DNA of 64,000 nucleotides, from positions 1 through 64,000 of the forward strand of contig JAIQGI010000007.1 of assembly GCA_020072565.1 (NCBI GenBank). The letters are read 5' to 3'. The notes beneath the pieces were generated by a model. The model had not been told where the DNA came from, made no database searches, and saw nothing but the letters and a program-made list of their open reading frames with translations. Positions within the stretch are counted from its first letter, which is position 1, and every line of letters starts with the position of its first letter. Below, piece after piece: positions 1 through 64,000 of this stretch. Origin of the DNA: Terriglobia bacterium. GTDB lineage: Bacteria; Acidobacteriota; UBA6911. Made by a program: the position numbers and the translations under genes.

Positions 1-129
1 GTGTCGAGTCGATCGCGGCGTAATCCGCGCGGCATCAAGCGAAAGATGAGTAATTACAAACTCAGGCCACGGAAGCGGTCTGGCACGGAAAGGCTGAGGA
101 TCGAGGATCATATCCAAATCATTAAGTGA
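1..129 (+). CDS. C-terminal end of an IS4-like transposase (partial, cut by window start)
   Basis: Frame 1 is open from the first base to a TGA at 127-129 and encodes 42 residues. The peptide is very basic, with a run NPRGIKRKMSNYKLRPRKR. An 'NPR.(I/V)KRKMS(N).. lR' tail is, from memory, typical of the C-terminus of IS4-family DDE transposases. The DDE catalytic core would lie to the left of the window and cannot be seen. The reading frame, the composition and the IS-end-like palindrome just downstream support the call, but the identification rests on a short tail only. Confidence 0.55.
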   Translation: MSSRSRRNPRGIKRKMSNYKLRPRKRSGTERLRIEDHIQIIK

Positions 130-163
130 ACAGTATTGCCCATAGCCCGGATTATTCATGAAT
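1..163 (+). mobile_element. Right end of an insertion sequence (IS4-like), partial
   Basis: The transposase tail ends at 129 and is followed by a short AT-richer stretch ending in the perfect 10-bp palindrome ATTCATGAAT (154-163), preceded by CCCGGATT. I recall this type of sequence as a terminal inverted repeat of IS4-like elements, but the left end lies outside the window, so neither the inverted partner nor a target-site duplication can be seen. The exact boundary is therefore approximate. Confidence 0.4.
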
Positions 164-326
164 GTGCGACCCAAATGCATTTTTTGGATGCGGAAAAATG
201 CCGACCGCCGCCGACCAATCGGTCTCGGTCGGCAAGCAGGGCGGCAAAGGCTCCTGCCAGCGTTTATCCGCGTCCAATTTTGTTGCCTTTCACCGGCGTT
301 TGGTTCTGCTTCACGAAGAATTCGAA
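164..326. other. Non-coding gap between IS end and moxR
   Basis: No convincing gene is visible on either strand. The stretch contains GCCGACC/GGTCTCGGTCGGC-type short inverted sequence around 200-232 without a T-tract, so it is not a clear terminator. In many bacteria moxR is followed by a DUF58 gene; here the space downstream of moxR is occupied by this gap and the IS end. Confidence 0.5.
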
Positions 327-1340
327 TTAGGGAGCCGGAACCTTTTGCAGAATGCGCTCTACCAGGTCTTCCGCCCGGATGCCCTCGGCTTCGGCTTCGT
401 AGGTGAGCAGGATCCGGTGACGCAAGACGTCCGGAGCGATCTTCTTGACATCGTCGGGAATGACGAAGCCGCGCCCCTTCAGGAACGCCTGAGCGCGCGC
501 AGCACACAGGATGCCGATGCTGGCGCGAGGCGACGCGCCAAAACGGATCAGCCGGCTGAGATCAAGGTGATACTCTTCAGGACTACGGGTCGCAAATACG
601 ATGTCGAGGATGTAGGTCTTTATGCGCTCATCGACATAAATCTGCGACGCAATCTGGCGCATCCGGAGGATCCGCTCGGGCACCAGCACCTTTTTCAAGG
701 GAATGCTCTCGCCCGCCGCCAGATGCGAACCGCCGTCGGTTGACCCGACCCGGTTCATGATCTCACGTTCATCTTTGCGGTTCGGATAGCTGAGGATGAT
801 CTTCATCAGAAAGCGATCCATCTGGGCTTCCGGCAGCGGATAGGTCCCTTCCTGTTCGATGGGATTCTGAGTCGCCAGCACCATGAAGGGCTCCGTGAGC
901 TGGAAGCTCTGCTTTCCCAGCGTCACCTGCTTTTCCTGCATGCACTCGAGCAGGGCGCTCTGGACTTTGGCCGGAGCCCGATTCACCTCGTCGGCGAGCA
1001 GCAGGTTGCTGAAGATAGGGCCCTGGCGCGCGACGAAATCACCGCTGCGTTGATCGAAGACCATCGTTCCGATCAGATCCGCCGGCAGCAGGTCAGGAGT
1101 AAACTGGATGCGCCGGAAAGTGACGTCGATCGCTTCCGCGAGACTCTTGACGGCGAGGGTCTTGGCAAGGCCCGGCACCCCTTCCAGGAGCAGATGGCCT
1201 CCCGTAAGCAACGCGATCATGAGCGAGTCCAGCAGGTGCGTCTGCCCTACGATTCTTTTTTGAATTTCCTGCTGCACCCGCTCCAGATAAAAGGTTTCTT
1301 CCTTGACCAGCGGTGTCAGATTGTCGGCCGGGGATGTCAT
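327..1340 (-). CDS. MoxR family AAA+ ATPase
   Basis: A 337-residue single-domain AAA+ protein of the MoxR family, which act as chaperone-like ATPases that help mature other proteins, often together with VWA-domain partners. Walker A is GVPGLAKT (residues 54-61), Walker B is LLLADE (113-118), and sensor 1 is ATQNP (156-160), all in MoxR form. Length is normal for the family. It is the last gene of a minus-strand run, starting 2 nt after the stop of the DnaC-like gene, so it is probably co-transcribed with it. No strong ribosome binding site precedes the ATG, consistent with translational coupling. Its usual partners (DUF58, BatA/BatB/BatD) are not adjacent; bat-like genes lie about 17 kb to the right. 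Confidence 0.93.
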   Translation of the reverse strand: MTSPADNLTPLVKEETFYLERVQQEIQKRIVGQTHLLDSLMIALLTGGHLLLEGVPGLAKTLAVKSLAEAIDVTFRRIQFTPDLLPADLIGTMVFDQRSGDFVARQGPIFSNLLLADEVNRAPAKVQSALLECMQEKQVTLGKQSFQLTEPFMVLATQNPIEQEGTYPLPEAQMDRFLMKIILSYPNRKDEREIMNRVGSTDGGSHLAAGESIPLKKVLVPERILRMRQIASQIYVDERIKTYILDIVFATRSPEEYHLDLSRLIRFGASPRASIGILCAARAQAFLKGRGFVIPDDVKKIAPDVLRHRILLTYEAEAEGIRAEDLVERILQKVPAP

Positions 1341-1342
1341 AT

Positions 1343-2074
1343 TCAGAACCGATAGTTGGCTTGTTTGATTACGCGCCGGAAGTCCTCGCCTCTGATCTCA
1401 ACCACCTTGCACATCTCATACAGCCGGGAGCGAAGGCGGGCGCCGATGCGGTCGGTGAGCGTCTCCTCACCTGGACGCTCCGCAGTGTCCGGATAATTCG
1501 AGGTGAAGATCGTCAGTTTTTTATCGTTGTAGCGGCAGTTAATGATGTGTGCGATGGTATCGCGTACCCACTCGGTCGGTTTGTTGGCGCCCAACTCGTC
1601 CAGGACCAGTACATCGGCCGAGAGCACCGGGCGCAGGACTTCGAGCTCCGAGGCCTGGGATACGGAATTCCAACTTCCCTGGATTTCCCGCAACAGATCG
1701 CGGAAGTCATAAAACAGGCCGCAGTCCCGCTTTTCCAGGATGATCTGTTTCAGCAGAGAGACCGCCAGGTGGGTCTTCCCTACCCCGCAGTTTCCGATAA
1801 ACAGCAACCCGATGTCGATCGAAGGATACTTTTCCAGAAACTTGCTGACGTCGTTCTTGGCGCGGAGCTGGGTGAGATTGTTCGGTTGCGGTTTGTACGA
1901 GTCGAGATCGCAGTGCTCATACCGCTTGGGGATGCGTGCCTCTACGAGCATCCGCTCGACGCGCACGGAGTCGAAGCAGCCGCAGCGGCGGACGCTCCCG
2001 GTGCCTTCGATCGGCTCCCAGCCCGATCCCCCGCAGCGGGGACAGACATCTTGAGTGGGCCCCGTTGGAATCAT
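1343..2074 (-). CDS. DnaC/DnaI/IstB-like AAA+ ATPase with N-terminal zinc finger
   Basis: A 243-residue protein with the layout of bacterial helicase loaders. The N-terminus carries a CxxCGGSG...CGC zinc-knuckle (Cys11, Cys14, Cys31, Cys33), followed by Walker A GNCGVGKT (94-101) and Walker B VLVLDE (155-160), and a sensor region TSNYPD. DnaC/DnaI proteins load the replicative helicase; IstB proteins are transposition helpers. The absence of an adjacent IS21 transposase and the zinc finger favour a DnaC/DnaI-like role, but the client is unknown. Its ATG overlaps the TGA of the upstream metallo-hydrolase gene by 4 nt. Confidence 0.8.
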
Positions 2075-3156
2075 GGGTGCAGTCCTTGCTTTTTCACGCC
2101 TTCCTGCGGTTGTGTCGAGGATTGGACGGCCTTCAGCTCAGCGTACATCTTCTGCAGGTTGGCGGGAAAGAAATCTTGAAAGCTGTATGAGGCATACTTA
2201 GATGGGAGGCGCAGATCGCGGATTACCCGCTCCAGCGTATCGCCTCTTGTGACAGCGGGTTCGACCAGCGCCTTCAGGTCTTCCAGATAGCTCAGGAATT
2301 CTTCCACATCGGACTTGGTGCCGACCTGGCCATGCCCGGGAACGAACGTTTTCGCGTCGAGTTTCAATGCTTCCCGCAGCGATTTCATCCATTCGAGCAT
2401 GTTTGCGTCCTCTGCATTGGGAAGCGCGTCGTTGAAAAACAGGTCCCCGAGAAAAGCGATTTTTTCCTGGGGCAGAAAAAGTACGACGTCCCCGTCCGTA
2501 TGCCCGGCTCCCAGGCAGAGCAAGTCGACTTCACGCCCGCCATCAATAATGATCAGGCTGTCATCGAGGGTCACCACGGGAGCGAGGATTTTCAAAGTGG
2601 ACATGCGCCGCATGAAAGCCAGCCGCTGGTTCAGCTGGACACGGAGCGCCTCCTGTTTCCTGGCATCCTGCTCCTGGCCGACTTCCTTGCTCAGTTGCTC
2701 GACCTGGCTTTGTGCGATGGCCTGCGCCTGGTTCAAGGCGGGGAGGTCTTTCTGCAGCATATCGCGCCGCGCGTTAGTGCTGCCGATGATCTGGCGCACC
2801 GCCGGAAAGGCCTGATTGCCATGGGTGTGATCCGGGTGGAAGTGGCTGTTCACTAGGTAGCGCACCGGGCGCGGACTTGCCGCCTTGATCTTCTCCAGCA
2901 GCGCTTCACCCGCCTCCGGAGTAAAGTGCGTGTCGAAAACCAGGACGCCGCTGTCAAGAACTACCACGCCGGAGTTGCTGACTGCGTCACTATCGGGGCT
3001 TACCACCTGTGCGAACACACCGTCGGCAAGTCTGCTCAGTTCACCCTGCGCTGCAGCTGCGGGAGTCCCTGGGCTCGCCGGCCGTTGGACCGATCCAGCG
3101 GTTCCTGCAAGAGCGAGAGCCAGCAAGCTCAGTACGGCATTCCTTAAACACGGCAT
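2071..3156 (-). CDS. Secreted metallo-beta-lactamase-fold hydrolase
   Basis: A 361-residue protein with a signal peptide (hydrophobic residues 5-21), so it should act in the periplasm or outside the cell. The metal-binding motif HFHPDH is at 105-110, with further MBL motifs GAGHTDGD and PGHG downstream. Between these there is a helical insertion of roughly 60 residues with many Gln, Glu and Arg. MBL enzymes hydrolyse many substrates and nothing here fixes the substrate. It starts inside the stop of htrA (TAATG), and its own stop overlaps the next start, so it belongs to the same transcription unit. Confidence 0.85.
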
Positions 3157-4334
3157 TAGCGGTATCTTTTCGGCTGCTCCATCAAGACGATTGACTTCTG
3201 ATTCCTTGTCTGTCCCCGGTAGTAGGTAATGCGGACCGTCTCGCCCGGTCTCTTGCTTTCGAGCGCAAGATCGATCTCAGCCTGGCTGGTAACAGGCTTG
3301 CCATCGATCTCGGTGATGATGTCTCCGCCCACGGGGATCTTGGTATAGCGGAGCATCGCATATTCCCTGGAGCCCTGAATCCCCGCGGCTTCGGCCGTGG
3401 TTCCGCGGTAAACCCGCACCACGAGCACTCCCTGATCGACCGGCAGCCGCAGTGCCTTTGCCAGGGTGGGACTCAGTTCCATCCCTTCTACTCCCATCCA
3501 GGGCCGCACCACCCTTCCTTCTTTGATCAAGTCGGCCGCAACGCGCCGGGCAGTATTTACGGGGACAGCGAACCCGATCCCGACATTGCCGCCGTTGGCA
3601 CCGCTGGGTGAAATGATCATGGTATTGATTCCGATCATCTCGCCGGCGGAATTGAGAAGAGGGCCGCCGGAGTTACCGGGATTAATGGCCGCATCCGTCT
3701 GGATGACGTTGTCGATGATGCTGGTATCAGTCTCGATTTTCCGCCCCAGCGAGCTGATGATCCCGACCGTGAGGGTATTCTGCATGCGGAAGGGATTGCC
3801 GATAGCGAGGACTTTCTGCCCCACTTTCAATGTTGCTGAGTCTCCCAGAGGCACCGGGCGCAGCCGCTCCTTGGGAGCACCAACCAGGCGAATCACCGCG
3901 AGATCGTTCTGTGGATCGGTTCCCACGACGTTTGCCTGATAGGTGGTGTGGTCCGGCAGGGCGACCTCGAGATTCTGCGCAGATTCGATCACGTGGTTGT
4001 TGGTAAGGATATTGCCGTTGAGATCCAACACCACACCACTCCCCGTCGCTTCGTTCGCGTAAGGAGCGAAAAAGAAACTGTACTCAACAACGGTTGAAGT
4101 GATGTTGACCACGCCCGGGCTGACCTTGCTGTAAACCTCGACATTGACCTGTTCATCGGGGCTCAACGGGGGCTGCTTTGCCTCCGCCGCCTTCGCAGAT
4201 TCGAAACGAGGTGCGGCCCCGGGTTGCCCGTACTCCGGCAGGATTCCCCAGCGCAGCAGCATGATGGTTGCTGCGCCGGTGATGAGTGCGGTGATCAGGA
4301 TGGTTCGGACCAAAGGATGTTTCATAAGCCTCAT
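3156..4334 (-). CDS. HtrA/DegP-like trypsin-type serine protease with PDZ domain
   Basis: A 392-residue membrane-anchored protease of the S1C family, expected to degrade or refold damaged envelope proteins. The N-terminal membrane segment (residues 9-27) is followed by a linker and the protease domain with the triad His114 (TNNHV), Asp144 (NDLAV) and Ser222 (PGNSGGP). One PDZ domain occupies about 285-385, making it DegS-like in layout (single PDZ, N-terminal anchor) rather than DegP-like. An alternative ATG lies at 4325 (3 codons in) with GAGG just before it and may be the true start. The gene follows the substrate-binding protein by 36 nt and overlaps the MBL gene by 1 nt. Confidence 0.92.
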   Translation of the reverse strand: MRLMKHPLVRTILITALITGAATIMLLRWGILPEYGQPGAAPRFESAKAAEAKQPPLSPDEQVNVEVYSKVSPGVVNITSTVVEYSFFFAPYANEATGSGVVLDLNGNILTNNHVIESAQNLEVALPDHTTYQANVVGTDPQNDLAVIRLVGAPKERLRPVPLGDSATLKVGQKVLAIGNPFRMQNTLTVGIISSLGRKIETDTSIIDNVIQTDAAINPGNSGGPLLNSAGEMIGINTMIISPSGANGGNVGIGFAVPVNTARRVAADLIKEGRVVRPWMGVEGMELSPTLAKALRLPVDQGVLVVRVYRGTTAEAAGIQGSREYAMLRYTKIPVGGDIITEIDGKPVTSQAEIDLALESKRPGETVRITYYRGQTRNQKSIVLMEQPKRYR

Positions 4335-4370
4335 GCCGGGCGGGCAGATCCTCCTCGGAAGCCCGACGAG

Positions 4371-5519
4371 CTATTTGATTGCCATATCGAGTTTGTTGTC
4401 GCTAACAGTCACGGTGAGGGTCAACGATGTGGCGGTCGTCTTCGCGATCGCAACCTGCGCACTTGCGTTGAGACGCTCCAGAATCAGCTTGTAGTCCCCC
4501 GGGGGAATCGGCTTTGGAAACGTAGTTTTGCCTGTAGCATTAGCATCATCCGTGAGAATCGGCGCCGACTTGAAGGTGCCGTTGGGACCAGTCAGCGTCA
4601 CGCTGAAGCCATCGAGCCGCTCCAGCTTGACAGTACTGCCGGGAGCTTTGACGAATCTGACCGCGAGGTTCTTGGGCGCCGCTTCGAGCTCCCGTTTTTT
4701 CTGGATATCGGCGATCGTCTTGGACGTTTCCGCCAGGACTTTCCCCATCCATTTCTGGTCCCAGGCCACCAGCTCGTTGCTGCGTTTGAGGCGCGCGATC
4801 GTCTCATTGATCTTTGCCAGCAGCTTGATCTCGTTAAGGCGTACGACGACAGCAAATTGATTGCGCGTAAGTTCGACATCCGTGGGGAGCAGGTTGGTTG
4901 AGTAGTTCTTGGCAATGCTGTACGTCATGATCGGCTTGTCGCCGATAACGGCATCGATCTCGCCACGGTTGAGTGCGCCCAGCGCATCGTCGAGCGTCTT
5001 ATACCTGGTCAGGATGACGTTAGCCGCCGTCTTTTGGCTGGTCATGAACCGGTCGCCGGTACGGCCGGTCTGTACGCCCACACGCTTTCCGGCCAGCGAG
5101 GGCAGGTCCTTGATTTCATTGTTGTCGAGCCGGCGGGCAATCGTATTGCTGCTGACGAAGTACGGATCCGAGAAGGCAAACTCCTTCTTGCGCTCTTCCG
5201 TGATCGCGACGGTCGAAATAATCATCTCCACCTGGCCGGTCTTTAGATATTCGAAAACTTTTTCGAACTCTGTAGGCTGGATCCATTTGGTCGGGTATCC
5301 AAGATCCTTAGCGATCGCCTCGCCGAGGTCGACATCGAAGCCCTCAACGTTGACGCCGATAGAGGTCTCAAACGGCACATTGAAAGGATTCGTGGCTATG
5401 CGTACCACCTTATTCTTCACCATTGAAGCCCATGCATCGGGGGTCGGCTTCGAATTGCCGCAGTGGACAAAGAAAAGAGCGAGACTCGCGATTAAGAGGC
5501 TAAACTTAACGGTCCGCAA
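4371..5519 (-). CDS. Extracellular solute-binding protein, family 3 (amino-acid type), with extra C-terminal domain
   Basis: The first ~240 residues after the signal match a family 3 periplasmic binding domain: GFDVDLGEAIAKDLG, IISTVAITEERKKEFAFSDPY-type segment, then GKRVGVQTG. No permease or ATPase gene is nearby, so an orphan binding or sensing role is possible. The C-terminal ~90 residues (TVKLERLDGFSVTLTGPNG onward) look like a beta-rich add-on not found in ordinary transport binding proteins. I chose the TTG start at 5519 because AGGAGG lies 6 nt upstream (5526-5531) and the protein then begins directly with a signal peptide ending FFVHC, an atypical lipobox. An ATG at 5561 has no ribosome binding site. 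Resulting length is about 382 residues. Confidence 0.82.
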   Translation of the reverse strand: MRTVKFSLLIASLALFFVHCGNSKPTPDAWASMVKNKVVRIATNPFNVPFETSIGVNVEGFDVDLGEAIAKDLGYPTKWIQPTEFEKVFEYLKTGQVEMIISTVAITEERKKEFAFSDPYFVSSNTIARRLDNNEIKDLPSLAGKRVGVQTGRTGDRFMTSQKTAANVILTRYKTLDDALGALNRGEIDAVIGDKPIMTYSIAKNYSTNLLPTDVELTRNQFAVVVRLNEIKLLAKINETIARLKRSNELVAWDQKWMGKVLAETSKTIADIQKKRELEAAPKNLAVRFVKAPGSTVKLERLDGFSVTLTGPNGTFKSAPILTDDANATGKTTFPKPIPPGDYKLILERLNASAQVAIAKTTATSLTLTVTVSDNKLDMAIK

Positions 5520-5525
5520 GAGAGT

Positions 5526-5531
5526 CCTCCT
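5526..5531 (-). promoter_or_regulatory. Ribosome binding site deciding the TTG start of the solute-binding protein
   Basis: On the minus strand AAAAGGAGGA (5534-5525) contains a complete AGGAGG core with a 6-nt gap to the TTG at 5519. This is among the strongest ribosome binding sites in the window and argues against the in-frame ATG 14 codons upstream. Confidence 0.75.
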
Positions 5532-5577
5532 TTTGGGGGTATCGGAGTTTGCTGTCTTCATATTTGCATGCCGGGCT

Positions 5578-5605
5578 ATTCTAGCCAAATCCCGAGTACT
5601 TCCAA
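5578..5605 (-). promoter_or_regulatory. Putative sigma70 promoter for the 5519-327 operon
   Basis: On the minus strand TTGGAA (5605-5600) is followed after 16 nt by TAGAAT (5583-5578). The predicted start of transcription is near 5571, about 50 nt before the TTG start codon, leaving room for the strong ribosome binding site. Match to consensus is 4/6 and 5/6. Confidence 0.5.
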
Positions 5606-5884
5606 AGCAATTTCCGGTGCACGACCACTTCCGACGCACGCCCCAGGGGCAATCGTTGTCCGACCCATCCGATGTTTTTCATCATCAAGCACTTGAGTGC
5701 CGGGCGCGGTCCGCTTGGATGGACGCCGGGCGGGAGGCGGTTACATATAAAACCTGCTGAATCTGTCCGGAACTGGAGCCACAATCTTCGAGGCTCGCTG
5801 GAATGAGCAAACATCAGCAAAGCCAAGACTTATAGTACCGCAAAGCGTGGCGCACCTCAAGCAGAGGCGTGTTTAGCACAGCAC
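5606..5884. other. Intergenic region without recognised gene
   Basis: About 280 bases between the operon promoter and the SDR remnant. No reading frame here shows recognisable protein features on either strand. It probably includes sequence decayed from the missing 5' part of the SDR gene, but I cannot align it to anything. Confidence 0.5.
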
Positions 5885-6395
5885 GGCGGAGGCCCTCCCA
5901 GCGGTCCATTCGAGGCTCATGATGCAGAGGGATGGCAGCGGGCGGTCGATCTTAACTTCCTGAGCGCCGTGCGCTTGTGCCGGCGGGTCGTACCCATTAT
6001 GAAACAGCAGCGCTGGGGCAGAATCATTCACATCACCTCGATTACGGTCAAGCAGCCTGTGGACGGCCTCATTCTGTCCAACGCCGTTCGGAGCGCCGTC
6101 GCCGGCCTGGCCAAATTACTGGCGAACGAACTTGCCCCCTTTAATATCCTCGTCAATACTGTCTGTCCGGGTGATACGCGCACCGACCGTGTTGTTGAAC
6201 TCGCCGGAATACAGGCGGCAAGATCCGGCAAGGCTCCGGATGAAATCCTCCAGAAGTGGACCAGCGCCATTCCCCTTGGGCGCCTGGGGGAACCTGCAGA
6301 ATTCGCCGCGGTGGTGACTTTCCTTGCCTCCGAGCGCGCCGGCTATGTGACGGGCACAACCATTCAAATCGGATGGGTTCAAAGCCAACGCTCCA
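5885..6395 (+). pseudogene. Decayed short-chain dehydrogenase/reductase (FabG-like), N-terminus missing
   Basis: Reading frame 2 encodes an SDR from GGGPPSGPFEAHD onward, through WQRAVDLNFLSAVRL, IIHITSITVKQP, LSNAVRSAVAGLAK and GRLGEPAEFAAVVTFLASE. The first ~85 residues of the normal fold, including the TGxxxGIG nucleotide-binding loop, are absent: upstream codons in frame do not resemble an SDR and no start with a ribosome binding site is seen. Near the end the usual IQVDGGW is reduced to IQIGW, consistent with a small deletion. The 3' end overlaps the convergent rimI gene. An internal GTG at 5969 could start a 152-residue peptide, but it would lack the cofactor site. Confidence 0.75.
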
Positions 6396-6846
6396 TGATC
6401 CAGGCATCTTCCACGGGTTCGGTGTAGTAGTTGATGCGCTCGCCTGCAATTTTGAACAGGTGGTTGTGATAGAAATGAATGGCGCTCTCGTTTGACTTTC
6501 TCACCTCGAGGAAGCAGCGCAGGCAGCCGCGCTTTGCGCCTTCGGCAAACGCAGCATTCAGAAGACGAGTGCCGATCCCTCCGTTCTGAAATTCGGGATA
6601 GACGCCGATCTTCAGCAACTCCAGGTTCTCGAGGATAGAACGGGCCAGAAAAAAGCCCACCAACCTGGTCAGGCCGGGCTCGACGGTTATGACCGCTTTG
6701 CGGGCAAAATACTCCTGCTGCTCCAGAAACCTCGTGTAATGCTCGGTTCCCCAATAGCAAAGATGAGTCACTTCCTCCAACGGCTCCAGAGCTGGAATAT
6801 CGAGTGCCGTAAGAACCGCTACCTGGATAGCGCAGGCTTGCTTCAC
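6379..6846 (-). CDS. rimI: Ribosomal-protein-alanine N-acetyltransferase (GNAT)
   Basis: A 155-residue GNAT enzyme; RimI acetylates the N-terminal alanine of ribosomal protein S18. The acetyl-CoA binding motif FQNGGIGTRLL lies at about residues 86-96, preceded by the ELLKIGVYPE strand and followed by LEVRKSNESAIHFYH, which fits RimI well. The start is a GTG overlapping the tsaB stop (GTGA), with AAGGTGAG about 7 nt upstream. Pairing with tsaB is a common arrangement. The 3' end overlaps the SDR remnant on the opposite strand. Confidence 0.88.
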   Translation of the reverse strand: MKQACAIQVAVLTALDIPALEPLEEVTHLCYWGTEHYTRFLEQQEYFARKAVITVEPGLTRLVGFFLARSILENLELLKIGVYPEFQNGGIGTRLLNAAFAEGAKRGCLRCFLEVRKSNESAIHFYHNHLFKIAGERINYYTEPVEDAWIMERWL

Positions 6847-7529
6847 CGTCTGCTCACCTTTCGTTTCATGGCATCAGGCGGCCTTATATAGAGCGGCTCG
6901 GAACAGAGGTACTCTCCCGACCGCCAGGTTCGTTTGCGAACCAAGGCCAGGCGTCCCAAGGCCGTCGCCAAGAAGAGATCCACCTCCACAAGGCGGGGCC
7001 AGCCCGTCCTGGTCAGCTGCAACTCTTGGGCATAACGCACGGCCCCGTCTCCAAGCAGATATCGATGCGCGCCCTGCAGCCGCGGTTTGAGCTCAGCAGG
7101 ATTCAGAAGCAGGGATTTGCCAACCTTTGCCACCTTCCCATGATAGCTGCGATATTCGGCGTAGTACACCTGTGAACGCTGGGCGTCCATGACGACATCG
7201 ATGCGGCCGTCGATTCCCGGAAGTTGGTGGGCCAGGGCGTCGAGTCCGGAGACTCCCGCGAAAGGGATCGCGCCGGTTTGGGCCAGACCAAGGGCGGTCG
7301 CGACACCGATGCGTATACCGGTAAAGGATCCCGGGCCGATGCCGGCTACGATGAGACCCAAGTCGCGGAGATTCCAGCCCGTCATCTTGAGCAAGAACTC
7401 GATGCTTCCAAGCAGGCGGGCGGAATGCGTTTCCACGGAGAGCAGCCGCAGCTCCGCCGCCAATTTACGCCCTTCCAGGAGCGCTACACTGCCCTTGGGT
7501 GTCGAGGTATCGAGTGAAAGTATCTTCAA
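6843..7529 (-). CDS. tsaB: tRNA threonylcarbamoyladenosine biosynthesis protein TsaB
   Basis: A 228-residue ASKHA-fold protein. TsaB dimerises with TsaD in the complex that makes t6A37 in tRNAs reading ANN codons. Family features are the N-terminal LSLDTSTPKGSVAL strand pair and the GIGPGSFTGIRIGVATALGLA segment. Length is typical. The start appears to be a TTG at 7529; the upstream sequence lacks a clear ribosome binding site, so a slightly later start cannot be excluded. It overlaps rimI by 4 nt. tsaD and tsaE are not in the window. Confidence 0.92.
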   Translation of the reverse strand: MKILSLDTSTPKGSVALLEGRKLAAELRLLSVETHSARLLGSIEFLLKMTGWNLRDLGLIVAGIGPGSFTGIRIGVATALGLAQTGAIPFAGVSGLDALAHQLPGIDGRIDVVMDAQRSQVYYAEYRSYHGKVAKVGKSLLLNPAELKPRLQGAHRYLLGDGAVRYAQELQLTRTGWPRLVEVDLFLATALGRLALVRKRTWRSGEYLCSEPLYIRPPDAMKRKVSRR

Positions 7530-7534
7530 CGGTT

Positions 7535-7559
7535 TTTGTGTCTTCCGCGTATTTCGTGG
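7535..7559. repeat. 9-nt-periodic intergenic repeat, copy A
   Basis: Three consecutive 9-mers GTGTCTTCC, GCGTATTTC and GTGGTCGCT share a GTG/GCG...TTC pattern. The reverse complement of the copy at 63255-63279 matches this 25-nt segment at about 19 positions, so the two are members of one dispersed family. Confidence 0.55.
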
Positions 7560-7644
7560 TCGCTGCTATGGCTGCGGCCGCCAGGCGGCGCTGCTGTCTA
7601 TGCGGTAGTGTTGCGACAATCGCCGAAACGCAAAGGCATTGCGA

Positions 7645-7674
7645 TTGACAACCACAGCCTCAGGATTATATACT
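7645..7674 (+). promoter_or_regulatory. Sigma70-type promoter of mutS
   Basis: TTGACA (7645-7650) is followed after 18 nt by TATACT (7669-7674). Both boxes are near consensus (6/6 and 5/6). Transcription would start near 7681, giving a 5' leader of about 140 nt before mutS. Confidence 0.75.
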
Positions 7675-7823
7675 GCCGATTCTTTAACTACAAGGATTAG
7701 AGATATTTCCAGGCAGTTGCAGCAATCCTTCATGGTCGGCGCGCTGACCCTCCAATATCGGTTCAATACCGGCGGGTACCATCGCCTGGCAGCGCAGTTG
7801 AAAGCTGAGCAGCCTGGTCATTC

Positions 7824-10349
7824 ATGTCGGCAAATACGGCGGTGATTGTGGAAGACCTCACACCTATGATGAAGCAGTACCACGAAGTGAAGCGCCGCTT
7901 TCCGGGCAAGTTGGTCTTCTACCGATTGGGTGACTTTTACGAGATGTTTTACGAAGACGCTGTGGTCGCATCCCGGGAACTCGAAATCACGCTGACGGCA
8001 CGCAACAAGGACAAGAGCGGCGCGCCGATTCCGATGTGCGGTGTTCCCTATCACTCTGTCGACGGCTACATTGCCCGGCTGCTCAAGAAGGGCTACAAGC
8101 TCGCAATCTGCGAGCAGGTGGAAGATCCTCGGACAGCCAAAAAACTGGTCCATCGAGAAGTTACCCGGGTCATGACCCCGGGTACGGTTGTCGAGGAGAT
8201 GCTGCTTGAGTCAAAGGAGCATAACTTTCTGGCCAGTCTGATCCTTACCCCCGAAGGGGCGGGCCTGGCCTTTATTGATCTTTCCACGGCAGATTTCCTG
8301 GCCACCGATTTCACCGGGGAACTGGCGTGGCAAAAGGCGGTCGATGAACTGAGCCTGTTCCGCCCACGCGAGTTGGTTTTGCCCGAGGAGAATGCTGACG
8401 AGCTTTGCCGGCGTCTGGGGCGGGATTGGTCCAGCGATTGGGTGGCCAGTCCGCAGCAGGATTGGGCGTTCAATTTCGACTACGCCCACCGCCTGCTCCT
8501 GGAGCATTTCGGCGTGGCCAGCCTCGATGGCTTCGGCTGCGAAGCGAGACCGCTTTCCGTATCCGCCGCGGGTGCGCTTATCCACTACCTTCGTTCCACG
8601 CAGATCGACTCACTCGCAAAAGTTGCCCGTCTTCGTTTCCTTGACGCTGCGGAGTTTTTGCGGCTGGACTCATCGACCGTTATGAATCTGGAGCTGGTTG
8701 AGTCCCTGGATGGCACCAGAAAAGGATGCCTGCTGTCGCTTTTAGACCACACGAAAACCGGGATGGGCGGCCGCATGCTGAAATCATGGCTTTTGACGCC
8801 GCTCCTTGACCGCAGTTTGATCGAGAGCCGTCTGGATGCGGTCGAAGCCCTCACAAAGGATGTAGCCGCCCAGGACCGGCTTATGCGCCGGTTGGGGGAG
8901 ATCCATGACATGGAACGGCTGACAAGCCGGATCTCGGTCGGCGTTGCCCATCCGAGGGAACTGCTTGCCTTGCGTGATTCCCTTGAGACGATCCCCTTGG
9001 TTCGCACCCTGCTGGAAAGCTTCGCCGCGGCGCGTCTGGCCGAAGTGCGGGGTTTGCTTGACGACCTCACGGAGGTGGTTCAGCTCGTGCAATCGGCGAT
9101 CGCCGATGACCCGCCCACTTCCGTCAATGAGCCCGGCATCATCAGGCCCGGCTATTCGGCCGAGCTCGACGAGTTGCGCGCCGTCCGTTCCAGCGGTAAA
9201 GAATATATCGCTTCTCTGGAAGCCCGCGAACGGCGCCGCTCGGGCATCAACTCCCTCAAAGTGAAATACAATCAGGTCTTCGGCTATTTCATTGAAGTGA
9301 CCAAGCCGAATCTGCCTCAGGTTCCCGCCGATTATGTTCGAAAACAGACTCTGGTAAGCTGCGAACGGTTCGTGACCGAAGAGCTGCAGACTTACGAAGA
9401 AAAGGTCCTGCACGCGGAAGAGCGCATTGCAGTGCTGGAGAAAGAACTTTTTGTGCAGGTTCGAACAGCGATTGCTGCGCAAGCCACTCGAATCCAGACG
9501 ACCGCCCGGCTCCTTGCCGAGGTGGACGTTTATGCCTCGCTTGCAGAAGTGGCTCTGAAGAATGACTACTCCAGGCCGGAACTCGTCGACAGCGACGAGG
9601 TTTACATTCAGCAGGGCCGGCACCCAATGGTCGAGTATCAGAGTAGACCGTTTATTCCCAATGACCTGTACATGAATACGACGACCGACCAGTTGCTGAT
9701 ACTGACCGGCCCCAATATGGGGGGCAAATCGACCTATCTGCGCCAGACAGCCCTGATCGTGATCCTCGCCCAGATTGGCTCGTTCGTACCGGCGCATCAT
9801 GCCAGGCTTGGGCTTATCGATCGAATCTACACGCGGGTAGGCGCTTCTGACAATCTGGCGCGCGGGCGTTCGACCTTCATGGTCGAGATGATCGAAACCG
9901 CCAATATCCTGAACACGGCGACCAATCGCAGCCTGATCCTTCTCGACGAGGTCGGGCGCGGGACGGCCACATTCGACGGCCTTTCAATCGCCTGGGCGGT
10001 GGCAGAGTATCTGGTTCAGAATCCGCAACACAGGGCCAAGACCCTCTTTGCCACGCATTACCACGAGCTCACACGCATGGCTGACGTGCATAAGGGGGTA
10101 AAGAACTACTGCATGGCCATCAAGGAAGCCGGCAAAGAGATCGTATTTTTGCGCAAGGTCACGCCGGGAACTGCGGACAAGAGTTACGGAGTGGAGGTTG
10201 CCCGCCTGGCAGGGCTTCCCCGCGAGGTGGTACGCCGCGCCGGCGAGATCCTCGAGCGGTTGGAAAAAAAGGACATCGACCTGACGGGGCGGCCGCGCAC
10301 CCGTTCTACCCAGGAAGTGATTGAGGAAATACAGAAAAAACTGTTTTAA
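7824..10349 (+). CDS. mutS: DNA mismatch repair protein MutS
   Basis: An 841-residue MutS, which recognises mismatches and small loops and, with ATP, recruits MutL. The mismatch-reading Phe-x-Glu is FYE at 38-40 (GDFYEMF). The ATPase domain has Walker A GPNMGGKST near 629-637 and Walker B LILLDEVGRGT near 704-714, followed by FDGLSIAWAVAEYL and the FATHYHEL segment. Length is typical for MutS1 and the C-terminal helix-turn-helix region is present. It has its own promoter about 145 nt upstream. mutL lies 17 kb downstream on the other strand. Confidence 0.98.
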   Translation: MSANTAVIVEDLTPMMKQYHEVKRRFPGKLVFYRLGDFYEMFYEDAVVASRELEITLTARNKDKSGAPIPMCGVPYHSVDGYIARLLKKGYKLAICEQVEDPRTAKKLVHREVTRVMTPGTVVEEMLLESKEHNFLASLILTPEGAGLAFIDLSTADFLATDFTGELAWQKAVDELSLFRPRELVLPEENADELCRRLGRDWSSDWVASPQQDWAFNFDYAHRLLLEHFGVASLDGFGCEARPLSVSAAGALIHYLRSTQIDSLAKVARLRFLDAAEFLRLDSSTVMNLELVESLDGTRKGCLLSLLDHTKTGMGGRMLKSWLLTPLLDRSLIESRLDAVEALTKDVAAQDRLMRRLGEIHDMERLTSRISVGVAHPRELLALRDSLETIPLVRTLLESFAAARLAEVRGLLDDLTEVVQLVQSAIADDPPTSVNEPGIIRPGYSAELDELRAVRSSGKEYIASLEARERRRSGINSLKVKYNQVFGYFIEVTKPNLPQVPADYVRKQTLVSCERFVTEELQTYEEKVLHAEERIAVLEKELFVQVRTAIAAQATRIQTTARLLAEVDVYASLAEVALKNDYSRPELVDSDEVYIQQGRHPMVEYQSRPFIPNDLYMNTTTDQLLILTGPNMGGKSTYLRQTALIVILAQIGSFVPAHHARLGLIDRIYTRVGASDNLARGRSTFMVEMIETANILNTATNRSLILLDEVGRGTATFDGLSIAWAVAEYLVQNPQHRAKTLFATHYHELTRMADVHKGVKNYCMAIKEAGKEIVFLRKVTPGTADKSYGVEVARLAGLPREVVRRAGEILERLEKKDIDLTGRPRTRSTQEVIEEIQKKLF

Positions 10350-10540
10350 TGTGAGCTTGCGAACAAAGCCTTGAGGCGCAGGACGCGTTCGGCAGGGATT
10401 CCCGGGAGAAGAACCTGGGCATTCCGTAAATTCCGCCCCGCGCACCCCTGCTGCTGCGGTTCATCGGTTTTTTGCGGTTCGCCGGACGAGGCAAGGACGT
10501 CGAGTACCACAATTTGCCCGAAGGTTCATTTTCAGTGCGA

Positions 10541-12259
10541 ATGCTGCCAGCCGCCCATCTTCGCCCGACTTCCCTGTTGCTCCAATCCCTCGTCTTGCTG
10601 GCAGTGGCCCTGCCCTACTTCATCAACCTCGACCGATCTGCACTGTGGGATGGGAATGAGACATTCTACGCAGAAACCCCGCGGGAAATGATGGAAACGG
10701 GCAATTACCTGGCCCCTATGTTCAATTACGTGCCGCGCCCGCAGAAGCCCCCCCTGACTTACTGGCTGGTCCTCGTCGGCTACAAGGCTGTGGGCGTCCG
10801 GGAACTTGGAGTGCGTTTGCCGATTGCCGTTGCCGTGGTCGGGATGCTCCTGTTTACATATGGCATCGCACGCCGGTTGTTTTCCACCAGAGCGGCGCTG
10901 CTTTCCGTGGTCATTCTTGGCACAACCCTGCGGTTGTTCATTCTTGCCCGCAAGCTGCCGATCGATGTCCTACTGATCTTCTGTCTGACGGGCACAGCCT
11001 ATTTTTTCGTGCGCGCTGTACAGAATGAAACGCGCCGGGACTGGCTGTTTGCGTATCTCTGCGCCGGCCTGGGCTTTATGGCCAAGGGTCCCGTGGCGTG
11101 GGCCATCCCAGGGCTGAGTTGCTTCGTCTGGAGCCTCTGGGCGCGACGTTTCAAGCCCGGTGCAGCCCATCCTCTGGTCGGCGCGCTGATCCTGGCTGCG
11201 GTGGCGGCACCCTGGTATCTGTGGACATACCTTCACTACGGCTGGATCTACATCACGGATTTTTTCGTCCAGGACAACCTCGCGCGCTTTGCCACGGAAA
11301 TCAGAGGACCCGTGCGCGGCCCCTTTTATTATCTCGCCGTGTATCTGGGAGATTTTTTCCCTTGGTCACTCTTGAGCCTGGTTGCCGGCGTCCATCTGTA
11401 TTGGGAGAGAAAGGTGCTGCGCGCCCAGAATGACATCGCTTACGGCTTTCCCGTCATCTGGAGCGCCGTGACCTTCCTTCTCTTCTCTATCTCCAAAAAC
11501 AAACAGGAATACTACATCGCGCCGCTTTATCCGCTGATGGCCGTGCTGCTGGCAGGGGTGCTCGATAAGACGCTTTTTAGTGGCGCCGGGCTGCTCGCCA
11601 ACCGCGTGCGTCCTTACTGGATAGGTGTATTTATTTCTGTGGCACTGGTGTTCCTGGCACTGGCGGTTCTTTCTCCCTTTATTTTGCCTGCTCTCATCCC
11701 GGACGGCCCAACCGTGCTACACTATGCGCCGGTCGTTTTCCTGCTTGTTGTAGCCGGCATGCTGGTATGGCACGCAAGCCGGGGCAAGTTCGTGAGATGC
11801 GTGTTTTCAATTGCAGGCTTCATGTGGCTTGGTTTCATCATGGCAGGCGCAGCCTACCTTCCTGCCATCGAGCGGCTCAGGCCGGTGAAGGAAATCTGCA
11901 GGGCCATTCAAGCGCAGGCGCAAACCGGAGATGAAGTGGGCTATTACCGCGCGGCCGTACCGAGCATGCTTTTTTACCTGCGACAGCCGATATTTGCGAC
12001 ATCTGACCCGCCGACGATGCAGCGCAAGTTCCAGGGTGCGACCAGGGTTTTCTGTGTCCTGGGGGATCGGGATTATCGCTATTTCAAAGAAGATCGCGGC
12101 GTGGACTTATATGTCCTGAATCGATGTCGCCAACTGCCCACGCAGTTGAGGATCATGCTGGGTAATGAGAGTCCGACAGGAGAAGGAGAAGAGCTGCTTC
12201 TGGTCTCCAACCGGCCTGCGCGCGAAACCGTGAATCCGAGCGATCACAGAATTCCATGA
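10541..12259 (+). CDS. ArnT-like glycosyltransferase, family GT39 (membrane)
   Basis: About 573 residues with roughly a dozen membrane segments. The first periplasmic loop contains WDGNETFYAETPREM, the conserved acidic motif that binds the lipid-phosphate sugar donor in ArnT/PMT enzymes. Such enzymes move a sugar from undecaprenyl phosphate onto lipid A or other acceptors on the outer face of the inner membrane. The start is ambiguous: ATG at 10541 or in-frame GTG at 10535, the latter about 10 nt after GAAGG. It overlaps the next gene by 4 nt and forms a cassette with a UPF0104-like protein and a GT2 enzyme, suggesting one pathway: donor made by the GT2, used by this enzyme. Confidence 0.88.
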   Translation: MLPAAHLRPTSLLLQSLVLLAVALPYFINLDRSALWDGNETFYAETPREMMETGNYLAPMFNYVPRPQKPPLTYWLVLVGYKAVGVRELGVRLPIAVAVVGMLLFTYGIARRLFSTRAALLSVVILGTTLRLFILARKLPIDVLLIFCLTGTAYFFVRAVQNETRRDWLFAYLCAGLGFMAKGPVAWAIPGLSCFVWSLWARRFKPGAAHPLVGALILAAVAAPWYLWTYLHYGWIYITDFFVQDNLARFATEIRGPVRGPFYYLAVYLGDFFPWSLLSLVAGVHLYWERKVLRAQNDIAYGFPVIWSAVTFLLFSISKNKQEYYIAPLYPLMAVLLAGVLDKTLFSGAGLLANRVRPYWIGVFISVALVFLALAVLSPFILPALIPDGPTVLHYAPVVFLLVVAGMLVWHASRGKFVRCVFSIAGFMWLGFIMAGAAYLPAIERLRPVKEICRAIQAQAQTGDEVGYYRAAVPSMLFYLRQPIFATSDPPTMQRKFQGATRVFCVLGDRDYRYFKEDRGVDLYVLNRCRQLPTQLRIMLGNESPTGEGEELLLVSNRPARETVNPSDHRIP

Positions 12260-13236
12260 ATGCAAAAATATCAGCACTCGTAAAGGCGGCCGTTTCCGCA
12301 CTGCTGTTTTACCTGCTTTTCCGGAAGATGGATTTCCATCAATTCGGCGCTACCTTGAGCCATGCGCGTTTGGGGATACTGTTCGGCTCCTTCGCCCTCC
12401 TATGGATTGGGCATTACATCTGTATATTCCGCTGGCGCATGCTCATGCGGCCGCTGATGCCGGTGTTTTCCCTCACCCGCCTCTTTGAGATTTACTGCAT
12501 TGGGCTCTTTTTCAACCTGGCCTTTCCCACTGCAGTCGGCGGAGATGTAGTCAAGATGTACTATGCCGGCAAGCCATCCCGGCAATATGCGCAGAGCTTC
12601 GCGGCTACATTTCTGGACCGTGATTCCGGAATGCTGGCAATGATGATCATAGCCTGCATAGGCACGATATTACTCCCGATGAGGGTTCCCGGCATTCCGG
12701 TCTCACTCATCATCTGGCTTTCCTTTGTCGCCTTCGTGGTCTTGAATTTCGTCATTTTCACGCCCCGGCTGCACCGGCTGCTGACGCGAGTGCTGCACAA
12801 AGTCCGCCTTTCCCGGATCGCCACAAAGGTGGATGCCATATCCAATGCCTTTCAGATCATGGGGAGGAATCCTCGGGTCCTTCTGGACTCTCTCATGATC
12901 TCGACACTCAACCAACTGCTGGTTTTCTCAGTCGCCTGGGTGACGGCCATTGGCCTGCACATTGAGGTATCGTTTCTCTATTTTCTTGTGCTCGTGCCCG
13001 TGATCACGCTGGTCACCATGCTGCCCATCACCTTGAGCGGCACAGGATTGAGGGAGTATGCCTTCGTGAGCCTCTTCGGCGCCATCGGTGTTGCCCCGGC
13101 ATCGGGTCTCGCCCTCGGGCTTCTAGGTTCCATCATGGTGATGCTGTCGGCAGTGCCGGGGGGCATTGTGTACATCTTTTTCCGGAACCGGAGCGATTTG
13201 CGGCAAATGGCCGCGATGGAGACCGACTTTTCATGA
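12256..13236 (+). CDS. UPF0104 / lysylphosphatidylglycerol-synthase transmembrane-domain protein
   Basis: A 326-residue polytopic membrane protein. The segments NLAFPTAVGGDVVKMYYAG, LDRDSGM and LPITLSGTGLREYAFVSLFG are family signatures of the MprF-like flippase domain without the catalytic synthase part. Members often sit beside polyprenyl-phosphate glycosyltransferases and are thought to help move lipid intermediates across the membrane. That role fits its position between the GT39 and GT2 genes, with 4-nt overlaps on both sides, but is inferred. Confidence 0.87.
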   Translation: MNAKISALVKAAVSALLFYLLFRKMDFHQFGATLSHARLGILFGSFALLWIGHYICIFRWRMLMRPLMPVFSLTRLFEIYCIGLFFNLAFPTAVGGDVVKMYYAGKPSRQYAQSFAATFLDRDSGMLAMMIIACIGTILLPMRVPGIPVSLIIWLSFVAFVVLNFVIFTPRLHRLLTRVLHKVRLSRIATKVDAISNAFQIMGRNPRVLLDSLMISTLNQLLVFSVAWVTAIGLHIEVSFLYFLVLVPVITLVTMLPITLSGTGLREYAFVSLFGAIGVAPASGLALGLLGSIMVMLSAVPGGIVYIFFRNRSDLRQMAAMETDFS

Positions 13237-14228
13237 GCTGCGAGCTTTCCGTGATCGTTCCCGTTTATAACGAACGCGAAAACCTCGAGCCTTTTGTATC
13301 TTCGCTCTCACGCCTCCTGCTTTCTTCGGGCGAGGACTACGAGATCCTCTTTGTCGACGACGGCAGCTCGGATGGGAGCAGCGCCTTGCTGGAGAAACTG
13401 GCCTCATCCGATCCCAGAGCCAGATTGGTGCAGTTTCGCCGCAACTTCGGCCAGACGGCTGCACTGGCCGCGGGATTCGATTTTGCCTCCGGCACACTTC
13501 TCATCACCCTCGATGCCGACATGCAGAATGACCCCGCGGACATACCAGCCGTGCTGGCGAAATTGAGGGAGGGCTACGATGTCGTCAGTTGCTGGCGTCG
13601 TGACCGCAAGGATCCCTGGCTGACGCGCAGACTGCCGTCGAAACTCGCAAACAGTCTCATCTCACGAATCAGTGGTGTCCGCCTGCACGATTACGGTTGC
13701 ACGTTAAAGGGGTACCGTGCCGAGGTGCTCGCTCACATGCGCCTCTATGGCGAGATGCATCGCTTTATTCCAATCTATGCCGCCTGGGCTGGAGCAAAGG
13801 TGACTGAGCTGCCGGTGCGGCATCACGCGCGCCTCCATGGCATCAGCAAATACGGATTGAGCCGGACACACAAGGTGGTCCTGGACCTGATCACGGTGAA
13901 ACTGCTGAGCAGTTACGCCACCAAGCCGATGTACGTCTTTGGCGGGGCAGGCCTAGCGGCGTGCGCGGCAGGAGTGGGGTTCGCCGCGTGGACTCTTTTT
14001 GACAAATTCTTCAACGGGGTAAAAGCACACAACAATCCCCTGCTGCTGTTGGCGGTGTTTCTGTTCCTGGTCGGCGTTCAGTTCATCCTGATGGGATTGG
14101 TCGCGGAACTTGTTATCCGAATCTACTTCGAATCCCAAGACAAGGCCTCATATCTCATCCGCAGGACGTATAACCTTGCGGAAAAACCATTCACGACCGC
14201 AAGCCGGGCAAGGGACGCAGTCCGATAA
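13233..14228 (+). CDS. GT2 glycosyltransferase, DPM1/ArnC/GtrB-like, with C-terminal membrane helices
   Basis: A 331-residue protein with a cytosolic GT-A domain: VIVPVYNERENLEPF at the start, VDDGSSDGS near 48-56 and the metal-binding LDADMQND near 92-99. Two membrane helices follow (around 237-258 and 268-295). This layout makes polyprenyl-phosphate sugars from a nucleotide sugar. Which sugar cannot be read from the sequence. It is the third gene of the overlapping cassette and probably supplies the donor for the GT39 enzyme. Confidence 0.92.
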   Translation: MSCELSVIVPVYNERENLEPFVSSLSRLLLSSGEDYEILFVDDGSSDGSSALLEKLASSDPRARLVQFRRNFGQTAALAAGFDFASGTLLITLDADMQNDPADIPAVLAKLREGYDVVSCWRRDRKDPWLTRRLPSKLANSLISRISGVRLHDYGCTLKGYRAEVLAHMRLYGEMHRFIPIYAAWAGAKVTELPVRHHARLHGISKYGLSRTHKVVLDLITVKLLSSYATKPMYVFGGAGLAACAAGVGFAAWTLFDKFFNGVKAHNNPLLLLAVFLFLVGVQFILMGLVAELVIRIYFESQDKASYLIRRTYNLAEKPFTTASRARDAVR

Positions 14229-14240
14229 AGGAATCACGAC

Positions 14241-15023
14241 TTGTTCGCTCAAAACTTTGCATTTTCGCTGCCGGCGCGGGTGAACTTGGTGGGAGGCGGA
14301 GGCAAGACAAGCTTAATCCTCAAGCTCCTGGACGAGTTTTCCGAGTCAGTTCCGGTCATCTATACCACCACGACGCGTATTCACCCGCCGCACCCGTTGG
14401 AAGGTCTGGTCGTCATTTCCAGCGACAACGAGGCGTACCTCGAAATGCTGCTTGAACGTGCGGTGCTCAGCTGGTGCAGTGGACGGAAGTTTGTGGTTAC
14501 ACGGCTGTCCAGCGCGCCGGACTTGCTGCGTGGTGTGGAACGCAGCTTTGCCGATCGCCTGGACAGGGTACTTTTTCCTCTCATTCTCAATGAGGCCGAC
14601 GGCGCGCGCAGCATGTCGCTCAAGATGCCACGCGAAGGGGAGCCCGTGCTGATGGCAAGCGCCAACTATCTGGTGCCGGTGATCGGGCTTGACTGTCTGA
14701 ACCAGCCGCTGGGCCCGCAGACTCTATTCCGGTGGGAACTCGCCTCCAAACGCTTCAAACTGCAGGCCGGAGAAAGACTGGTTCCAGAACTGGCGGCCTC
14801 GATTCTCTTACATCCGCACGGGGTGTGCAAAGGCTGGAAGCCCGGCATGCACATCATTCCGTTCATCAACAAGGCGGACTCAGATTCTGATGAGCCGGCG
14901 GCCCGTTCCCTGGCACAGGCGCTGATGCACAACGGCAACTTTCCGGTGGAACGAGTCGTTTGGGGAAGTGCGCAAAACGCGCGAGCGGCCTTCCTGAAGG
15001 GAACCGCCGATACGGGCCGTTAA
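14241..15023 (+). CDS. yqeC: YqeC-like putative selenium-dependent hydroxylase accessory protein
   Basis: A 260-residue P-loop protein with NLVGGGGKTSL at 15-25, TTTTRIHPP near 41-49, and NEADGARSMSLKMP followed by GEPVL, the signature order of the YqeC family. YqeC is linked by genome context to selenium-containing molybdenum hydroxylases; its biochemical function is not settled. No yqeB, selD, mobA or molybdenum hydroxylase gene is in the window, so this copy is an orphan here. Start is a TTG at 14241 with AAAGGA 8 nt upstream. It follows the GT2 gene by 12 nt and may share its transcript. Confidence 0.85.
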   Translation: MFAQNFAFSLPARVNLVGGGGKTSLILKLLDEFSESVPVIYTTTTRIHPPHPLEGLVVISSDNEAYLEMLLERAVLSWCSGRKFVVTRLSSAPDLLRGVERSFADRLDRVLFPLILNEADGARSMSLKMPREGEPVLMASANYLVPVIGLDCLNQPLGPQTLFRWELASKRFKLQAGERLVPELAASILLHPHGVCKGWKPGMHIIPFINKADSDSDEPAARSLAQALMHNGNFPVERVVWGSAQNARAAFLKGTADTGR

Positions 15024-15044
15024 ACCGACAGGAGGCAGATTTGG

Positions 15045-15072
15045 TCTGCATCCATTTGTGTTTGTCGGCGGT
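15045..15072. repeat. 10-nt-periodic intergenic repeat
   Basis: TCTGCATCCA, TTTGTGTTTG and TCGGCGGTGC follow each other in the yqeC-trmH gap. Similar TCTGCGTCCATCTGTG-type phrases are, from memory, common intergenic sequences in several GC-rich phyla. No coding potential. Confidence 0.45.
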
Positions 15073-15117
15073 GCGTGTCTGCATTGATCTCCTCCATGTG
15101 CGGTGAATGGGCCTCGA

Positions 15118-15954
15118 ATGATTCCCAGACTGACCAGTAAAGACAATCCGCTCGTGCGAACGATTCGCCTGGTGGCGGCCCAGGGGCGCCGGGCTCCTGC
15201 AGAACTTGTGATAGCGGAAGGGCTTCGTGTACTCGAAGAAGCCACAAATGCGAGATGCCCGCTGGAGGCTGTTCTCGTCGGCGAAGGCTTCGGAGGTGAC
15301 TCACGCTCGCGGGCATTGCTCGAAGCCTGGTCGCGCAGAAATGTTCCGGTGCGCTGCGCTGCGGCGGCGCTCATGAAAGGGCTCTCGGACGTGGTTGCGC
15401 CCCAGGGCGCACTGGCGCTGGCTCGAGTTCCCGTCGTCCCGTTGGCCGCCTTGAAAATTGAGCCGCATCCATTGATTCTATGCCTTTGCGGAATTCAGGA
15501 TCCGGGCAACCTCGGAACCCTGCTGCGGACCGCACGCGCCGCAGGAGTTTCGTTTGTGTGCTCCACCGTGGGAACCGTGTCTGCGCGGAATCCAAAGGCA
15601 ATCCGAGCCAGCGCCGGTGCCTTCTTCCGCATCCCCCTCGTCGAAGGCCTTGATCCGGCGGAGTTTTTCGATTACTGCCGCCTGCAGAAGATCGCCATGT
15701 ACCAGGCAAATGCCCGAGCCAGGCGCCCTTGCTGGACCACCGAGCTCATAGGGTCGACGGCGATCCTTCTGGGCAATGAGGCGCGCGGCCTGGTGGAGGC
15801 GGAGTGGAATGACATTCCGTCACTCAGCGTTCCCATGGTCGCCGGCGTGGAGTCGCTTAACGTGGCGGCCGCGGGAGCTGTCCTTTTGTACGAGGCATTC
15901 CGGCAGCGATCCGTCGCATCGGGCGCCATCACCATGGAGGCCCGGGATGAGTGA
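15118..15954 (+). CDS. TrmH/SpoU family RNA 2'-O-methyltransferase
   Basis: About 278 residues. An N-terminal substrate-binding domain begins IPRLTSKDNPLVRTIRLV and the C-terminal SPOUT domain carries CLCGIQDPGNLGTLLRTARAAG (motif 1), LLGNEARGLVE (motif 2) and the knot segment VPMVAGVESLNVAAAGAVLLYEA (motif 3). These enzymes methylate the 2'-OH of a ribose in rRNA or tRNA with S-adenosylmethionine; RlmB-like or TrmH-like targets cannot be told apart. ATG at 15118 is preferred to an upstream GTG at 15103. It overlaps rarA by 8 nt. Confidence 0.9.
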   Translation: MIPRLTSKDNPLVRTIRLVAAQGRRAPAELVIAEGLRVLEEATNARCPLEAVLVGEGFGGDSRSRALLEAWSRRNVPVRCAAAALMKGLSDVVAPQGALALARVPVVPLAALKIEPHPLILCLCGIQDPGNLGTLLRTARAAGVSFVCSTVGTVSARNPKAIRASAGAFFRIPLVEGLDPAEFFDYCRLQKIAMYQANARARRPCWTTELIGSTAILLGNEARGLVEAEWNDIPSLSVPMVAGVESLNVAAAGAVLLYEAFRQRSVASGAITMEARDE

Positions 15955-17290
15955 CTGGCTGTTTGCGCGACCTCCGGAACCTCCTGGCTCGCCCGCAGCG
16001 CCTCTTGCGGAACGGATGAGGCCGCGCACTCTGGATGAGGTCGTCGGTCAGCCGCACCTGATAGGCCAAGGACGAGTTTTGCGGGAAATGATCGAGCACG
16101 ATCAGCTTGCTTCCCTCATTCTCTGGGGACCGCCCGGAACAGGAAAGACGACGCTCGCCCGCATCATCGCGAGAGAGAGCAAGTCTGAATTCGTCGCTTA
16201 CAGCGCGGTCCTTTCCGGCATCAAGGAAATCAAGGCGGTCATGGCGGAGGCGGAAACGCACTTTCGACAGACGCGCCGGAGAACCATCGTTTTCATCGAC
16301 GAAATCCACCGTTTCAACAAGGCGCAGCAGGACGCCTTCCTGCACTACGTGGAGTCAGGCGTCATAGTCCTGATCGGGGCGACAACCGAGAATCCGTCTT
16401 TTGAAGTCATCAGCGCGTTGCTGTCGCGCGCCAAAGTCTACGTCCTCAATCCGCTCACCGTCGAGGATGTGGAGCAGATTCTGCTGCGCGCCCTCGAGGA
16501 TCGCGAGCGCGGCCTGGGCGAGCGTCCTGTGGAGATCGCGGAAGATGTCTTACACCGGCTCGCCATTTATGCCAACGGGGATGCCCGCATCGCCCTCAAC
16601 GCCCTGGAAATCGCCGTCGATCTTGCTTACAGCCGCCCTCATGCGCAAGTGCCGCCGCTGACAGCCGCCGATCTTGAATCGGCTCTGCAGCAGAAGATCC
16701 TCCGCTATGACAAGGCCGGCGAGGAACATTACAACCTGATCTCCGCGCTGCACAAGTCCATGCGCAACAGCGATCCCGATGCGGCGCTTTATTGGATGGG
16801 GAGAATGCTCGAAGGCGGGGAAGATCCAATCTACATTGCGCGCCGCATGGTGCGCTTCGCCTCGGAAGACGTGGGCATGGCTGATGTCCGCGCCCTCCAG
16901 GTGGCTTTGAACGCCACCGAGGCCGTGCGCCTGGTCGGCTTGCCCGAGTGCAAACTGGCGCTGGCGCAAGCGGCCGTCTATCTTTCGGTCGCTCCGAAAT
17001 CCAATGCGCTTTATACTGCCTATTCCGAAATCGAGACCGATGTTCAGAAGACCGTTAACGAGCCGCCGCCGCTGCATATCCGCAATGCGCCTACCCGCCT
17101 GATGAAGGAGCTCGGTTACGGAAAGGGCTACCAGTATGCTCACGACTTGGAAGGCAAGGTGGCGGATATGGAATGCCTGCCCGAATCACTCCATGGCCGA
17201 CAATACTACCACCCTACCGATCAGGGAATGGAACGCCGCATCAAGGAAATCCTCGATATCATCAAAGAAAAGAGAAAGAGCCAAAAATAG
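15947..17290 (+). CDS. rarA: Replication-associated recombination protein A (RarA/MgsA)
   Basis: A 447-residue AAA+ ATPase related to clamp loaders and Werner-helicase-interacting protein; RarA acts at stalled forks. The N-terminus PLAERMRPRTLDEVVGQ is diagnostic. Walker A GPPGTGKTT is near 61-69, Walker B IVFIDEIHRFNK near 111-122, and sensor 1 ATTENPSF follows. The C-terminal domain has YDKAGEEHYNLISALHKSMR and ALYWMGRMLEGGEDPIYIARR, as expected. The start at 15947 is set by GGAGG 6 nt upstream and lies inside the end of the methyltransferase gene. Confidence 0.96.
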   Translation: MSDWLFARPPEPPGSPAAPLAERMRPRTLDEVVGQPHLIGQGRVLREMIEHDQLASLILWGPPGTGKTTLARIIARESKSEFVAYSAVLSGIKEIKAVMAEAETHFRQTRRRTIVFIDEIHRFNKAQQDAFLHYVESGVIVLIGATTENPSFEVISALLSRAKVYVLNPLTVEDVEQILLRALEDRERGLGERPVEIAEDVLHRLAIYANGDARIALNALEIAVDLAYSRPHAQVPPLTAADLESALQQKILRYDKAGEEHYNLISALHKSMRNSDPDAALYWMGRMLEGGEDPIYIARRMVRFASEDVGMADVRALQVALNATEAVRLVGLPECKLALAQAAVYLSVAPKSNALYTAYSEIETDVQKTVNEPPPLHIRNAPTRLMKELGYGKGYQYAHDLEGKVADMECLPESLHGRQYYHPTDQGMERRIKEILDIIKEKRKSQK

Positions 17291-17346
17291 CAGGTCTGGA
17301 ATGGGGTTCTGCGCATGCACATGGGTATCCCGTCACACGACTTCGA

Positions 17347-18201
17347 TCACAAGTACTGAAAGTAAAACAGGAGTACGACCGCGGCGAGAATGAAGCGGTA
17401 GACGACGAAAGGGATGAAACTCCCGGACTGCAGGTATCGTAGAAAGTAGCGGATGCATAGAAAGCCGGTGATTGCAGCGCAGGATACTCCCATTGCCAGC
17501 ACCGACCACTTGACCTCCAGGGGACTCGCCGGAATGCCTGAGACTGTCAGGGCGGAACCACGGACGACCTTGATCAGATGCCATCCTTCGAGCATTCCGG
17601 CACCGACGATTATGGGGGTCGCCAAGAGAAATGAAAACCGCGCCGCAGATGTACGATCTGCGTCCCGCAACATCGCGGTGCTGATGGTGATGCCACTGCG
17701 GGACACTCCCGGAATCAGCGCGAGAGCCTGGCTCGAACCGATCCAGATCGCATCTCCCCAGGTAAACGTCTCCAGTGAACGCTGCCGCCGGCTCCGGCGA
17801 TCGGCGATGAAGAGCACTATGCCGAGTACAACCAGAGTAGCGACCGTCACCAGAGGCGACCGCAATGTCTCTTCAACAGACTTCTCGAAAAGGAGCCCGA
17901 CCAGCGCGGCAGGCAGGGTCCCGACGATCAGAAACCATGCCAATCTTCTCTGCGCATTGCCGAACGGCGCGCGCGCATGAATGCCGCAAATGGTCTCCCT
18001 GGCGAGTGTCACCCAGTCTTTCCAGAAGTAACCGAGGATCGCGACGGCCGTCCCCAGATGCAGCGAGACATCGAACATGAGCCCTTCAGGCTTCCATCCG
18101 AGTATCCAGGGAACGAGAATCAGGTGTGCCGAACTGCTGATAGGCAGGAACTCGGTCAAGCCCTGAATAATCCCCAGAACCGCAGCCGCAAACAGCTCCA
18201 T
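17347..18201 (-). CDS. uppP: Undecaprenyl-diphosphatase UppP/BacA
   Basis: A 284-residue integral membrane enzyme that removes a phosphate from undecaprenyl pyrophosphate to regenerate the lipid carrier for cell-wall and polysaccharide assembly. Signature motifs are GLTEFLPISSSAHL near residues 12-25 and PGVSRSGITISTAML in the second half. The ATG at 18201 has GGAGG 5 nt upstream; an upstream in-frame start at 18243 lacks one. The gene follows batD by about 100 nt on the same strand and converges with rarA. Confidence 0.96.
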   Translation of the reverse strand: MELFAAAVLGIIQGLTEFLPISSSAHLILVPWILGWKPEGLMFDVSLHLGTAVAILGYFWKDWVTLARETICGIHARAPFGNAQRRLAWFLIVGTLPAALVGLLFEKSVEETLRSPLVTVATLVVLGIVLFIADRRSRRQRSLETFTWGDAIWIGSSQALALIPGVSRSGITISTAMLRDADRTSAARFSFLLATPIIVGAGMLEGWHLIKVVRGSALTVSGIPASPLEVKWSVLAMGVSCAAITGFLCIRYFLRYLQSGSFIPFVVYRFILAAVVLLFYFQYL

Positions 18202-18244
18202 TGAACCTCCCGTGGCGATGCCGTCATGAAGGAGACAAAGCATA

Positions 18245-18263
18245 CCTCAACGGCGCAAAGACG
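18245..18263. repeat. Short CTCAACGGCGCAAAGACG element, possibly of the intergenic repeat family
   Basis: The batD-uppP gap contains CTCAACGGCGCAAAGACG. Its CTCAACG start and G/A-rich continuation resemble the copy at 47010-47032, but similarity is weak. Confidence 0.3.
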
Positions 18264-18301
18264 TGGGGCTAAAAACAGCTGGATTCCGGCGCCTGCCGGT
18301 T

Positions 18302-19627
18302 TCAGCGATGCGGGTGCATTTCTGTACCCTGCGACGTTTGAAGGATCTGTCTGATCGCTTGCAGGATCTCATCGCGGACCTCGGCGGGCAGCGGTTCCAG
18401 GTTAAAACGGTAGCGCTGCACGGAGGCCCAGCAGCGGTCCAGAGGCGTTTCTTGCAAACCGAGATCGTGGCTGCGTTGCCTCTCCGCCGCCCATTTCTCC
18501 AATATCTTGTGGGCACTGTCGAGAAATGCGCGGGGTGAGGTCCGGAGTTTCCTCTCGAGCGCAGCCAGGTTTTCGCCCCCTCCTTGCTCGCGCTGCAGGC
18601 GCTTTCTGCGTTGCCAGAGCACCAGCGCCAGGATAGCGGCAAACCCGGCAATGCCCATCACCCAACGAGCGCCTGCGGACTGAATAAACCGCGACCGCAT
18701 GCCAGGTTCAGCGGAACCTGAGACTCCGGGGCCAGTTGCCGCGAGCGCCGGGGAGTCCGAATTCCGGAGTTTAATGCCCTCGATGCGCTGCGTCTTCCAG
18801 ATCCTATCGTGGGGCTCAAACACGGGCAGGTACAGGTCTTCGATGCTCCTCCCCGGTTCGCCGCCGGATAAACTGATCTCCCAGCGTTGCCGCTGCAAAA
18901 GCAGGAGCTGGCGCTTCCCTTCTCGATCAACAATCTGGGCCAGATTCTCCGCGGCTGCAAGCCGTGCGTGAAGGCTCACACCTGCAGGCCGTGGCAGCCA
19001 GTCGAGCGGGCGGAACAGCGCCAGATTGGCAGTCCCCTGCATTTCGAGCACAATTGCAGATTGCCCTTCGCCCTCGCGACTCAGGCTCCCCTCGACACTT
19101 CCTACAAAGGCGGCACCTGGGCCGGGTCGCGGGCCGGGCGGAAGCGGAATCGCCTGGACATCGACCGGGACGGATGCGCCGACCACATCCCAATCATCGC
19201 GTTGCGCGGAAAGGCGTCCCGACCTCTTTACTTTCACCGACAGCGGCGGCAATTTGAGTGTACCTTCCAGGAGCGGGTAGACAGTGACCTGCCGCAGCAG
19301 GAAGTCGACGGCCTCTTGCCCCTTAAGTGCACGCGCGGCGGAAGCTGAGTCCTGAGTGAGAGGGACAACTTCCGTCCAGAACCCCGGATACTGCTGAGGA
19401 TCGATGTCAACAGCCGCAGGCGGATGCTGTGCCCGGAGCTTATAGATGACACTGAATTGCTGGCCCACATATGGCTTATCCAGACTTACCTCTGTGACAA
19501 TCGCCAGGTCCGGCGCGATTTGCGACACAAAGGTCTGGGACGAATCGGCGGCAGGTCCCTGCACGCCGATACGCTGCGGCAGCATCGTCCAGATTCCTCC
19601 AAGCAAAAGCAGGCTCAGCTTGAACAA
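18302..19627 (-). CDS. BatD-like membrane protein
   Basis: A 441-residue protein with an N-terminal signal/anchor (residues 3-16), beta-rich extracytoplasmic domains and a membrane helix around 325-345 followed by a basic cytosolic tail. The N-terminal strand pattern (VSLDKPYVGQQFSVIYKL) and the LRQVTVYPLLEGTLKLPPLSVKVK segment match the BatD/oxygen-tolerance family, whose members act with VWA proteins BatA/BatB and a MoxR ATPase. The start is a TTG at 19627 with GAGGAG 5 nt upstream, overlapping the stop region of the preceding gene. Biochemical function is unknown. Confidence 0.82.
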   Translation of the reverse strand: MFKLSLLLLGGIWTMLPQRIGVQGPAADSSQTFVSQIAPDLAIVTEVSLDKPYVGQQFSVIYKLRAQHPPAAVDIDPQQYPGFWTEVVPLTQDSASAARALKGQEAVDFLLRQVTVYPLLEGTLKLPPLSVKVKRSGRLSAQRDDWDVVGASVPVDVQAIPLPPGPRPGPGAAFVGSVEGSLSREGEGQSAIVLEMQGTANLALFRPLDWLPRPAGVSLHARLAAAENLAQIVDREGKRQLLLLQRQRWEISLSGGEPGRSIEDLYLPVFEPHDRIWKTQRIEGIKLRNSDSPALAATGPGVSGSAEPGMRSRFIQSAGARWVMGIAGFAAILALVLWQRRKRLQREQGGGENLAALERKLRTSPRAFLDSAHKILEKWAAERQRSHDLGLQETPLDRCWASVQRYRFNLEPLPAEVRDEILQAIRQILQTSQGTEMHPHR

Positions 19628-19628
19628 A

Positions 19629-20492
19629 TCAACTCCTCACCGTGCTGGAGCGGGCCGCGCGGCTGCAGACATACTCCGCGCCCAAGAGGACTACCGCCAG
19701 CAATGCAATGCATTGGGCCAGGCTCAGGCGCCCTAATGGTAATTGTCGGGAATCCGCCTTAAGGCGGCTGCGGATTTCTATCGCGCGCGTGCTCCAGGTC
19801 CAGTCTCCAGCCGCGGCCCGGTACCCATACTGCGTGGGCGCATCACCGCGGGACAGGCGCACGAAGAGAACCTGGGGCGCCCCGGCCCGCCGCATCGGCG
19901 GCAGGCGCTCGACATCTTCGGCCGGCGATGCGGTAACGACCACAAAATGCGAATTGTGCGGTTCGGCCTGCTGGCGGCTGTCATATCTGGCGAGGATCTC
20001 GGACAAGCCGAGCCTGGATCCGCGCTGAGACTCGAACCGGAGCCGTGAGACAATGATCTGAAGTCCGGTCGCATCTATCGTCGGATAAACCAGTGGTTCC
20101 GGCGGCCATCCCACCGATTGCACCGTGTATCGGCAGCCGGGGGCTTGTTCGAGGATCGTCTGAATCGCACGGTCGAGAGCTTCCCAAAGCTGATCTCCGG
20201 GAGGATCCATCGATTGCGCATCCAGCAGAATTACGATCTCGGGAACTTCTGAGACGGATTTTTCCCGGTTTGCGGCGGGCAGCGGTATCAAGGAGGCAGC
20301 GGATCCAAGTCCCAGCGCCAGCAAAAGGAGTGCCGAAATCCGCGGCACCCATCGGATCGAGATACCCAGGACACGAGGGTCCCCGAATTCCTTCAAATGC
20401 CGGTGACGGATCCACTCTGCAAGCGCCCAGGCGATGATCACGATCACGGGCACGATTTCCACCCAAAGGTAATTTGGGTACCTCCAGTACAT
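19629..20492 (-). CDS. Degenerate VWA-domain membrane protein in the bat locus (BatB-like)
   Basis: A 287-residue protein with membrane helices near 8-27, 52-71 and 258-278. The position between batA and batD, two N-terminal helices, a Rossmann-like core and a C-terminal helix mirror BatB. The core starts EIVILLDAQSM where a working MIDAS reads DxSxS, and the later TDG of BatA is replaced by VTASP. Metal binding by the canonical site is therefore unlikely. AAGGA lies just before the ATG. It may still act as a structural partner of BatA. Confidence 0.6.
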   Translation of the reverse strand: MYWRYPNYLWVEIVPVIVIIAWALAEWIRHRHLKEFGDPRVLGISIRWVPRISALLLLALGLGSAASLIPLPAANREKSVSEVPEIVILLDAQSMDPPGDQLWEALDRAIQTILEQAPGCRYTVQSVGWPPEPLVYPTIDATGLQIIVSRLRFESQRGSRLGLSEILARYDSRQQAEPHNSHFVVVTASPAEDVERLPPMRRAGAPQVLFVRLSRGDAPTQYGYRAAAGDWTWSTRAIEIRSRLKADSRQLPLGRLSLAQCIALLAVVLLGAEYVCSRAARSSTVRS

Positions 20493-20563
20493 GGCTTCCT
20501 TATCACTACGCTGCCTCGGCGCGGCGCTCCGAAGGCTCTACCGCAAATCCGCTGAAATCATAA

Positions 20564-21565
20564 TCAACCCGGCAGCTCCGGGTACGCGAATCGCGTCAAA
20601 ACGAATTCGACCACAATGAACACAACCGACACCGCCGCGAGGAGTCGCACCGGGGAGAGATCACGTCGCGCCGAAACATCGGCCGGAATCTGCCGGCCGC
20701 CTGGTTCCAGCGATTTCAGCGCACCGCGCAGCTCGTCGGAGTTCGTCACACGCTTGTAGTTGCCGCCTGTGATCCGGGATACTTCCTCAAGGGCTTTGTC
20801 GTCGATTTGAATGCGGGCATTCACTTCGACGGGCGGCCCCTGCTGGGAGGGGACCCAGTAACGCAAGACGGAATCCGTTCCGATTCCAACCGTGTCAATC
20901 CTGACCCCCATGCTGGCGGCGATGCGCGCGGCATCCGCGGGTGCCAGCGCGCCACGATTGTTGACGCCGTCGGTGATCAGAAGGATCCGGCGCCGGCGCC
21001 ACGGCAGATCACGCAGGCGATTAATGGCGCTGGCAATGCCGCTGCCTATTGCGGTGCCGTCCTCTCCATAGCCTGCAGGGCTCACTTTTTTCAGAGCCTG
21101 TGGCAGGGCGCCTTCTTCCGGGGTGACTGGAAACATTAGGCGCGGTGAAGCTGCCAGCAGGATCAATCCGAGCTCCGCATTTGCATGAGAGGGTGCAAAC
21201 TCGGTCAGCAGCTCCTTTGCCGCCTCCAGTCGATTCCCCGGAGAAAAATCCTCAGCAGTCATGGAGCTGGAAACGTCCAGCAGGATGACCAGAGCTTCCG
21301 GCTGCCCCGCCTCGACAGTCACAGCTCTGCCGGAACGAATCCCGGCTGCAATGAAAACCAGGCAAATCAAGGCCGCGATGCGCAAAGAGTCCGCCAACCA
21401 AAGCGGGTAAGCGGAGCTTCGGGCGAAAGCCGGCATCCACTCGTAGGTCGCCAACGAGACCAGGCCGCGCCGGCGGAGGACGGGTAGCAGGCGAAGCAAC
21501 GGCAGAATGAGCGCAATCAGCACCAGCAAAAGAAGCCAAGGGTGAGAAAATCCAACTTCCGCCAT
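20564..21565 (-). CDS. BatA-like VWA-domain membrane protein
   Basis: A 333-residue inner-membrane protein: two N-terminal helices (about 5-24 and 53-72), a von Willebrand A domain with intact MIDAS residues (ILLDVSSSM near 90-98, [15 protein letters not shown]), and a C-terminal helix near 312-328. BatA proteins form complexes with BatB/BatD and are linked to envelope stress. The ATG at 21565 is chosen because a GGAGGT sits right before it and the protein then begins with the usual short periplasmic segment. It heads the minus-strand batA-batB-like-batD-uppP run. Confidence 0.88.
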
Positions 21566-21568
21566 CCA

Positions 21569-21589
21569 ACCTCCGACCTCCGACCTCCG
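21569..21589 (-). repeat. Three tandem 7-mers forming a triple Shine-Dalgarno before batA
   Basis: ACCTCCG is repeated three times without change (plus strand); on the minus strand this reads CGGAGGT three times, each with a full GGAGGT ribosome-binding core, the nearest 4 nt from the batA ATG. Heptamer number changes by slippage would move or remove cores. Confidence 0.7.
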
Positions 21590-21652
21590 ACTCTGGGTCC
21601 GGGATATCACCCTCACCACCCAGCTTGGGGTTGGAGGCGGGCTCTTCCTCCA

Positions 21653-21681
21653 TTGCAAATTCGCAGTCGCTGCGATATTGT
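21653..21681 (+). promoter_or_regulatory. Putative guaA promoter
   Basis: TTGCAA (21653-21658), a 17-nt spacer and TATTGT (21676-21681); 4/6 matches in each box. Transcription would begin near 21688. The only canonical in-frame start upstream of GuaA (TTG at 21678) lies inside the -10 box, so it would not be in the mRNA. Confidence 0.5.
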
Positions 21682-21725
21682 ATGGCGGCCGCAAGAGAGT
21701 AGCAAACAAAACCCGGGAGATAATC

Positions 21726-23261
21726 ATTAATCGCCAAAGCATCCTCATTTTGGATTTCGGTTCTCAGTATACCCAGCTGATCGCCCGCCGCATCCGCGAG
21801 CTCAGCGTGTACTGTGAGATCGTTTCTTTCTCCCGCGCTCTGGATAAAGCCAGGGAGATGAAGCCGGTGGGCATTGTTTTGTCCGGCGGGCCCGACTCTG
21901 TATGCCGAGCCGAGAGTCCGCGGGTGCCCTCGGAGTTATTCGAGTTGGGCATACCTGTGCTGGGCATCTGTTACGGGCTGCAGCTGATGGCCGACAGCAT
22001 GGGCGGCAGAGTTGTCCCGGGAAATCAGCGCGAGTTCGGCAAGGCCATAGTCGAGGTGACCGAACAAAATGATGTCCTCTCCGGGCTGCCGCCGCGCTTT
22101 CAAGTCTGGATGAGTCACGGCGATCGGGTCGAGGTGCTTCCGCCACGGTTCCGGCCGCTGGCTCGCTCAGGGAGCATCCTTGCCGCTGCCGCCGACGAAA
22201 AACATCGCCTCTGGGGCCTTCAGTTCCACCCCGAAGTCGTGCACACGCACCACGGCGCCAGGATTCTCGAGAATTTCCTTACCCGCGCATGCGGTTGCCG
22301 ACAGGATTGGACCATGTCGGCATTTGTCGATTCGACCATAAACGATATAAGGGCTGGAATTGGGACCGACAGCGCAATCTGCGGGCTCAGCGGAGGAGTA
22401 GACTCCGCCGTTGCTGCTCTCCTGGTTCACCGCGCGATCGGCGACCGGCTCACCTGCCTCTTCGTCGACAACGGATTGCTGCGCAAGAACGAGTTCGAAT
22501 CTGTGCTGGCGAGCTTTCGCGAGGGCCTTCATTTGAAGGTGATCGGAGTGCCCGCAGCCGAGCGCTTCCTGTCGCGCCTGGCAGGGATCGCCGATCCGGA
22601 GCGGAAGCGCAAGATCATTGGGGAGGAGTTCATCCGCGTGTTCGAGGCCGAAGCGCGCAAACTCGACGATGCGAAGTTTCTGGTCCAGGGAACACTTTAT
22701 CCGGATGTCATCGAATCGACCTCTGTGCGCGGTCCCTCTGCCGTAATCAAATCGCACCACAACGTCGGCGGCCTGCCGCTTACCATGGAACTCAAGCTGA
22801 TCGAGCCCCTGCGTGAGTTGTTCAAGGACGAGGTCCGCAAAGTCGGAGCTGAGCTCGGAATGGATCCGCAGTTCGTGCATCGACAGCCCTTCCCCGGACC
22901 CGGTCTCGCCGTCCGCATCATCGGCCCGGTGACCCCCGAACGTCTCGCCGTCCTGCGCGATGCCGATGCCATAGTTCAGGAGGAGGTGGAGCGCCAGGGG
23001 CTGACGCGTGACGTGTGGCAGGCGTTCGCGGTCCTGTTGCCGATTCAGAGCGTCGGCGTCATGGGGGACGACCGCACCTACGAGAATGTTGCAGCTCTGC
23101 GCGTGGTGACCAGTCAGGACGGCATGACGGCAGACTGGGCCAAGCTGCCGTATGAATTGCTGGAACGTATTGCCAACCGTGTCGTCAACGAGGTGCGAGG
23201 GATCAACCGGGTAGTTTACGACATCACCTCAAAACCACCGGGTACCATTGAATGGGAGTGA
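21726..23261 (+). CDS. guaA: GMP synthase (glutamine-hydrolysing)
   Basis: About 511 residues; converts XMP to GMP using glutamine and ATP. The class I amidotransferase half has [15 protein letters not shown], the nucleophile in GICYGLQ, and [11 protein letters not shown]; the ATP pyrophosphatase half has the P-loop [12 protein letters not shown] and the C-terminal dimerisation domain ending in KPPGTIEWE. The N-terminus is unusual: homology begins almost at once after position 21726, no ATG/GTG lies in frame, and the upstream TTG falls within the likely -10 box. The best-placed initiator is ATT at 21726, 6 nt after GGGAG. It overlaps no other gene and is followed 3 nt later by dnaE. Confidence 0.95.
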
Positions 23262-23264
23262 GTC

Positions 23265-26200
23265 GTGTCGGAACCGGCGCCTTTCGTGCATCTGCACAAT
23301 CATTCTGATTACAGCCTGCTTGATGGTGCTTCCAAGCTGGGGCAACTTGTCGAGACTGCCGCCTCCATGCAGATGCCCGCTTTGGCCCTTACGGATCACG
23401 GAAACCTCTTCGGCGCGATCCAGTTTTATACTGCGGCGCGCAAAAAAGGGCTGAAGCCGATCATCGGCTGCGAAATCTACGTCGCCAAGGAGAGCCGGCA
23501 CAAGAAGACGGGCGGCAGTGATCAATCCAACCACCTGATTCTGCTCGCCGAAGACGAGACCGGATACCGCAACCTAAGCAAGCTGGTATCTTTCGGCTAT
23601 CTGGAAGGCTTCTACTACAGGCCGAGAGTCGACAAGGAACTCCTGGCGCGTTACAGCAAGGGGCTGATCGCCCTGTCTGCGTGCCTGAAGGGCGCCGTGT
23701 CGCAGCTTCTGCTCATGGAGCAGCAGGAAGGCGCAGTCGAGGAAGCGGCCGCCTTGCGCGACATATTCGGGCACGGCAACTTTTATCTCGAACTCCAGGA
23801 TCACGGACTTGCGGCTCAGCAGCGCGTCAATCCCGCCATCATCGGGATGTCAAAGAACACCGGAATCCCCCTGGTCTGTACCAACGACACGCACTACCTG
23901 CTCAAGGAAGACAACGTCGCTCATGATGTGCTCCTGTGCATCGGTACCGGCAAGACCGTCCAGGACACCGATCGCATGCGCTATACCAGCGATCAGTACT
24001 ACTTCAAATCGGGCGCTGAGATGCATCGGCTGTGGAAGGACGTGCCCGAGGCGCTCACAAACACGCTGCGGATCGCGGAACGGTGCAATCTCGAACTCAA
24101 CATGTCGGCTTTCCACCTGCCTCCTTATGACGTGCCCGCGGGTGAGACGTTCGACTCCTATTTTGAAAAAGCGGTGCGCGACGGCTTTACATGGCGTCGC
24201 CATCATCTTGAGCAGCTGGCCCGGCAAGGGGCGCTCAAGAATCCTTTGCAGACATATGAAGAGCGCCTGGCCTTCGAGATCGCGATGATCGAGAAGATGA
24301 AGTTTTCGAGCTACTTTCTGATTGTCTGGGATTTGATCAAATACGCGCGGGATCAAGGCATTCCCGTCGGACCCGGCCGCGGTTCCGTCGTGGGCAGCCT
24401 TGTTGCCTACTGCCTGCGTATCACCGACATCGACCCGCTCCAGTACGATCTGTTTTTCGAACGGTTCCTGAACCCAGAACGGATCGCCCCTCCGGACATC
24501 GACATGGACTTTTGCATGAACCGGCGCGCCCAGGTGATCGAATACGTTGCGGACAAATACGGCCGCGACAGCGTCTGTCAGATTATCACCTTCGGCACCA
24601 TGGCTGCGAAAGGCGTCATTCGCGACGTAGGGAGAAGCCTTGATATTCCCTACGCCGAGGTCGACCGGATCGCCAAGCTCATTCCGAACGAGCTCAACGC
24701 CACGATCGACAAAGCTCTGGAGCAGGAGCCGCGCCTGCGCGAGGAGATGAAGAAACCCCAGATCGCAAACCTGATCGAGATCGCCAAGCGCCTGGAGGGG
24801 CTGTCACGCCATGCTTCCACGCATGCTGCCGGCATCGTGATCGCACCGAAGCCGCTGACGGAACTGATCCCTCTGGCAAAGTCCAACAAGGAGGAACTCA
24901 CCACCCAGTACAGCATGAAGGACCTGGAGGCCATCGGCCTGCTCAAGATGGATTTCCTCGCCCTCACGACCCTGACCGTCCTCGATCATGCCGTAACTCG
25001 GATTCGGGAGGAAGCCGGCACGGAGGTCGACCTCTCGGCGATTCCCCTGAATGACCCGGAAGTGTATGCCCTTTTTTCGGACGGAAGGACCAACGGCATC
25101 TTCCAGTTTGAGAGCGGCGGCATGAAGGCAGAGCTGCGGCGCCTGAAGCCGGAGCGTTTCGAAGACTTGATCGCCCTGAACGCCCTCTATCGGCCGGGGC
25201 CCATGGAAATGATCCCCGATTTCATCAGGCGGAAGCACGGCCTGGTTCACGTTCAGTACCTGCACCCGGTCCTTGAGGAGATTCTCAAAGAGACCTATGG
25301 CGTCATCGTCTACCAGGAACAGGTGATGCAGATCGCGAGCAAGATGGGAGGACTGTCCCTGGGAGAGGCCGACCTTCTGCGTAAAGCGATGGGGAAGAAG
25401 CTGGCGTCGGTCATGATTTCCATGCGCGACAAATTCCTGCTCGGGGCCCGGGCGAAAAAGATACCGGAGAAGGTCGCGATCCAGGTTTTCGACCTCATGG
25501 AGCAGTTTGCCAAATATGGATTCAATAAGTCGCACGCCACGGCATATGCCCTGCTGGCATACCAGACCGCTTTTCTCAAGGTTCACTTCCCCGTCCAATT
25601 CATGGCCGCTCTGCTCTCGAGCGAAGTCGGCAACACCGACAAAATCGTGATGTACATCGCCGAATGCAAGGATATGGGAATCCCGGTCCTGCCGCCGGAT
25701 GTCAACGAGAGCGAGCTCCCGTTCCATTCGTCGGGGGGCAAAATCCGTTTCGGCATGCTCGCCATCCGCAACGTCGGCGAAGGTGCCATCCAGTCCATAC
25801 TGGAGCATCGCAAGGCGAATGGGCGCTTTCGCAGCCTGTTCCAGTTCTGCGAGGCCGTGGACTCCCGCGCCGTCAACAAGCGCGTGCTTGAGAGCCTGAT
25901 CAAGAGCGGAGCTCTCGACTCACTGGGGTGGAAACGGTCGCAAATGATGGCCCTTGCCGATGCCGCCATCGAGCAGGGTCAGAAGGCGCAGCGTGATCGC
26001 ATCAGCGGCCAGAAGGGCTTGTTCAGCGAGCTGATGGGTCCCGCAGGGCTCCCGGAACCAGAGCCTCCAGACATCTCCGAATGGCTGCCTGAGCAGCTGC
26101 TGGCATTCGAGAAAGAAACGCTCGGGTATTACGTTTCGGGTCATCCCCTGGAGCGTTTTCCCCAGGAACTCGCCTGCTTCTCAAAAAAGGGCCTTGCCGA

Positions 26201-26723
26201 GCTGATCAGCGAAGGTGCGAGCGTCGAGTGCAGGGTCGCGGGCATCGTGACCGAATGCCGTCCCCGGCGCACCAAAAAAGGCGAACTGATGGCCGTTTTC
26301 AAACTGGAGGATCTCACGGGCGCTGTGGAAGCGCTCGCTTTCCCCAGTGCGTATGCCAAGTACGCGCCGTACCTGGAAATAGACACGCCGGTGTTCATCC
26401 TCGGCAGGTTTGAAGTCGACGAGAACGCGTCCAAGATTATCTGTTCTGAAATACAGCCTCTGACCGGTATCGCCGAACGCAACGCCAGGATGCTCTGCAT
26501 CCGTGCTTCGATTCCTCACTTGCGACCGGAAACCGCGAGTGAACTGTACCGGCTATTGGAGGAGAACCGGGGTGAGACCGGAGTCGAAGTCGAGCTGTAC
26601 CATCCCGACGAATTCCGTGTTACCATCCATTCCTCTGATTTTGTGAAGGTGAAATCGAGTCCTGAGTTGATTCGGCGCATCGAGGATATCTGCGGCGTCG
26701 GTTCTGTGCTGGTCTTGAGCTAG
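23265..26723 (+). CDS. dnaE: DNA polymerase III subunit alpha
   Basis: A 1152-residue replicative polymerase of the DnaE1 type. The N-terminal PHP domain starts HLHNHSDYSLLDGAS with ALTDHGNLFG; the palm catalytic aspartates lie in PDIDMDF near 409-415 and LLKMDFLAL near 560-568. The C-terminal part has helix-hairpin-helix and OB-fold regions (AGIVTECRPRRTKKGELMAVFKLED). GTG start with GGGAG 7 nt upstream, directly after guaA, so the two are probably co-transcribed. Confidence 0.97.
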   Translation: MSEPAPFVHLHNHSDYSLLDGASKLGQLVETAASMQMPALALTDHGNLFGAIQFYTAARKKGLKPIIGCEIYVAKESRHKKTGGSDQSNHLILLAEDETGYRNLSKLVSFGYLEGFYYRPRVDKELLARYSKGLIALSACLKGAVSQLLLMEQQEGAVEEAAALRDIFGHGNFYLELQDHGLAAQQRVNPAIIGMSKNTGIPLVCTNDTHYLLKEDNVAHDVLLCIGTGKTVQDTDRMRYTSDQYYFKSGAEMHRLWKDVPEALTNTLRIAERCNLELNMSAFHLPPYDVPAGETFDSYFEKAVRDGFTWRRHHLEQLARQGALKNPLQTYEERLAFEIAMIEKMKFSSYFLIVWDLIKYARDQGIPVGPGRGSVVGSLVAYCLRITDIDPLQYDLFFERFLNPERIAPPDIDMDFCMNRRAQVIEYVADKYGRDSVCQIITFGTMAAKGVIRDVGRSLDIPYAEVDRIAKLIPNELNATIDKALEQEPRLREEMKKPQIANLIEIAKRLEGLSRHASTHAAGIVIAPKPLTELIPLAKSNKEELTTQYSMKDLEAIGLLKMDFLALTTLTVLDHAVTRIREEAGTEVDLSAIPLNDPEVYALFSDGRTNGIFQFESGGMKAELRRLKPERFEDLIALNALYRPGPMEMIPDFIRRKHGLVHVQYLHPVLEEILKETYGVIVYQEQVMQIASKMGGLSLGEADLLRKAMGKKLASVMISMRDKFLLGARAKKIPEKVAIQVFDLMEQFAKYGFNKSHATAYALLAYQTAFLKVHFPVQFMAALLSSEVGNTDKIVMYIAECKDMGIPVLPPDVNESELPFHSSGGKIRFGMLAIRNVGEGAIQSILEHRKANGRFRSLFQFCEAVDSRAVNKRVLESLIKSGALDSLGWKRSQMMALADAAIEQGQKAQRDRISGQKGLFSELMGPAGLPEPEPPDISEWLPEQLLAFEKETLGYYVSGHPLERFPQELACFSKKGLAELISEGASVECRVAGIVTECRPRRTKKGELMAVFKLEDLTGAVEALAFPSAYAKYAPYLEIDTPVFILGRFEVDENASKIICSEIQPLTGIAERNARMLCIRASIPHLRPETASELYRLLEENRGETGVEVELYHPDEFRVTIHSSDFVKVKSSPELIRRIEDICGVGSVLVLS

Positions 26724-26744
26724 CTTGCGACGGGGAAGGGTCGG

Positions 26745-27626
26745 ATGGACGAAGAGAAGTCGTATCAGGTGGAAATTGACGAACTGCGCGCTGAGGTCGA
26801 GCGCCTGCGCAAGGAGAAGTCCGAGATCGGTGCCGCGTGGCAGCGCACCCAGCTGGCGCGCCACGAGCTGCGTCCTTACACTCTGGACTATGTGGAACGT
26901 CTGTTCGAAGGATTCTCCGAGATTCACGGCGACCGGCGTTTCGGCGACGATGCGACCATGGTTACCGGAATGGCCCGCTACCACGGCATTCCGGTGATGC
27001 TGGTGGGACAGCAGAAGGGGCGCGATCTCAAGCAAAGGCAGTATCGAAATTTCGGTTGTGCGCAGCCGGAGGGATATCGCAAGGCGTTGCGGGCCATGAA
27101 GCTCGCCGAGAAGTTCGCGCGCCCGATTATCAGCTTTGTGGATACCCCGGGAGCCTATCCCAGCATCGGCGCAGAGGAACGCGGCCAAGCTGAAGCCATC
27201 GCTTTCAATCTGCGCGAAATGGCCCGGCTGCAGGTGCCGGTCCTGGTGTGCATCATCGGCGAAGGCGGCAGCGGTGGAGCCCTGGGGATTGCGGTCGGAA
27301 ACTACATCGTGATGATGGAAAACGCCATCTACACGGTCATCTCGCCCGAGGGGTGCTCCGCGATCCTCTGGAAGGACCAGGATCATGTCGCGGCAGCGGC
27401 TGAAGCCCTCAAGCTCACCGCCCAGAATCTGCTGTCCTTCGGATTCATCGACGAGATAATCCCCGAGCCCGCCGGCGGGGCTCATACCAACTATGACCAG
27501 TCCGCCGAGGCCCTTGATTCAAGTCTGAAACCGGCCCTCGAATCCCTCCTCAGAATGTGCGGCTCCGAGCTCTGCGAGCAACGCTACCAGAAGTTCCGCC
27601 GCATGGGCGCCGTTGAGTCGTGCTGA
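26745..27626 (+). CDS. accA: Acetyl-CoA carboxylase carboxyltransferase subunit alpha
   Basis: A 293-residue subunit that, with AccD, transfers the carboxyl group from biotin to acetyl-CoA, making malonyl-CoA for fatty-acid synthesis. Family segments include ARHELRPYTLDYVERLFEG, VGQQKGRD, NFGCAQPEGYRKALR, FVDTPGAYPSIGAEERGQAEAIA, GEGGSGGALGIAVG and SPEGCSAILWKD. The N-terminal helix is somewhat shorter than in E. coli. GGGGAAGG precedes the ATG. It follows dnaE by 21 nt, the same order as in E. coli. Confidence 0.97.
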   Translation: MDEEKSYQVEIDELRAEVERLRKEKSEIGAAWQRTQLARHELRPYTLDYVERLFEGFSEIHGDRRFGDDATMVTGMARYHGIPVMLVGQQKGRDLKQRQYRNFGCAQPEGYRKALRAMKLAEKFARPIISFVDTPGAYPSIGAEERGQAEAIAFNLREMARLQVPVLVCIIGEGGSGGALGIAVGNYIVMMENAIYTVISPEGCSAILWKDQDHVAAAAEALKLTAQNLLSFGFIDEIIPEPAGGAHTNYDQSAEALDSSLKPALESLLRMCGSELCEQRYQKFRRMGAVESC

Positions 27627-27716
27627 AATACAGGCGCAAACCACAAAGAGCTTGAAAAGCTCCTGGGTCTTGACAGATTGTATTTTGGCGGCCTCTTGGG
27701 TCGTGGCCGGGTGTTT

Positions 27717-29576
27717 TCAGGCGCGGCCAAAGTTGCGTTCGATCTCATACAGACTGAAGCGCAGGATGATGGGTCTTCCGTGCGGACAATTGGTCGGAAT
27801 TTGCGTCTGCCCCAGCTCATCCAACAGCCACTGCATCTTCTCGATCGTCAGCGGCATGTGCACTTTGATTGCCGCCCGGCAAGCCATGCTCACGGCGATC
27901 CGGTCTTTGATCCGCTCCACGTCCAGGGTCCGCTCCTCCATCTCCAGCCCTTCGACGATTTCAGACAGCAGCTTCTGACAATCGAGTTCACGGGCGACCG
28001 CGGGCACCGAGCGCACCAGTACTGTGTTGCTCCCGAATCCTTCGACCTGAAAGCCGTTCCTGTTCAACTCCGGCAGTGCGCGGTCCAGCAACGCAGCCTG
28101 GTGCGGCGCCAGTTCGATGGTCACGGGAACGAGTAGCCCCTGGGTCTCCACGGCATTTCGACTCATGGCCAGGGCGATCTTCTCGTAGAGCACGCGTTCA
28201 TGCGCCACGTGTTGATCGATGATCAGCAGGCCGTCGCGATCGCATGCAATGATGTAGCTTTCCTGAATCTGTCCCAGAATGCGCACTCCCACCGGGTGGA
28301 AGATCTCGCGGGCAGAGTCCGGCGGCGCGCCCAGCAGCAGCTCGGGACGCATTCTCAGTGTGTGGTGGTCAGCGAGCGGAATCGGAGGAATCTGCGGGAC
28401 CTCGCGCAAGGGATAGTTGAATGCCCGCTGAAAGGGATCGGGCGCAAACGCAGGGGGACTGAAATCGAACGGCCCCGCATGGCCACCGTCCGGATCGCCG
28501 GCCATAGCGGCGCCGCCCGGGACGATCCCGGCGTGGGGCCAGTTCGCCGAGCCGTGATGCTCGTAGACGGGAATGGATCTGGTTCCCACCAGGGCGCGCA
28601 GGATGCTTTCGCGGATCAGGTCGTGTACAAGGCTCTGATCCCTGAAGCGGACTTCGGTCTTGGCCGGATGCACGTTGACGTCAATCTGGTCGTAGGGCAA
28701 CTCGACGAAGAGAAGCACAACAGGATAGGCGGAAGACGGGATGCTGTTGAGGTATGCTTGACGCACCGCGCTCGTCATCACTTTGTCCCGTACCATGCGC
28801 CGGTTTACATAGAAGAACTGCGAGTACGGATTTGTCTTCTGTTCATGCGGCTGTGACGCAAAACCGTGGATCGCCACATCCCCGGCCCGCCCGGAAATCT
28901 CGACCAGATTCTTCAGGAAACTGTCGCCGAAAAGCTGATAAGCCCTCTCGCGTACGGAAGGCACGGGAACCACATCAATCAGTTTGCGTCCTTCGCTTTC
29001 CAGCGTGAAACGAAGCTCCGGCCGGGCAAGGGCGTAATGGGTGACCAGCCGTGTGATGTGCCCGAGCTCCGTGTCGTGGGCACGCAGAAACTTGCGCCGG
29101 GCCGGCAGGTTGAAAAACAAGTCGCGGACCGCGACCTCCGTGCCTCTGTCCCACGGGATCGCCTTGACTGACCGCATTGTGCCGCCGTGAACTTCCACTT
29201 CAGTCCCCGGCGCCGAATCAGGCTCGGCCTCGTGTCGGGTCCGCAGTGTAAGCCGTGAAATCGATGCGATCGATGGGAGCGCCTCACCCCGGAAACCCAG
29301 CGTGGCGATCGCCGCCAGGTCATCGGCGCTCTGCAGTTTGCTGGTGGCATGGTGTTCGAATGCGAGAATGGCGTCGTCCTGAGTCATGCCTTCTCCGTCG
29401 TCCCGCACAACAATGCGCTTCTTGCCGCCGGCTTCCACGGAAAGGTGGAGCGCACGGGCGCCGGCATCCAGTGAGTTTTCCAGAAGCTCCTTGACGACCG
29501 ACGCCGGGCGCTCAACAATCTCGCCCGCTGCGATCTTGTTGGCCAGGATTTCGGGCAGGACCCGGATTCTGCTCAT
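27717..29576 (-). CDS. mutL: DNA mismatch repair protein MutL (endonuclease type)
   Basis: A 619-residue GHKL ATPase. The N-terminal domain has IAAGEIVERPASVVKELLENSLDAGA, DDGEGM and GFRGEALPSIASIS; a linker of about 100 residues follows. The C-terminal domain contains DQHVAHERVLYE near 452-463, which fits the metal-dependent nicking motif DQHA(x2)E(x4)E with Val for Ala, and CPHGRP near the end. Such MutL proteins cut the nascent strand themselves, so no MutH is needed. It lies 42 nt downstream of hisS on the same strand and converges with accA. Confidence 0.97.
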   Translation of the reverse strand: MSRIRVLPEILANKIAAGEIVERPASVVKELLENSLDAGARALHLSVEAGGKKRIVVRDDGEGMTQDDAILAFEHHATSKLQSADDLAAIATLGFRGEALPSIASISRLTLRTRHEAEPDSAPGTEVEVHGGTMRSVKAIPWDRGTEVAVRDLFFNLPARRKFLRAHDTELGHITRLVTHYALARPELRFTLESEGRKLIDVVPVPSVRERAYQLFGDSFLKNLVEISGRAGDVAIHGFASQPHEQKTNPYSQFFYVNRRMVRDKVMTSAVRQAYLNSIPSSAYPVVLLFVELPYDQIDVNVHPAKTEVRFRDQSLVHDLIRESILRALVGTRSIPVYEHHGSANWPHAGIVPGGAAMAGDPDGGHAGPFDFSPPAFAPDPFQRAFNYPLREVPQIPPIPLADHHTLRMRPELLLGAPPDSAREIFHPVGVRILGQIQESYIIACDRDGLLIIDQHVAHERVLYEKIALAMSRNAVETQGLLVPVTIELAPHQAALLDRALPELNRNGFQVEGFGSNTVLVRSVPAVARELDCQKLLSEIVEGLEMEERTLDVERIKDRIAVSMACRAAIKVHMPLTIEKMQWLLDELGQTQIPTNCPHGRPIILRFSLYEIERNFGRA

Positions 29577-29618
29577 GTCTCCCTCTGTGATTGAGGCGAA
29601 GGGCTAAGTCGCAAACGC

Positions 29619-30893
29619 TCAGTTGCCGGGCGCACGCTGCGCTCGAAGGTATCCCTCGAGCTCGTCCAGCGAGACCTCCTGCTGAGTCGAGTCTTGCATC
29701 CGCCTGATCACATAGCGGTCACGTGCCAGCTCGTCCTCTCCGATGATGAGCACAGCGCGCGCGCCGGCACGATCCGCTTGCCGCAACTGACTTTTCAGGC
29801 TGCCTCCCGTGAACTCCAGGTGACAGGCGAATCCCTGGTGCCGAAGCGTTCGTGCCGTCAAAATCGCCCTCCTGAAGGCCGCCTCCCCCAGGTGAGCCAG
29901 GAAGAGTTCGGGCGGGTGTTTTCCGCCGGCACTCACATGCTCGGGCAGAATCATCACCAGTCGGTCGAGCCCCATCGCAAATCCGAAGCCGGGGACTCGC
30001 GGCCCGCCCAGCACCTCGGCAAGCCCGTCATAGCGGCCGCCGCCAACGAGCGCATTCTGCGCCCCCAACTCGCCGCTCACGATTTCGAATGCAGTCTTTA
30101 CATAATAGTCGAGGCCGCGTACCAGCCGGGGAACGATCTCGTAGGAGATTCCTGCCTCCTGCAGATGGCTCTTGACCAGCTCGAAATGCCGGGAGCAATC
30201 CTCGCAAAGGTGGTCAGCGATCATGGGCAGAGTGTTGATGACGGGCTGGCAGGCAGCCACCTTGCAGTCCAGCACCCTGAGAGGATTGACTTCAGTACGG
30301 CGGCGGCAATCCTCGCAGAGGTCAGCCTGATGGCGGTGCAGCTCTCGGCGCAGCGTCTCGATATATTGCGGCCGGCAATTGGCGTCGCCGACCGAGTTGA
30401 TGAGCAGTCGCGATTGAACTTCAAGCGAGTCCAGAAATAACAGCATCATTTCGATGACTTCCGCCTCGATCGCGGGGTGCTCTGAACCGAGGGCCTCGGC
30501 GCCGATCTGATAGAACTGCCGCCACCGTCCCTTCTGTTTCTTCTCGTGCCGGAACATCGGGCCCAGGTAGTAGAGCTTGGTCACTCCGACGCCCCGGTGC
30601 ATGGAGTGCTGGAGGTAAGCACGCACGGTGGAAGCAGTGGCCTCCGGGCGCAGGCTCACGGATTTGCCGCTCTGATCTTCAAAGGTGTACATTTCCTTCC
30701 CGACAATGTCGGTCTCCCCGCCGATGCTGCGCGCAAAGAGTTCGGTCGCCTCAAGCAGCGGAGTGCGGATTTCCTGGAAGCCATAGCGAGAAAAGATGTT
30801 TCTGGCCTTCTGCTCGACCAGGTGCCATGAGGAGATTTCCGCCGGGAGAACATCCCGGGTCCCTGGAAGATTCGTCAAGAGCGTTTCAGCCAT
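29619..30893 (-). CDS. hisS: Histidine--tRNA ligase
   Basis: A 424-residue class II synthetase that charges tRNA-His. Motif 2 lies in the YYLGPMFRHEKKQKGRWRQF segment, the histidine-specific LVRGLDYYVKTAFE follows near 245-258, and motif 3 is FGFAMGLDRLVM. The C-terminal anticodon domain ends in YLRAQRAPGN. Four cysteines in CEDCRRR and CEDCSRH within the insertion region could bind zinc. GGAGG lies 8 nt before the ATG. The leader contains a small perfect hairpin (30922-30937). Confidence 0.97.
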   Translation of the reverse strand: MAETLLTNLPGTRDVLPAEISSWHLVEQKARNIFSRYGFQEIRTPLLEATELFARSIGGETDIVGKEMYTFEDQSGKSVSLRPEATASTVRAYLQHSMHRGVGVTKLYYLGPMFRHEKKQKGRWRQFYQIGAEALGSEHPAIEAEVIEMMLLFLDSLEVQSRLLINSVGDANCRPQYIETLRRELHRHQADLCEDCRRRTEVNPLRVLDCKVAACQPVINTLPMIADHLCEDCSRHFELVKSHLQEAGISYEIVPRLVRGLDYYVKTAFEIVSGELGAQNALVGGGRYDGLAEVLGGPRVPGFGFAMGLDRLVMILPEHVSAGGKHPPELFLAHLGEAAFRRAILTARTLRHQGFACHLEFTGGSLKSQLRQADRAGARAVLIIGEDELARDRYVIRRMQDSTQQEVSLDELEGYLRAQRAPGN

Positions 30894-30921
30894 TCGATCA
30901 TCCTCCGTCGATCGGTGCCGC

Positions 30922-30937
30922 TACGAGATAGCTCGTA
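30922..30937 (-). other. Perfect 6-bp hairpin in the hisS leader
   Basis: TACGAG and CTCGTA flank the loop ATAG. It lies about 30 nt upstream of the hisS start on the minus strand. No T-tract follows, so it is not a terminator; a role in mRNA stability or translation is possible. Confidence 0.4.
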
Positions 30938-30997
30938 AGGTTAACACAATTCATGAGCAGTGCGTAAGACGCCCGCTTCTTAGCATGATCGCCTCGG

Positions 30998-31027
30998 GGC
31001 AACTAGGTGAAATCCTAGGAAGTTGCC
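30998..31027 (+). other. Inverted repeat in the hisS / clp-like divergent region
   Basis: GGCAACT (30998-31004) pairs with AGTTGCC (31021-31027), with AGG and CCT inside the loop able to extend pairing and a CCTAGG palindrome between the arms. It lies in the 248-nt divergent region and could be an operator or RNA hairpin. I see no strong promoter pair here, only a TATAAC at 31100-31105 before the plus-strand gene. Confidence 0.4.
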
Positions 31028-31141
31028 GGATTTTCCCGGTGAGCCATACGGTATTGTTTTCAGGCAGCACATAAGAAACTTCGCGTGGCTAAACTTATCT
31101 ATAACGGGTAGGGGCGTGTAGGGGATCCGAAAGGAGGATTC

Positions 31142-32137
31142 ATGCTCAAGGCCAAGGAGCTGAGGGAGCAGTTGCAAAGAGAAATCATTGGCCAGGACGA
31201 GGCTGTTGACGCCGTCGTGCGAACTGTCGTGGTGGCCGACCTTGGGATCTGTGATCCACGCCGACCGCTAGGAACATTCCTGTTTTTGGGGCCCACAGGA
31301 ACCGGGAAGAGCCAGATTGGCCGTTCGCTGGCGAAGATCCTACACGGCGAGGAAGGTGACGTCGTTTCCGTCAATTGCACGGAGTTTAAGAACCCGCATG
31401 ACGTGGCCAAACTTGTCGGCGCACCTCCGGGGTATGTCGGGCATGATCAGGCGCCATTTCTGACCCAGGACAAGCTGGAAAAACGTCTCACGATCGTGAT
31501 CTTTGAGGAGCTTGAAAAGGCGGATCGCGCCCTGTTTGACCTCTTGCTGCAGATCCTCGAGCGGGGCGAGCTAACGACCGGCCGAGGCGTTGATCTGAGT
31601 TTCAAGAACTGCTTCGTCATGATGACCAGCAACGTCTGTGCCAAGGAGATTGACAACATCACGAAGAACGAGGTCATGGGTTTTGGACCTCCCCCGAGAA
31701 GGCTTCAGGAGATGGATGCCGACGCCGCGGACGCAAGAATCCGGTCTGCATGTCTGGGAGCGGTGGAGAACTTCTTCAGCCCGGAGTTCATCAACCGCAT
31801 CGATGAGATTGTCACCTTCAACCCGCTCAAGTACGAAGACCTGATGGCAATCCTGGAGAAGTTTCTGGCTGAGACCCGAGCGAGAGTCGCAATGGCGGGC
31901 ATTCACATGTCGCTATCGGAATCGGCCAAGCGATTCCTGATTGAAAAGGGGACCAACCTGCGCTACGGGGCACGTCCGCTGCGCCGGGCCGTCAGGGAGT
32001 ATCTGGAGTTTCCGCTGGCCAATCTGATCGCCGAGAATGACATGTCAGGCCGCAACCAGGCAGTGCAAGTCGAAGCAGGTAACGGCGAGTTGAATTTCTA
32101 TTTTGCCCGGCTGGCAAAGGGAGCGGTCGTGCCCTGA
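31142..32137 (+). CDS. Stand-alone ClpB/ClpC D2-like AAA+ ATPase
   Basis: A 331-residue protein equal to just the second AAA+ module of Hsp100 unfoldases. It has Walker A GPTGTGKS (50-57), pore loop GYVG (97-100), Walker B IVIFEE (118-123, with Glu in place of the usual Asp), sensor 1 MTSN (161-164), arginine finger in FSPEFINRID (Arg219) and sensor 2 GARPLRR (276-282), followed by the small C-terminal domain. The N-domain, first AAA+ ring, middle domain and ClpP-binding loop are all absent. A very strong AAAGGAGG precedes the ATG, so it is not simply a 3' fragment. Substrate unknown; hexamer formation and threading activity are inferred from the motifs. Confidence 0.82.
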   Translation: MLKAKELREQLQREIIGQDEAVDAVVRTVVVADLGICDPRRPLGTFLFLGPTGTGKSQIGRSLAKILHGEEGDVVSVNCTEFKNPHDVAKLVGAPPGYVGHDQAPFLTQDKLEKRLTIVIFEELEKADRALFDLLLQILERGELTTGRGVDLSFKNCFVMMTSNVCAKEIDNITKNEVMGFGPPPRRLQEMDADAADARIRSACLGAVENFFSPEFINRIDEIVTFNPLKYEDLMAILEKFLAETRARVAMAGIHMSLSESAKRFLIEKGTNLRYGARPLRRAVREYLEFPLANLIAENDMSGRNQAVQVEAGNGELNFYFARLAKGAVVP

Positions 32138-32730
32138 GAGGTATCCCGAGGAGGAATTTCGACCGGAGCAATTTCGATACGGTAGTTGAGAATCCGGCCG
32201 AGCGAATGATGAATTTCGCCGGATTCCACCCCATTGCAGGTGCCGCCTACGTAGCATTTCCTGATTGCGATCGTGCCTCCCCGCGCGATGGAGTTTGTGC
32301 CGCAGGACCTTCCCGCCGCGTCGATTACCGTAATGATGCCGTAAAAGCGGTCCAACAAATGCGCTTCCTCTTGAGCTTCGTTCTCATCGCCCTTTTCCAG
32401 CAACCTCAGGTGAGCCACGTGGTAAATAGCAGCGCCTTCGGAGTCAGATCTCCCCGGTGCGCCTTGAAAGCTCAGATCCAGAACACTCCAGACTTTGAAA
32501 TGAGTGGGTTGCAGATAATATCGATCACGCGCAAAACACCGCCTGCCTCCCTCGTCGACCTCGAACCGCTCCGTCCATAAATGAATCCCGTCACACACCC
32601 GGGGAATCTTCCTGCAGGCAAGCGGCGGGCCTGCGACTCGCCTATGCCGGCGCGCAAGCGTGACGGCGGCACCCACGGCGATGCTTCCGAGAGAGGACCA
32701 GAGAAACAGTCTTTTGTAGCTCGCTTTCAT
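32098..32730 (-). CDS. Membrane-anchored protein of unknown function
   Basis: A 210-residue protein I do not recognise. One hydrophobic segment near residues 8-24 (LFLWSSLGSIAVGAAVTLA) acts as signal or anchor, followed by a mixed soluble region containing six cysteines, with acidic stretches (KGDENEAQEEAHLLDRF). The last 40 nt overlap the end of the clp-like gene on the opposite strand, so the two transcripts run into each other. It is the last of four minus-strand genes of unknown function. Confidence 0.55.
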   Translation of the reverse strand: MKASYKRLFLWSSLGSIAVGAAVTLARRHRRVAGPPLACRKIPRVCDGIHLWTERFEVDEGGRRCFARDRYYLQPTHFKVWSVLDLSFQGAPGRSDSEGAAIYHVAHLRLLEKGDENEAQEEAHLLDRFYGIITVIDAAGRSCGTNSIARGGTIAIRKCYVGGTCNGVESGEIHHSLGRILNYRIEIAPVEIPPRDTSQGTTAPFASRAK

Positions 32731-32767
32731 ACACGTTAAGTCCGGGATTTAAGGGATCCTAGATAGC

Positions 32768-32795
32768 GGGCGATGCGCAGATTCCTGCTTCGCCC
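32768..32795 (-). other. Hairpin upstream of the 210-residue unknown gene
   Basis: GGGCGA and TCGCCC enclose a second pairing, GCAG/CTGC around GAAT (minus-strand reading). It lies in the 143-nt gap between two unknown genes. No T-run follows, so it may be an RNA processing or stability element rather than a terminator. Confidence 0.4.
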
Positions 32796-32873
32796 AATGC
32801 TACTAAAACACCAATCCTGATTCAAACACTTCCCTCAAACGGAGACTTCCGCTGATATCACCAGACTACGGAT

Positions 32874-34325
32874 TCAACTCACGCCAGGTCCCGGTGCCTT
32901 CGTCAAATCGGCGGCTGCCACCGAATCCCGCAGGATGCTGCGCTTGGAAACTTCCTGCATCAGGACTTCCAGAAAGCCCACGAACTTGCGCAGCAAAACC
33001 CTGACTTCCGCCTCGTTTCCGGATGTGATCAGCGCTTCCGAAAAATGCTCGAACTCGCCCCAGTCCTGGTACATCAGGTAACGCAGCGATGACTCTCGAA
33101 ATTGCCCGATCCGGTCCAGCATCCGGCTGAGGTCCAGGCCCGACGTTTTTTCCAGCTCCGCCTTGAGGTCGCGCCTCAGATCCCACAGATCTTTCCTCAG
33201 TTTCTGGCCCTGTTGAAGACCTTCGAGCATCGACGGAAACAACGCCTTGCCGTCTACGTTCTCGTCGAAGGCCTGGACCAGTGTGACGATGCAGCTCTGG
33301 TAGCAATTGCGCAGCAACCCATGGCTGTTTTCGACCTTTGTGAAGATTATTGCGGCATCCTTCTCCGATGAAAACCAAATGAGCTCCCGATCGAATGCGC
33401 GCTGTGTCTCCATCCGCAGTGAATGTAGAATCAGGTCGGCAGCGTTGCGCTGCTTCGGATTACCACGCCGTTCCTTAAGGAATCGCGACTTAAGGAAATC
33501 GCACAGCGAGTCCGCTTGCTCGTGCAGCAGCGAGAAGACAACAAGAAACCTGCGCAGCGGCCGGTCTTCGTTCAGTGCCGCGGAGACCAGCTTCAGATAC
33601 CGCAAGAACCGGTGTAGGTAGAGGAGAGCCAGCGATACATTACGGCGCAGGTGTTCCTCGGGAATTGAGTGTAGGACACCGCTCAAAATGGTATTGTCGA
33701 TCCGGTCATACTGCAGGCGAAAGCGTTGGCCGAGCAGCATGTCGATGTAACGACAGTTGCGCAGATCCCGCTGGAATGCCCTGCCAATGCTCAGAAACAA
33801 GGGAAAATCCTGGTGCAAGGGGTCGTTGAGGGCATCCACCATAGCCTTCAGATCATTGAGGGACTCAAGCAGGCAGGCCAAGCTCTCCATCGGGGTAGAC
33901 TGTTCGAGCAACTTGCCGACCTGGGAAACCAGGGCGCCCGTCCTGTAAGCCGGAGTTTCAACCGATGCATCCAACTCCACAGTGGCGTCCTGCCCCAACG
34001 CGCACAGCTGGAGCGCGCAGCGTTCGCATTCCTGCAGGGCCAGGCGGACGATGTGGATTTCTGGTGCAAAGTTACGCGTGACGAGAGCAGATTTCTCCGT
34101 TTCACTCAGCGGCAGGTGCCTGCAATTGAAGAACGCGCACAACCCTCTGAGCCATGTCTCAAACTCGAAAAGGACTTCAATGCCTTCCTTCTCCTGCAGG
34201 TGGGAGATCCAAGAGGAGAGGATTCCTGTCCCACCCACGAGCTCGGAACGAAGAGCGTCCAGAACCGAATCCTGTCCTATGCGTCCCTTCGCATCCACAA
34301 CCATATGCAACTCATTCCCGAGCAA
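32874..34325 (-). CDS. Large alpha-helical protein of unknown function
   Basis: A 483-residue soluble protein without signal peptide or membrane segment and without motifs I recognise. It appears almost entirely helical, with many Leu, Arg and Glu and repeated hydrophobic heptad-like stretches (for example NVSLALLYLHRFLRYLKLV and LRKFVGFLEVLMQEV). Cysteines cluster near residues 110-130 (QECERCALQLCALG). A TTG at 34325 lies 3 nt after the preceding gene's stop; an ATG at 34304 is an alternative start. It is translated after the 120-residue gene and probably works with it. Confidence 0.55.
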   Translation of the reverse strand: MLGNELHMVVDAKGRIGQDSVLDALRSELVGGTGILSSWISHLQEKEGIEVLFEFETWLRGLCAFFNCRHLPLSETEKSALVTRNFAPEIHIVRLALQECERCALQLCALGQDATVELDASVETPAYRTGALVSQVGKLLEQSTPMESLACLLESLNDLKAMVDALNDPLHQDFPLFLSIGRAFQRDLRNCRYIDMLLGQRFRLQYDRIDNTILSGVLHSIPEEHLRRNVSLALLYLHRFLRYLKLVSAALNEDRPLRRFLVVFSLLHEQADSLCDFLKSRFLKERRGNPKQRNAADLILHSLRMETQRAFDRELIWFSSEKDAAIIFTKVENSHGLLRNCYQSCIVTLVQAFDENVDGKALFPSMLEGLQQGQKLRKDLWDLRRDLKAELEKTSGLDLSRMLDRIGQFRESSLRYLMYQDWGEFEHFSEALITSGNEAEVRVLLRKFVGFLEVLMQEVSKRSILRDSVAAADLTKAPGPGVS

Positions 34326-34328
34326 CTG

Positions 34329-34691
34329 TTACCGCGTGAACCTGAGGAAGTCCTCCGTCTTCTTTCGCAGGGCGAGCCAATCCCCGAACAGCTCCGGGGT
34401 TTCCAGCCAAATCCGGAACCAGAGGGCCGCCTCCGCCTTCTCGGCCCGCTTCTCCGGTTTGACGCGCCGGTTGCGAGCGATCATCTCCGCGCGCTGGCGT
34501 CCAAGAGCTCCCAGACGCCGGCAACACCCCACACCCTTCTTATCGCTTGCTGCTAGAAAACGTTGACGCAAATTCTCAAGGCGGGCGAGCGTTTCTTCGG
34601 TCTCGGCAAGGGTGCCAAAGGAAAGGATTCCGCTCAGAATCTTGTCATAGGGTGGATCGAAAAGGAGTTCCCGGGAACGGGATCGGGTCAT
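34329..34691 (-). CDS. Small basic protein of unknown function
   Basis: A 120-residue basic, probably helical protein with an Arg/Lys-rich centre (GRQRAEMIARNRRVKPEKRAE-like) and a C-terminal Trp-containing helix (FGDWLALRKKTEDFL). Its ATG overlaps the TGA of the upstream gene, which supports that it is a real, translationally coupled gene. No domain recognised. Confidence 0.5.
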   Translation of the reverse strand: MTRSRSRELLFDPPYDKILSGILSFGTLAETEETLARLENLRQRFLAASDKKGVGCCRRLGALGRQRAEMIARNRRVKPEKRAEKAEAALWFRIWLETPELFGDWLALRKKTEDFLRFTR

Positions 34692-35356
34692 TTTCGCGGT
34701 GCGGCGTCGATGGCTGCTTTGAGGTCGATTTCAAAAAACATCATACTGGCGCCGTTGTCCCCCCGATAAATGTTCGGAATGTACACTTTGGCATCTGCCA
34801 GGCTCTTCCTCAGGTTTGCTGGATTGCTGATGGGCAGATAGAGGAAGCCACCGCGGGTATCGTGCGCTTCAATTCTTTTGACCCCCAGGAATTTGTACCT
34901 GAAATCGAGAACGGCATCCTCGTTGCTGTTGCTGATCTTGATTGGGGGGATTCCCGGTATCGGAGGGCGAATAGCCTTGGGTTTGGTTGCAAAAAGCCGA
35001 TGCACGGCCTCGGCGGGTGAAAGGGTTCGAATGTGATCCTCGTCCTGGAGCAACTCGATGGCATTGCCTTCCACTTCCACGGGGAAGTTGTTGCTATTGA
35101 AAATAATGACAGCCAACGGCATAATCCCGCGTGCCACCATGTCGTTCTTGTCGAAAAACTGCGCCGCGAGCGCATCGGAAAAGAACGGATCCACCGCGAT
35201 CGTGATTCCTTCGCTGGTAAGCTTCGACGGGTATGATTCGATCGCGCGCGGTTTCCACGGATGCACTTTGTACCCCGCCGGCATGGGGAGCGCCGTCAGC
35301 AGCAATACGGGAAACAGAAGCCTGCAGCAGCGCCAAAACGGAAAACTTGAGATCAT
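34688..35356 (-). CDS. Secreted protein of unknown function
   Basis: A 222-residue protein with a clear signal peptide (RCCRLLFPVLLLTALPMPAG). The mature part looks beta-rich, with PLAVIIFNSNNFPVEVEGNAIEL, a pattern typical of periplasmic or outer-surface beta-sandwich proteins, and KVYIPNIYRGD near the end. It is the first gene of the unknown minus-strand cluster. I recall similar proteins from acidobacterial genomes but cannot name the family. Confidence 0.6.
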   Translation of the reverse strand: MISSFPFWRCCRLLFPVLLLTALPMPAGYKVHPWKPRAIESYPSKLTSEGITIAVDPFFSDALAAQFFDKNDMVARGIMPLAVIIFNSNNFPVEVEGNAIELLQDEDHIRTLSPAEAVHRLFATKPKAIRPPIPGIPPIKISNSNEDAVLDFRYKFLGVKRIEAHDTRGGFLYLPISNPANLRKSLADAKVYIPNIYRGDNGASMMFFEIDLKAAIDAAPRK

Positions 35357-35451
35357 GACATCGGCTCCGGCCGTAAACCGGCATTCCGTGCAATTTTGAG
35401 CCTTTTCGGTGGTAGCGTCGAGAGTATAGCATCGCTCAGGGAAACCACAAA

Positions 35452-36414
35452 TTGGAATCCTATCTGGTATACCTGATGTCCCGCTTCGCGCTCAGCGCGG
35501 TCCGGATCCTGCCCCGTTCAGCCGCGATCTCTCTTTTGGATGCACTCGCTTCTTTGACCTATGGCCTCGATGCCGTGCACCGGCGCGTAGCACGTGTTAA
35601 CTTGACGATTGCATTCCCCGAGTTGTCTGCGCGCGAGCATGACAGGATAGCCCGCCGAAGCTTCCAGCACACGGCGCGGAATCTTCTCGAAGTCAGCCGC
35701 ATGCCTGGGCTTACCCACGAGAAAATCTTCAACCTCGTCCAGTATGATCCTCACTTCGGCCTGAACAATTTTGAGAAGGCGCGTGCCCTGGGAAAAGGAA
35801 TACTCTACCTGACAGGGCACTTCAGCGCATGGGAATTGCTTCCCACCGCCCACGCCCTGCACGGGTACCCTCTGAGCTTCGTGACCCGGCCGCTCGACAA
35901 CCTACCCCTGGAGGCATACCTATTCAAGATCAGGCAGTTGGCCGGCAATCACGTGATTTACAAGAGGAACTCAGCACGACAGATTCTGGAAAAGCTTAAA
36001 GCGGGAGGGGCCGTGGGCATCCTGATGGATCAGAATACAAGCCTGAATGAGGGGGTTCTGGCGGACATTTTCGGTCTTCCTGCCGCCACCTCGACCAGTA
36101 TCGCACTGCTGGCGCTGCGGACGGAGGCCGCAGTCTTGCCGGGCTATCTCTCCCCGAAGCCTTCCGGAGGCTATATCATCAAGTTTCTTCCGCCCGTCGA
36201 GCTGATTCGTACCGGAGATACCAACCGCGACATATTAGCCAATACCCGGGTGTTCAACCGGATCATCGAAGGCATTATCCGCGAACAGCCCGAAACCTGG
36301 CTCTGGGGACATAGGCGCTGGAGAAACCAGCTGGAGGGAACCCCCGATTTGTACAGCCTATCACCTGCCGATCTGCGCGCATTTTTGAGCAGAAATGCCA
36401 AAAGAACCCAATAA
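35452..36414 (+). CDS. LpxL/HtrB-like lysophospholipid (lipid A) acyltransferase
   Basis: A 320-residue membrane-associated acyltransferase of the LpxL/LpxM family, which add a secondary acyl chain to lipid A precursors. The catalytic H(x4)E is HFSAWE near residues 122-127; further signatures are MDQNTSLNEGV, LALRTEAAVLPGYL and PETWLWGHRRWRN. One N-terminal hydrophobic helix anchors it. Start is taken as TTG at 35452; ATG at 35476 is the alternative. Substrate chain and target are unknown. It is divergent from the unknown cluster and a weak TATAGC lies at 35425-35430. Confidence 0.88.
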   Translation: MESYLVYLMSRFALSAVRILPRSAAISLLDALASLTYGLDAVHRRVARVNLTIAFPELSAREHDRIARRSFQHTARNLLEVSRMPGLTHEKIFNLVQYDPHFGLNNFEKARALGKGILYLTGHFSAWELLPTAHALHGYPLSFVTRPLDNLPLEAYLFKIRQLAGNHVIYKRNSARQILEKLKAGGAVGILMDQNTSLNEGVLADIFGLPAATSTSIALLALRTEAAVLPGYLSPKPSGGYIIKFLPPVELIRTGDTNRDILANTRVFNRIIEGIIREQPETWLWGHRRWRNQLEGTPDLYSLSPADLRAFLSRNAKRTQ

Positions 36415-36466
36415 ATGATTTTGGATTTGGCAAGCTCTGGTTTCCCTGATTCGAAAAATCAAATAT

Positions 36467-37981
36467 CTAGCGTCCAGAATCTTTGATGAGCCCAATGAAG
36501 GCATCCTTATAGCGCACGCAGTCGAGCACGGAGTGCACGTTCTTCAGCTCCTCACGCAGAATCTGTCGGTACTTGTCCGGCTCGAGCTGGATTGCCTTGG
36601 CTAAATTGGCGATGGCCGGGTCCGGCGAGTTGGCTTTCGCGTAGAGTATGCCTAAGCGAAAATAGGTTGCCGCCTGCGCCTTGCCGAGGGTAATGACCTT
36701 TTCGTTTGCGTCAATCGCTTCCTTGTCGAGTTCGAGTTTCTCGCAGACGACGGCGAGGTTGGACCATGCCGCCGCATAATCGGGATCGAGGTCTATCGCA
36801 GCCTGCAGTTCCGCGCGCGCTTCCTTGTAGTGCTTGCTTTCTGCGTAGAGTGTTCCCAGGTTGTAGTGTACGTCCTTCTGCTTGGGATCGAGTTTGAGCG
36901 AGCGGTTGTAAGCGAGAACGCTGTCTTCATATTTCTGCAGCTCCGAGTATAGATCCCCCAGCAAATAGAAAGCCTCAGGGCTGCGAGGGTCCAGACGGAC
37001 CGATTTTTCCAATACGGCGACGGCCTCAGGCACCCGTTTCAGCTTCGCCAGCGTGAAGGCGAGCTTGGAAAGCAGCACCGCCCGGTCCGGCACCTTGGCG
37101 ACCGCCGCCTGATACGCTTCCGCCGCCTTGGCGAGCTGGTCCTCGGAAGAGAGAGCATCTCCCAGCCGCTCCAACAGCTCGCCATTCCCTGGTGAGAGCC
37201 TGTCAGCTGCCTGCAGTTCCTCTGCAGCCTCCGCGTACTTGTTTTGGCGCAACAAGGCCAGGGCGAGGTTGTAGTGGGAATTGAAATCTGCAGGGTTCAG
37301 CGCCAATGAGGAACGGTAACTCCGGGCAGCGTCGTCCAGCCGGTTTTGCTTCTGGTACAGGATCCCGAGATTCAGGCGCGCATCCGCGTCTTTAGGATCG
37401 ACCTCAACGATGGCCTCCAGGGCCGGAATGGCGGTGGTATCATCGGTCCCGTGTATCTGGAGATATGCCAGGGCCTTAAGCATGCGCAGGTCTTTGGGCT
37501 GCTTTTGCACTCCTGCCTTTAAAACCGCAATGGCATCGTCGTTTTGCCCGGCTTCGCGATAAACCATGGCCAGAAGCTGGTAGATATTCTCGCCGTTTGC
37601 TTCAAAGTCTGGAGTGATTTTGCGGATCACTTCAAATTCCGCGGCGGCTTCCTTTGGCTTTTTTTGGGTTATATAAATAAGGCCGAGATCGAAACGAGCC
37701 TCGACGAGGTCCGGCTTTATCGAAATTGCTTTGCGGAAAAGGTCGGCCTGCTCGTCGCTGTTTTCCTTGGGAGTTCCGATCATGGCCTCGGCTTTTTTAA
37801 ACCAGCCCATCGCCTCCTGGTAAGCCTTTATGTCCTTTGTGGTAGGCACCTGCTGGTTCTGGCCGAGGGCTGCGGCCGAAACGAGGCCAGACAAAAGTAG
37901 CGCCGTGACCAGGCGCCGGGCGAGTGAAGCCGCCGGATACGGCACAGCTTTTTCCATAGCAAACCAGCAGGCAGCGGTCAT
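36467..37981 (-). CDS. Secreted or membrane-anchored tetratricopeptide-repeat protein
   Basis: A 504-residue protein with an N-terminal signal (ARRLVTALLLSGLVSAAALGQ) followed by a superhelix of about a dozen TPR units, recognisable by repeated A..NLG.LY...G/K..EA...F/Y.. patterns and D/NP turns (PKDADARLNLGILYQKQN, PKQKDVHYNLGTLYAESK and others). It is expected to be a protein-protein scaffold in the periplasm. The first ATG overlaps the stop of the pfkB-type gene (ATGA) and has GAGGA close upstream; a second ATG lies eight codons in. Confidence 0.88.
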   Translation of the reverse strand: MTAACWFAMEKAVPYPAASLARRLVTALLLSGLVSAAALGQNQQVPTTKDIKAYQEAMGWFKKAEAMIGTPKENSDEQADLFRKAISIKPDLVEARFDLGLIYITQKKPKEAAAEFEVIRKITPDFEANGENIYQLLAMVYREAGQNDDAIAVLKAGVQKQPKDLRMLKALAYLQIHGTDDTTAIPALEAIVEVDPKDADARLNLGILYQKQNRLDDAARSYRSSLALNPADFNSHYNLALALLRQNKYAEAAEELQAADRLSPGNGELLERLGDALSSEDQLAKAAEAYQAAVAKVPDRAVLLSKLAFTLAKLKRVPEAVAVLEKSVRLDPRSPEAFYLLGDLYSELQKYEDSVLAYNRSLKLDPKQKDVHYNLGTLYAESKHYKEARAELQAAIDLDPDYAAAWSNLAVVCEKLELDKEAIDANEKVITLGKAQAATYFRLGILYAKANSPDPAIANLAKAIQLEPDKYRQILREELKNVHSVLDCVRYKDAFIGLIKDSGR

Positions 37982-38886
37982 ATGTCCTCAAAATGAGTGA
38001 GCTCGCGGAATTCGCGGAAGCGGGCTTCGATCTCCGCATAAGTAAGAGCCGCCAGCCGACGCGGGCCGAATTCGCTGACATTAAAGGATGCCATAACGGA
38101 TCCGAAAACGACAGCCTGCCGCAGCGCTGCCTGATCGCGCGACCGCGTCGCAGCCAGGTAACCGAAGAATCCTCCGGCGAAGGAATCCCCGGCGCCCGTC
38201 GGGTCGATCACCTCTTCGAGCGGAAATGCCGGTGCTCCGAACGCTGACTTGCTGTCGATCATCAAGGCGCCAAATTCTCCGCGCTTGATGACCAGCGTCT
38301 TAGGTCCCCACCCGAGGATGATCCTGGCGGCCCGCACCAGGTTGGCCTCTCGAGCCAGTTGCCGGGTTTCGGCATCGTTGATGAGCAGTATGTCGACCTG
38401 AGCCAGGATCTTGCGCAAGGAATCGGGTTTGTTCTCGATCCAGTAATTCATGGTGTCGCAGGCGATCAGCCTGGGCTGCTCCATCTGCCCGAGCACGTTG
38501 CGCTGGAGGTCCGGATCAATGTTACCGAGAAAGAGGAACTCGAGCTTTCGCTGTTCTCCGAGAAGATTGGGCGAGAAGTCTGCGAAGACATTGAGCTGGG
38601 TGTCCAACGTCTTGGCCGTGTTAAGATCGAAGCCGTACTCCCCCTTCCAGCGAAATGTCTTGCCTGGCTTTCTCTCGAGCCCCGAGGTGTCGATCCCCAG
38701 TTTCTGCAGGGAGGAAATGTGATGCGGGGGAAAATCTTCGCCTACGACCGCTACAACACTTACATCCGCAAAATAGCTTGCGGCGATGCTGAAATAAGTG
38801 GCAGAACCTCCCAGGACCTCCTGCTCCTGTCCAAAGGGCGTCCGCACAGAATCGAGCGCTACCGAACCCACTGCGAGAATACCCAT
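37978..38886 (-). CDS. PfkB family carbohydrate/nucleoside kinase
   Basis: A 302-residue ribokinase-fold kinase. The N-terminal GGSATYFSIAASYF segment binds the sugar and the C-terminal DPTGAGDSFAGGFFGYL near 240-256 holds the catalytic Asp and anion hole. Several PfkB subfamilies (ribokinase, adenosine kinase, fructokinase) share these motifs, so the substrate is open. Position just after mtnP raises the possibility of a nucleoside or ribose-derived substrate, but a terminator separates them. It overlaps the TPR gene by 4 nt. Confidence 0.9.
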   Translation of the reverse strand: MGILAVGSVALDSVRTPFGQEQEVLGGSATYFSIAASYFADVSVVAVVGEDFPPHHISSLQKLGIDTSGLERKPGKTFRWKGEYGFDLNTAKTLDTQLNVFADFSPNLLGEQRKLEFLFLGNIDPDLQRNVLGQMEQPRLIACDTMNYWIENKPDSLRKILAQVDILLINDAETRQLAREANLVRAARIILGWGPKTLVIKRGEFGALMIDSKSAFGAPAFPLEEVIDPTGAGDSFAGGFFGYLAATRSRDQAALRQAVVFGSVMASFNVSEFGPRRLAALTYAEIEARFREFRELTHFEDI

Positions 38887-38915
38887 TCAATGCCTCCGAA
38901 AGAGCTCCGATAATT

Positions 38916-38964
38916 AAAAACGAAGTGATGAGTGCTGGATCCGATCTCTGGAACTCATCACTTC
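38916..38964 (-). terminator. Rho-independent terminator of mtnP, overlapping its stop codon
   Basis: On the minus strand GAAGTGATGAGT (38964-38953) pairs perfectly with ACTCATCACTTC (38933-38922) around a 19-nt loop, followed by GTTTTTAATT. The mtnP TGA at 38960-38958 is inside the first arm. The T-tract is only on this strand, so the terminator is directional. Confidence 0.85.
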
Positions 38965-39821
38965 ATATATTTCCCGACGATGGGCTCCAGCTTCTTCCTC
39001 GTTTCTACGGGGATCAGCGACTTGTCGGTAATGATTGCGTTCTTCAGCGCCTCTCCGCAACCGCAGTTGCGAACATCAGTCAGGTCTCGAACCGTCTGCA
39101 CAATGATGGCTTGAGCGTTGCGGCTGTTCTGAACGAGGTTGGCTACAATCATATCGACGGTGACCGACTCGTGCGACTCGTGCCAGCAATCGTAGTCGGT
39201 GATGAGCGCCAGGGTGACGTAGCAGATCTCAGCCTCCCGGGCCAGCTTTGCCTCCTGGAGATTGGTCATGCCGATGACATCGCACCCCCAACTGCGGTAA
39301 AGATGCGATTCCGCTCTGGTCGAAAATGCCGGACCTTCCATGCAGACGTACGTTCCACCCTTGACGGCGCGGATTCCTGCCTTGCCTGCCGCACGATGCA
39401 CCTGTTCGAACAAGTCGGGACAGATGGGATTGGCAAAGGTCACATGGGCCGCGATCCCGTTGCCGAAAAACGTGGAAATCCTCCCGCGCGTGCGGTCGAT
39501 GAACTGGTCGGGCAGCAGGATGTCGAGCGGTGCCAGGTTTTCCTTGAGAGATCCGACTGCGCTGGCAGAGAGAATGCGCTCGATGCCGAGTAGTTTCATC
39601 GCGTAAAGGTTGGCTCGGAAATTGAGCTCCGACGGGAGCAACCGATGCCCTCGGCCGTGGCGGGCGAGAAAAGCCACTTTCCTGCCTGCGAGCCGGCCGA
39701 CGATGAAATTGTCCGAAGGAGGGCCGAACGGTGTCGGGACCCCGACTTCCCTGCGGTCCGTCAGCTCGACCATATCGTACAGGCCGCTTCCTCCGATAAT
39801 ACCAATCTTGACTTGTTCCAT
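38958..39821 (-). CDS. mtnP: S-methyl-5'-thioadenosine phosphorylase
   Basis: A 287-residue trimeric-type purine nucleoside phosphorylase that splits methylthioadenosine into adenine and methylthioribose-1-phosphate. Family features: IGIIGGSGLYDM at the N-terminus, VAFLARHGRGHRLLPSELNFRANLYAMK (phosphate and substrate contacts), CMEGPAFSTRAES near 193-205 and GMTNLQEAKLAREAEI. YDCWHESHESV near 236-246 is also typical. It starts 6 nt after mce and ends in a strong terminator. Confidence 0.96.
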   Translation of the reverse strand: MEQVKIGIIGGSGLYDMVELTDRREVGVPTPFGPPSDNFIVGRLAGRKVAFLARHGRGHRLLPSELNFRANLYAMKLLGIERILSASAVGSLKENLAPLDILLPDQFIDRTRGRISTFFGNGIAAHVTFANPICPDLFEQVHRAAGKAGIRAVKGGTYVCMEGPAFSTRAESHLYRSWGCDVIGMTNLQEAKLAREAEICYVTLALITDYDCWHESHESVTVDMIVANLVQNSRNAQAIIVQTVRDLTDVRNCGCGEALKNAIITDKSLIPVETRKKLEPIVGKYMK

Positions 39822-39827
39822 AGCACC

Positions 39828-40259
39828 CTATTCTGAAGGTGAGTGTACAGTGGTCGACATGCCGGGTTGAGACAGTTCGATCAGTACGCCCGTGGCACTC
39901 GACGGATGAATGAAAGCGATCAAACGCCCCCCGGCACCGAACCTGGGATTCGAGTCGATAAGGCGCACACCTGAAGCCTTGAGTTTCCGCAACTCCTCGG
40001 CCAGGTTTTCCACCTGGAAGCAGATGTGGTGCAGGCCCTCTCCCCTTCTGGCGATGAAAACCGCTACGGGCGAATCCGGCGCCGTGGCTTCGAGCAACTC
40101 GATACGGCATTCCCCAATCGGAAGCAGGGCCACCCGGGTTTTCTGGTCCGGAATTTCCTCGATGCTCCAGTCGCCAAATCCAAGCTCCTCAGTGTAGACT
40201 TGCAGCGCAGACTCCAGGGAGCGCACCGCGATCGCGACATGATCGACTTTTTGAAACAA
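39828..40259 (-). CDS. mce: Methylmalonyl-CoA epimerase
   Basis: A 143-residue vicinal-oxygen-chelate protein that interconverts (R)- and (S)-methylmalonyl-CoA. Metal ligands are visible in VDHVAIAV (His7), GLHHICFQV (His near 96) and VLIELSQP (Glu near 131), and ATAPDSPVAVFIARRGEGLHH is characteristic. It stands between meaB and mtnP; with meaB and the acyl-CoA dehydrogenase it points to propionyl-CoA or branched-chain amino-acid breakdown. The mutase subunits themselves are not in the window. Confidence 0.94.
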   Translation of the reverse strand: MFQKVDHVAIAVRSLESALQVYTEELGFGDWSIEEIPDQKTRVALLPIGECRIELLEATAPDSPVAVFIARRGEGLHHICFQVENLAEELRKLKASGVRLIDSNPRFGAGGRLIAFIHPSSATGVLIELSQPGMSTTVHSPSE

Positions 40260-40333
40260 TCATCACTCCCGAACACTGAAAATCAAAAATACCTCAATGA
40301 CCGCGGTGCAATTTGCACGAGTCCCCGGTGTTC

Positions 40334-41302
40334 TCAGAGGTCTTTGCGGCCTGACATTGAACCGGGCAATTGCGCCAGCAGTTGCTCCGCAGCAGAATAG
40401 GGATCGATCTTGCGCTCGTCCAGCAGGCGCGCGAGTTGATCGAGCCTTTCGGCGGTACGGCGATCACGCAGCAGGCTGCGCTGAATCTCGGATCGCACTA
40501 TATCCATGAGGCGCTCTTTCTGGAGCTGGAGCGCTCTCTCGTGCTGCAAGTGCGAGCCCTTCTGACGTTGGTCCCATGACTCGATTGCCCGGATGCACTC
40601 CTCAATCCCCATCCCTTCCGATGCCACCGTTTTCACCACCGCGGGTTTCCAGCCATCCGGCCTGTTCGAGATGGCAAGCAATGCATTCAGTTCCGTTTCG
40701 GTACGCTCGACGCCGGCGTGATCCGACTTATTGATGATGAAAATGTCGCCGATCTCCATAATGCCCGCCTTCATGGTCTGGACGTCGTCTCCCATGCCCG
40801 GCACAAGCAGGACCAGCGTCATCTGAGCCGTACGGGCGACTTCGACCTCATCCTGGCCGACGCCGACGGTCTCAATCATCACGACCTCAAAACCGGCCGC
40901 GTCCAGGATCAGCAGCGCGTCCGCCGTTGCGCGTGACAAGCCGCCCAGGCTTCCGCGTGTTGCCATGCTGCGGATGAAGGTTCCCGTGTCGAGGGACCGC
41001 GATTGCATGCGGATTCGGTCGCCCAGAATCGCCCCTCCGGTGAACGGGCTGGTTGGGTCCACGGCGATGATGCCGACCTTCTTTTCCTGGTGACGGTAAA
41101 AGCCTGCGAGCCTGTCGACAAGCGTGCTCTTGCCCACGCCCGGAGCTCCGGTAACGCCGATCGAGAGACACCGGCCCGTGTGCGGGAAAAGGGCGCGCAG
41201 ATACGGCACAGCTTCCGCCGCACCATTCTCCACGAGCGTAATCAGACGGGCAATGGAGCGAAAATCGCCGGCAAGGACGTTCTCAACCATTTTCATGTTC
41301 AC
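40334..41302 (-). CDS. meaB: Methylmalonyl-CoA mutase-associated GTPase MeaB
   Basis: A 322-residue G3E-family GTPase that protects and loads B12-dependent methylmalonyl-CoA mutase. Walker A is GVTGAPGVGKST near 49-60, followed by VDPTSPFTGGAILGDRIRM and the family segment RSMATRGSLGGLSRAT, then ETVGVGQDEVEVAR and NKSDHAG. The start may be GTG at 41302, or ATG at 41296 or 41290; no clear ribosome binding site separates them. It is upstream of mce on the same strand. Confidence 0.95.
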   Translation of the reverse strand: MNMKMVENVLAGDFRSIARLITLVENGAAEAVPYLRALFPHTGRCLSIGVTGAPGVGKSTLVDRLAGFYRHQEKKVGIIAVDPTSPFTGGAILGDRIRMQSRSLDTGTFIRSMATRGSLGGLSRATADALLILDAAGFEVVMIETVGVGQDEVEVARTAQMTLVLLVPGMGDDVQTMKAGIMEIGDIFIINKSDHAGVERTETELNALLAISNRPDGWKPAVVKTVASEGMGIEECIRAIESWDQRQKGSHLQHERALQLQKERLMDIVRSEIQRSLLRDRRTAERLDQLARLLDERKIDPYSAAEQLLAQLPGSMSGRKDL

Positions 41303-41347
41303 AGGGGAAACTCAAAGCTGGAATTGTAGCATGGCAAAGGCAGCCGC

Positions 41348-42487
41348 TTATTCGAGTATTTGGCGGGAAATTACCAGTCGCTGAATCTCGCTCGTGCCCT
41401 CGCCGATGGTACAGAGCTTCACGTCGCGATAGTACTTTTCGACTGGAAAATCCTTGATGAATCCATATCCTCCGTGGATTTGTACCGCCTCGTTGGCTAC
41501 CCGCACCGCGACCTCAGAGGAATAAAGCTTGGCCATCGACGATTCCTTGGTGGTGCGCCTGCCACGCTGTTTGAGTTCGGCCGCGTACAACGTCAATTGC
41601 CGTGCGGCCTCGATCTCCGTCGCCATGTCGGCAAGCTTGAATTGGATGGCCTCGAAATCGGCAATGGGCTTGCCGAATTGCTTCCTCTGCTTTGCGTACT
41701 TCAGAGCATGCTCGTAAGCCCCCTGAGCCATTCCCAGCCCCAGGGCCGCGATGGAAATACGGCCACCATCCAGGACTTTCAGGGCATCGGGGAATCCGCT
41801 TCCTTCCCTTCCCAAGAGGTTCTTCGCCGGCACCCGGCAGTCCTCGAGGATGAGGCCCGACGTGTCGCTGGCGCGCATGCCGAGCTTGTTTTCTTTCCTG
41901 CCGATCGAAAATCCGGGCGTACCGCGCTCGATGATAAAGGCGGAGAGACCGTGATGGCCTGCCCCTGAAGCCGTCATTGCCATCAGGACGTGAGTCTCGG
42001 CCAAGGACGCGTTGGTAATAAAATTCTTCGTACCATTCAAGACATAGAAGTCGCCATCCCGGACCGCGGCTGTACGCGCACTGCCGGCGTCGCTGCCGGA
42101 CCCCGGCTCGGTCAGAGCCCACGCCCCGATCTTTTTGCCCGTGCACAGGTCGGGAAGGTAGCGTTTTTTCTGCTCCTCGGTGCCGCATAGGTAGATGTGG
42201 TTGACGCACAGCGAGTTATGTGCCGCCAGGAACAGCCCGATCGAACCGTCCACGCGCGAGATTTCCTCGATCAGCACAACGTACTCGGGATAGGAAAGCC
42301 CGCTGCCGCCGAATTCGGTTGGAAAAACCGCGCCCAGCGTGCCGAGTTCCGCCAGCTTGGGCACCAGCTCAGTCGGGAAGCGCTGCGCTTCATCCCATTC
42401 CATGACATGCGGGGCGATCTCGCTTTCTGCAAAGTCGCGGATCGATTGGCGCAGGATCTCAGTTTCTTCCTTCAAGTCCGTAGTCAT
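41348..42487 (-). CDS. Acyl-CoA dehydrogenase
   Basis: A 379-residue flavoenzyme that introduces the alpha-beta double bond in acyl-CoA and passes electrons to ETF. Typical segments are [41 protein letters not shown] (FAD and substrate loop), [20 protein letters not shown] and the C-terminal catalytic Glu in [21 protein letters not shown]. The glutamate position suggests a short- or branched-chain enzyme. ATG at 42487 is preferred because GAGGTG lies 7 nt before it; a GTG at 42496 overlaps the upstream stop. Confidence 0.95.
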
Positions 42488-42492
42488 GGCCT

Positions 42493-43536
42493 TCACCTCG
42501 CCAGAACATCTTTGAAAACACCGGCCGCCTGATACATCTGATCCCGGTTTACATCCAGATGCGTGAGCAGCCGCAAGGCAGTCTCATCGACCGTTCCCAC
42601 CAGAACTCCTTTGCGCTTGAGCAGGTCCGAGACACCGCTGCTGTCAAGCCCGGTGCGTGTAATGCCGACCACCACTATGTTGGTGCGCACCTGCTCGGGA
42701 TGAACATCGAGGTTCGGGATTTCGCAGAGAAGTTCCGCCAGCAGTTTTGCGTTAGCGTGATCTTCGGGAAGCCGGGCCGGCATTTTTTCCAGGGCAATCA
42801 ATCCGGCCGCTGCCAGCACCCCCACCTGCCGCATGCCGCCACCCAACATCTTGCGAATGCGCCGTGCCTTCTCGATGAAGTCCCACGAACCGACGAGCAT
42901 GGAACCGACCGGGGCGGCGAGTCCCTTGGACAGGCAGAACATGACCGAGTCGCACGAGCGGGTGATGGTAGCCACATCCGTCTTGAGCGCGGCGGCGGCG
43001 TTAAATACGCGCGCGCCGTCCAGGTGCACCGGCAGCCCCATTTCATGGGACTTCCGGCAAATATCGTCGATCTGCTCTGTATCGTAGACGGTTCCACCGG
43101 CCATGTTGTGCGTGTTTTCAAGGGTGATGAGTCCTGTGGGCGCGCGGTAGTAGATTTTCGGCGCGATCGCGCCCCGGATCAGATCCCAGCTGAGAATTCC
43201 GCAAGGGGCCGACACCGGGCGCGCCAGCACGCCGCTGACGGCTGCCATGGCCGCCAGCTCGTAATTAAAAATGTGACCCTGCTTTTCCGTGATCACTTCC
43301 TGCCCCGGGCTTGTATGCAGCCGGACCGCGATTTGATTCCCCATGGTTCCGCTGGGAACGAACAAGGCTGCTTCCTTGCCCAGGATCGCCGCGGCGTGCT
43401 CCTGCAAGCGATTGACGGTGGGATCTTCCAGATAGACGTCGTCCCCCACTTCGGCGGCGGCCATCGCGGCGCGCATTTCCGGCGTCGGCCTGGTTACAGT
43501 GTCACTCCGCATATCGATGATCGAGTCTGGCATCAT
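42493..43536 (-). CDS. ltaE: Low-specificity L-threonine aldolase (PLP)
   Basis: A 347-residue fold-type I PLP enzyme that splits threonine or allo-threonine to glycine and acetaldehyde. It begins [35 protein letters not shown], which is diagnostic, and the PLP lysine is in [17 protein letters not shown] near 200. ENTHNMAGG and [11 protein letters not shown] are also conserved. It sits between hemW and the acyl-CoA dehydrogenase in a minus-strand run. Confidence 0.94.
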
Positions 43537-43548
43537 TTTCCCCCGCAG

Positions 43549-44706
43549 CTAGCCTTCATGCGGACTCCGTTCCCCCACAAACTTCTGGAAGACTTCGTTG
43601 GACAAGAGCATGCCGCGGCGTGTCAGCCGCACAACCGTGTCGTGCCACTCCAGCAATCCTGCACCCGCCATATCCCTCAAAGTGGCTTCGCACATTGCCA
43701 GCTGTTCCGTCCTGAAGTTGCGGCGCACTCGAGCCCAATCCAATCCACGTCTCAGACGCAAGCCCAGAAAGATCGTTTCCTCCAGATCTCGGGCCGGGTC
43801 TGCCGGCTCACGCCACTGCACGGGTGATTGTCCTCCCTCGACGGCGCTCAGATAGTCGCTCAGGTCGGCCACATTGGCATATCGTGCCACCCCGTCATGT
43901 GAGTGCGCCGCCACCCCAAAAGCCAGAACCGGTTCGCGGCGCCAGTATTTCAGATTGTGCCGGCATTCGCAACCCGGGAGGGCAAAATTGCTGATCTCGT
44001 ATTGAGGGTATCCCCGGCTCTCGAGGAAATCGATGGCCCACAGATACCGGTCGGCGACCGTGTCCTCGTCCGGCATCCAGGTGCGGCCCGCGGCCACGGA
44101 GTCATAGAGAGGCACCTTCGGATCCAGTTCCAGCATGTAAAGGGAGAGATGGGACGGCGCCAGCGCGACCGCACGCTCCAGGCTGGCCCGCCATTGGATC
44201 TCCGTTTGCCCAGGCAAGCCGATGATAAGATCGAGATTCAGATTATGAAATCCGCAGGCTTTCAGAAGCGCGCAGGACTTGCCGATCTGTCCGGCCTTGT
44301 GAATGCGACCGATGGCGGCGAGTTCCTGATCGGAGAAACTCTGGGCTCCTATGGAGATGCGATTTATGCCCAGCGAACGGTAGCAGCCCAGCTTTTCTGC
44401 GGTCAGCGTGCCGGGGTTCGCCTCCAGCGAGAATTCGCATTCCGGCGAGACATCGAAAATACTGCGGCAGGTCCCCAGGATGCCGGCAACGTATCCCGCA
44501 GGCAGAAGGCTTGGCGTGCCACCGCCGAAGTAGACGGTGTCGACCGCACAATTTGACGCACAGCTTTTGCCGAAAGCCTCCAACTCACGCACCACCGCGC
44601 GCCAGTACCTCTGGGCAAGCAGCTCATCCCATGGCCTGGAAACGAAGCAGCAATAGCTGCATTTTGACACGCAGAACGGGATATGGATGTAGATGCCGGT
44701 GCTCAT
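43549..44706 (-). CDS. hemW: Radical SAM protein HemW (CPO-III-like heme chaperone)
   Basis: A 385-residue radical SAM protein with the cluster motif CVSKCSYCCF at 12-21 and YFGGGTPSLLP following. HemW proteins resemble HemN but transfer heme and lack oxygen-independent coproporphyrinogen oxidase activity; the short N-terminus (YIHIPFC starts at residue 6) and the CxxxCxYCxF pattern favour HemW over HemN. The C-terminal winged-helix-like HemW domain is present (LFLGLRLRRGLDW). Confidence 0.93.
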   Translation of the reverse strand: MSTGIYIHIPFCVSKCSYCCFVSRPWDELLAQRYWRAVVRELEAFGKSCASNCAVDTVYFGGGTPSLLPAGYVAGILGTCRSIFDVSPECEFSLEANPGTLTAEKLGCYRSLGINRISIGAQSFSDQELAAIGRIHKAGQIGKSCALLKACGFHNLNLDLIIGLPGQTEIQWRASLERAVALAPSHLSLYMLELDPKVPLYDSVAAGRTWMPDEDTVADRYLWAIDFLESRGYPQYEISNFALPGCECRHNLKYWRREPVLAFGVAAHSHDGVARYANVADLSDYLSAVEGGQSPVQWREPADPARDLEETIFLGLRLRRGLDWARVRRNFRTEQLAMCEATLRDMAGAGLLEWHDTVVRLTRRGMLLSNEVFQKFVGERSPHEG

Positions 44707-44742
44707 AGGAAACGCGTTGCCGCAGCGCCTGTCCTGCTCACT

Positions 44743-45351
44743 TCATCCCTCGGTCAGCGCACTCAGCAGAATCTCCAGCGCGATGAACTCAACGCCGGCA
44801 CTGCGCATCGCGGCCTCCGATCCGGCAGCCTGTCGTGGTTCGAGCGCCAGGGTGGCATTCTGAATCAGGGCCGTTTTGATGCCCAGGCGACGCAACCCGA
44901 GCGCCGCCAGTTTGACCGCAGACTCGGTGGGTACACCAAAAAGGATCGCGTGCGGCGGCAGCACCCGCAGCAGTTTCTCGACTGCAGGGTTGCTGAAAAC
45001 ATCAAACTCCTGCTTCTCGACAATGATCTGTTGATGTTTGCGCACCAGGTCCGCAAAGCTGCGATCCACGGGCTTATTTTCAAGGACGAGCGGATGGCGC
45101 AGAAGCGTGTCGTCAATCTTGCGCTGGCCGTCGGTCCCGCGAACACAATAGGGCGGGGATGTGGCAAATTCTGGATCATGAGGATCACGGACAGTCACTG
45201 AGGAAATGATGCTCACGGCGTTGGTCTTTGCAAAATCGAAGAGCCGGCGCAGCTTGGGAATCAGCCGCTCTGCTCCGGGCACATGCATGCAGCCGTCGGA
45301 GAGCATCAAATCCCGCTGCGTGTCTACATCCATAAAGAAGATCGCTTTCAT
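44743..45351 (-). CDS. Isochorismatase-fold protein lacking the catalytic cysteine
   Basis: A 202-residue cysteine-hydrolase (nicotinamidase/isochorismatase) fold. The catalytic Asp is in DVDTQRD (Asp10) and the Lys in VEKQEFDVFSNP (Lys113). Where nicotinamidases have GVATDxCV, this protein has GVPTESAV, so the nucleophile position is Ala145, with Ser144 beside it. Typical amidohydrolysis by the Cys mechanism is therefore unlikely. Isochorismatases also lack the cysteine, but nothing else links this gene to isochorismate. Next to hemW on the minus strand. Confidence 0.78.
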   Translation of the reverse strand: MKAIFFMDVDTQRDLMLSDGCMHVPGAERLIPKLRRLFDFAKTNAVSIISSVTVRDPHDPEFATSPPYCVRGTDGQRKIDDTLLRHPLVLENKPVDRSFADLVRKHQQIIVEKQEFDVFSNPAVEKLLRVLPPHAILFGVPTESAVKLAALGLRRLGIKTALIQNATLALEPRQAAGSEAAMRSAGVEFIALEILLSALTEG

Positions 45352-45468
45352 TGGCTGCCCGTGGTTCCAGATAAGATTCTATCACAGGCAGAGGGGGCGC
45401 GCCGATGGAGCCGCATGGGGCCGGGATCGGTCTCAGGATCGCCATCCCACTCGAAGCAGTTGCCGCTT

Positions 45469-46158
45469 TTACTCGATGGAATCCTGAAGCTGGCCGGCGT
45501 CGGCAAAGCTGAAGTAATCGTCGTGTCCCAGAATGATGTGATCCAGGACGCGAATCCCCAGGATCTTTCCGGCGCGAGATAAACGCTGGGTGCATTCCCG
45601 GTCCTCCCGGCTGGGGGCAGGGTCGCCGGAGGGATGGTTGTGCAGGAATATCAGGGCGGCGGTGCTGTCGCGGACCGCGGCCGAAAAGACCTCCCGCGGG
45701 TGCACCACGGATGTGCTCAGGCTCCCGACCGAGACCAGGACCTCACGAATCAACTGGTTTTTGGAATTGAGGTGCAACGACACGAAATACTCCCGTGTTG
45801 CCGCAAAGAATTGCGCCCGATAACGAAGAAACAGATCCCGGCTGTTTGAGAAACGCTGCCCCGCCTTCAAGGGCGCGGAGCACAACTGCCGCCCCAGCGA
45901 AAGCGCAGCCCTGAGAGCCACTGCCTGCCGCGTGGACACCTTCCCGCCGTGGCGGATTTCTTCCATGGAAGCCATTGTCAAGGCGGCGGGGGTGCCGAAG
46001 TGCCGCAAAAGCCTTCGCGATGATGCCTCGGCGGCGGCGCTGTTGCGTCCGTGACCCAGGATGGCAGAAAGGAGCGTCAGAGTTTCCTCCCGATCCGCAT
46101 GCGCAGTCACTTGCTGCTCCAGCACCTGGTCTGCGCAGGACACCGTTGTTTCGTCCAA
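45469..46158 (-). CDS. radC: RadC-family JAMM-domain protein
   Basis: A 229-residue protein with helix-hairpin-helix-like N-terminal region and a C-terminal JAB1/MPN metalloprotease fold, motif HNHPSGDP at 173-180. The family is widespread; the name comes from a repair locus whose assignment was later corrected, and the real function is unclear. The start is a TTG at 46158 with GGAGGG upstream (about 9 nt). It lies downstream of fabG. Confidence 0.93.
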   Translation of the reverse strand: MDETTVSCADQVLEQQVTAHADREETLTLLSAILGHGRNSAAAEASSRRLLRHFGTPAALTMASMEEIRHGGKVSTRQAVALRAALSLGRQLCSAPLKAGQRFSNSRDLFLRYRAQFFAATREYFVSLHLNSKNQLIREVLVSVGSLSTSVVHPREVFSAAVRDSTAALIFLHNHPSGDPAPSREDRECTQRLSRAGKILGIRVLDHIILGHDDYFSFADAGQLQDSIE

Positions 46159-46234
46159 CCTCTTTTCCCTCCCTCCAGTCTAACGGTGCAGCCGGAAGAA
46201 GTGCCAACATTTTTTGAGGGACGATTCACGACTG

Positions 46235-46984
46235 TCAGATTGCGAGGCCGCCGTCGACCTGGATGACCTGCCCGGTGATGTAGCGGGCAGTGTCAGAAAG
46301 CAGGAAGGCCGCGATGCGAGCAATCTCCTCCGTCGTGCCGAAACGTCCGAGCGGAATCGCCTGAAGCATTCTGGCCTTGTATTCCTCGGGCAAAGATCCG
46401 GTCATGTCGGTCGCAATCAGACCAAGCGCCAGGGCGTTCACGGTGATGTTGCGGCCGGCAACTTCCTTTGCCAGCGCCTTGGTGAAACCGATGATGCCCG
46501 CTTTGGACGCCGCATAATTGGTCTGGCCAGGCATCCCGACGATCCCGCTGATTGAGGTGATGTTGAGGATCGCCCCCGAGCGCGCCCGGATCATGCCGCT
46601 GACGACAAGTTTGGAGAAGTTGAAGATTCCCTTCAGATTTGTGGCCAAAACCTCATCCCAATCGCGCTCGCTCATCGCCAGAAGCAGCTTATCGCGAATG
46701 ATGCCGGCGTTGTTGACCAGGCAGTCAATCCGTCCGAACTGCTTCTTTGCGCTCGCGACCATGGTTTCCACAGCAGCATAATCGGTGACATCGACCGGAT
46801 AAGCCGTTGCCTTGCGCCCCAACGCAGTCAGTTCGTTGAGGAGACTCTCGGCGTGCTCCGCGCTGTGCGCGTAATTGAACGCAACATCACACCCCTGCCG
46901 GGCCAGTTCCAGGCAGATGGCGCGGCCGATTCCCCGGCCGCCGCCCGTGACCATAGCCGTCTTGCCGGAAAATGTCATAGTCAT
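46235..46984 (-). CDS. fabG: 3-oxoacyl-[acyl-carrier-protein] reductase
   Basis: A 249-residue classical SDR. TGGGRGIGRAICLEL near 10-24 binds NADPH, NNAGIIRD follows, and the active site has ITSISG (Ser) and YAASKAG (Tyr-x3-Lys). The C-terminus GQVIQVDGGLAI is standard. It probably reduces beta-ketoacyl-ACP in fatty-acid synthesis, although SDR substrate calls without an acp/fabF neighbourhood are uncertain. ATG at 46984 is chosen from homology; a TTG at 47014 is less likely. Contrast with the decayed SDR at 5885-6395. Confidence 0.88.
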   Translation of the reverse strand: MTMTFSGKTAMVTGGGRGIGRAICLELARQGCDVAFNYAHSAEHAESLLNELTALGRKATAYPVDVTDYAAVETMVASAKKQFGRIDCLVNNAGIIRDKLLLAMSERDWDEVLATNLKGIFNFSKLVVSGMIRARSGAILNITSISGIVGMPGQTNYAASKAGIIGFTKALAKEVAGRNITVNALALGLIATDMTGSLPEEYKARMLQAIPLGRFGTTEEIARIAAFLLSDTARYITGQVIQVDGGLAI

Positions 46985-47009
46985 TGCAAAATCATCGCCG
47001 CCGAAAAAA

Positions 47010-47086
47010 CTCAACGCAGAAGGCGCGGAGAATTGAGATGTTTTAAGAATGTTGTGCTTTGCGGCCTCGGCGCACTCTGCATTGAG
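47010..47086. repeat. Inverted pair of 9-nt-periodic intergenic repeats
   Basis: CTCAACGCAG AAGGCGCGGAG (47010-47030) and, inverted, CTCGGCGCA CTCTGCATTGAG (47066-47086) match at about 17 of 21 positions when one is reverse-complemented. The pair fills most of the fabG to dehydrogenase gap and could fold into a long imperfect hairpin. Related single copies occur at 58434-58456 and 60347-60373. Confidence 0.55.
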
Positions 47087-47104
47087 ATTTATTGCTCCGG
47101 AAAG

Positions 47105-48163
47105 CTAAGCAAGCTGCTTGATCCGACGGCAGACTGCCGCCCCGACTTCCCTGGTTCCCAGCTTGCCGCCCAGATCATCCGTGCATTCGCAGGCCCTGAC
47201 ACACTCCTGAACGGCGGTTTCGATCACGCCCGCTTCAGCATCCCAGCCCAAATGGGCAAGCATCATCTGGGTCGACATGATTGCTCCCATCGGATTGGCG
47301 ACATTCCTGCCGGCATATCTGGGTGCGGAACCATGGACCGGCTCGAACATGCATACGGTTCCGGGCCGTATGTTGCCTGAGGCGGCCATGCCGATCCCTC
47401 CCTGCAACTCGGCACCCAGATCGGTGATGATATCGCCGAACATATTGCTCGTGACGATGACCTGAAATCGCGAAGGATCCTTGATCAGCATCATGGCAAG
47501 AGCGTCAATGTACATGTGCTCCGGCTCAATCTCCGGATAACGCTGCGAGACATCATGGAAAGTCCGTTGCCACAGGTCGCCGCCGAAACGCAGAGCATTG
47601 CTCTTGTCGGACATCGTCACTCTTTTCAAGCGGTGTTTGACGGCAAAAGAGAATGCTGCTTCCAGAATCCGTTCCACGCCTTTCCGTGTCGAAATACTCT
47701 CCTGGATCGCCACCTCATCCGCGGTCCCTCTCTTGAATATGCCTCCAATGCCGACGTAGAGGTCCTCGGTGTTCTCGCGGAAGACCGTGAAGTTTATGTC
47801 GGCCTCGGTGGCGTTTTTCAGTGGGGTCAGGTGACGATCCAATAGTTTGACGGGGCGTATGTTGGCGTACAGATCGAGTCCGAACCGGATACCGAATAGA
47901 ATGTCGATGGCATGCTTGTTATCGGGAACACGCGGATCTCCGAGCGCTCCCATCAAAATGGCATCGAACTCGGAACGGAAGCGATCCAGAGCATCGCCGG
48001 GCAGGGACACGCCCTCCTTAAGGTAGCGCTCCGCTCCGTAGTCGAATTCTATGGGTCGGATTTCCTTGCCGCTGCCGGCGGCCACGGTCGACAGAACGTT
48101 TAAGGCCTCGCGGATAACCTCGGGCCCGATTCCATCCCCGGGGATTACAGCAATTCTCATCAT
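47105..48163 (-). CDS. Isocitrate/isopropylmalate dehydrogenase family protein (3-isopropylmalate dehydrogenase-like)
   Basis: A 352-residue beta-decarboxylating dehydrogenase. It begins MMRIAVIPGDGIGPEVIREAL, and has FRENTEDLYVGIGG in the substrate-selecting loop, KSNALR with catalytic Lys, and NMFGDIITDLGAEL with FEPVHGSAPRYAG for metal and cofactor. RENTED is closer to isocitrate/homoisocitrate members than to E. coli LeuB, so the substrate is uncertain; isopropylmalate is a common annotation. No leuA, leuC or leuD is nearby. ATG at 48163 is chosen because the conserved N-terminus starts there. Confidence 0.85.
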   Translation of the reverse strand: MMRIAVIPGDGIGPEVIREALNVLSTVAAGSGKEIRPIEFDYGAERYLKEGVSLPGDALDRFRSEFDAILMGALGDPRVPDNKHAIDILFGIRFGLDLYANIRPVKLLDRHLTPLKNATEADINFTVFRENTEDLYVGIGGIFKRGTADEVAIQESISTRKGVERILEAAFSFAVKHRLKRVTMSDKSNALRFGGDLWQRTFHDVSQRYPEIEPEHMYIDALAMMLIKDPSRFQVIVTSNMFGDIITDLGAELQGGIGMAASGNIRPGTVCMFEPVHGSAPRYAGRNVANPMGAIMSTQMMLAHLGWDAEAGVIETAVQECVRACECTDDLGGKLGTREVGAAVCRRIKQLA

Positions 48164-48290
48164 GGAAATACCGAGATCTTGCTGCCGCCAGTCAAACTTC
48201 GCAGCACCCAACCTGCTTCATTGCTGCATTCAACGCGACTCTTATGAAACAACCCCTGAGCGGTCTACCTTCATCGCATGCCAACAGGGC

Positions 48291-48464
48291 TCAGAAGGGG
48301 AACGGGTACATGATCCAGCCAACCAGGATCGAGAGGAGAACGAATGAGCCAAAAAGGTAAAGGAAGTATCTGCCTCGCTCTTTTGCACCGCTCTTGGCAA
48401 TGAAGGTGAATACCACCGAAACCAGGGCACTGAATGTGACCAAGAGGAGGAAATGGTTGTTCAT
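48291..48464 (-). CDS. 57-residue two-helix membrane protein
   Basis: A short gene encoding MNNHFLLLVTFSALVSVVF at the N-terminus, a basic turn AKSGAKERGR, then a second hydrophobic stretch (YFLYLFGSFVLLSILVGW) and MYPFPF at the end. Two transmembrane helices with a positively charged loop are clear. GGAGG lies 5 nt before the ATG, and the ATG overlaps the TGA of the upstream membrane-protein gene. The overlap, ribosome binding site and composition argue that it is real. Function unknown; probably a partner of its upstream neighbour. Confidence 0.7.
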   Translation of the reverse strand: MNNHFLLLVTFSALVSVVFTFIAKSGAKERGRYFLYLFGSFVLLSILVGWIMYPFPF

Positions 48465-48889
48465 TGCTTCCTCCCCTGGGCAATATCGAATGCGTCGACT
48501 ACTACGAGCATGTTCAGCAAGCCGGCGGTGTAGACAAAGACATTAGCAAAATCGAACGTATATACCGCGGGATCACCCACGCCGAGACCACGAAGCCAGC
48601 ATAGCCAATACAGCAAGCCATTCCCCGCCTCGGCGATAAATTTGAGCGTGGAAAAAAGATCCGAGAAATCGGGATTATAAAGTCTCCCATTCAAGTAAAG
48701 TCCCAGGGCAAACATCAGGCTGATGCTGCCCATGAAGACCAGTGCCCGGTCCCACTTGCGCAGTATTGCGTGCCCAAGCCCCGGCACCAGCGCTCCGGCC
48801 ACGCAGGCCACGAGTGTTTTCAGAATTCCGGCTTCTGCCGGCAGGGCCTCCACCCTCTGAGGAAATGATTCCATGTCTTCCATGTTCAT
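48461..48889 (-). CDS. Small membrane protein (possibly DUF6677-like)
   Basis: A 142-residue protein with three or four membrane segments. The motif LVPGLGHAILRKWDRALVFMGSISLMFALGLYLNG is typical of TM2-like or DUF5683/DUF6677-like small membrane proteins, which I recall from Acidobacteria; the family name is uncertain. The promoter 10 nt upstream leaves only about 3 nt of leader before the first ATG, with no ribosome binding site. It is followed by the overlapping 57-residue membrane protein. Confidence 0.65.
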   Translation of the reverse strand: MNMEDMESFPQRVEALPAEAGILKTLVACVAGALVPGLGHAILRKWDRALVFMGSISLMFALGLYLNGRLYNPDFSDLFSTLKFIAEAGNGLLYWLCWLRGLGVGDPAVYTFDFANVFVYTAGLLNMLVVVDAFDIAQGRKQ

Positions 48890-48898
48890 AGGTCACAA

Positions 48899-48927
48899 AT
48901 GTTACGGAAAGCTTGTGTTACAGTCAA
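48899..48927 (-). promoter_or_regulatory. Sigma70 promoter giving a near-leaderless mRNA for the small membrane protein
   Basis: Minus strand: TTGACT (48927-48922), 17-nt spacer, TAACAT (48904-48899). Predicted +1 is near 48892, about 3 nt before the ATG at 48889. It is back to back with the pilT promoter. Confidence 0.7.
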
Positions 48928-48957
48928 GGGAAAGGCTTGGCGTCGAAGGGATTCGGC

Positions 48958-48986
48958 TTGACACCCGTAAGCGCCGCACATAACAT
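48958..48986 (+). promoter_or_regulatory. Sigma70 promoter of pilT-recX-alaS
   Basis: TTGACA (48958-48963), 17-nt spacer and TAACAT (48981-48986). Predicted +1 near 48993 gives a 28-nt leader that includes GAGG before the pilT ATG. Confidence 0.75.
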
Positions 48987-49020
48987 GGCCTTGCCGTCGG
49001 CCCTTTTCGCGAGGATCCTC

Positions 49021-50148
49021 ATGAATCTTGACACTCTCCTGCGTACAATGGTTTCCAAAGGTGCGTCTGACTTACACTTAAAGGTCGGTGCGTTCCCCCA
49101 TGTGCGCATCGCCGGCGAACTCTTGCCTCTCGGAGAGTTCGGCAAAGTCACCAAGGAAGACAGCCTCATGATGGCCTTCTCCATCATGACCAACAAGCAG
49201 AAACAGCGCTTCCGGGACAACGCTGAGATCGACCTTGGTTATGGACTGAAGGGACATGGGCGCTTTCGTGTCAATGTCTTTCAGCAACGCGGCACAGTTT
49301 CGATTGCGATCCGCGCCGTTCCGGTCAGCATCCTGGGCTTCGAGGACCTTTTTCTGCCCAAGGTTCTGGAGAAAATCTCCAAGGAGCCGCGCGGTCTGGT
49401 GCTGGTGACCGGCACCACCGGAAGCGGCAAATCGACCAGCATCGCCGCCATGCTCAACTACATCAACGAGCAGATGACGCGTCATATCATCACAATCGAA
49501 GATCCCATCGAGTTTCAGCACAACGATCGGCTCAGCATTTTCAGCCAGCGTGAAATATCGGTAGATGCGTCGAGCTTTAGCGATGCGCTGCGCAGCGCCC
49601 TGCGGCAGGACCCGGATGTGATCCTGGTCGGCGAGATGCGCGACCTGGAAACGATCGAAACTGCCCTGCTCGCAGCTGAGACCGGCCACCTCGTCTTCAG
49701 CACGCTGCACACCGTGGACGCCCTGGAAACGATCAACCGCATCATCGCCGTCTTCCCTTCCCAGCAACAGCGCCAAATCCGGCTGCAGCTCGGCATGGTA
49801 CTGCGAGCCGTGGTCTCCATGCGCCTGATGCGGCGGTCAGACACGCGCGGCCGCGTTCCCGCCATCGAGGTCATGATCGTCACTGAGTACATACGGAATT
49901 GCATCCTCGATCCTGAAAAAACACGGCTGATTCGCCAGGCCATCGCGGCGGGAACCTCCCAGTATGGGATGCAAACCTTTGACCAATCCATCCACGAACA
50001 CTACAAAGCGGGCCGGATCACCTACGAGGATGCGCTCAACTACGCCACCAACCCGGATGAATTCAAACTCCGCGTCCAGGGGATCTACACCACCAAAGAC
50101 GCCGCTATCGAAGCAATGGAAAGCGAGCTCTCGGGTCACAGCTCGTAA
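49021..50148 (+). CDS. pilT: Type IV pilus retraction ATPase PilT (PilT/PilU type)
   Basis: A 375-residue hexameric secretion ATPase that powers pilus retraction. It begins MNLDTLLRTMVSKGASDLHLKVG; Walker A GTTGSGKST is near 130-138, the Asp box EDPIEF near 160, Walker B RQDPDVILVGEMRD near 195-208 and the His box TGHLVFSTLHT near 222-232. The C-terminal AIRGYITD-like motif is replaced by IRNCILDPEKTRLI, so PilU-like function is possible. No other pilus genes are nearby. GAGG sits 6 nt before the ATG. Confidence 0.93.
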   Translation: MNLDTLLRTMVSKGASDLHLKVGAFPHVRIAGELLPLGEFGKVTKEDSLMMAFSIMTNKQKQRFRDNAEIDLGYGLKGHGRFRVNVFQQRGTVSIAIRAVPVSILGFEDLFLPKVLEKISKEPRGLVLVTGTTGSGKSTSIAAMLNYINEQMTRHIITIEDPIEFQHNDRLSIFSQREISVDASSFSDALRSALRQDPDVILVGEMRDLETIETALLAAETGHLVFSTLHTVDALETINRIIAVFPSQQQRQIRLQLGMVLRAVVSMRLMRRSDTRGRVPAIEVMIVTEYIRNCILDPEKTRLIRQAIAAGTSQYGMQTFDQSIHEHYKAGRITYEDALNYATNPDEFKLRVQGIYTTKDAAIEAMESELSGHSS

Positions 50149-50645
50149 TGGAGCCCCAGTCGAACAAAAGACTGATGCAAAAGGCGGGCTCCCTGCTTGC
50201 CCGGCGCTCTTACAGCCGCGGCGAGCTTTGCACCAAACTGGCCTCGTTCGGGGAACCACTGGCAATCGAGACAGTTCTTGACCGCCTGGAGCAGCTCAAC
50301 CTTCTCAACGATGTGGATTATGCATATAATCTTGCCAGCCGTTGGACCAGGCAGGATGGTTGGGGTCCTATCAAGGTGCGCCACCTGCTGATGCGCCGCA
50401 AGGTGCCCGGTCCGGTGATCGAGGCTGCCATAGACCGGGTTCATCATGAGATCAGCGACACCGGTGCGCTGGAAGCCTACCTTGACCGGCGCGGCCGGAC
50501 CCATCCTCTGCCGGAGGACTGCAAGGGTATCCACAAGCTTATCCTGAGCTTGCGGCGCCGCGGCTTCCCCCAGGAGGCAATCTGGAGCGCTCTTCGGCAG
50601 AAGGTCCGGGCGTCCGTATGGCAGGAACTTGATACAGGAGAATAA
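50148..50645 (+). CDS. recX: Regulatory protein RecX
   Basis: A 165-residue all-helical protein that binds and restrains RecA. The pattern LLARRSYSRGELCTKLASFG at 13-32, DRLEQLNLLNDVDYAYNLASRW and the later GxxxI..LRRRGFPQEAIWSAL follow the RecX three-repeat layout. Its ATG overlaps the pilT stop (TAATG), and alaS follows 1 nt later. recA itself is not in the window. pilT-recX-alaS is thus likely one transcript; recX-alaS linkage is common in bacteria. Confidence 0.9.
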   Translation: MEPQSNKRLMQKAGSLLARRSYSRGELCTKLASFGEPLAIETVLDRLEQLNLLNDVDYAYNLASRWTRQDGWGPIKVRHLLMRRKVPGPVIEAAIDRVHHEISDTGALEAYLDRRGRTHPLPEDCKGIHKLILSLRRRGFPQEAIWSALRQKVRASVWQELDTGE

Positions 50646-50646
50646 T

Positions 50647-53289
50647 TTGCCCAGCAGCGACCAGATCCGGGAGACCTTCCTTAAATTCTTCGAGCATAAC
50701 GGCCACAAGATCGTCCGGAGTGCATCCCTCATCCCTTATAACGATCCTACGCTCTTGTTTACCAACGCCGGCATGAACCAGTTCAAGGACCTCTTCCTCG
50801 GTAACGAGAAGCGGCCCTACGGCCGGGCGACCAGCAGCCAGAAATGCATGCGGGTGAGCGGCAAGCACAATGATTTCAAGGATGTCGGGCATTCGACCCG
50901 TCACCACACGTTTTTTGAGATGCTCGGTAATTTTTCGTTCGGCGACTACTTCAAAGCCGAGGCGATCCGTTACGCCTGGGATCTGGTTACTCGCGATTAT
51001 GGCCTGGATCAACGGAGACTGTGGGTCACAGTCTTTCGCGAGGACGATGCGGCCTGGGAGTTCTGGCATAGGGATGTCGGGGTGCCGGCAGAAAAGATCT
51101 TCCGGCTGGGGGAAGCCGACAACTTCTGGGCTATGGGCGATACCGGGCCTTGCGGCCCCTGTTCGGAGATTCATTACGATTTCGGTAGGAGTCCACTGCC
51201 CAATCATGAGCAATGCGATCTCACCTGCTCGTGCGGGCGCTGGGTGGAAGTTTGGAACTTGGTTTTCATGCAGTACAACCGTAATGCCTCTGGTGCTCTC
51301 TCCGGGCTTCCTTCCCCATCCATTGACACCGGCATGGGACTGGAACGGATCACCACCATTATTCAGGGCAAAGCCTCAAACTACGACACCGATCTGTTCC
51401 GGCCGTTGCTGGATGAAATCTCCACCATCGCCAATCTAGAATATGGCGAGAATCCCAACGATGACATCTCCATGCGTATCATCGCCGATCACGCCCGTGC
51501 CGCAACTTTCGTCGTCGCCGACGGTCAATACCCCGGAAACGATAAGCGTGGTTACGTTTTGCGTAAGATCATGCGGCGCGCAATCGTGCATGGGAAGAAG
51601 CTGAAAATTGACGGATCCTTTCTTTACCGCATCGCTGGAACGGTCGTCGGGATCATGAAAGATGCCTATCCCGAACTTGTCGGCGCGCGCGAGACCATCG
51701 CCCGCGTGATCAAGCAGGAGGAGGAGTCGTTTGCAGACACGCTTGAACAGGGTCTGAAGGACTTCAACGATCGGGTGAACAAACTTGAGGCGGACGGCGC
51801 ACGGACTCTTCCCGGCGAGGTAGCCTTCTTCCTGTATGATACGCGCGGGCTGCCGCTTGAAATAATTGAAGATCTCGCTCAGGAGAGAGGCTTGACCGTA
51901 GACGAGGCCGGCTTTGTGGCAGCACTCGAAGGGCAACGTGAGCGCTCACGCCAGGACTATCATGCCGGAAAGATCCGCGAACAGGTCGCACGCACCGTTT
52001 TCCAGGGCAAGACCGCCTTTGTCGGATATGACTACATTGCTCCAGAAACAGCGAAGGTCGTCGCAATCCTGGTCGACGGCGAACCCACCGATGCGATCAA
52101 TGCCGGACAGAGCGGAGAGATTGTCCTGGATCATACTCCTTTCTATGCCGAGGCAGGTGGACAAGTGGGAGATACCGGCGCATTGACGCGGAATGGAAAC
52201 AACGCCCGGGTCACTACCACCCTGTATCGCGGGACAACCATAACCCATGTGGTCGAGATGCTGGAAGGCAGCCTTCAGACCGGGGACACGGTGCAAGCCG
52301 AGGTCGATATCGAAAAGCGCAGGCTGACAATGAAGAACCATACCGCAACGCATCTCCTTCAGGCGGCGCTTCGCCAGATCCTGGGCCCCCACGTAAAGCA
52401 GGCAGGCTCTCTGGTAGCTCCTGACCGGCTCAGGTTTGACTTCACTCATTTTGCTCCCTTGAGCGCGGCAGAGATCGAAAAAATCGAAGACGAGGTAAAT
52501 GAACAGATCTGGCGGGACATACCCTTGAAAACCACCATCATGGAACTCGAGCAGGCCATGCAGTCGGGCGCGGTCGCCTTGTTCGGCGAAAAATACCAGG
52601 ATCGTGTCAGGGTTGTTGAGGTTCCGGGCTACAGCAAGGAACTCTGCGGCGGCACTCACGTCCCTTCCACGGGTGTCATCGGGCTTTTTAAGATCGTTGC
52701 CGAGGGCGGCATCGCTGCCGGCATACGCCGCCTCGAAGCGCTCACAGGCCGTTCGGCATTGGATCGCTTCCGCGCCGACGAAACCGTGCTCGAATATGTT
52801 CAAGTTCAACATAAGGTATCTTCACGGGATATCGCATCATTCATTGATAAATTGCACGGACAGATCAGGGATCTGCAGCGCCAGGTCGGAGAGTTGAAGC
52901 TGCAGATTGTACGTACCAGTCTTGCAGATTTGCTGGCGCAGGCGCGCGAGATCCGAGGCATCAGGGTTCTGGCGCACGTTTTGCCCAAGATCGACCGTCC
53001 CAGTATGCGCACGTTCGCAGATGAGCTGAAACACAAGTTGGGCTCGGGGATCATCATCCTCGGCACGCCGCTCGATGGCAAAGCAGCTCTGGTGGTTATG
53101 GTTAGCAATGATCTTGCCCAGCGAATTCCCGCCGGCAAAATAATCCGTGAGATTGCTCCTATGGTCGGTGGGTCCGGCGGCGGAAAACCAGAATTGGCCG
53201 AAGCTGGAGGTAAAGATTGTTCCAGGCTGGCCGATGCGATAGAGAGAAGCTATGCTGTGGTAGAGGCGCTTCTTGGAAGTAGGGAATAG
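50647..53289 (+). CDS. alaS: Alanine--tRNA ligase
   Basis: An 880-residue class II synthetase. The catalytic core begins SSDQIRETFLKFFEHNGHKIV and has motif 1-3 signatures (LFTNAGMNQFKDLFLG, HHTFFEMLGNFSFGDYFK). The editing domain carries the zinc ligands in NHTATHLL and CGGTHV, and the C-terminal DHHA1 domain ends with VGGSGGGKPELAEAGGKD. The start is a TTG at 50647 with AGGAG 6 nt upstream; an earlier TTG at 50629 lies inside recX and lacks a ribosome binding site. Confidence 0.97.
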   Translation: MPSSDQIRETFLKFFEHNGHKIVRSASLIPYNDPTLLFTNAGMNQFKDLFLGNEKRPYGRATSSQKCMRVSGKHNDFKDVGHSTRHHTFFEMLGNFSFGDYFKAEAIRYAWDLVTRDYGLDQRRLWVTVFREDDAAWEFWHRDVGVPAEKIFRLGEADNFWAMGDTGPCGPCSEIHYDFGRSPLPNHEQCDLTCSCGRWVEVWNLVFMQYNRNASGALSGLPSPSIDTGMGLERITTIIQGKASNYDTDLFRPLLDEISTIANLEYGENPNDDISMRIIADHARAATFVVADGQYPGNDKRGYVLRKIMRRAIVHGKKLKIDGSFLYRIAGTVVGIMKDAYPELVGARETIARVIKQEEESFADTLEQGLKDFNDRVNKLEADGARTLPGEVAFFLYDTRGLPLEIIEDLAQERGLTVDEAGFVAALEGQRERSRQDYHAGKIREQVARTVFQGKTAFVGYDYIAPETAKVVAILVDGEPTDAINAGQSGEIVLDHTPFYAEAGGQVGDTGALTRNGNNARVTTTLYRGTTITHVVEMLEGSLQTGDTVQAEVDIEKRRLTMKNHTATHLLQAALRQILGPHVKQAGSLVAPDRLRFDFTHFAPLSAAEIEKIEDEVNEQIWRDIPLKTTIMELEQAMQSGAVALFGEKYQDRVRVVEVPGYSKELCGGTHVPSTGVIGLFKIVAEGGIAAGIRRLEALTGRSALDRFRADETVLEYVQVQHKVSSRDIASFIDKLHGQIRDLQRQVGELKLQIVRTSLADLLAQAREIRGIRVLAHVLPKIDRPSMRTFADELKHKLGSGIIILGTPLDGKAALVVMVSNDLAQRIPAGKIIREIAPMVGGSGGGKPELAEAGGKDCSRLADAIERSYAVVEALLGSRE

Positions 53290-53308
53290 ATGGTACGGAG
53301 CTGCCGAT

Positions 53309-53330
53309 GAGGGCAGGCAGGCCCGCCCTC
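53309..53330 (+). other. Hairpin after alaS
   Basis: GAGGGC and GCCCTC flank a 10-nt loop 20 nt after the alaS stop. No T-run follows directly (a TTTTT comes 30 nt later), so termination is uncertain. Confidence 0.35.
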
Positions 53331-53418
53331 CAGAGATGGCTCATGGCAAAGAAATTAGACTTTTTGCATCCCCTCGACGTCCTTAATCCGTGGTTCAGGT
53401 GCATCTAGAGGGGTATCT

Positions 53419-54321
53419 ATGGCTAAAGCAATGCGATTACGGTATTTCTTCGCCCTCACAGCAGCGTTGATCGTCTGCGGATCTCCGATTTGCGCGCAGG
53501 TTTATTCGTACCTGGATGCCAATGGAGTTCGCATCCTCACCAATACCCCACCTGCAGGTCCGGTTTTGGATCTGAGAGTAAACGGGGCGCCGCCGCCCGC
53601 GCCTGCCCCAGCTAAAACGAGCAGCACGACGGTCTCGAAGGCATCCGGTAACGCTGCCAAGGGGAATAGCAGCCGAGCCGCCACCAATGCCGCGCCGGCG
53701 AAGCCGTCCGGCGAGCTTGGTACCGCCCAGGCAGCTTCGTCTTCGCCGTCGGCCGGCCCATCGCAGGAAGACGCGACCGGCTACGATGCGTTCATAGATA
53801 AGTACGCGGGTGAATATGAGGTGGACCCGAAGCTGATCCACTCGATGATTGCGACGGAGTCGGGATACAACTCCAGAGCCGTCTCTCCCAAGGGCGCGCA
53901 GGGCCTGATGCAGCTGATGCCCGATACCGCGTCCCGCCTGGGAGTGCACAACCCGTTTGATCCGGAAGAGAATATTTCAGGCGGCGTCAAGTACATGCGC
54001 ATCCTGCTCGACATGTTTTCATACAATCCTGAGGATAAGCTGATACTAAGCCTTGCAGCTTACAATGCTGGAGAGAACCTCGTACAACGTTTGGGTAGAG
54101 TCCCTGCGATTCGGGAGACTAACGAATACGTACAGAGCATCCTTCAACGTTATGGCAAGAGGAATATGGATGCGGTAACTCCTTCCGCACCAACCGTTGT
54201 CCGGCCTGTGACTTTTCGTTATATCGATGAGAAAGGCGTCCTGGTCTTAACAAACTACCCCCCGGTGCAAAGATCCGGGAATGCCGGCTCAAATGGAGGC
54301 TCAAACTCGAACTTTCGCTGA
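53419..54321 (+). CDS. Secreted lytic transglycosylase (SLT domain) flanked by DUF4124-like segments
   Basis: A 300-residue periplasmic enzyme. After the signal peptide (1-27) comes a DUF4124-like segment (VYSYLDANGVRILTNTPP), an Ala/Pro/Ser-rich linker to about 115, then the SLT domain with catalytic Glu in IATESGYNSRAVSPKGAQGLMQLMPDTA near 148-175 and AAYNAGENLV near 213-222. A second DUF4124-like segment (FRYIDEKGVLVLTNYPP) closes the protein. SLT enzymes cleave peptidoglycan glycan strands to anhydro-muropeptides. GAGGGG 6 nt before the ATG sets the start. Confidence 0.93.
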   Translation: MAKAMRLRYFFALTAALIVCGSPICAQVYSYLDANGVRILTNTPPAGPVLDLRVNGAPPPAPAPAKTSSTTVSKASGNAAKGNSSRAATNAAPAKPSGELGTAQAASSSPSAGPSQEDATGYDAFIDKYAGEYEVDPKLIHSMIATESGYNSRAVSPKGAQGLMQLMPDTASRLGVHNPFDPEENISGGVKYMRILLDMFSYNPEDKLILSLAAYNAGENLVQRLGRVPAIRETNEYVQSILQRYGKRNMDAVTPSAPTVVRPVTFRYIDEKGVLVLTNYPPVQRSGNAGSNGGSNSNFR

Positions 54322-54380
54322 CCTCTTCGTTGCGCCTTCTGCAACTACCTTAGTTTTCAATAGGTTCGCCCAAGTTTTGC

Positions 54381-54409
54381 TTGACACCGGTTTCCGGGGG
54401 GCCTAGAAT
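54381..54409 (+). promoter_or_regulatory. Near-consensus sigma70 promoter abutting the amidase start (leaderless)
   Basis: TTGACA (54381-54386), exactly 17 nt, TAGAAT (54404-54409). The predicted +1 at 54416-54417 coincides with the ATG at 54417. No ribosome binding site exists between the -10 box and the ATG. Confidence 0.75.
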
Positions 54410-54416
54410 ACGGCCT

Positions 54417-56651
54417 ATGATCCTAGCCCAGAACGGGTTGCGACGAAATCGCAACACCCCTCGCCGGCTGGCTATCGGGATCGCTTTCATCCTGAGTTCA
54501 GCCGTTGCTGTGCTCTGCTCGGATTGGGACCTTGAGGGTGCCAAGCTCGCTTGGGCAGAGGCAACACGCCTGCACGAAGCTCTTTCCAGCGCATCCAAAC
54601 CGTCACGTGAAAATTACCTCAAGTGCATTCGGACCTACCAGCAGGTTTACTTCAAAGATCCTCATTACAGTGCCAGCGATGATGCCGTTTTCGAGGCGGC
54701 CAGACTCTACCAAGAAATGGGCGAGAAATTCGGCGATTTGAACTACTTCAGGGATGCCGCGAAACTCTACCGTTTCTTGACTACTGATTACGAGGTCAGC
54801 CCGTTCTGCCCGGATGCGCTGTTGCGTCTGGGGATGATCAGCGAAGGCCTTCTTGGCGACGATCAGGCCGCTCAGAGCGCCTATGAGAAGCTGCGCAAAT
54901 ACTACAAGTACTCGCCGGCAGCGGCATCACTCGCAGCGAGGGCCAGGAGCAAGGAAGTCAAGCCTCCGCAGTTGTCGATCCCCGCACCGGCCGTGACCAC
55001 GACGCTTCCGGCAAGACCGACTGCCGCGCCGTCGGCGACCACGACGCCTGCTGCGAAGCAGACCGCTGCCCCGGTCAAGAGTCCAGACGGCCCCACCGCC
55101 GTCAGGAACATAAGTTTCTCATCCAACAAAGATTACACGAGGGTGAGCATTGTCTCGGGTGGCGAACTCCATTACAACTGGAGCCAGCTGTCGAATCCTG
55201 AGCGCGTCTATTTCGACATCACCAATGCCAGACTGGATTCCAGCCTGACGAACAGGACCTTCACAATCTCTGACAAGTTCGTCAAACAGGTGCGTGTCGC
55301 ACAGAATCGGGTTGACGTCATCCGCGTGGTTCTTGACTTGGCCACCACCGGCGACTATGCGGTCAGGGACGTAAGCGAGGCATTCGGAATCACCATCGAC
55401 ATTGGTACCAAGGGAGTCGTGACGCCGCCGGTGCCGCTTCAAAAGCCCTCCTCCCACGCGGCAATTGCGGTCCAGCCACAGCCTCCCACGGTATCAGCGG
55501 AAGCGAAAGCCCCTCCATTGTCGCCGAAGCCCAAGCAGGAGATTCTGGCGCCCGCCGAGACACGCAATGTCGGCCTCCCGCTAAAGAACGGCTTGGAGCC
55601 GAAGCCATCTGCCGAGAAATCCATGGCAGCAGAGAAGCCTGGTAAAGAGGCGCCGCCTGCTCCTGTTGTGGCACCAAGAGGGACCGCGAACGCTCCGCCA
55701 TCTCCAGTTGCCAAGGAATCAGCTAGGGGGGGCACACCGCCACTTCCGCAGCCGGGGAAAGACGCCCTGCCCCCGGCCGCGCCGGCACCCAAAGAGGCTG
55801 CGAACCCTTCCTCAGCCACAACTGCAAAGGAAGTGACCAAGGCCAGCATTCCACCGGTTCCCGTCTCTCTGGAGCCCGTTCCCATGCCGAAAACAGCCCT
55901 CCCTACCAGCGCGGGAGATCGCACCATGACGCGCATGCTCGGCCTGAAGATCGGTCGTATTGTTCTGGATCCGGGCCACGGCGGTCATGATACGGGCACA
56001 GTCGGCCCCGGCGGCCTCATGGAAAAAGATCTGGTTCTGCAGGTAGCCAAGGAGTTGCAGAAACTCCTGGAGGACAAACTGGGAGCACAGGTGATCCTGA
56101 CGCGCACCGATGACACCTTCATTTCGCTGGAGGAGCGCACGCTGATTGCAAACCAGCAGCAGGCGGATCTGTTTGTTTCTATTCATGCCAATTCCAGCCC
56201 CGCGCGCAATGTCAGCGGCGTGGAGACCTACTTCCTGGACTTTGCGCGCACGGATACAGCTCGGGAAGTAGCGGCCCGGGAAAATGCGACGAGCGACCGC
56301 AACATAAGGGATCTGCAGGACTTGGTTCAGAAGATTGCCCTGGCCGACAAGCAGAAGGAATCCAGGGAACTGGCGTCGATCATTCAAAAGAACCTGTTCA
56401 GCGGGGCGCGAAAGATAATACCTGCATCTCAAAATCGCGGCGTGCGCAGCGCTCCTTTTGTCGTCCTCATCGGAGCACACATGCCGTCAGTCCTGGCCGA
56501 GGTTTCCTTTCTCAGCAATCCTACTGATGAAAGACTGCTCAAAAAAGAGGTCAGCAGGCAGTCTCTTGCTACCGCCTTATTTCATGGCATCGAAGGATAC
56601 ATGAAGTCACTCGGAAGCGCCGTAGCCCAAAATCACTTTCATTCAAATTAG
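54417..56651 (+). CDS. N-acetylmuramoyl-L-alanine amidase with AMIN domain
   Basis: A 744-residue envelope amidase that cuts the peptide stem from MurNAc during cell separation. After a signal-like helix near 20-33, a TPR-like region (about 40-180) is followed by a Thr/Ala/Pro linker, an AMIN domain near 230-320 (VSIVSGGELHYNWSQLSNPERVYFDI), a long Pro/Ala/Lys-rich linker (about 325-500) and the Amidase_3 domain from 512. Zinc ligands and catalytic residues are in LDPGHGGHDTG, EKDLVLQVA, SIHANSS and SVLAEVSFLSNPTDE. The ATG at 54417 coincides with the predicted transcription start. Confidence 0.93.
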   Translation: MILAQNGLRRNRNTPRRLAIGIAFILSSAVAVLCSDWDLEGAKLAWAEATRLHEALSSASKPSRENYLKCIRTYQQVYFKDPHYSASDDAVFEAARLYQEMGEKFGDLNYFRDAAKLYRFLTTDYEVSPFCPDALLRLGMISEGLLGDDQAAQSAYEKLRKYYKYSPAAASLAARARSKEVKPPQLSIPAPAVTTTLPARPTAAPSATTTPAAKQTAAPVKSPDGPTAVRNISFSSNKDYTRVSIVSGGELHYNWSQLSNPERVYFDITNARLDSSLTNRTFTISDKFVKQVRVAQNRVDVIRVVLDLATTGDYAVRDVSEAFGITIDIGTKGVVTPPVPLQKPSSHAAIAVQPQPPTVSAEAKAPPLSPKPKQEILAPAETRNVGLPLKNGLEPKPSAEKSMAAEKPGKEAPPAPVVAPRGTANAPPSPVAKESARGGTPPLPQPGKDALPPAAPAPKEAANPSSATTAKEVTKASIPPVPVSLEPVPMPKTALPTSAGDRTMTRMLGLKIGRIVLDPGHGGHDTGTVGPGGLMEKDLVLQVAKELQKLLEDKLGAQVILTRTDDTFISLEERTLIANQQQADLFVSIHANSSPARNVSGVETYFLDFARTDTAREVAARENATSDRNIRDLQDLVQKIALADKQKESRELASIIQKNLFSGARKIIPASQNRGVRSAPFVVLIGAHMPSVLAEVSFLSNPTDERLLKKEVSRQSLATALFHGIEGYMKSLGSAVAQNHFHSN

Positions 56652-57749
56652 ATGAGATTATCCATTTTGTTTCTACCCCTCGCAGTCCTGACCGGCGTCC
56701 TAGCCGCTCCATCTCTTTGCGCCCAGACTCAATTGGTAAGCAGCGACCATTTCCCTGCAGCTCTGGAGTTCAAGGAGCTCAAGGCCATCCAGGAGGACAA
56801 GGATGTGGCGGATCTTGCTGCGCTGGCGAAACTCGAGCAAGGGCCGGTCTACGTCGAAGCGGGCCTGAATCGTTATGCGAAACGCACTTACGCTCTCGCC
56901 GATTCGGGCAATCTGGCTGTCGAAATCATGACGATGGCGGACCCCAGGGGAGCCTTTTCTTTGCTTACCCTTCTGGCCAAACCCCAGGTTCGACCCGGGC
57001 CGCCGGGCGACTTTTTCACCTCCGACTCCGGCACGCTGCTCGTTGCGGTGGGCAACTATTGCGTTCGCATCCGCTCCAATTCCCCCGGGGACCTGCCGCG
57101 GCGTGTGGCTACGTCGGTAGCGAACCGCATCGGCCGTCATGAACCGAACGCGCCAAACCTGATCCGGCATTTCCCGACCAAGATCTGCGATCTCTCGTCG
57201 ATCCGCTATTTTCTGGGATCCGAGGCTATGGCTACCTTCGGCACATCGGTGGCCGGCACGCCCCTGAAAATTCCAGCCGATGTGGAGGCCGCGCAGGCGC
57301 TTTGCGCCGCACAGGGGCAAACCGGCACGCTCACGCTGCTGAGCTTTCCAACGATTCAAATCGCGGAGGACTATTTCAACTCGAGCGCTATCTCCGACAG
57401 GGGAGGCCCGAGGATTGCCAGCCTTTACACCCGGCAGACGGGCCCATTGGTGTGCATACTAGAAGGAAACTTTATTCCTCAGACTGCCGATGAGACCTTG
57501 GGGTCCATTAAGTTTTCTTATGCCATCAAATGGATCTTTGACAAGAGCAGACAGCAAGGCCGTACGATCTGGGGTGTGCCGGTCAGGATTTTAGGCACGG
57601 TCGTGCGCTCGCTGCTGTTCACTGTGCTCCTCTGCCTGGCGTCGATCATAGCTGGGATTTTGATAGCCGCAGGGCGTGTGTACGTGCGCCGGCGTTGGGG
57701 CCGCCCGGATGATGACGGCTACATCAGGCTGAAAATCAATGAAGATTGA
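56652..57749 (+). CDS. Secreted, C-terminally anchored protein of unknown function (possibly DUF6599-like)
   Basis: A 365-residue protein with a signal peptide (1-24), a mixed alpha/beta ectodomain with YAKRTYALADSGNLAVEIMTMADPRGAFSLLTLL and FFTSDSGTLLVAVGNYCVRI, and a C-terminal membrane helix (SLLFTVLLCLASIIAGILIAAG near 320-341) followed by a basic tail. I recall acidobacterial proteins with this pattern annotated as DUF6599 but cannot confirm. Its ATG directly follows the amidase stop, so translation is coupled; it overlaps the regulator gene by 11 nt. Confidence 0.65.
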   Translation: MRLSILFLPLAVLTGVLAAPSLCAQTQLVSSDHFPAALEFKELKAIQEDKDVADLAALAKLEQGPVYVEAGLNRYAKRTYALADSGNLAVEIMTMADPRGAFSLLTLLAKPQVRPGPPGDFFTSDSGTLLVAVGNYCVRIRSNSPGDLPRRVATSVANRIGRHEPNAPNLIRHFPTKICDLSSIRYFLGSEAMATFGTSVAGTPLKIPADVEAAQALCAAQGQTGTLTLLSFPTIQIAEDYFNSSAISDRGGPRIASLYTRQTGPLVCILEGNFIPQTADETLGSIKFSYAIKWIFDKSRQQGRTIWGVPVRILGTVVRSLLFTVLLCLASIIAGILIAAGRVYVRRRWGRPDDDGYIRLKINED

Positions 57750-58413
57750 TTTGATTCGCCGCGTTCCTATTTTCGCCACCTTGACTGAGGATGAGTTCAA
57801 GAGCATCGAGCCCATCTTCCAGGTCAAGACCTACCGAAAGACCCAAATCATCTTTCTCGAAGAGGAAACCGGCAACTACATGTACATCGTCCTGGCAGGA
57901 AAGGTGAAGGTCACAAAGACCACCGCCGGGGGCAAAGAAACCATCCTGGCTATTCACCAGGTCGGGGATTTCTTCGGTGAAATGGCGCTCCTCGACGGCA
58001 AGACCTCGCCCGCTACCGTTTCGGCGATGGAGGACTGCAGGATTGCCGCAATTCACCACAATGACTTTCAGCGCCAGCTGATGAGCAACGCAAAGGTAGT
58101 GCGCCAGATCATCCAGGTGCTGTGCTCCCGTCTCCGTCAGGTGTGGGCGCAGGTCCAGGAATTGAGTTACAGCACGGCCGACGATCGCATCCGGGCCGGG
58201 ATTCTTAACCTGTCCAGGAAGCACGGGGTCCAGGACGCCCGGGGGATCATCATCGACCTCAAGATTACGCACCAGGAGTTGGCCGAGTTGGTAGGCACTT
58301 CACGGGAAACCGTGACACGCACACTCGCCAAGCTGCAGAAGAAAGGGGTTCTCAGCCTCGAGAACCGCCGTATTATCCTCCTCAAGCCCAAAGAACTGAT
58401 GTCGGCGAACTGA
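57739..58413 (+). CDS. Crp/Fnr family transcriptional regulator
   Basis: A 224-residue regulator: cyclic-nucleotide-binding-fold domain (about 5-125) with GDFFGEMALLDGKTSPATVSA, long dimer helix, then a winged helix-turn-helix with THQELAELVGTSRETVTRTLAKLQKKGVLS near 172-201. The phosphate-cassette arginine (usually RSA) is missing: the loop reads KTSPATV. No N-terminal cysteine cluster as in FNR. The effector is therefore unclear. It overlaps the preceding gene by 11 nt and is probably part of the amidase transcript. Confidence 0.93.
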   Translation: MKIDLIRRVPIFATLTEDEFKSIEPIFQVKTYRKTQIIFLEEETGNYMYIVLAGKVKVTKTTAGGKETILAIHQVGDFFGEMALLDGKTSPATVSAMEDCRIAAIHHNDFQRQLMSNAKVVRQIIQVLCSRLRQVWAQVQELSYSTADDRIRAGILNLSRKHGVQDARGIIIDLKITHQELAELVGTSRETVTRTLAKLQKKGVLSLENRRIILLKPKELMSAN

Positions 58414-58433
58414 CCTAAGCAAGACGTGAATCG

Positions 58434-58497
58434 CAACCCAGAGTGCGCTGAGAGAAAAAGCGTGCAAACACATCAGTGCTCAGCGCCCTCTCCGGTG
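58434..58497. repeat. Inverted pair of periodic repeats between crp-type gene and ftsY
   Basis: CAACCCAGAGTGCGCTGAG at 58434-58452 matches the copy at 47010 at about 16 of 20 positions. GCGCTGAG (58445-58452) has a perfect inverted partner CTCAGCGC (58479-58486). The pair lies between convergent genes and might also stop transcription, but has no T-tract. Confidence 0.5.
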
Positions 58498-58521
58498 ACA
58501 TTTCTTGCATCCGTGTTTACC

Positions 58522-59490
58522 CTACTCAGAGTTGCCGCTGAAAAGCGAGTCCACGAAACTCTCCGGTGAAAACTCGAGCAGGTCCTCAAGTGATTCCCCG
58601 ACCCCGATATAGCGCACCGGGATGTTCAGCTCCTGGGCGATGCTGAATAGCACACCACCTTTCGCAGTCCCATCGAGTTTTGTCACTATCAGCCCGGTGA
58701 CACCGGCGGCTTTCAGAAACTCTCTCGCCTGCTGGAGCCCGTTCTGCCCGGTCGTCGCGTCCATTATCAGCAGCACCTCATGAGGGGCTCCGGGGATCTT
58801 TCGTCCTGCGACGCGCCGCATCTTTTCGAGTTCCGCCATCAAATTGGCGCGCGTGTGCAGCCGTCCGGCCGTATCCACGATCACGATGTCGCACTTGCGC
58901 GCCTCTGCAGCGGCCAGGGCATCGTGAAGAACAGCCGAAGGGTCCGCTCCGATTTTGCTCTTGATCAGGTCAGCTCCGGAGCGTTCCGCCCAGATTGCCA
59001 GCTGCTCGATCGCCGCGGGGCGAAAGGTATCGGCGGCGCAAACCAGGACGCGTTTGCCTTCCTGCGCAGATCTGGCGGCGAGCTTGCCGACGGTTGTGGT
59101 TTTCCCGGTGCCGTTGACGCCGACAATCATCCACACCTGCTGTGCCGTCGATGCCGGCCTGGGTTCGGTCTTCTGTTTTGATTCCAGAATGGCTATGAGT
59201 TGTGCGCGGATCTCGGACCGCACCTCCTGGGCCGTTGTGATCAGCTGCTTCCTCTGCAGATCTTTGATGGAATTCATGACCTGTGCGGTGGCCTGCACGC
59301 CCAGATCCGCACCGAGCAGCACTCCTTCCAGCTCTTCAAGGAGATTGGCATCGATACTCGTCCTGCCGGAGAGGACGCTTTCGATGCGGCCAACCAGATT
59401 TTCCTTGGTCGCGGTGAGCGCCTTCTTCATCCTCTCGAAGAGCCCGGCTTTCTTCTCCCCCTTATCTTTCGATCTGGAAAACAGCATCAT
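58522..59490 (-). CDS. ftsY: Signal recognition particle receptor FtsY
   Basis: A 322-residue SRP-type GTPase that docks ribosome-SRP complexes at the membrane. The N domain (helices up to about 110) is followed by the G domain with GVNGTGKTTTVGKLA near 125-139, ADTFRPAAIEQL, VDTAGRLHTR and TKLDGTAKGG. The acidic A domain of E. coli FtsY is absent; a short basic helix GLFERMKKALTATK leads in. AAAGGTGAG precedes the tandem ATG. It starts 1 nt after the birA stop. Confidence 0.96.
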   Translation of the reverse strand: MMLFSRSKDKGEKKAGLFERMKKALTATKENLVGRIESVLSGRTSIDANLLEELEGVLLGADLGVQATAQVMNSIKDLQRKQLITTAQEVRSEIRAQLIAILESKQKTEPRPASTAQQVWMIVGVNGTGKTTTVGKLAARSAQEGKRVLVCAADTFRPAAIEQLAIWAERSGADLIKSKIGADPSAVLHDALAAAEARKCDIVIVDTAGRLHTRANLMAELEKMRRVAGRKIPGAPHEVLLIMDATTGQNGLQQAREFLKAAGVTGLIVTKLDGTAKGGVLFSIAQELNIPVRYIGVGESLEDLLEFSPESFVDSLFSGNSE

Positions 59491-59491
59491 C

Positions 59492-60334
59492 TCACCTTTC
59501 TTCGCGAGGTGACCGCCGGATGCTCACATCCGCCGCCAGGATCGTCTCCTCGGCGCCGTCCGGCGTGCGGACGACGAGCGCGCCGGTGTCGGTCAGTCCG
59601 GCGGTTACGGCAGGTCGTGCTTGGTCGTTCTCAACGACCCAGACCGGAGTATCCCTCCACATGCGCGACAGACTTTTCCACTGCTCGAGAATGGCTTTGT
59701 GCTCTCCACGCATAAAAAGATCGTATCCCAGCTGGAAGTGGTACAAAAATCTCACCAGGATGTGCCTTCGCGGCACCTGTACACCGGCCGCCTCGCTGAC
59801 CGAAATGACCTGATCCCGGAGTTCAGCCGGGAATCCTCCCTGCCTCACGTTTACCCCGACGCCCACTACCGCGGCGCTGATGGCCCCGCCGATGCCGACG
59901 GTTTCGAGCAGGATGCCGGCGGTCTTTTTCCCGGAAATCAGCACGTCGTTGGGCCATTTCAGTTCCACATCCAGCGGCTTAGGTATGAAATGAGCCTCGG
60001 TCAGCTCCTGTAGAGCGCGGGCCAGTGCAACCGCGGCCACGTGCGTGAGCAGAGTCCAGCAGCTTGGAGATCTCTCGGGCCGGAGGACGAGCGAAAAGTA
60101 GAGCCCCGTCCCCGGCGGAGAAATCCACTGGCGTCCCTTCCTGCCCCTGCCTGCAGTCTGGCTCTCCGCAAATACGAGCGTCCCGCTCGCGGCTCCCTGG
60201 CGCGCGCGCTGCAGTGCTTCTTCATTGGTCGAGGTGGTTTCCCGGAGTCCTACGACTTGCAGCTTTTCCCAGGCGACAGCTGGAGTCTCATCGATGATCC
60301 AGGCCGGAACCAGTTGGTCGTGATCAATTGCCAT
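59492..60334 (-). CDS. birA: Biotin--[acetyl-CoA-carboxylase] ligase
   Basis: About 280 residues, class I type without the N-terminal helix-turn-helix. Catalytic signatures: TTSTNEEALQRA near 33-44, the biotin loop AGRGRKGRQWISPPGTGLYFSLVL near 60-83 and VELKWPNDVLISGKKTAGILLE near 121-142. It biotinylates AccB and so supports acetyl-CoA carboxylase (accA is in this window). Start may be ATG 60334 or GTG 60343; neither has a good ribosome binding site. Confidence 0.95.
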   Translation of the reverse strand: MAIDHDQLVPAWIIDETPAVAWEKLQVVGLRETTSTNEEALQRARQGAASGTLVFAESQTAGRGRKGRQWISPPGTGLYFSLVLRPERSPSCWTLLTHVAAVALARALQELTEAHFIPKPLDVELKWPNDVLISGKKTAGILLETVGIGGAISAAVVGVGVNVRQGGFPAELRDQVISVSEAAGVQVPRRHILVRFLYHFQLGYDLFMRGEHKAILEQWKSLSRMWRDTPVWVVENDQARPAVTAGLTDTGALVVRTPDGAEETILAADVSIRRSPREER

Positions 60335-60346
60335 AAAAGCCACGCG

Positions 60347-60373
60347 GTCCGTATCCGCGTCCTCTGCGTTGAG
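60347..60373. repeat. 9-nt-periodic intergenic repeat
   Basis: GTCCGTATC, CGCGTCCTC and TGCGTTGAG in tandem. Reverse-complemented it begins CTCAACGCAGAGG and matches 47010-47032 at about 19 of 23 positions. Confidence 0.55.
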
Positions 60374-60432
60374 CTGTCTTGGATGCGCTTATGCAGCTCC
60401 ATGTACCAAATGGCCGCTATGGCCGTTCACGG

Positions 60433-63111
60433 TCAGTTCGGCGGCAACCGGTTCAGGTTGGCTTCCAGCCTCTCCAATCTTGCCAGCAGATCTGCGTGCC
60501 GTGTGCGGTTTTCGGTGACCACTTCCTCGGGCGCCCGGTCCATGAATTCGTGGCTGTTCAGCTTTTTCATTATTTTCTGGATATCGACTTTGAGCCGGTT
60601 GAGTTCCTTTTGCATCCTCTCGCGTTCCGCCTGGATGTCGACAGCGCCCTGAAGGTTAAGGCCGAACTCACCGCGCTTCCAGACACCCTTGAGCTGAACG
60701 CGTTGGGAGGGGAGTTCCGCAGCGAATTCAGCTCTGCCCAGACGGGCCAGCAGTTTGATCTTCTCGAGGTTTGCCTGCACCAATTCCCGAACCGTGGGAT
60801 CAGGAATTACCAGGGTAACGTCGAGCGTCTTCTTCGGTTCGACGTTCATCTCGGCGCGCGCCGATCGCAGGCCCACCGTCAAATCCATGACCACCTCCAT
60901 GCCCAGGGCTGCTCGAGCGTTCTCGCGCACCGCACGGGCGCCTGGAAACTCCTGGATCATGATAGATGCGCCGACATGGGGGAGCCGCTGCCAGATCTCT
61001 TCGGTAATAAAGGGCATGAATGGATGCAGCAAGCGCAGAGAATAATCGAGTACGTGTACGAGGACGGTCACGCGCCTCCCGCGTGCCTCCGCCGCAATCC
61101 CTTCCCCGGTGAGAGCCGGTTTGACCAGCTCAATGTACCAGTCGCAAAGCTCGTGCCATATGAATTGATAGATCAGGCTTGAGGCTTCGTGGAAGCGATA
61201 CTTGTCGAGCGCTTCGGCAATATCTGCGGAGATATGGTTGAGACGGTGCAGAATCCACAGATCCTCGAGAGGCAGGCTTTCCTTTTCGCGGGCGAGCAAC
61301 TCGTCAACGGTTTCGGGCGCCACCGGCGGATCGTCTTCAGTCAGATTCATCAACACGAAACGCGCGGCATTCCAGACTTTGTTGGAAAAAGCGCTGTATC
61401 CCTTCATGCGATCCGTCGAAAACGGGATATCCGTCCCGGGCACCGCCATCGAGGAAAGCGTGAACCTGACCGCGTCCGCGCCGTACTCTTCAATTAACTC
61501 CAGTGGTTCGATCACGTTGCCGCGGGTCTTGCTCATTTTCTTGTGGCTGGCGTCGCGCACGATGCCGTTGATGTGAACCTGCCGGAAAGGGATCTGCCCC
61601 ATGAACTTGAGCCCCATCATGATCATGCGGGCCACCCAGAAAAAGATGATGTCGGGCCCGGTGATGAGCACATCGGTCGGGTAAAAAAGATGCAGATCCG
61701 GTGTATCGGCGGGCCATCCCAGAGTGGAAAAGGGCCAGAGTGCCGAGCTGAACCAGGTGTCGAGTATGTCGGTCTCCTCCCGCAATGCTGCCCCGCATTT
61801 TGTGCAGCCGGCAGGAGCGGTTCTCGACACGATGATTTCGCCGCAGGCATCACAATACCAGGCGGGGATTCTGTGTCCCCACCAGAGCTGGCGCGAGATG
61901 CACCAGTCATGAATGTTGTACATCCATTCAAAGTAGCGCTTCTTGAAAGCGTCTGGTACGAACTGGATCTCGCCCTTCTCGACAACCTCAATGGCCGGCC
62001 TGGCGAGGGTGTCCACCTTCAGGAACCACTGCATTGAGATCTTGGGTTCAACCACGGTAGAGCAGCGATCGCAATGTCCGACGTTATGCTCGTATTCGGC
62101 GACTTTGACCAGAAAACCTTCCGCTGCCAGGCGCTGTATCAGTTTCTCACGGCACTCGAACCGGTCCATTCCAGCATAGGGGCCGGTCTCGGCGGTCATT
62201 TTGCCGCCAGCATCGATCACGGTCACCCGCGGGAGGTCGTGCCGGCGTGCCATTTCGTAGTCGTTGGCATCGTGGGCGGGCGTCACCTTCACCGCGCCGG
62301 TTCCGAATTCCCTGTCGACGATCTCGTCCGCAATGATAGGGATCTCGCGATTCATGACCGGCAGCAATACCCCGGCACCGATGAAGCCGCGATAGCGATC
62401 ATCGTCCGGATGGACCGCCACTGCGGTGTCCCCGAGCATGGTTTCCGGACGCGTGGTTGCCACAATCACATGCCCTTTTCGTCCTATCAGGGGATAACGT
62501 ATATACCAGAGCTTGCCATGCGTAGCGTGGTAGGCCACCTCGAGGTCTGAGATCGCGGTTTTGCAACGGGGGCACCAGTTCACCATGTATTCGCCGCGAT
62601 AGATCAACCCTTCCTCGTAAAGGCGGATGAAGGCCTCCTGCACGGCGTGGGAAAGGGCGGGATCCATGGTGAACCGCTCCCGGCTCCAATCGCAGGAGAC
62701 ACCCATGCGGCACATCTGGTTGAGAATTGTGCCCCCGCTGGATTCCTTCCATTTCCATGCAATCTCGAGGAAGCGCTCGCGTCCGAGATCAAAGCGGCTC
62801 TTGTGCTCGGCTTCCAGCTGCTTGTCGAGCACATAGTGCACGGCGATGCTGGCGTGGTCCATTCCGGGAAGCCAGAGCGTGTTATAGCCGGACATGCGCT
62901 TCCAGCGCACCAGGATGTCGTGCAGGGTATGTTGCAGGGCATGCCCCATGTGCAGCGTGCCCGTAACATTCGGTGGCGGAATTACGATGGAAAAACGCGG
63001 CCTGGTTGAAGGATTTTCCGCCTTGAAATAGCCACGCTCCTCCCAGACGGCGTACCAGCGTTGTTCAAATAGAGCAGGATCGTAAGATTTACCTAACATT
63101 TCCCGGGGCAT
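60433..63111 (-). CDS. valS: Valine--tRNA ligase
   Basis: An 892-residue class I synthetase. HIGH motif is [15 protein letters not shown] near 48-62; the CP1 editing domain has [19 protein letters not shown]; the KMSKS motif is [16 protein letters not shown] near 520-535. A cysteine pair set [10 protein letters not shown] and CTKCGAA can bind zinc. The C-terminal coiled coil ([19 protein letters not shown]) is the valyl-specific tRNA-binding arm. ATG at 63111 has GAGG 5 nt upstream. The leader has a perfect 9-bp hairpin and a promoter. Confidence 0.97.
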
Positions 63112-63133
63112 CACTACCTCTTTTTCAATGCAA

Positions 63134-63159
63134 CCGCAAAGCCTCGCTGCGCTTTGCGG
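63134..63159 (-). other. Perfect 9-bp hairpin in the valS leader
   Basis: CCGCAAAGC and GCTTTGCGG flank an 8-nt loop. It lies about 23 nt before the valS ATG and about 11 nt after the predicted transcription start, so it would be in the mRNA. It could affect ribosome access or mRNA stability. Confidence 0.6.
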
Positions 63160-63176
63160 GCATATACAAAAGGGGC

Positions 63177-63205
63177 ATTGTATGCGAAATCCGGCGTCGA
63201 GTCTA
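63177..63205 (-). promoter_or_regulatory. Putative valS promoter
   Basis: Minus strand: TAGACT (63205-63200), 17-nt spacer, TACAAT (63182-63177). Predicted +1 near 63170, giving a 59-nt leader. Confidence 0.5.
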
Positions 63206-63254
63206 GTTCGGGCAGGAGCGCTTCCGTGACTCAGACACGGCAGGCAAAAAGCAG

Positions 63255-63279
63255 CCACGAATGACGCGAATGAGACGAA
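63255..63279. repeat. 9-nt-periodic intergenic repeat, copy B
   Basis: CCACGAATG, ACGCGAATG and AGACGAATT in tandem; the reverse complement matches copy A at 7535-7559 at about 19 of 25 positions. Confidence 0.55.
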
Positions 63280-63402
63280 TTGGGCGTGAGCAGGCGCTAT
63301 CACCCCCGCTGCGGGGGCGCAGCAATACTCCGCAGTCTCAGCGATCGCTGTGTTGAGGTTTTTGGATGCGGCCAGCTGCCGCTCGTGACTTGTGGCTGCG
63401 TC

Positions 63403-64000
63403 TTAAATCTTGCGGGAGGAGCGCAGCTCATCGAGATACTGCCGGATCATGATCTCGGATAGCGCCGGGACGACTTCCCAGGCGATTTCACGCACAACTT
63501 GCTGGGACATGCGCCTCACGACCTTCTCGACAATCTGATCCACCGCCTCTTCCGTGAGTACGCTCGGGGATGTTTCCAGCCCGCTGCCTCTGATGCCGGG
63601 AAAAGGGATCACCTGCCGGGGTGCGGCCGGCCGTTGCTCCGGGGGCGCTTTGTCCGTCGGATTTTCTGCTGGAGAGGCAATCCTGGCTGCAGACTCGAGT
63701 TCCAACGCAGGCGCATCAAACAGTTCGAGGATCCGGTGTTCGCCGAGAAACGATTCGCGCGTGCGCACGCTGATGAGCCCTGCGGCAAGCACATCGCGGG
63801 CGGCGCCGCAGGCGACTCTACCTGCAACCTGCGATTCCGAAACCGCTGCCGCAGACTCCACGCCGGCTTTCGCAGCTCCGCGTTGATCCACGAGATGCCG
63901 GACGATCTGGATGAGTTCCGAAGTATCAAAGGGCTTAGTGAGATAGGCGTCACATTTAACTCTGGTTGCCTCCTGCTCGTCGAATGGCTCAAATGTGCCG
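63403..64000 (-). CDS. Response regulator, C-terminal part (continues beyond window)
   Basis: From the right edge the frame reads the end of a receiver domain, with AYLTKPFDTSELIQIVRHL containing the conserved Lys of the KP motif, then a long Ala/Pro-rich linker and a C-terminal helical region (AVDQIVEKVVRRMSQQVVREIAWEVVPALSEIMIRQYLDEL). IAWEVVP..AE-type tails are seen in stand-alone response regulators of deltaproteobacteria and acidobacteria. The phospho-acceptor Asp is outside the window. An internal GTG at 63891 is not the true start. Confidence 0.8.
   Translation of the reverse strand, partial: GTFEPFDEQEATRVKCDAYLTKPFDTSELIQIVRHLVDQRGAAKAGVESAAAVSESQVAGRVACGAARDVLAAGLISVRTRESFLGEHRILELFDAPALELESAARIASPAENPTDKAPPEQRPAAPRQVIPFPGIRGSGLETSPSVLTEEAVDQIVEKVVRRMSQQVVREIAWEVVPALSEIMIRQYLDELRSSRKI

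Follow-up and report, generated by a model that had tools for sequence, protein, structure and literature searches.

A conserved promoter predicted to make the mRNA of an acidobacterial N-acetylmuramoyl-L-alanine amidase leaderless

The 64-kb stretch of DNA analysed here (the window) belongs to the genome of an uncultured acidobacterium, G000, with an assembly of 7.46 Mb, and carries an amidase gene whose ATG lies 95 nt downstream of a gene for a lytic transglycosylase, also on the plus strand. The locus comprises the following features.

53419–54321, plus strand: SLT lytic transglycosylase (DUF4124 + SLT; Pfam PF01464, PF13511)
54348–54368, plus strand: conserved 21-bp AT-rich element, CCTTAGTTTTCAATAGGTTCG, separated by 12 nt from the −35 hexamer of the amidase
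54381–54386, plus strand: −35 hexamer TTGACA, read from the sequence and kept in 12/12 orthologues
54404–54409, plus strand: −10 hexamer TAGAAT, read from the sequence and of the form TAnnnT in 12/12 orthologues
54417–54419, plus strand: ATG start codon, its A being the predicted +1; distance to the −10 hexamer 6 or 7 nt in 12/12 orthologues
54417–56651, plus strand: N-acetylmuramoyl-L-alanine amidase of 744 aa with signal peptide, AMIN and Amidase_3 (Pfam PF11741, PF01520)

Pfam scores (PF01520, Amidase_3, E=1.7e-52; PF11741, AMIN, E=7.1e-13) place the protein among the AMIN/Amidase_3 enzymes. Signal peptide, AMIN, and Amidase_3 are common to this protein and to AmiC-type Amidase_3 enzymes with AMIN; by comparison with these the protein is ordinary, and the interest lies in its promoter and start geometry alone.

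The two hexamers are separated by a 17-nt spacer, CCGGTTTCCGGGGGGCC, and seven nucleotides—ACGGCCT—lie between TAGAAT and the ATG at 54417. This TTGACA-N17-TAGAAT arrangement ahead of the ATG had been described in the first-pass annotation and is correct to the base. Promoters in this analysis were predicted from the consensus only; the sequence matches 11 of 12 consensus bases and is the only sigma-70-like promoter found between 53.2 and 54.9 kb. Exact TTGACA-N17-TANNNT matches occur twice in the window as opposed to 0.08 expected from shuffling, and the layout ahead of the amidase ATG is not due to chance. With the last T of the −10 hexamer numbered −7, either 54416 (T) or 54417 (A) would be +1. 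The initiator T(−1)A(+1) is preferred, so that the A of the start codon is the natural choice, and a pyrimidine at −1 followed by an A makes the start codon the most likely site of transcription initiation. Shine–Dalgarno (SD) motifs of the type GGAG, GAGG, or AGGA are absent at −18 to −4 relative to this ATG. A G-run at 54396–54401, considered as an SD, was rejected: it is too distant from the ATG and not conserved. RNA folding gives unpaired probabilities of 0.97–0.98 for the first two bases, A and U, of the initial AUG in the G000 message. A hairpin follows the ATG in G000 (z −2.9); its shape is not conserved across orthologues, and no function is claimed for it.

The family set consists of 15 genomes, in 12 of which, representing four genera, the 5′ end of the amidase gene is readable. 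All 12—G000 and 11 relatives—share the layout of −35 hexamer, spacer, −10 hexamer, and ATG. The −35 hexamer is TTGACA in ten and TTGACT in two, the spacer measures 17 nt except for one of 18 nt, the TAnnnT hexamer ends 6 or 7 nt before the start, the preceding base is C or T, and the start codon is ATG without exception. Mean information content amounts to 1.89 bits per column in the −35 hexamer and 1.50 in the −10 hexamer versus 0.46 in the spacer. Each of the 12 orthologues has a −10 box 6–9 nt before the start with a matching −35, as a leaderless mRNA would require. The absence of a ribosome binding site, claimed earlier for the ATG at 54417, extends to every orthologue: an SD occurs in 0/12, when about 47% of the ATG starts called in G000 have one (p about 5e-4). 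Sequence, position, conservation, lack of an SD, and exclusive use of ATG are thereby observed directly. The leaderless reading is well supported because the distance between promoter and ATG is kept while the letters between them drift. Judged by this pattern of conservation, selection maintains the arrangement throughout the family.

The best explanation, which we regard as very probable and which bears out the leaderless mRNA proposed in the first-pass annotation, is that the amidase has its own sigma-70 promoter, from which transcription begins at 54417, the A of the start codon, so that the main mRNA is leaderless. Where the 5′ end lies, that sigma-70 is used, and how the ribosome binds are inferred as follows. 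The amidase's own promoter would set the start of transcription at this A. The main message would begin 5′-AUG, devoid of a leader and an SD, and the ribosome would bind the 5′-terminal AUG directly, by the leaderless route.

Three other accounts were weighed against this explanation. A mixed mode of expression, in which a leaderless primary transcript is accompanied by substantial read-through from the SLT gene and the same ATG serves both messages, is compatible with the explanation above and is a tentative possibility. A terminator was sought between the two genes and none was found, so that read-through across the 95-nt gap could carry the amidase, and in more distant Acidobacteria the amidase and SLT genes abut or overlap in an operon-like fashion. 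The longer transcript, however, would contain no SD to support internal initiation at the amidase ATG. It is very unlikely that the promoter is real but translation begins at the downstream TTG at 54438, behind a 21-nt leader. This codon is in frame and would give a shorter, more typical signal peptide, yet no SD precedes it, it is buried in a hairpin in G000 (unpaired probability ≤0.01), and five relatives (G001, G002, G005, G010, and G012) have no further start codon from the ATG up to the signal-peptide core. Slightly less credible still is translation from the in-frame TTG at 54381, or from another upstream codon, on SLT read-through with the promoter-like sequence being incidental: the upstream frame is open in G000 and no terminator separates the genes, but the TTG of the −35 hexamer does not share the frame of the ATG in 5/12 orthologues (G006, G007, G011, G012, and G014), conservation around it tracks promoter columns rather than codons, and it lacks a preceding SD. 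A real start should stay in frame, and TTG 54381, raised earlier as a start that would overturn the leaderless reading, is therefore refuted as a conserved start. The ATG at 54417 is thus the best start, given an upstream TTG that leaves the frame in five orthologues and a downstream TTG that is SD-less, held in a stem, and without counterpart in several relatives.

Upstream of this promoter, the 21-bp AT-rich element has the family consensus CCTTAATTATCAATAAGTTCT. The distance of 12 nt to the −35 hexamer applies to G000 and most relatives, with the element lying further off in G001. Allowing up to 2–3 mismatches, it is present at the amidase in 8 genomes and in only three other places in the 15 genomes. 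The element is a candidate UP element or regulator binding site; a role as a general regulon motif was rejected, as it occurs almost only at the amidase and is nearly single-copy in each genome of the family. In G001 (L020), the amidase promoter looks tandemly duplicated (TTGACTGGACTACCGCCGGGTCTGA / TTGACACGACATACCGTCGGGTCTAAA), and the upstream element is displaced by about 25 bp.

How widespread such promoters are was examined in a 2.05-Mb sample of G000, taken in stretches, with 1,477 genes called by a simple dicodon model. A plain TANNNT scan before the called gene starts of this sample gave no peak, and leaderless initiation is therefore not the dominant mode in G000. The signal appears only when a −35 is required (5/6 matches, spacers of 16–18). 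Under this requirement, gene-linked ATGs after the −10 number one at 0–5 nt, set in sharply at 6 nt, and are seen at 6–10 nt; 11 fall at 6–8 nt versus 4.1 per three positions further down (Poisson p about 0.004). Five strict leaderless sites at gene starts were found in the 2.05 Mb, and about 47% of starts carry SD motifs. Across the 15 genomes, the strict pattern TTGACA-N16-18-TANNNT is followed by 143 ATGs at 6–8 nt, compared with 57 at 2–4 nt and 93 at 12–14 nt, while GTG at 6–8 nt amounts to 68. A scan of the whole G000 genome for −10 boxes close to starts, suggested in the first-pass annotation, gave 21 instances of TTGACA-N16-18-TANNNT-N6-8-ATG against 2 of the reversed pattern. The ATG position counts and the comparison of ATG with GTG indicate, at the level of sequence, that the leaderless class in these genomes is real but small and prefers ATG. 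Raw counts of the strict pattern overstate this class, since several matches are tiny ORFs rather than real gene starts.

A second case within the window is found on the opposite strand.

48461–48889, minus strand: DUF6677 membrane protein (Pfam PF20382), predicted to be leaderless or to have a leader of 0–3 nt
48899–48927, minus strand: its promoter, TTGACT (48922–48927), N17, and TAACAT (48899–48904), with 9 nt to the ATG at 48889; read from the sequence and its orthologues

Of the DUF6677 orthologues examined, 11/12 have the promoter TTGAC[TG]-N17-TAA[CG]AT-N9-ATG, the bases ahead of the start codon being pyrimidines; in the twelfth, from G001, ATGs stand at 4 nt and at 10 nt. The gene had been cited as another example alongside the amidase, and it stands as a conserved case with a predicted leader of zero or a few nucleotides, differing in its TTGACT hexamer and its N9. 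This near-leaderless promoter and that of pilT lie back to back (48899–48986). The pilT promoter (TTGACA-N17-TAACAT, 48958–48986) is the other exact match of the window and is predicted to precede an ordinary leader, with GAGG before the ATG at 49021.

Two further genes keep strict leaderless promoters across the family: that of a CDP-alcohol phosphatidyltransferase, sampled in nine genomes, and that of HslV, sampled in six. The remaining sites in G000 belong mostly to regulators (PadR, MarR, LysR, ribbon-helix-helix, and NtrC-type) and toxin-antitoxin genes, plus Mrp; for Mrp and many of the regulators and antitoxins, the leaderless promoter occurs in single genomes. Self-repressing leaderless regulators are a usual pattern. 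The amidase would accordingly be one of a small leaderless gene set in the clade, together with the CDP-alcohol phosphatidyltransferase, HslV, DUF6677, and many regulators and antitoxins. The earlier suggestion that several envelope genes of this organism are leaderless holds insofar as three membrane or envelope genes—and only three—were found among these cases, namely the amidase, the phosphatidyltransferase, and DUF6677. It fails as a mark of envelope proteins: cytoplasmic HslV and Mrp are leaderless examples as well, the strict sites of G000 lie mostly at regulators and toxin-antitoxin genes, and leaderless starts are not concentrated in envelope genes. The set is not an envelope-specific programme. 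Several strict promoters (G000:C21:110064, C43:34087, C54:28984, and C21:72136) share a palindromic TTGACAATGCATTG(TC) overlapping the −35 box, which looks like a candidate common repressor operator.

Outside the family, 14 amidase loci with readable 5′ ends were available from other families of the class. A leaderless promoter is convincing only at that of G015, of family f2 (TTGACT-N17-TACAGT-N6-ATG), the other 13 having none at that position. The leaderless amidase promoter looks like a feature of the G000 family and perhaps of f2. A family-level trait is indicated because other families mostly lack it and because distant Acidobacteria show the abutting or overlapping gene order. No other genome of the class is as dense in strict sites as G015, with 42 in 8.1 Mb (5.2 per Mb) and none in the reversed control, which suggests that leaderless starts are much commoner in f2. 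Many of these sites end in TA[AC]AATCGG with an ATG close behind. A rather speculative and improbable scenario is that leaderless initiation became fixed in the clade at a handful of core envelope genes (those of the amidase, the CDP-alcohol phosphatidyltransferase, and DUF6677) after the amidase had left the SLT operon; the upstream element would add dedicated control, and translation would be kept when SD-dependent initiation is limited.

Leaderless initiation as such is already recognised. Zheng et al. 2011 (PMC3160421) surveyed 953 bacterial genomes and reported TA-led genes, presumed to be leaderless, in 207 of them, Acidobacteria included, and in the Gram-negative Sinorhizobium meliloti 171 leaderless start sites, all AUG, have been mapped (PMC3616915). 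The premise behind the remark on Gram-negative envelope genes in the first-pass annotation, that leaderless mRNAs are unexpected in Gram-negative bacteria, is contradicted by these two reports, which describe them in many. The amidase shares with the TA-led genes a TANNNT about 10–12 nt before the start and the lack of an SD. That study, however, made a genome-wide statistical call over many phyla, whereas the present case concerns the arrangement at one gene, conserved across orthologues and belonging to a small class. In contrast to the AUG-start leaderless mRNAs of S. meliloti, mapped by RNA-seq, the amidase message is predicted from DNA sequence. Among the papers searched, there was neither a leaderless amidase nor a set of mapped acidobacterial transcripts, and the amidase is, on comparative grounds, a well-supported new instance. 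It provides a clean case, by comparison alone, of a leaderless start under selection in a phylum for which hardly any transcripts have been mapped, and it shows one gene as leaderless in some families while others lack such a promoter. Start-codon annotation based on SD motifs will misplace leaderless genes of this kind.
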